9,011 nt of DNA from an uncultured Selenomonadaceae bacterium (GTDB taxonomy: Bacteria; Bacillota; Negativicutes; Selenomonadales; Selenomonadaceae). Made by a program: the position numbers and the translations under genes. Positions 1 to 9,011 of this stretch are shown one piece after another; the stretch's first letter is position 1, and the number at the start of each line of letters is the position of its first letter. Location of the stretch: assembly GCA_958415865.1 (NCBI GenBank), contig CATYZV010000058.1, positions 1-9,011 on the forward strand, written 5' to 3'. Below the pieces are notes generated by a model. The model did not search any database, had not been told where the DNA came from, and worked only from the letters and a program-made list of their open reading frames with translations.

Positions 1-54
1 TTTTTATAGGACTTTTAATTTGTATTCAAAAGAAATAATTTATGAGGTGGAAAA

Positions 55-1761
55 ATGGATCCCAATCTGAAGATAGCCTTTGGCCTTATCGGCGGGCTTG
101 CACTCTTTCTCTATGGTATGAACGGCATTAGCGATTCGCTGCAGAAGGTAGCGGGCGAGCGCATGAAGAAAATTCTCGGCCTTTTGACGAAAAACCCTGT
201 ATTCGGTGCACTCGCCGGTATGCTGGTTACGGCAGTATTGCAGTCTAGCTCGGCTACCACGGTAATGGTCATCGGTTTTGTAAGTGCGCGCCTTATGACG
301 CTGCCGCAGGCTATTTCCGTAATCTTCGGTGCTAATATAGGTACGACGATGACGGCTCAGCTCATGGCATTTAAATTGTCCAACTACATCTATCCGATCA
401 TCTTTGTCGGCTTCTTGATGAATTTCATCGCCAAGACGGAACGCGTCAAGAATATCGGTCTTGTAATCTTCAATTTCGGCCTCTTATTTGAAGGTATTGA
501 AATCATGGGGCACGTCATGAAACCGCTGGCTACGAGCCCGTTCTTCGTCGATCTGATGGGACAGGTGGCAAATACTCCTATACTCGGACTGCTGCTCGGC
601 GCAGGCATGACTATCGTCGTACAGTCCAGTTCTGCTACCATCGCAGTACTTCAGAACTTCGCTTCGCAGGCAGGTCCTGACGGTGTGTCTTCCATCATCG
701 GCCTCACCGGTGCGATTCCGATTCTACTCGGCGACAATATCGGCACGACCATCACGGCTCTCTTGGCCTGCATCGGACAGTCTAAAAATGCACAGCGCAC
801 GGCTGTGGCTCACTCTGTATTCAACATCTCCGGCAGTATCGTATTCCTGTGCATAATCCCTTTCTTCGCTCAGTTTGTGGCATGGATCTCCCCGAAAGGA
901 CCCGAACTTGAAATCATCGCCCGCCAGATCGCTAATGCGCACACGGCATTCAACATCACGGCGACGCTCATCTGGCTGCCCTTGATTCCCGTAATGGTCA
1001 AAATCGTCAAATTCATCATCCGCGGCGAAGATGCCAGTGAAAAAACTTCTTACGAACCGCATTTTCTCGACAATAAAGTACTAGGTCAGCCTTCCGCTGC
1101 TATGTACCTCGTTTCTAAAGAACTGGAACATCTGTCCGGCATGACGACCGATATGATGACGAAGCTGCGCGACTCTATCTCCGGCAAAAGCCAAGCTGTC
1201 GCAGCATTTAATGACAGCCATCAGGGCGTAAAAGCTCTGCAAGATACCATCGCAGATTACATCACACATCTATTCTCCCGCGGCAGCCTCACTGACCGGC
1301 AGGCAGAACAGACAGCAGGCTTATTATTCGTGGCAAACCACATCGACCACATCGCTGACAGATGCGGTGAAGTGAATGATTTTACCGTCAACGCCCGCCA
1401 AAACGGCAAAGGCTTATCCGATAACGCAATAAATGAAGTTGAAGAATGCCTCGACATCAGCAAGAAAATGTTCAGTCAGGCTATGCTCGCTGTAAAAGAA
1501 GGCAAAGCAGAAGCTGCTAAGGCTGTATCCACTGAAAACCACGAACTGCACCAGATTCAAAAACAGTATTACCGCAACCACCTCGACCGTGTTCACGACA
1601 ATTCCTGCGACCCTTCATTGACTACAGATTACGCTTCCATGCTTTACTCTATGGACAGAATGGCAGATAACTGTGTCGGCATTGCTGAAGAAGCTATGGA
1701 CCATGCAGCATTTGTCAACTTGGAAAAACCTGATTTCGCTGACGAGGGAGGCAGCAAATGA
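55..1761 (+). CDS. Na+/phosphate cotransporter family protein with C-terminal PhoU-like domain
   Basis: This is a secondary transporter predicted to bring inorganic phosphate across the inner membrane with sodium. It is 568 aa, normal for the bacterial NptA/YjbB-type family. The membrane part (about residues 5-325) holds the two inverted repeats typical of the family. Each carries a QSSSAT motif (residues 63-68 and 190-195) followed by a G-NIGTT motif (GANIGTT 92-98, GDNIGTT 226-232), which line the substrate and sodium path in the family. From about residue 350 to the end the protein is helical and hydrophilic, with the spacing of a PhoU-like domain, probably a cytoplasmic regulatory tail. 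The ATG at 55 follows a strong ribosome binding site, GAGGTGG at 44-50. Its stop overlaps the next gene by ATGA, so the two are translationally coupled. The exact ion and substrate are inferred from the family. Confidence 0.93.
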   Translation: MDPNLKIAFGLIGGLALFLYGMNGISDSLQKVAGERMKKILGLLTKNPVFGALAGMLVTAVLQSSSATTVMVIGFVSARLMTLPQAISVIFGANIGTTMTAQLMAFKLSNYIYPIIFVGFLMNFIAKTERVKNIGLVIFNFGLLFEGIEIMGHVMKPLATSPFFVDLMGQVANTPILGLLLGAGMTIVVQSSSATIAVLQNFASQAGPDGVSSIIGLTGAIPILLGDNIGTTITALLACIGQSKNAQRTAVAHSVFNISGSIVFLCIIPFFAQFVAWISPKGPELEIIARQIANAHTAFNITATLIWLPLIPVMVKIVKFIIRGEDASEKTSYEPHFLDNKVLGQPSAAMYLVSKELEHLSGMTTDMMTKLRDSISGKSQAVAAFNDSHQGVKALQDTIADYITHLFSRGSLTDRQAEQTAGLLFVANHIDHIADRCGEVNDFTVNARQNGKGLSDNAINEVEECLDISKKMFSQAMLAVKEGKAEAAKAVSTENHELHQIQKQYYRNHLDRVHDNSCDPSLTTDYASMLYSMDRMADNCVGIAEEAMDHAAFVNLEKPDFADEGGSK

Positions 1762-2600
1762 TGAGCCGAAAATGGTTAATCGCTCTAGCCGCTATTGCCG
1801 CAGCGGCAGTCATCGCCGGCTGCGGAGGCAAATCTTCATCACTGCCCGACCTTTCTTCCATGGGCGATATCCACGCCACAGCACGTGAAGAAGGTTCCGG
1901 TACGCGTGCTCAATTTGAAGCATTGACCGGCAGCAGCGAAAAAGATGCCTCCATCGTCAAATCCACCGACGAAGCCGTGCAGAAAGTCAGTGAGGACCCC
2001 GATGCCATCGCCTACGCCGCCTTTAGCTCAGTCAAGCAGCTAGACGGCGTAAAGATACTTGCAGTAGACGGCACAGCACCTTCCCCGGAAACCATCCGCA
2101 AAGATGAATATCCGCTGACGCGCAATTACTATCTGTGCTGGAGCGGCGAGCTTTCCCCTGCCGCGCAGGATTTCCTGACCTACATTCAAGGTGCAGGACA
2201 GGCTATAATCGGCGACTATGCTATACCTCTGGGCAATGCTGAAACATTTCTCTCCGACCGGTCGGCAGGCACAGTCAAGATAGCAGGCTCATCTTCCATG
2301 GCTCCGCTGATGAAGGCACTTGCCGAAGGATACGCCAAGCGCAATCCCAATGCCGAAATCGACATTGAAGTAACCGACTCCACAGACGGCATCAACGCTG
2401 CCATGGAACACAAAGCAGACCTCGCCATGTCCTCGCGCGAGCTGAAGGATTACGAAAGTGAACTGCTCAATAAAGCAGCTGTTGCCCACGACGGTATCGC
2501 TATCATTGTCAGCAAACAGAATCCATTGACCGGTCTCACCAAAGATCAGATTAAAAACATCTTTGACGGCACTTGGAAAAAATGGGCTGACCTGAAATAA
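1758..2600 (+). CDS. PstS-like phosphate-binding lipoprotein with circularly permuted domain order
   Basis: This is a 280-aa exported substrate-binding protein of the PBP-like/PstS type. A signal peptide ends in the lipobox IAGC (Cys22). Residues 43-50 read REEGSGTR, the phosphate-contacting loop that lies mid-chain in ordinary PstS. It is followed by segments typical of the PstS C-terminus (DAIAYAAFSSV 82-92, YPLTRNYY 118-125, GQAI 147-150). A short linker then leads to segments typical of the mature PstS N-terminus: GSSS 177-180, DSTDGI 197-202, DLAMSSRELK 211-220, HDGIAIIV 234-241 and IFDGTWKKWADL 268-279, where the chain stops. All phosphate-loop elements are present once, in swapped order. 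The start is the ATG of the ATGA overlap with the symporter; GAGGGAGG at 1744-1751 lies 6 bases upstream. A second ATG at 1761 is also possible. Phosphate as ligand is inferred from the loops; delivery to the adjacent symporter is a hypothesis. Confidence 0.88.
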   Translation: MMSRKWLIALAAIAAAAVIAGCGGKSSSLPDLSSMGDIHATAREEGSGTRAQFEALTGSSEKDASIVKSTDEAVQKVSEDPDAIAYAAFSSVKQLDGVKILAVDGTAPSPETIRKDEYPLTRNYYLCWSGELSPAAQDFLTYIQGAGQAIIGDYAIPLGNAETFLSDRSAGTVKIAGSSSMAPLMKALAEGYAKRNPNAEIDIEVTDSTDGINAAMEHKADLAMSSRELKDYESELLNKAAVAHDGIAIIVSKQNPLTGLTKDQIKNIFDGTWKKWADLK

Positions 2601-2614
2601 AATGCTATAACTCA

Positions 2615-2656
2615 AAAAAGTAAAGCTGTAAAATTCGCAGCTTTACTTTTTATTTT
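2615..2656 (+). terminator. Rho-independent terminator after the phosphate operon
   Basis: A perfect 14-bp stem (arms 2615-2628 and 2638-2651, core GTAAAGCTG/CAGCTTTAC) encloses a 9-base loop. The 3' arm ends in five T and runs on into TATTTTA. The A-run on the 5' side makes it symmetrical, so it could also stop leftward transcription. It lies 15 bases after the stop codon of the binding protein. Confidence 0.92.
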
Positions 2657-2660
2657 ACAG

Positions 2661-2737
2661 AAAACAGCGGTGCTAAATTTGCAGAGGTATGTCTGAGCGA
2701 AGCGAGTTTAGCTATGCAAATTTAGTGCTGCTGTTTT
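2661..2737. repeat. Long imperfect palindrome between convergent genes
   Basis: Two 23-base arms (2661-2683 and 2715-2737) are complementary over their whole length. The only three non-Watson-Crick positions are G:U when read as plus-strand RNA. The 31-base interior contains GTCTGAGCGAAGCGAGTTTAG, whose ends can form a small second hairpin (CTGAGC with GTTTAG, including wobbles). The element sits between the convergent phosphate operon and MerR gene. It could be a bidirectional terminator or a member of a dispersed intergenic palindrome family; one window cannot decide. Confidence 0.7.
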
Positions 2738-2757
2738 GCAGTTCGATATAAATTTAT

Positions 2758-3153
2758 TCATACGGCTGTGTGCCAATGCTGCATAAGCTCGCTCGTTTGC
2801 GGCAGGAGGATTTCCTCGTAATTGTCCAGCTGGTAATTCGTCCGGCTTAGCATACTCTGCAATGCCGATATCTTCTGCCTAAGCTCCGACTGAATTTCTT
2901 CAATCAAATCCCTGCGCTGCGTGGAAGTCGCATTGCCCCGCTGTGCCAGTGCCATGTAGTCGATGATCTTTTCCAGCGGCATTCCGATTGATTTCAGGTT
3001 CTGAATCATCTCGATCCACTGCACGAAACGTTCATCGTAAATGCGTATGCCGCTCGACTTGCGCGGCACGGGAGGAATCAAGCCGATGCGCTCATAATAG
3101 CGCAATGTATCCGTCGATATATTTGTCTTTTTTGCAATTTCACTGATGTTCAT
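2758..3153 (-). CDS. MerR-family transcriptional regulator (cysteine-free, AdhR-like type)
   Basis: This is a DNA-binding activator/repressor of 131 aa. Residues 1-39 form the MerR winged helix-turn-helix: MNISEIAKKTNIS, then the hallmark TLRYYER (16-22) and GLIPP, then GIRIY in the wing. A second helix pair follows (about 44-66), and then a long amphipathic helix (about 79-115) expected to be the antiparallel dimer coiled coil. There is no cysteine, so metal or thiol sensing of the MerR/CueR/SoxR kind is unlikely. The effector is unknown. The chosen start is the ATG at 3153, because GGGGAGG at 3163-3169 lies 9 bases upstream; the in-frame TTG at 3159 would be too close to it. It follows the second MerR gene in the same direction, 50 bases downstream of its stop. 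Probable targets are the redox genes to the right (inference). Confidence 0.88.
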   Translation of the reverse strand: MNISEIAKKTNISTDTLRYYERIGLIPPVPRKSSGIRIYDERFVQWIEMIQNLKSIGMPLEKIIDYMALAQRGNATSTQRRDLIEEIQSELRQKISALQSMLSRTNYQLDNYEEILLPQTSELMQHWHTAV

Positions 3154-3178
3154 CACCAAAATCCTCCCCGAAAATAAT

Positions 3179-3207
3179 TATTTACCAATAGCACTAAAAC
3201 GTGTCAG
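3179..3207 (-). promoter_or_regulatory. Candidate sigma-A promoter for the first MerR gene
   Basis: On the minus strand, CTGACA (3202-3207) and TAAATA (3179-3184) are separated by 17 bases and lie upstream of the ribosome binding site of the MerR gene that starts at 3153. The -35 box is inside the 13-bp palindrome at 3200-3212. The -10 box overlaps the perfect 12-bp palindrome AAATAATTATTT (3172-3183). Both could be regulator sites. The call rests on consensus matching only. Confidence 0.4.
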
Positions 3208-3212
3208 ACACG
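3200..3212. repeat. 13-bp palindrome overlapping the stop codon of the second MerR gene
   Basis: CGTGTCAGACACG is a perfect dyad of 6-bp arms around one base. The minus-strand TGA stop of the upstream MerR gene (3204-3206) lies inside it, and GGCACC follows on the plus strand. It may be an operator for the downstream MerR promoter, or part of a dispersed repeat; similar TGTC-GACA palindromes with GGTGCC flanks occur as repeats in other Bacillota, from memory. Confidence 0.55.
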
Positions 3213-3596
3213 GCACCTGCTTCTTTTGCTTTTCTTGTTCTTATTATCCTTCTCGATCTGATAGGCCAGATAGTCGAGCCTGGACAGGTATTTTTCTTTG
3301 AAGTGAATTTCGTCGAGCAGAGCGCCTCGCTTGCTCTGGAGCATGCGCAGCCGCTGCCTGTCATTTTCCGTGCTTTTATCTTTTTTCAGCAGCAGCGTCA
3401 TATACATTTCAGTTTCCTCGCTCGTAAAGCCAATCTCGTGCAGCGTCATGATCAGGCTTAGATTTTCCAGGTCGGAATCGTCATACTGCCACGCGCCCAT
3501 GACCTTTTTCACCGCGCCGCACAGTCCCCATCTTTCGTATTCATCGAGGATTTCCATCGGTATCTTGTAGCGGCTGCAAGCTTCTTCCTTTGTCAT
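3204..3596 (-). CDS. MerR-family-like regulator with degenerate helix-turn-helix
   Basis: This is a protein of 130 aa, related to a conserved group of small MerR-like regulators in anaerobic Bacillota. The N-terminus MTKEEACSRYKIPMEILDEY replaces the usual TLRYYER signature with EILDEYERWGL (residues 16-26). It continues with GAWQYDDSDLENLSLIMTLHEIGFT, the second helix-turn-helix-like pair and wing. A long charged helix follows (about 80-118), probably for dimerisation, then a basic tail (KNKKSKRSRCRV). Cysteines are at 7, 26 and 128. The ATG at 3596 is preferred: AAGGTGA at 3602-3608 is a good ribosome binding site, and the in-frame GTG at 3603-3605 lies within it. The last codons and stop fall in the 13-bp palindrome, so the tail may be acquired. 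The protein may regulate the flavodoxin/reductase cluster immediately upstream of it; the signal it senses cannot be told from sequence. Confidence 0.82.
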   Translation of the reverse strand: MTKEEACSRYKIPMEILDEYERWGLCGAVKKVMGAWQYDDSDLENLSLIMTLHEIGFTSEETEMYMTLLLKKDKSTENDRQRLRMLQSKRGALLDEIHFKEKYLSRLDYLAYQIEKDNKNKKSKRSRCRV

Positions 3597-3685
3597 AAAT
3601 ATCACCTTCGTTCTTTGTATTTCAGTTATATTCTAATACAGCATAGGCATAATATCTAATACTTATATAAAATACCAAACAATGC

Positions 3686-4210
3686 CTATTGCGCATACCT
3701 TATCTGCTTTCGCAGTTTGAGCCTTTTAGATATAAACTGAGCACAGCCTCCGGTGAAAGCTCCTGCAATAGTGCCTGCGATGAACAGCAGCGGAAAATAA
3801 GCGATGATGGTCCATGTGCCTGTGATAGCTGCAGCCGCGGCAAGCTGCCCGATATTGTGGCAGACGGCTCCGCCGATGCTGCTGAGCCACAGATATTTTT
3901 CCGGCACGCCGCGGCGCAATAGCAGCATTGCAGCCAAGCAGAACACACCGCCTGACAGACTGTACGCCAGTGATACCATGCTGCCGCTGAATACGCTGCC
4001 CAATATTATCCGCGCCGTCAGCATCAAAAATACATCGCGGGCACTGTAATGGTACACGGCATAAACGGTTATGATATTGGCAAGCCCTAGCTTTACGCCC
4101 GGCAACGGCAATAGATTCGGCAGCCTGAGCTCCACGATGAAGATTATCAGCGACAGCGCTGTCAGCAAAGACAGCTGCACTAGCTTATCTGTATTGAATT
4201 TATATTCCAT
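3686..4210 (-). CDS. Gx transporter family membrane protein (EetB-like)
   Basis: This is a 174-aa integral membrane protein with about six hydrophobic segments (near 10-28, 42-56, 60-76, 78-98, 108-129 and 134-155) and a basic C-terminus. LPGVKLGLAN (36-45) after the first helix is the hallmark of the family named Gx transporter, or heptaprenyl diphosphate synthase component I (Hpre_diP_synt_I). The fold resembles the S-components of ECF transporters. Despite the older name, an isoprenoid synthase role is doubtful because it is a polytopic membrane protein. The homologous gene in the flavin-based electron-transfer loci of Listeria and Lactiplantibacillus is called eetB (from memory). The ribosome binding site AGGGAG lies 5 bases before the ATG. 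The NusG-II gene ends 18 bases upstream, so the two are very probably cotranscribed. Confidence 0.85.
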   Translation of the reverse strand: MEYKFNTDKLVQLSLLTALSLIIFIVELRLPNLLPLPGVKLGLANIITVYAVYHYSARDVFLMLTARIILGSVFSGSMVSLAYSLSGGVFCLAAMLLLRRGVPEKYLWLSSIGGAVCHNIGQLAAAAAITGTWTIIAYFPLLFIAGTIAGAFTGGCAQFISKRLKLRKQIRYAQ

Positions 4211-4228
4211 AAGTACTCCCTACCTTCA

Positions 4229-4594
4229 TCACTTTGCCGCAGCATCCACGCTGCTATCGCCGGCGAACTGAATCACTAAATGATTGGGCAGGCAGACGAT
4301 GGGCGGCGCATCATGCTTCAACACGCCCATCTGTACACATAGCCTATCCGGACAGTCGGCATCAGCTATGCTTATCTCATTGCGCTGCACTGACACGGTA
4401 TTGTAATGACCTTGATATTCTACCTTAAACTGATACGGCTCATCGACTTTTGACAAGTCAATCGTCTGCAATATCTTTCCGTCCTGTACAATTTCTACTG
4501 TATCTTGGCTGTGCTGAGCAAAATAAAAATATATCCCGCCTGCCAGCACCATCAAAAGCAGATAAATGCCGCCGTACAATTTTAACCTTGCCAT
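4229..4594 (-). CDS. NusG domain II-containing membrane-anchored protein (EetA-like)
   Basis: This is a 121-aa protein with one N-terminal membrane helix (about 8-26) and an extracytoplasmic domain of the NusG domain II family. Its hallmark pattern is present: DADCPDRLC (Cys81, Cys86) and PIVCLPNHLVI (Cys101). It has no KOW/NGN transcription-factor domain and is not NusG. Such proteins are regularly encoded beside ApbE and Gx genes, or near rnf clusters, and the equivalent in flavin-based extracellular electron transfer loci is eetA (from memory). The ATG at 4594 overlaps the TGA of the upstream ApbE gene as TGATG, so translation is coupled; an in-frame TTG at 4597 is the alternative start. 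Its biochemical activity is not known. The three cysteines may form a disulfide or bind a cofactor (inference). Confidence 0.85.
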   Translation of the reverse strand: MARLKLYGGIYLLLMVLAGGIYFYFAQHSQDTVEIVQDGKILQTIDLSKVDEPYQFKVEYQGHYNTVSVQRNEISIADADCPDRLCVQMGVLKHDAPPIVCLPNHLVIQFAGDSSVDAAAK

Positions 4595-5661
4595 CAATGC
4601 ACCACCACCGTCTTCAAATTGTTATATCTGGCGAAAAGCTCAAAAGAAACTGCTATGCCTTCTGTAATATAAATCTCCTGCTCAGCAGTCAGCAGTATCA
4701 TCTCAAAATCGCGGTGCTCCTGCCAGTAAGCTATCGCATCATCTTTGCCCGGTACGAACATAGCCGTCGACAGTGCATCGGCAGTTTTGCCTTGCGGCGC
4801 GATTATCGTAACGGATAATACTCCGTTGTCCACGGGTTTTCCTGTAGCAGGATTGATGATATGGCCGTATTTTCTGCCGTCAGCTCCGATGAAAAATCTT
4901 TCATATGCCCCGGAAGTAACTACTGCGCAGTCAGCAATATCTACTATACCCAGATACTCACTGCTGTCAGGCGATTTTATGCCCACGCGCCAGTTCGAGC
5001 CGTCCGGCTTTGTGCCTAGTGCCTGAACATTGCCACCCAGATTTATCAGAGCTGAACAAATGCCTTTTTCCTTCAATAAAGAAATCACTTTATCACCGGC
5101 AAAGCCCTTGCCCACAGCACCTAAATCCAGCTCCATGCCTTCGGGCAGAGAAATCGTATTGCCCTGCACAAAAACTTTTTTATAATCGACTAATCCGAGC
5201 AGCCCTGCCAGCTCATCATCAGACGGTATGCGGTACTGCCCTGTGGTAAAGCCCCATGCCTTGACTATCGGATATAGCGTCGGCTCCAAAGCACCGCCTG
5301 TCCTCCCCGCCATCTCCAAGGCAAACGATACAGCCTCAGCCGTATCTTCATCGACAGATACAGCCCTGCCGCCGCTCTTGTTTACAGCGTAGATATCGCT
5401 GTGCTCATCCGTCGCCGACAATAGCTTTTCCAAGCGGTAAATCTCCCGCTCCGCTGCCTCAAGCCCCGCCTCTCCTTTCGCTCCGTAAGCCGTCAGCGTG
5501 ATCTGCGTATCCATCGCATATACTGTCTTTTCATGCTGTTCATACGGCAGTACGAAAAAACTGCGGTATACCATGCCTGCACTGACGCTGATTATAATGA
5601 TGAGCAGCAGGCACAGCCATATTGATTTATGCTTCCATATGCCGATTAATTTTGCAGGCAT
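4594..5661 (-). CDS. apbE: FAD:protein FMN transferase (ApbE/FmnB-like), membrane-anchored
   Basis: This enzyme attaches FMN, taken from FAD, covalently to Thr/Ser of exported flavoproteins. It is 355 aa, normal for the family. An N-terminal membrane helix (about 13-36) has no lipobox cysteine, so the catalytic domain is held on the outer face of the membrane. The family motifs are intact: YAMDTQITL from residue 48, LDLGAVGKG 178-186, LINLGGN 205-211, VTSGAYER 248-255, HIINP 267-271, and TADALSTA 293-300, the last with Asp295 and Thr299 at the Mg2+-binding positions. The ATG at 5661 follows a strong AAAGGAG site. The flavodoxin gene ends 42 bases upstream with no terminator seen, and the NusG-II gene overlaps its stop. 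The usual FMN-acceptor signature (S/T-G-A-S/T) was not seen in any other protein here, so its substrate is probably encoded elsewhere. Confidence 0.94.
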   Translation of the reverse strand: MPAKLIGIWKHKSIWLCLLLIIIISVSAGMVYRSFFVLPYEQHEKTVYAMDTQITLTAYGAKGEAGLEAAEREIYRLEKLLSATDEHSDIYAVNKSGGRAVSVDEDTAEAVSFALEMAGRTGGALEPTLYPIVKAWGFTTGQYRIPSDDELAGLLGLVDYKKVFVQGNTISLPEGMELDLGAVGKGFAGDKVISLLKEKGICSALINLGGNVQALGTKPDGSNWRVGIKSPDSSEYLGIVDIADCAVVTSGAYERFFIGADGRKYGHIINPATGKPVDNGVLSVTIIAPQGKTADALSTAMFVPGKDDAIAYWQEHRDFEMILLTAEQEIYITEGIAVSFELFARYNNLKTVVVH

Positions 5662-5703
5662 GGCAATCTCCTTTCTACAGTCTATGAAAGAACTATCAAC
5701 ATT

Positions 5704-6411
5704 TTATTTTAAATAGCCAAGGCTTTTAAGCCATGTATCGACATCGCTCTGCGCATTATCCACATTGCTGCCCGCTTCAGCAAATCCTTTTGCTACATCG
5801 GCATTCGGCTCTAAATCCTTGATTGCTGCTACCGTGTCAGAAAGACCGCTGCCGCCATGCGTTACGAACGGCACTATTTTCTTGCCGCTCAAATCGTATT
5901 CATCAAAGAATGTATAGACAGGCATCGGCATATCACTCCACCAATTAGGATAGCCGACGAAAATTGTATCGTAATCGGTAATGTTGTCGATTTTTGTAGC
6001 CAAGGCCGGGCGCGCGCCGGACTGTTTTTCTTCTTTAGCCTGGTTTACCGTAGCATCGTAATCCGCCGGGTACTTGTCCACCGTCTTGAGCGATACGATA
6101 TCGGCATTCGTGTCCTTCTGTATCATGCGCGCGATAACGCCCGTATTGCCTATCACTCCGTCTGCCGTGGGCTTTATGCTCGCCCTGCTCGATGCGTCCG
6201 CACCGTCGGGCAGATCGGCATTTTCACTGAAGGAAAAATACACTACTAAAGCCTTGCTGCCGGCCGCATTATTTTCCGACGAAGCCGCCTCTGCACTACT
6301 TGCCGTCTGTGCTGCATCTTTGCTTTCATTCGACGAAGACGTTTCATCAGAACAGCCTGCCGCACTCAATAGAGCCGTACCTATCATCATAGCACTAATA
6401 AATTTTTTCAT
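5704..6411 (-). CDS. Flavodoxin-fold lipoprotein (Flavodoxin_4 type)
   Basis: This is an exported flavodoxin-like protein of 235 aa. A signal peptide with the lipobox AAGC (Cys20) is followed by a Ser/Ala/Glu-rich linker (about 21-52) and then the flavodoxin domain. The domain has KALVVYFSFSENAD from residue 53, a 25-residue insertion, then the phosphate-loop remnant GNTGVIA (88-94), TIFVGYPNWWSDMP (149-162) and PFVTHGGSGLS (181-191). It is expected to bind FMN non-covalently and carry electrons or reduce quinone-like substrates. Its lipoprotein anchoring places it outside the cytoplasm, unlike classical flavodoxins. The start at 6411 (MKKFIS) gives a standard lipoprotein signal; AAGGA lies 9 bases upstream. 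An in-frame ATG at 6420 is the alternative, adding MYI. It sits between the secreted hydrolase and ApbE genes, 36 to 45 bases after the former. Confidence 0.9.
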   Translation of the reverse strand: MKKFISAMMIGTALLSAAGCSDETSSSNESKDAAQTASSAEAASSENNAAGSKALVVYFSFSENADLPDGADASSRASIKPTADGVIGNTGVIARMIQKDTNADIVSLKTVDKYPADYDATVNQAKEEKQSGARPALATKIDNITDYDTIFVGYPNWWSDMPMPVYTFFDEYDLSGKKIVPFVTHGGSGLSDTVAAIKDLEPNADVAKGFAEAGSNVDNAQSDVDTWLKSLGYLK

Positions 6412-6456
6412 AATATACATTCCTTCCTCTAATCAATATATAAACTACAATTCAGC

Positions 6457-7440
6457 CTATTTTCCTGTATATCTATCAGCAAAAGCTCGTATTTCCTGCA
6501 TGGACTTTAAGCTGTCATCCATCTGCGGCAACAGTACAGCAAAGTCATGCGGCATACCTGCATAAACACTCAGCGTAACATTTACTCCGTCCGCCGCTGC
6601 CTTTTGAGCAAGTTCTTGACATTCCGTCAAAAAAAGATCATTGCCTCCGGCTTGAATCAGCATCGGCGGCAGGCTTGATAAATCCGCATTAATAATCGAC
6701 AGCCTAGGGTCATCTAAAGGCAGATCACCTGCATACAGCGGTTTTTTTACCGCGCCGTTGAGCGGCGTTCCGATGCCCAGCACTTGGTCTTTATCTTCAT
6801 TAAAATAGCGCGAAGTCCCCTGCTTATGCTCAAAATCCGCCCAAGGAGATTGCAAAACCAAAGCCGCCGGCTGCGGCAGACTATGCTCTTTTAAATAAAG
6901 AGACAGAGCTACAGCCAGATTGCCCCCGGCAGAATCACCTAGCACAATAATATTGTTCGGCTCTATGCCCTGCTTCAGCATACCTTGATAAACCTTCACT
7001 GCATCTTCCAATGCGGCAGGATAAACATATTTCGGAGCCAAGCGGTAATCAACGCTGTACACAGCGAAAGCCCCTGCCAGCTGCGCATCCTTCAACGCCT
7101 CCCGGCGGTAAAAATCATTCAAGCCCGCCACATATCCGCCGCCGTGCAGATGCAGCAGCACTCTGTCCGACTGCTTTTCTTCAGCCTTGAACAGTTCCGC
7201 CCTTGCACCATCGACATTGAGCTTTTCCCACTGCCAGCCCTCAGGCACAGCAAACGCTTCTATAGGCTTTTTCTTCTGCCAGAAATCATTCATCTGTGCA
7301 GAGATATACGCCTGCTTTTCTGCACCGCTTAATACAGCACCCTGCTGCGCCGCCAAACCAGAAACCGGCAGCCACAATAAACTGACTGCCACAGCCAGCC
7401 CCGCCAGCCATTGGCCCACATTGAATTTCATCCTATTCAT
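6457..7440 (-). CDS. Secreted alpha/beta hydrolase of the hormone-sensitive-lipase type
   Basis: This is a predicted carboxylesterase or lipase of the Abhydrolase_3/type IV family, 327 aa. A signal peptide (residues 1 to about 31, hydrophobic core GLAVAVSLLWLPV, ending GLAA) sends it across the inner membrane; there is no lipobox. The oxyanion-hole motif HGGGY is at 99-103. The nucleophile elbow GDSAGG (168-173) has Ser170. Asp268 in GGNDLF and His298 in MPHDF complete the triad. The ATG at 7440 is chosen because AGGAGGGA (7445-7452) lies just upstream. An in-frame ATG at 7467 would place the ribosome binding site inside the gene and spoil the signal peptide. Its natural ester substrate is unknown. 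It lies between the cyclophilin-like and flavodoxin lipoprotein genes in the same direction. Confidence 0.91.
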   Translation of the reverse strand: MNRMKFNVGQWLAGLAVAVSLLWLPVSGLAAQQGAVLSGAEKQAYISAQMNDFWQKKKPIEAFAVPEGWQWEKLNVDGARAELFKAEEKQSDRVLLHLHGGGYVAGLNDFYRREALKDAQLAGAFAVYSVDYRLAPKYVYPAALEDAVKVYQGMLKQGIEPNNIIVLGDSAGGNLAVALSLYLKEHSLPQPAALVLQSPWADFEHKQGTSRYFNEDKDQVLGIGTPLNGAVKKPLYAGDLPLDDPRLSIINADLSSLPPMLIQAGGNDLFLTECQELAQKAAADGVNVTLSVYAGMPHDFAVLLPQMDDSLKSMQEIRAFADRYTGK

Positions 7441-7465
7441 AAAATCCCTCCTACCATCTATCACC

Positions 7466-7521
7466 AAACACTATCCACTGAATACTGCCCACTAACCACT
7501 ATCCACTACTCACTAATCACT
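7466..7521 (-). repeat. Heptanucleotide tandem repeat, eight units
   Basis: Read on the minus strand, eight consecutive 7-base units keep exact phase: AGTGATT, AGTGAGT, AGTGGAT, AGTGGTT, AGTGGGC, AGTATTC, AGTGGAT, AGTGTTT. A decayed ninth unit (GGTGATA) lies at 7459-7465. The consensus is AGTGGNT. The array starts inside the last codons of the cyclophilin-like gene, supplies its TAG stop (7506-7508), and ends near the ribosome binding site of the hydrolase gene. Confidence 0.85.
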
Positions 7522-8048
7522 GCCTCAATCTTAATGCTGCCCGACAGTTCCTCAATCATCTCTGTTCCTTGCACCGCATGTCCCAATTCAAACAAGCTGC
7601 TGTTTTTGTTAAATCCGCCATAGAACATCACAACATCTTTCCACGGCGCGTAATAAGCAAGCGTACCGACTGCATTTTCCGCCAGCGGAGCATTGCTCGT
7701 ATCGAGCGCATCGGGATAGAAAATCTTTTCATTATCGCTGTAATCTTGCACTGCTATCGTCAACGGCAGCTGCGCATACAAGCTCTCAGCCGCCGTGCCG
7801 GAGTTTAGCTCAAAGACGACTTCATGACCCTGTGCATCTGAAACTTTTATGCGTTTTGCCTCATTGCCTGAGCTGCCTGAATCATCCGAACTCACACTGC
7901 TCTGCACCGCTGTATCAGCCGTCGATGTGCTTTTAGCTGAATCAGCCCTATCCTGTGCTCCGCAAGCTGTCATGGCAAGACACATCACTATGCCTATACC
8001 CAGCATAAATCCTGTTTTGAGTTTTTTTGCCAATTTCACTGCTTTCAT
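7506..8048 (-). CDS. Cyclophilin-like-fold lipoprotein
   Basis: This is a 180-aa exported protein. The signal peptide has a basic start (MKAVKLAKKLK), a hydrophobic core and the lipobox MTAC (Cys29). A Ser/Asp/Ala-rich linker (about 30-67) leads to a small beta-rich domain of the Cyclophil_like2 family. Recognised blocks are VVFELN, QLPLTIAVQDYSDNEKIFYP, NAVGTLAYYAPWKDVVMFYG and FELGHAVQG. It lacks the active-site pattern of true prolyl isomerases as far as can be judged, so isomerase activity is uncertain. Such domains often accompany flavodoxin and aldo/keto reductase genes in gut anaerobes (from memory). The ATG at 8048 is preferred because AGGAGGA lies 7 bases upstream; the in-frame upstream start at 8090 would overlap the reductase gene and displace the signal peptide. 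The last residues (ISE) and the stop come from the heptad repeat. Confidence 0.85.
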   Translation of the reverse strand: MKAVKLAKKLKTGFMLGIGIVMCLAMTACGAQDRADSAKSTSTADTAVQSSVSSDDSGSSGNEAKRIKVSDAQGHEVVFELNSGTAAESLYAQLPLTIAVQDYSDNEKIFYPDALDTSNAPLAENAVGTLAYYAPWKDVVMFYGGFNKNSSLFELGHAVQGTEMIEELSGSIKIEAVISE

Positions 8049-8079
8049 TTTAAGTTCCTCCTCAATCGCCGATATACAC

Positions 8080-8931
8080 TCACTGTACAAATTTTATGCC
8101 ATGCAGGCGATACACTTCATCCACGCTTCGTACATCCAGTATCAAAGGCTTCATCTCATCCAACTGATCAATAGCTGCCATATCTTCTTTATCAATCGTG
8201 AATTTTTGCGAGGCTATGTTTTCCGCAATGCGATTTTGATGAACACTCTTTGGTATAGCGATAATGCCGTTCTGCCTCAGCCATGCCAGTATAACCTGAG
8301 CTGAAGTCATGCCGTATTTTTTGCCAATCCCGCTTAACACCTCACTGGTGAAAATATTGTTCATCCCTTCAGCAAACGGAGCCCATGCCATAGGAGCGAT
8401 ATTATACCGACTCATAAATCGGCGGAGCTCTCGCTGCTGACAGAACGGATGCAGCTCAATCTGATTTACCGCAGGCTTTATTTCATGCGATAAAATCAAA
8501 TCAGCTAAGCGGTCTTTTGTAAAATTGCACACTCCGATAGCTCTGACTTTGCCTGAGGCATACAGTTCCTGCATTGCCCGCCAGCTCCCATGGTAATCAC
8601 CGTACGGCATATGAATTAAATACAAATCGAGGTAATCCGTCTGCAAATTTTCTAAAGTCTTGGCAAAAGATTTTTTTGTATTTTCATAGCCTGCATCCTG
8701 AATCCATACTTTGGAAACAAGAAAGATCTCTTTTCTATCTATGCCGCTCTTCTGCACGGCTCTGCCAACTGCTCTTTCATTGCCATAGCAGGCCGCCGTA
8801 TCGATCATCCTATAGCCGGAATTCAAAGCATTTAGCACTGCTGTTTCACAGATAGATTCATCCGTGATTTGAAAAACACCCAATCCTATTAACGGCATAT
8901 ATACATTATTGTTTAGCTTTATCTTATTCAT
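8080..8931 (-). CDS. Aldo/keto reductase
   Basis: This is a cytoplasmic NAD(P)H-dependent reductase of aldehydes or ketones, 283 aa, normal for the 2,5-diketo-gluconate-reductase-like (AKR5-type) group. The catalytic tetrad is complete: Asp44 (RMIDT), Tyr49 (ACYGNE), Lys74 (LVSKVW) and His107 (DLYLIHMP). Other family blocks are GKVRAIGVCNF, NQIELHPFCQQ, and IAIPKSVHQNRIAEN near the C-terminus, which binds the adenosine phosphate of the cofactor. The ATG at 8931 has only a weak upstream purine stretch (GAGATGG). It is the first gene of the leftward series: a terminator lies just upstream, so its own promoter should be in the short gap at about 8932-8967. It is the only clearly soluble cytoplasmic enzyme of the seven. 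Its physiological substrate cannot be named from sequence. Confidence 0.94.
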   Translation of the reverse strand: MNKIKLNNNVYMPLIGLGVFQITDESICETAVLNALNSGYRMIDTAACYGNERAVGRAVQKSGIDRKEIFLVSKVWIQDAGYENTKKSFAKTLENLQTDYLDLYLIHMPYGDYHGSWRAMQELYASGKVRAIGVCNFTKDRLADLILSHEIKPAVNQIELHPFCQQRELRRFMSRYNIAPMAWAPFAEGMNNIFTSEVLSGIGKKYGMTSAQVILAWLRQNGIIAIPKSVHQNRIAENIASQKFTIDKEDMAAIDQLDEMKPLILDVRSVDEVYRLHGIKFVQ

Positions 8932-8964
8932 CAGCTACCATCTCTTTTTCATTTATACATTCAT

Positions 8965-9001
8965 AAAAAAATGCAGATATTCGATCGAATACCTACATTT
9001 T
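8965..9001 (-). terminator. Rho-independent terminator of a gene beyond the right edge
   Basis: Two 17-base arms (8985-9001 and 8968-8984) meet at TCGATCGA. Read as minus-strand RNA they pair throughout, with two G:U wobbles, and are followed by a run of seven U (8965-8971, partly within the stem). On the plus strand the same two positions would be A:C mismatches, so the leftward direction is favoured. It should end a leftward transcript entering from outside the window and insulate the aldo/keto reductase series. Confidence 0.75.
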
Positions 9002-9011
9002 AATACAGCTT

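Follow-up and report, generated by a model that had tools for sequence, protein, structure and literature searches.

A circularly permuted PstS-type protein encoded in overlap with a Na/Pi symporter gene: a candidate for binding-protein-assisted phosphate symport

In textbooks, phosphate-binding proteins work with the Pst ABC importer. For secondary transporters, passages of PMC12344293 state that, before TAXI-GltS, the TRAP and TTT families were the only ones known to work with a soluble binding protein. In TAXI-GltS, which is proposed there as a binding-protein-dependent secondary transporter, the binding-protein gene shares 3 bases with the gene of a Na+ symporter. The same passages note that additional classes would test the need for an elevator mechanism, and part of PMC6325988 presents the NaPi-II transporters as modelled elevators. 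A natural circularly permuted substrate-binding lipoprotein is also on record, namely TpMglB-2 of Treponema pallidum, as described in an excerpt of PMC4990184.

The window analysed here is a stretch of 9,011 nucleotides from an uncultured Selenomonadaceae bacterium, in which the gene for a permuted PstS-type protein (cpPstS) overlaps that of a Na/Pi symporter (Table 1). As far as the passages of PMC12344293 go, TAXI-GltS is the closest published parallel and follows the same logic, with an overlap of 3 bases against 4 in the window; it differs in that its binding protein and symporter are unrelated to those of the window pair, that fusions exist, and that the ligand is glutamate rather than phosphate. 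TpMglB-2, judging from the PMC4990184 excerpt, differs from cpPstS as a sugar-binding protein of another type with another permutation site, and probably represents a separate event. The glycine-betaine-binding protein OpuAC (2b4l) has 7% identity to cpPstS and another ligand.

Table 1 Features of the symporter–cpPstS unit in the window
Feature	Position	Strand	Basis
Na/Pi symporter (Na_Pi_cotrans) with C-terminal PhoU domain, 568 aa	55..1761	+	Pfam, NF037997
GAGGGAGG, Shine-Dalgarno-like, in the last symporter codons, 6 bases before the PstS ATG	1744..1751	+	Sequence; function inferred
ATGA, 4-base overlap: PstS ATG 1758-1760, symporter stop TGA 1759-1761	1758..1761	+	Sequence
Permuted PstS (cpPstS), 280 aa	1758..2600	+	Sequence, domain and structure-template matches
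Lipobox I-A-G-C, residues 19-22, after hydrophobic signal peptide; Cys22 is the predicted lipid anchor	1812..1823	+	Sequence
Former C-terminal PstS half, residues 37-162, with R43, S47, G48, T49	1866..2243	+	Alignments
Joint of old C and N ends, about residues 158-171; limits approximate	2229..2270	+	4gd5/4H1X alignments
Former N-terminal PstS half, residues 167-280, with S178-S180, S208, S226-R227	2256..2597	+	Alignments
Terminator-like hairpin, 15-bp stem, T-rich 3' arm, after the two-gene unit	2615..2651	+	Folding

Positions 1758-2600 of the window encode a PstS-type protein whose halves stand in C-then-N order. Residues 39–151 of cpPstS align to residues 154–270 of the canonical PstS chain 4gd5, and residues 166–279 to residues 32–146. 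The sequence-only reading had proposed this inverted block order from the motifs, and the alignment agrees with it: REEGSGTR lies at 43–50, GSSS at 177–180, MSSRELK at 224–230, DGIAII at 245–250 and IFDGTW from 268, and the chain ends at the point where an ordinary PstS continues into REDGSGTR. The alternative that each half matches the same PstS segment in ordinary order was looked for by alignment and not borne out; because each half corresponds to its own part of PstS, the two parts being complementary and their order inverted, the permutation stands as observed. Compared with canonical PstS (4gd5, 4q8r, TIGR02136), both halves align with conserved ligand motifs, in inverted order. The NCBIfam model TIGR02136, in which the N half precedes the C half, matches cpPstS in two stretches, the best being query 167–279 on model positions 35–155. 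Since the whole-protein score of 145.6 lies below the curated cut-off of 206.6, we call the protein a permuted relative rather than file it as a TIGR02136 member. PBP_like_2 (PF12849) matches it with 124.7 bits against a gathering cut-off of 27.

Residues R43, S47, G48, T49, S178, S208, S226 and R227 are kept in all 27 symporter-class proteins and all 70 others compared, and position 179 is T or S in every one of them; mapped by eye, these positions correspond to the phosphate ligands of E. coli PstS. In the predicted model of cpPstS, the joining segment is mostly loop. A newly placed signal peptide and lipobox in front of the RE-GSGTR half had also been claimed, and a hydrophobic signal indeed runs into the lipobox that ends in Cys22. 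A loose lipobox-like pattern is found in 25 of the 27 symporter-class proteins. The protein is a predicted phosphate-binding lipoprotein, and its predicted lipid anchor has moved from the old chain start to the old chain middle.

The crystal structure 4H1X (Streptococcus pneumoniae SP_2084, PstS 2; released in 2012) has the same C-N order and matches cpPstS collinearly over the full length; the predicted cpPstS fold matches it as well. Together with the 4gd5 alignment and the permuted relatives described below, this supports the permuted-PstS interpretation. The 50 listed Foldseek/VIA-align matches contain no ordinary PstS, which excludes nothing because order-dependent aligners may miss it. 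A streptococcal relative in our sample, from Streptococcus varani (L073), lies in a Pst operon, whereas cpPstS pairs with a symporter. The accompanying claim that no permuted PstS had been described holds for the papers covered but not for the structure archive: limited searches of the open-licence PMC literature found no paper describing a permuted PstS, which is weak evidence of absence, and none naming 4H1X, while a protein of the same order has been in the PDB since 2012. The permuted fold is therefore already in the PDB, and the symporter partnership is the new element.

A genome scan yielded 584 candidate loci encoding a relative, of which the best 80 were chosen by similarity to the window protein. 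All 80 of these carry a C-N permuted PstS, and 97 C-N proteins were counted across the fetched loci; as a control on the order-calling method, 12 PstS encoded beside PstC genes were called ordinary N-C. A protein 96% identical to cpPstS was found from another source. In a less biased sample of 61 Bacillota genomes, 47 had any match and 3 showed the split permuted pattern (table read by eye). One scan of viral contigs found no relatives. Phylogenetic analysis with the halves in a common order placed 62 permuted rows in one clade (SH-aLRT 95) that excludes the 35 ordinary rows and the 10 tandem-unit rows. This tree does not include 4H1X itself, Streptococcus being represented by L073; the Pst-class permuted rows were thinned at random to 35, and one long-branched ordinary PstS, six ORFs with the N half only and one near-identical tandem protein were left out. 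Every tree in this work comes from a quick search, with SH-aLRT as its sole support measure. The permuted clade is most simply explained by a single permutation event. By its collinear match to 4H1X and the common descent suggested by the tree, cpPstS is assigned to this clade.

The sequence-only reading had derived the permutation from a tandem duplication and suggested a search for a double-length intermediate, which gave a divided answer. Six proteins (P0243–P0248) carry two complete ordinary PstS units per chain (N-C-N-C), almost identical to each other in P0246, but they group with ordinary PstS and were rejected as a double-length relic of the permuted clade. Their existence shows that the permutation step is feasible; placed as they are among ordinary PstS, they do not demonstrate ancestry. 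Eleven of 240 proteins have 1.5 units, ten as N-C-N and one as C-N-C (P0097, P0100–P0103, P0118, P0122–P0124, P0223 and P0228). One outer half is of the ordinary type and the other of the permuted type, and these mosaics could therefore in principle fold either way. In P0253 (622 aa), a permuted PstS is fused in frame to a PstC-like permease; since its PstS part stops early, it may be a frameshift product. Two permuted pstS genes occur in a single Pst locus in two cases, in tandem in L067 (394-2330) and at either end of the locus in L055 (6986-14529).

The upstream gene (55-1761) is assigned to the Na/Pi symporters by its two PF02690 domain copies, its two QSSS motifs (residues 63 and 190) and its scores (206.8 bits for PF02690, 57.1 bits for the PhoU family PF01895, and an NF037997 match above the cut-off). 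By sequence, it distantly matches structures of SLC34 member 2a, e.g., 9z60. Its predicted model has only moderate confidence (pLDDT 77.7) and places the QSSS motifs at helix breaks; a Foldseek search with this model gave no match at E < 0.001, with PhoU structures ranking first. The ATGA overlap at the junction suggests translational coupling of symporter and PstS. The hairpin behind the unit has a folding z of -5.66, and none of 200 shuffles was as stable; it was not among the results of a consensus terminator scan. A promoter scan was uninformative, with 4 matches against 4.7 expected.

Pairing with a symporter recurs among the relatives. Among the 80 best loci, 52 are pst loci, where pstC is accompanied, as far as the contig permits, by pstA, pstB and phoU and in many cases by a two-component system. 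A Na/Pi symporter gene is a tight neighbour in 23, one locus has both settings and four have neither. In all 23, the symporter gene shares the strand of the PstS gene, standing upstream of it in 6 cases and downstream in 17, and the spacing ranges from a 143-base overlap to a 118-base gap, some of the overlaps being exaggerated by start-codon choice. The window symporter shares the two QSSS repeats and the PF02690 match with the Na/Pi cotransporter family (PF02690; SLC34/NptA). As a comparison, 45 other Bacillota genomes had a symporter match; of the 29 family members taken from them, none has a PstS within flanks of up to about 1.5 kb, two of which end at contig ends.

The 23 paired PstS, that of the window and three without a symporter neighbour (L005, L006 and L012) form a single 27-row clade, with SH-aLRT of 98 in the first tree and 100 in the second; the three unpaired proteins were labelled with the paired ones in the second tree because the first had placed them there. 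Two of these three genomes encode a symporter elsewhere (59% and 51% identical), and only distant symporters were found in the third (G012). In the first symporter tree, the 24 paired symporters, including that of the window, form one clade together with the symporter of L027 (SH-aLRT 100). In L027 (868-6911), 155 bases separate this paired-clade symporter from a Pst operon that follows it and includes a Pst-class permuted pstS, possibly an intermediate arrangement. The two partners have diverged in parallel: over 23 pairs, symporter distances correlate with partner-PstS distances with r of 0.85, a value reached in none of 2000 permutations. Across 11 genomes, symporter distance correlates with the paired PstS with r of 0.93 and with the Pst-operon PstS with r of 0.26, a contrast that gene transfer or mixed Pst-operon PstS paralogues may partly explain. 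The truncated symporter of L013 was left out of this distance correlation, of the insertion comparison and of the enlarged tree described below. In 25 of the 26 symporter-class genomes, PstC scored above the cut-off, each time with its own adjacent pstS (permuted in 14 genomes, one of which also has an ordinary one, and ordinary in 11), so that the symporter-paired PstS is an extra one. Pit-type transporters gave no match in 19 of 23 genomes.

The pairing is not obligate. Three further similarity searches, over 12, 200 and 151 genomes, selected genomes by the symporter and added 26 with a close one. An adjacent permuted PstS was present in 10 of them, two as partial or broken frames (L189 and L182), and absent in 16, two of which are cut on one side by a contig end. 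The symporter family can thus do without a PstS neighbour, and the nine changes that the paired label requires on the enlarged symporter tree, from which four symporters near other Pst loci were left out, imply that pairing was gained or lost repeatedly. The 11 PstS found in the 16 unpaired genomes all have PstC as a neighbour, which leaves no sign of a stray partner. A search for PstS–symporter fusions scored 7996 candidates, of which 18 proteins passed and none contained PF02690. An insertion at symporter residues 205–211, with Q205 in 22 of 23 paired proteins and the stretch missing in 26 of 29 controls, was considered as a docking element and rejected as specific to the binding protein, since unpaired close relatives have it too. 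By its gene neighbourhoods, the predicted binding protein is recurrently coupled to a secondary transporter in the manner of TRAP, TTT and TAXI-GltS, with 16 of 26 close symporters lacking it.

We propose that the permuted phosphate-binding lipoprotein hands phosphate to the Na+/phosphate symporter of the overlapping gene, making a binding-protein-assisted symporter, and we give this reading roughly an even chance of being right. Phosphate would be caught outside the cell between the two lobes of cpPstS, which a lipid anchor would hold at the membrane; the loaded protein would dock on the symporter and hand the phosphate over, and the symporter would move it inward with Na+. What the data show is the sequence, the order of the halves, their conservation and the co-inheritance of the two genes; that cpPstS binds phosphate, carries a lipid anchor and is translationally coupled to the symporter is inferred, and the handover most of all. 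Such a pair would be the sodium-driven equivalent of the Pst ABC importer and would follow a logic similar to that of TRAP, TTT and TAXI-GltS. The unpaired symporters, the lack of fusions among the scored candidates and the retained Pst ABC importers count against the handover.

The same retained importers are the starting point of a competing explanation, in which the paired lipoprotein serves as an additional phosphate-binding protein of a Pst ABC importer encoded elsewhere, the symporter being no more than a neighbour under common regulation. With PstC in 25 of 26 symporter-class genomes, the lipoprotein could serve that importer instead, and the 52 pst settings among the best 80 loci suggest that the permuted fold presumably works with PstCAB; the L027 layout, with a paired-clade symporter just ahead of a Pst operon, also fits. 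However, none of the 25 Pst loci lacks a pstS of its own, and the paired PstS form a separate clade whose distances track the symporter better than those of the Pst-operon PstS do in the 11 genomes compared. We consider this explanation unlikely, though by no means far-fetched.

The PhoU domain on the symporter and the occurrence of close symporters without the lipoprotein, which may then modulate rather than be needed, are consistent with a different role: sensing phosphate or buffering it at the surface, so as to regulate the symporter or keep phosphate near it, with no handover and with PhoU relaying the signal. PhoU would lie in the cytoplasm and the lipoprotein on the outer side, and this separation by the membrane argues against such a relay. 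The 23 paired loci gave one response-regulator match and no histidine-kinase match when two reference proteins were used as queries. A sensor or buffer seems to us distinctly improbable. Relatives with broken or partial frames (L189 and L182) raise the further thought that the cpPstS gene is a remnant, decaying or without function, or that two PstS pieces were wrongly joined in assembly. The 97 C-N proteins, the 96% identical protein from another source, the conserved ligand positions and the folded 4H1X speak against both, and we find this scarcely credible; as an assembly artefact, it is refuted by the C-N order in all 80 loci and by the solved 4H1X structure.

The window pair is a concrete candidate for a further class of binding-protein-dependent secondary transporters, with a permuted PstS that recurs next to a sodium symporter rather than with the ABC importer. 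Searches of the open-licence PMC literature returned nothing relevant on a PstS–Na/Pi symporter pair, again weak evidence of absence. The permutation characterises an entire PstS clade and is not described in the PMC literature searched, and the standard PstS model scores its member in the window below the cut-off.

Polyphosphate kinase (ppk) genes were found in 8 and corA genes in 10 of the 26 symporter-class loci, at least one of the two in 13, and neither in the 54 other loci of the 80-locus scan; Pfam confirmed four of the polyphosphate kinases and two of the CorA-type channels, the rest being assigned by similarity. Neither gene lies near the window pair. These neighbours suggest a phosphate-to-polyphosphate cluster, and because ppk and corA join it, the pair probably feeds polyphosphate synthesis in some relatives. 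The ppk gene adjoins the pair in L004, L007, L009, L016 and L024, lies just before it in L017 and is further off in L005 and L021; in several loci, ppk is followed by a CorA gene. Downstream of the pair in the window, Pfam identifies two successive MerR-family regulator genes on the minus strand (2758-3159 and 3204-3605). Beyond them, also on the minus strand, three genes at 3686-5661 resemble by eye those for a Gx-type membrane transporter, a NusG domain II protein and an ApbE-type flavin transferase.
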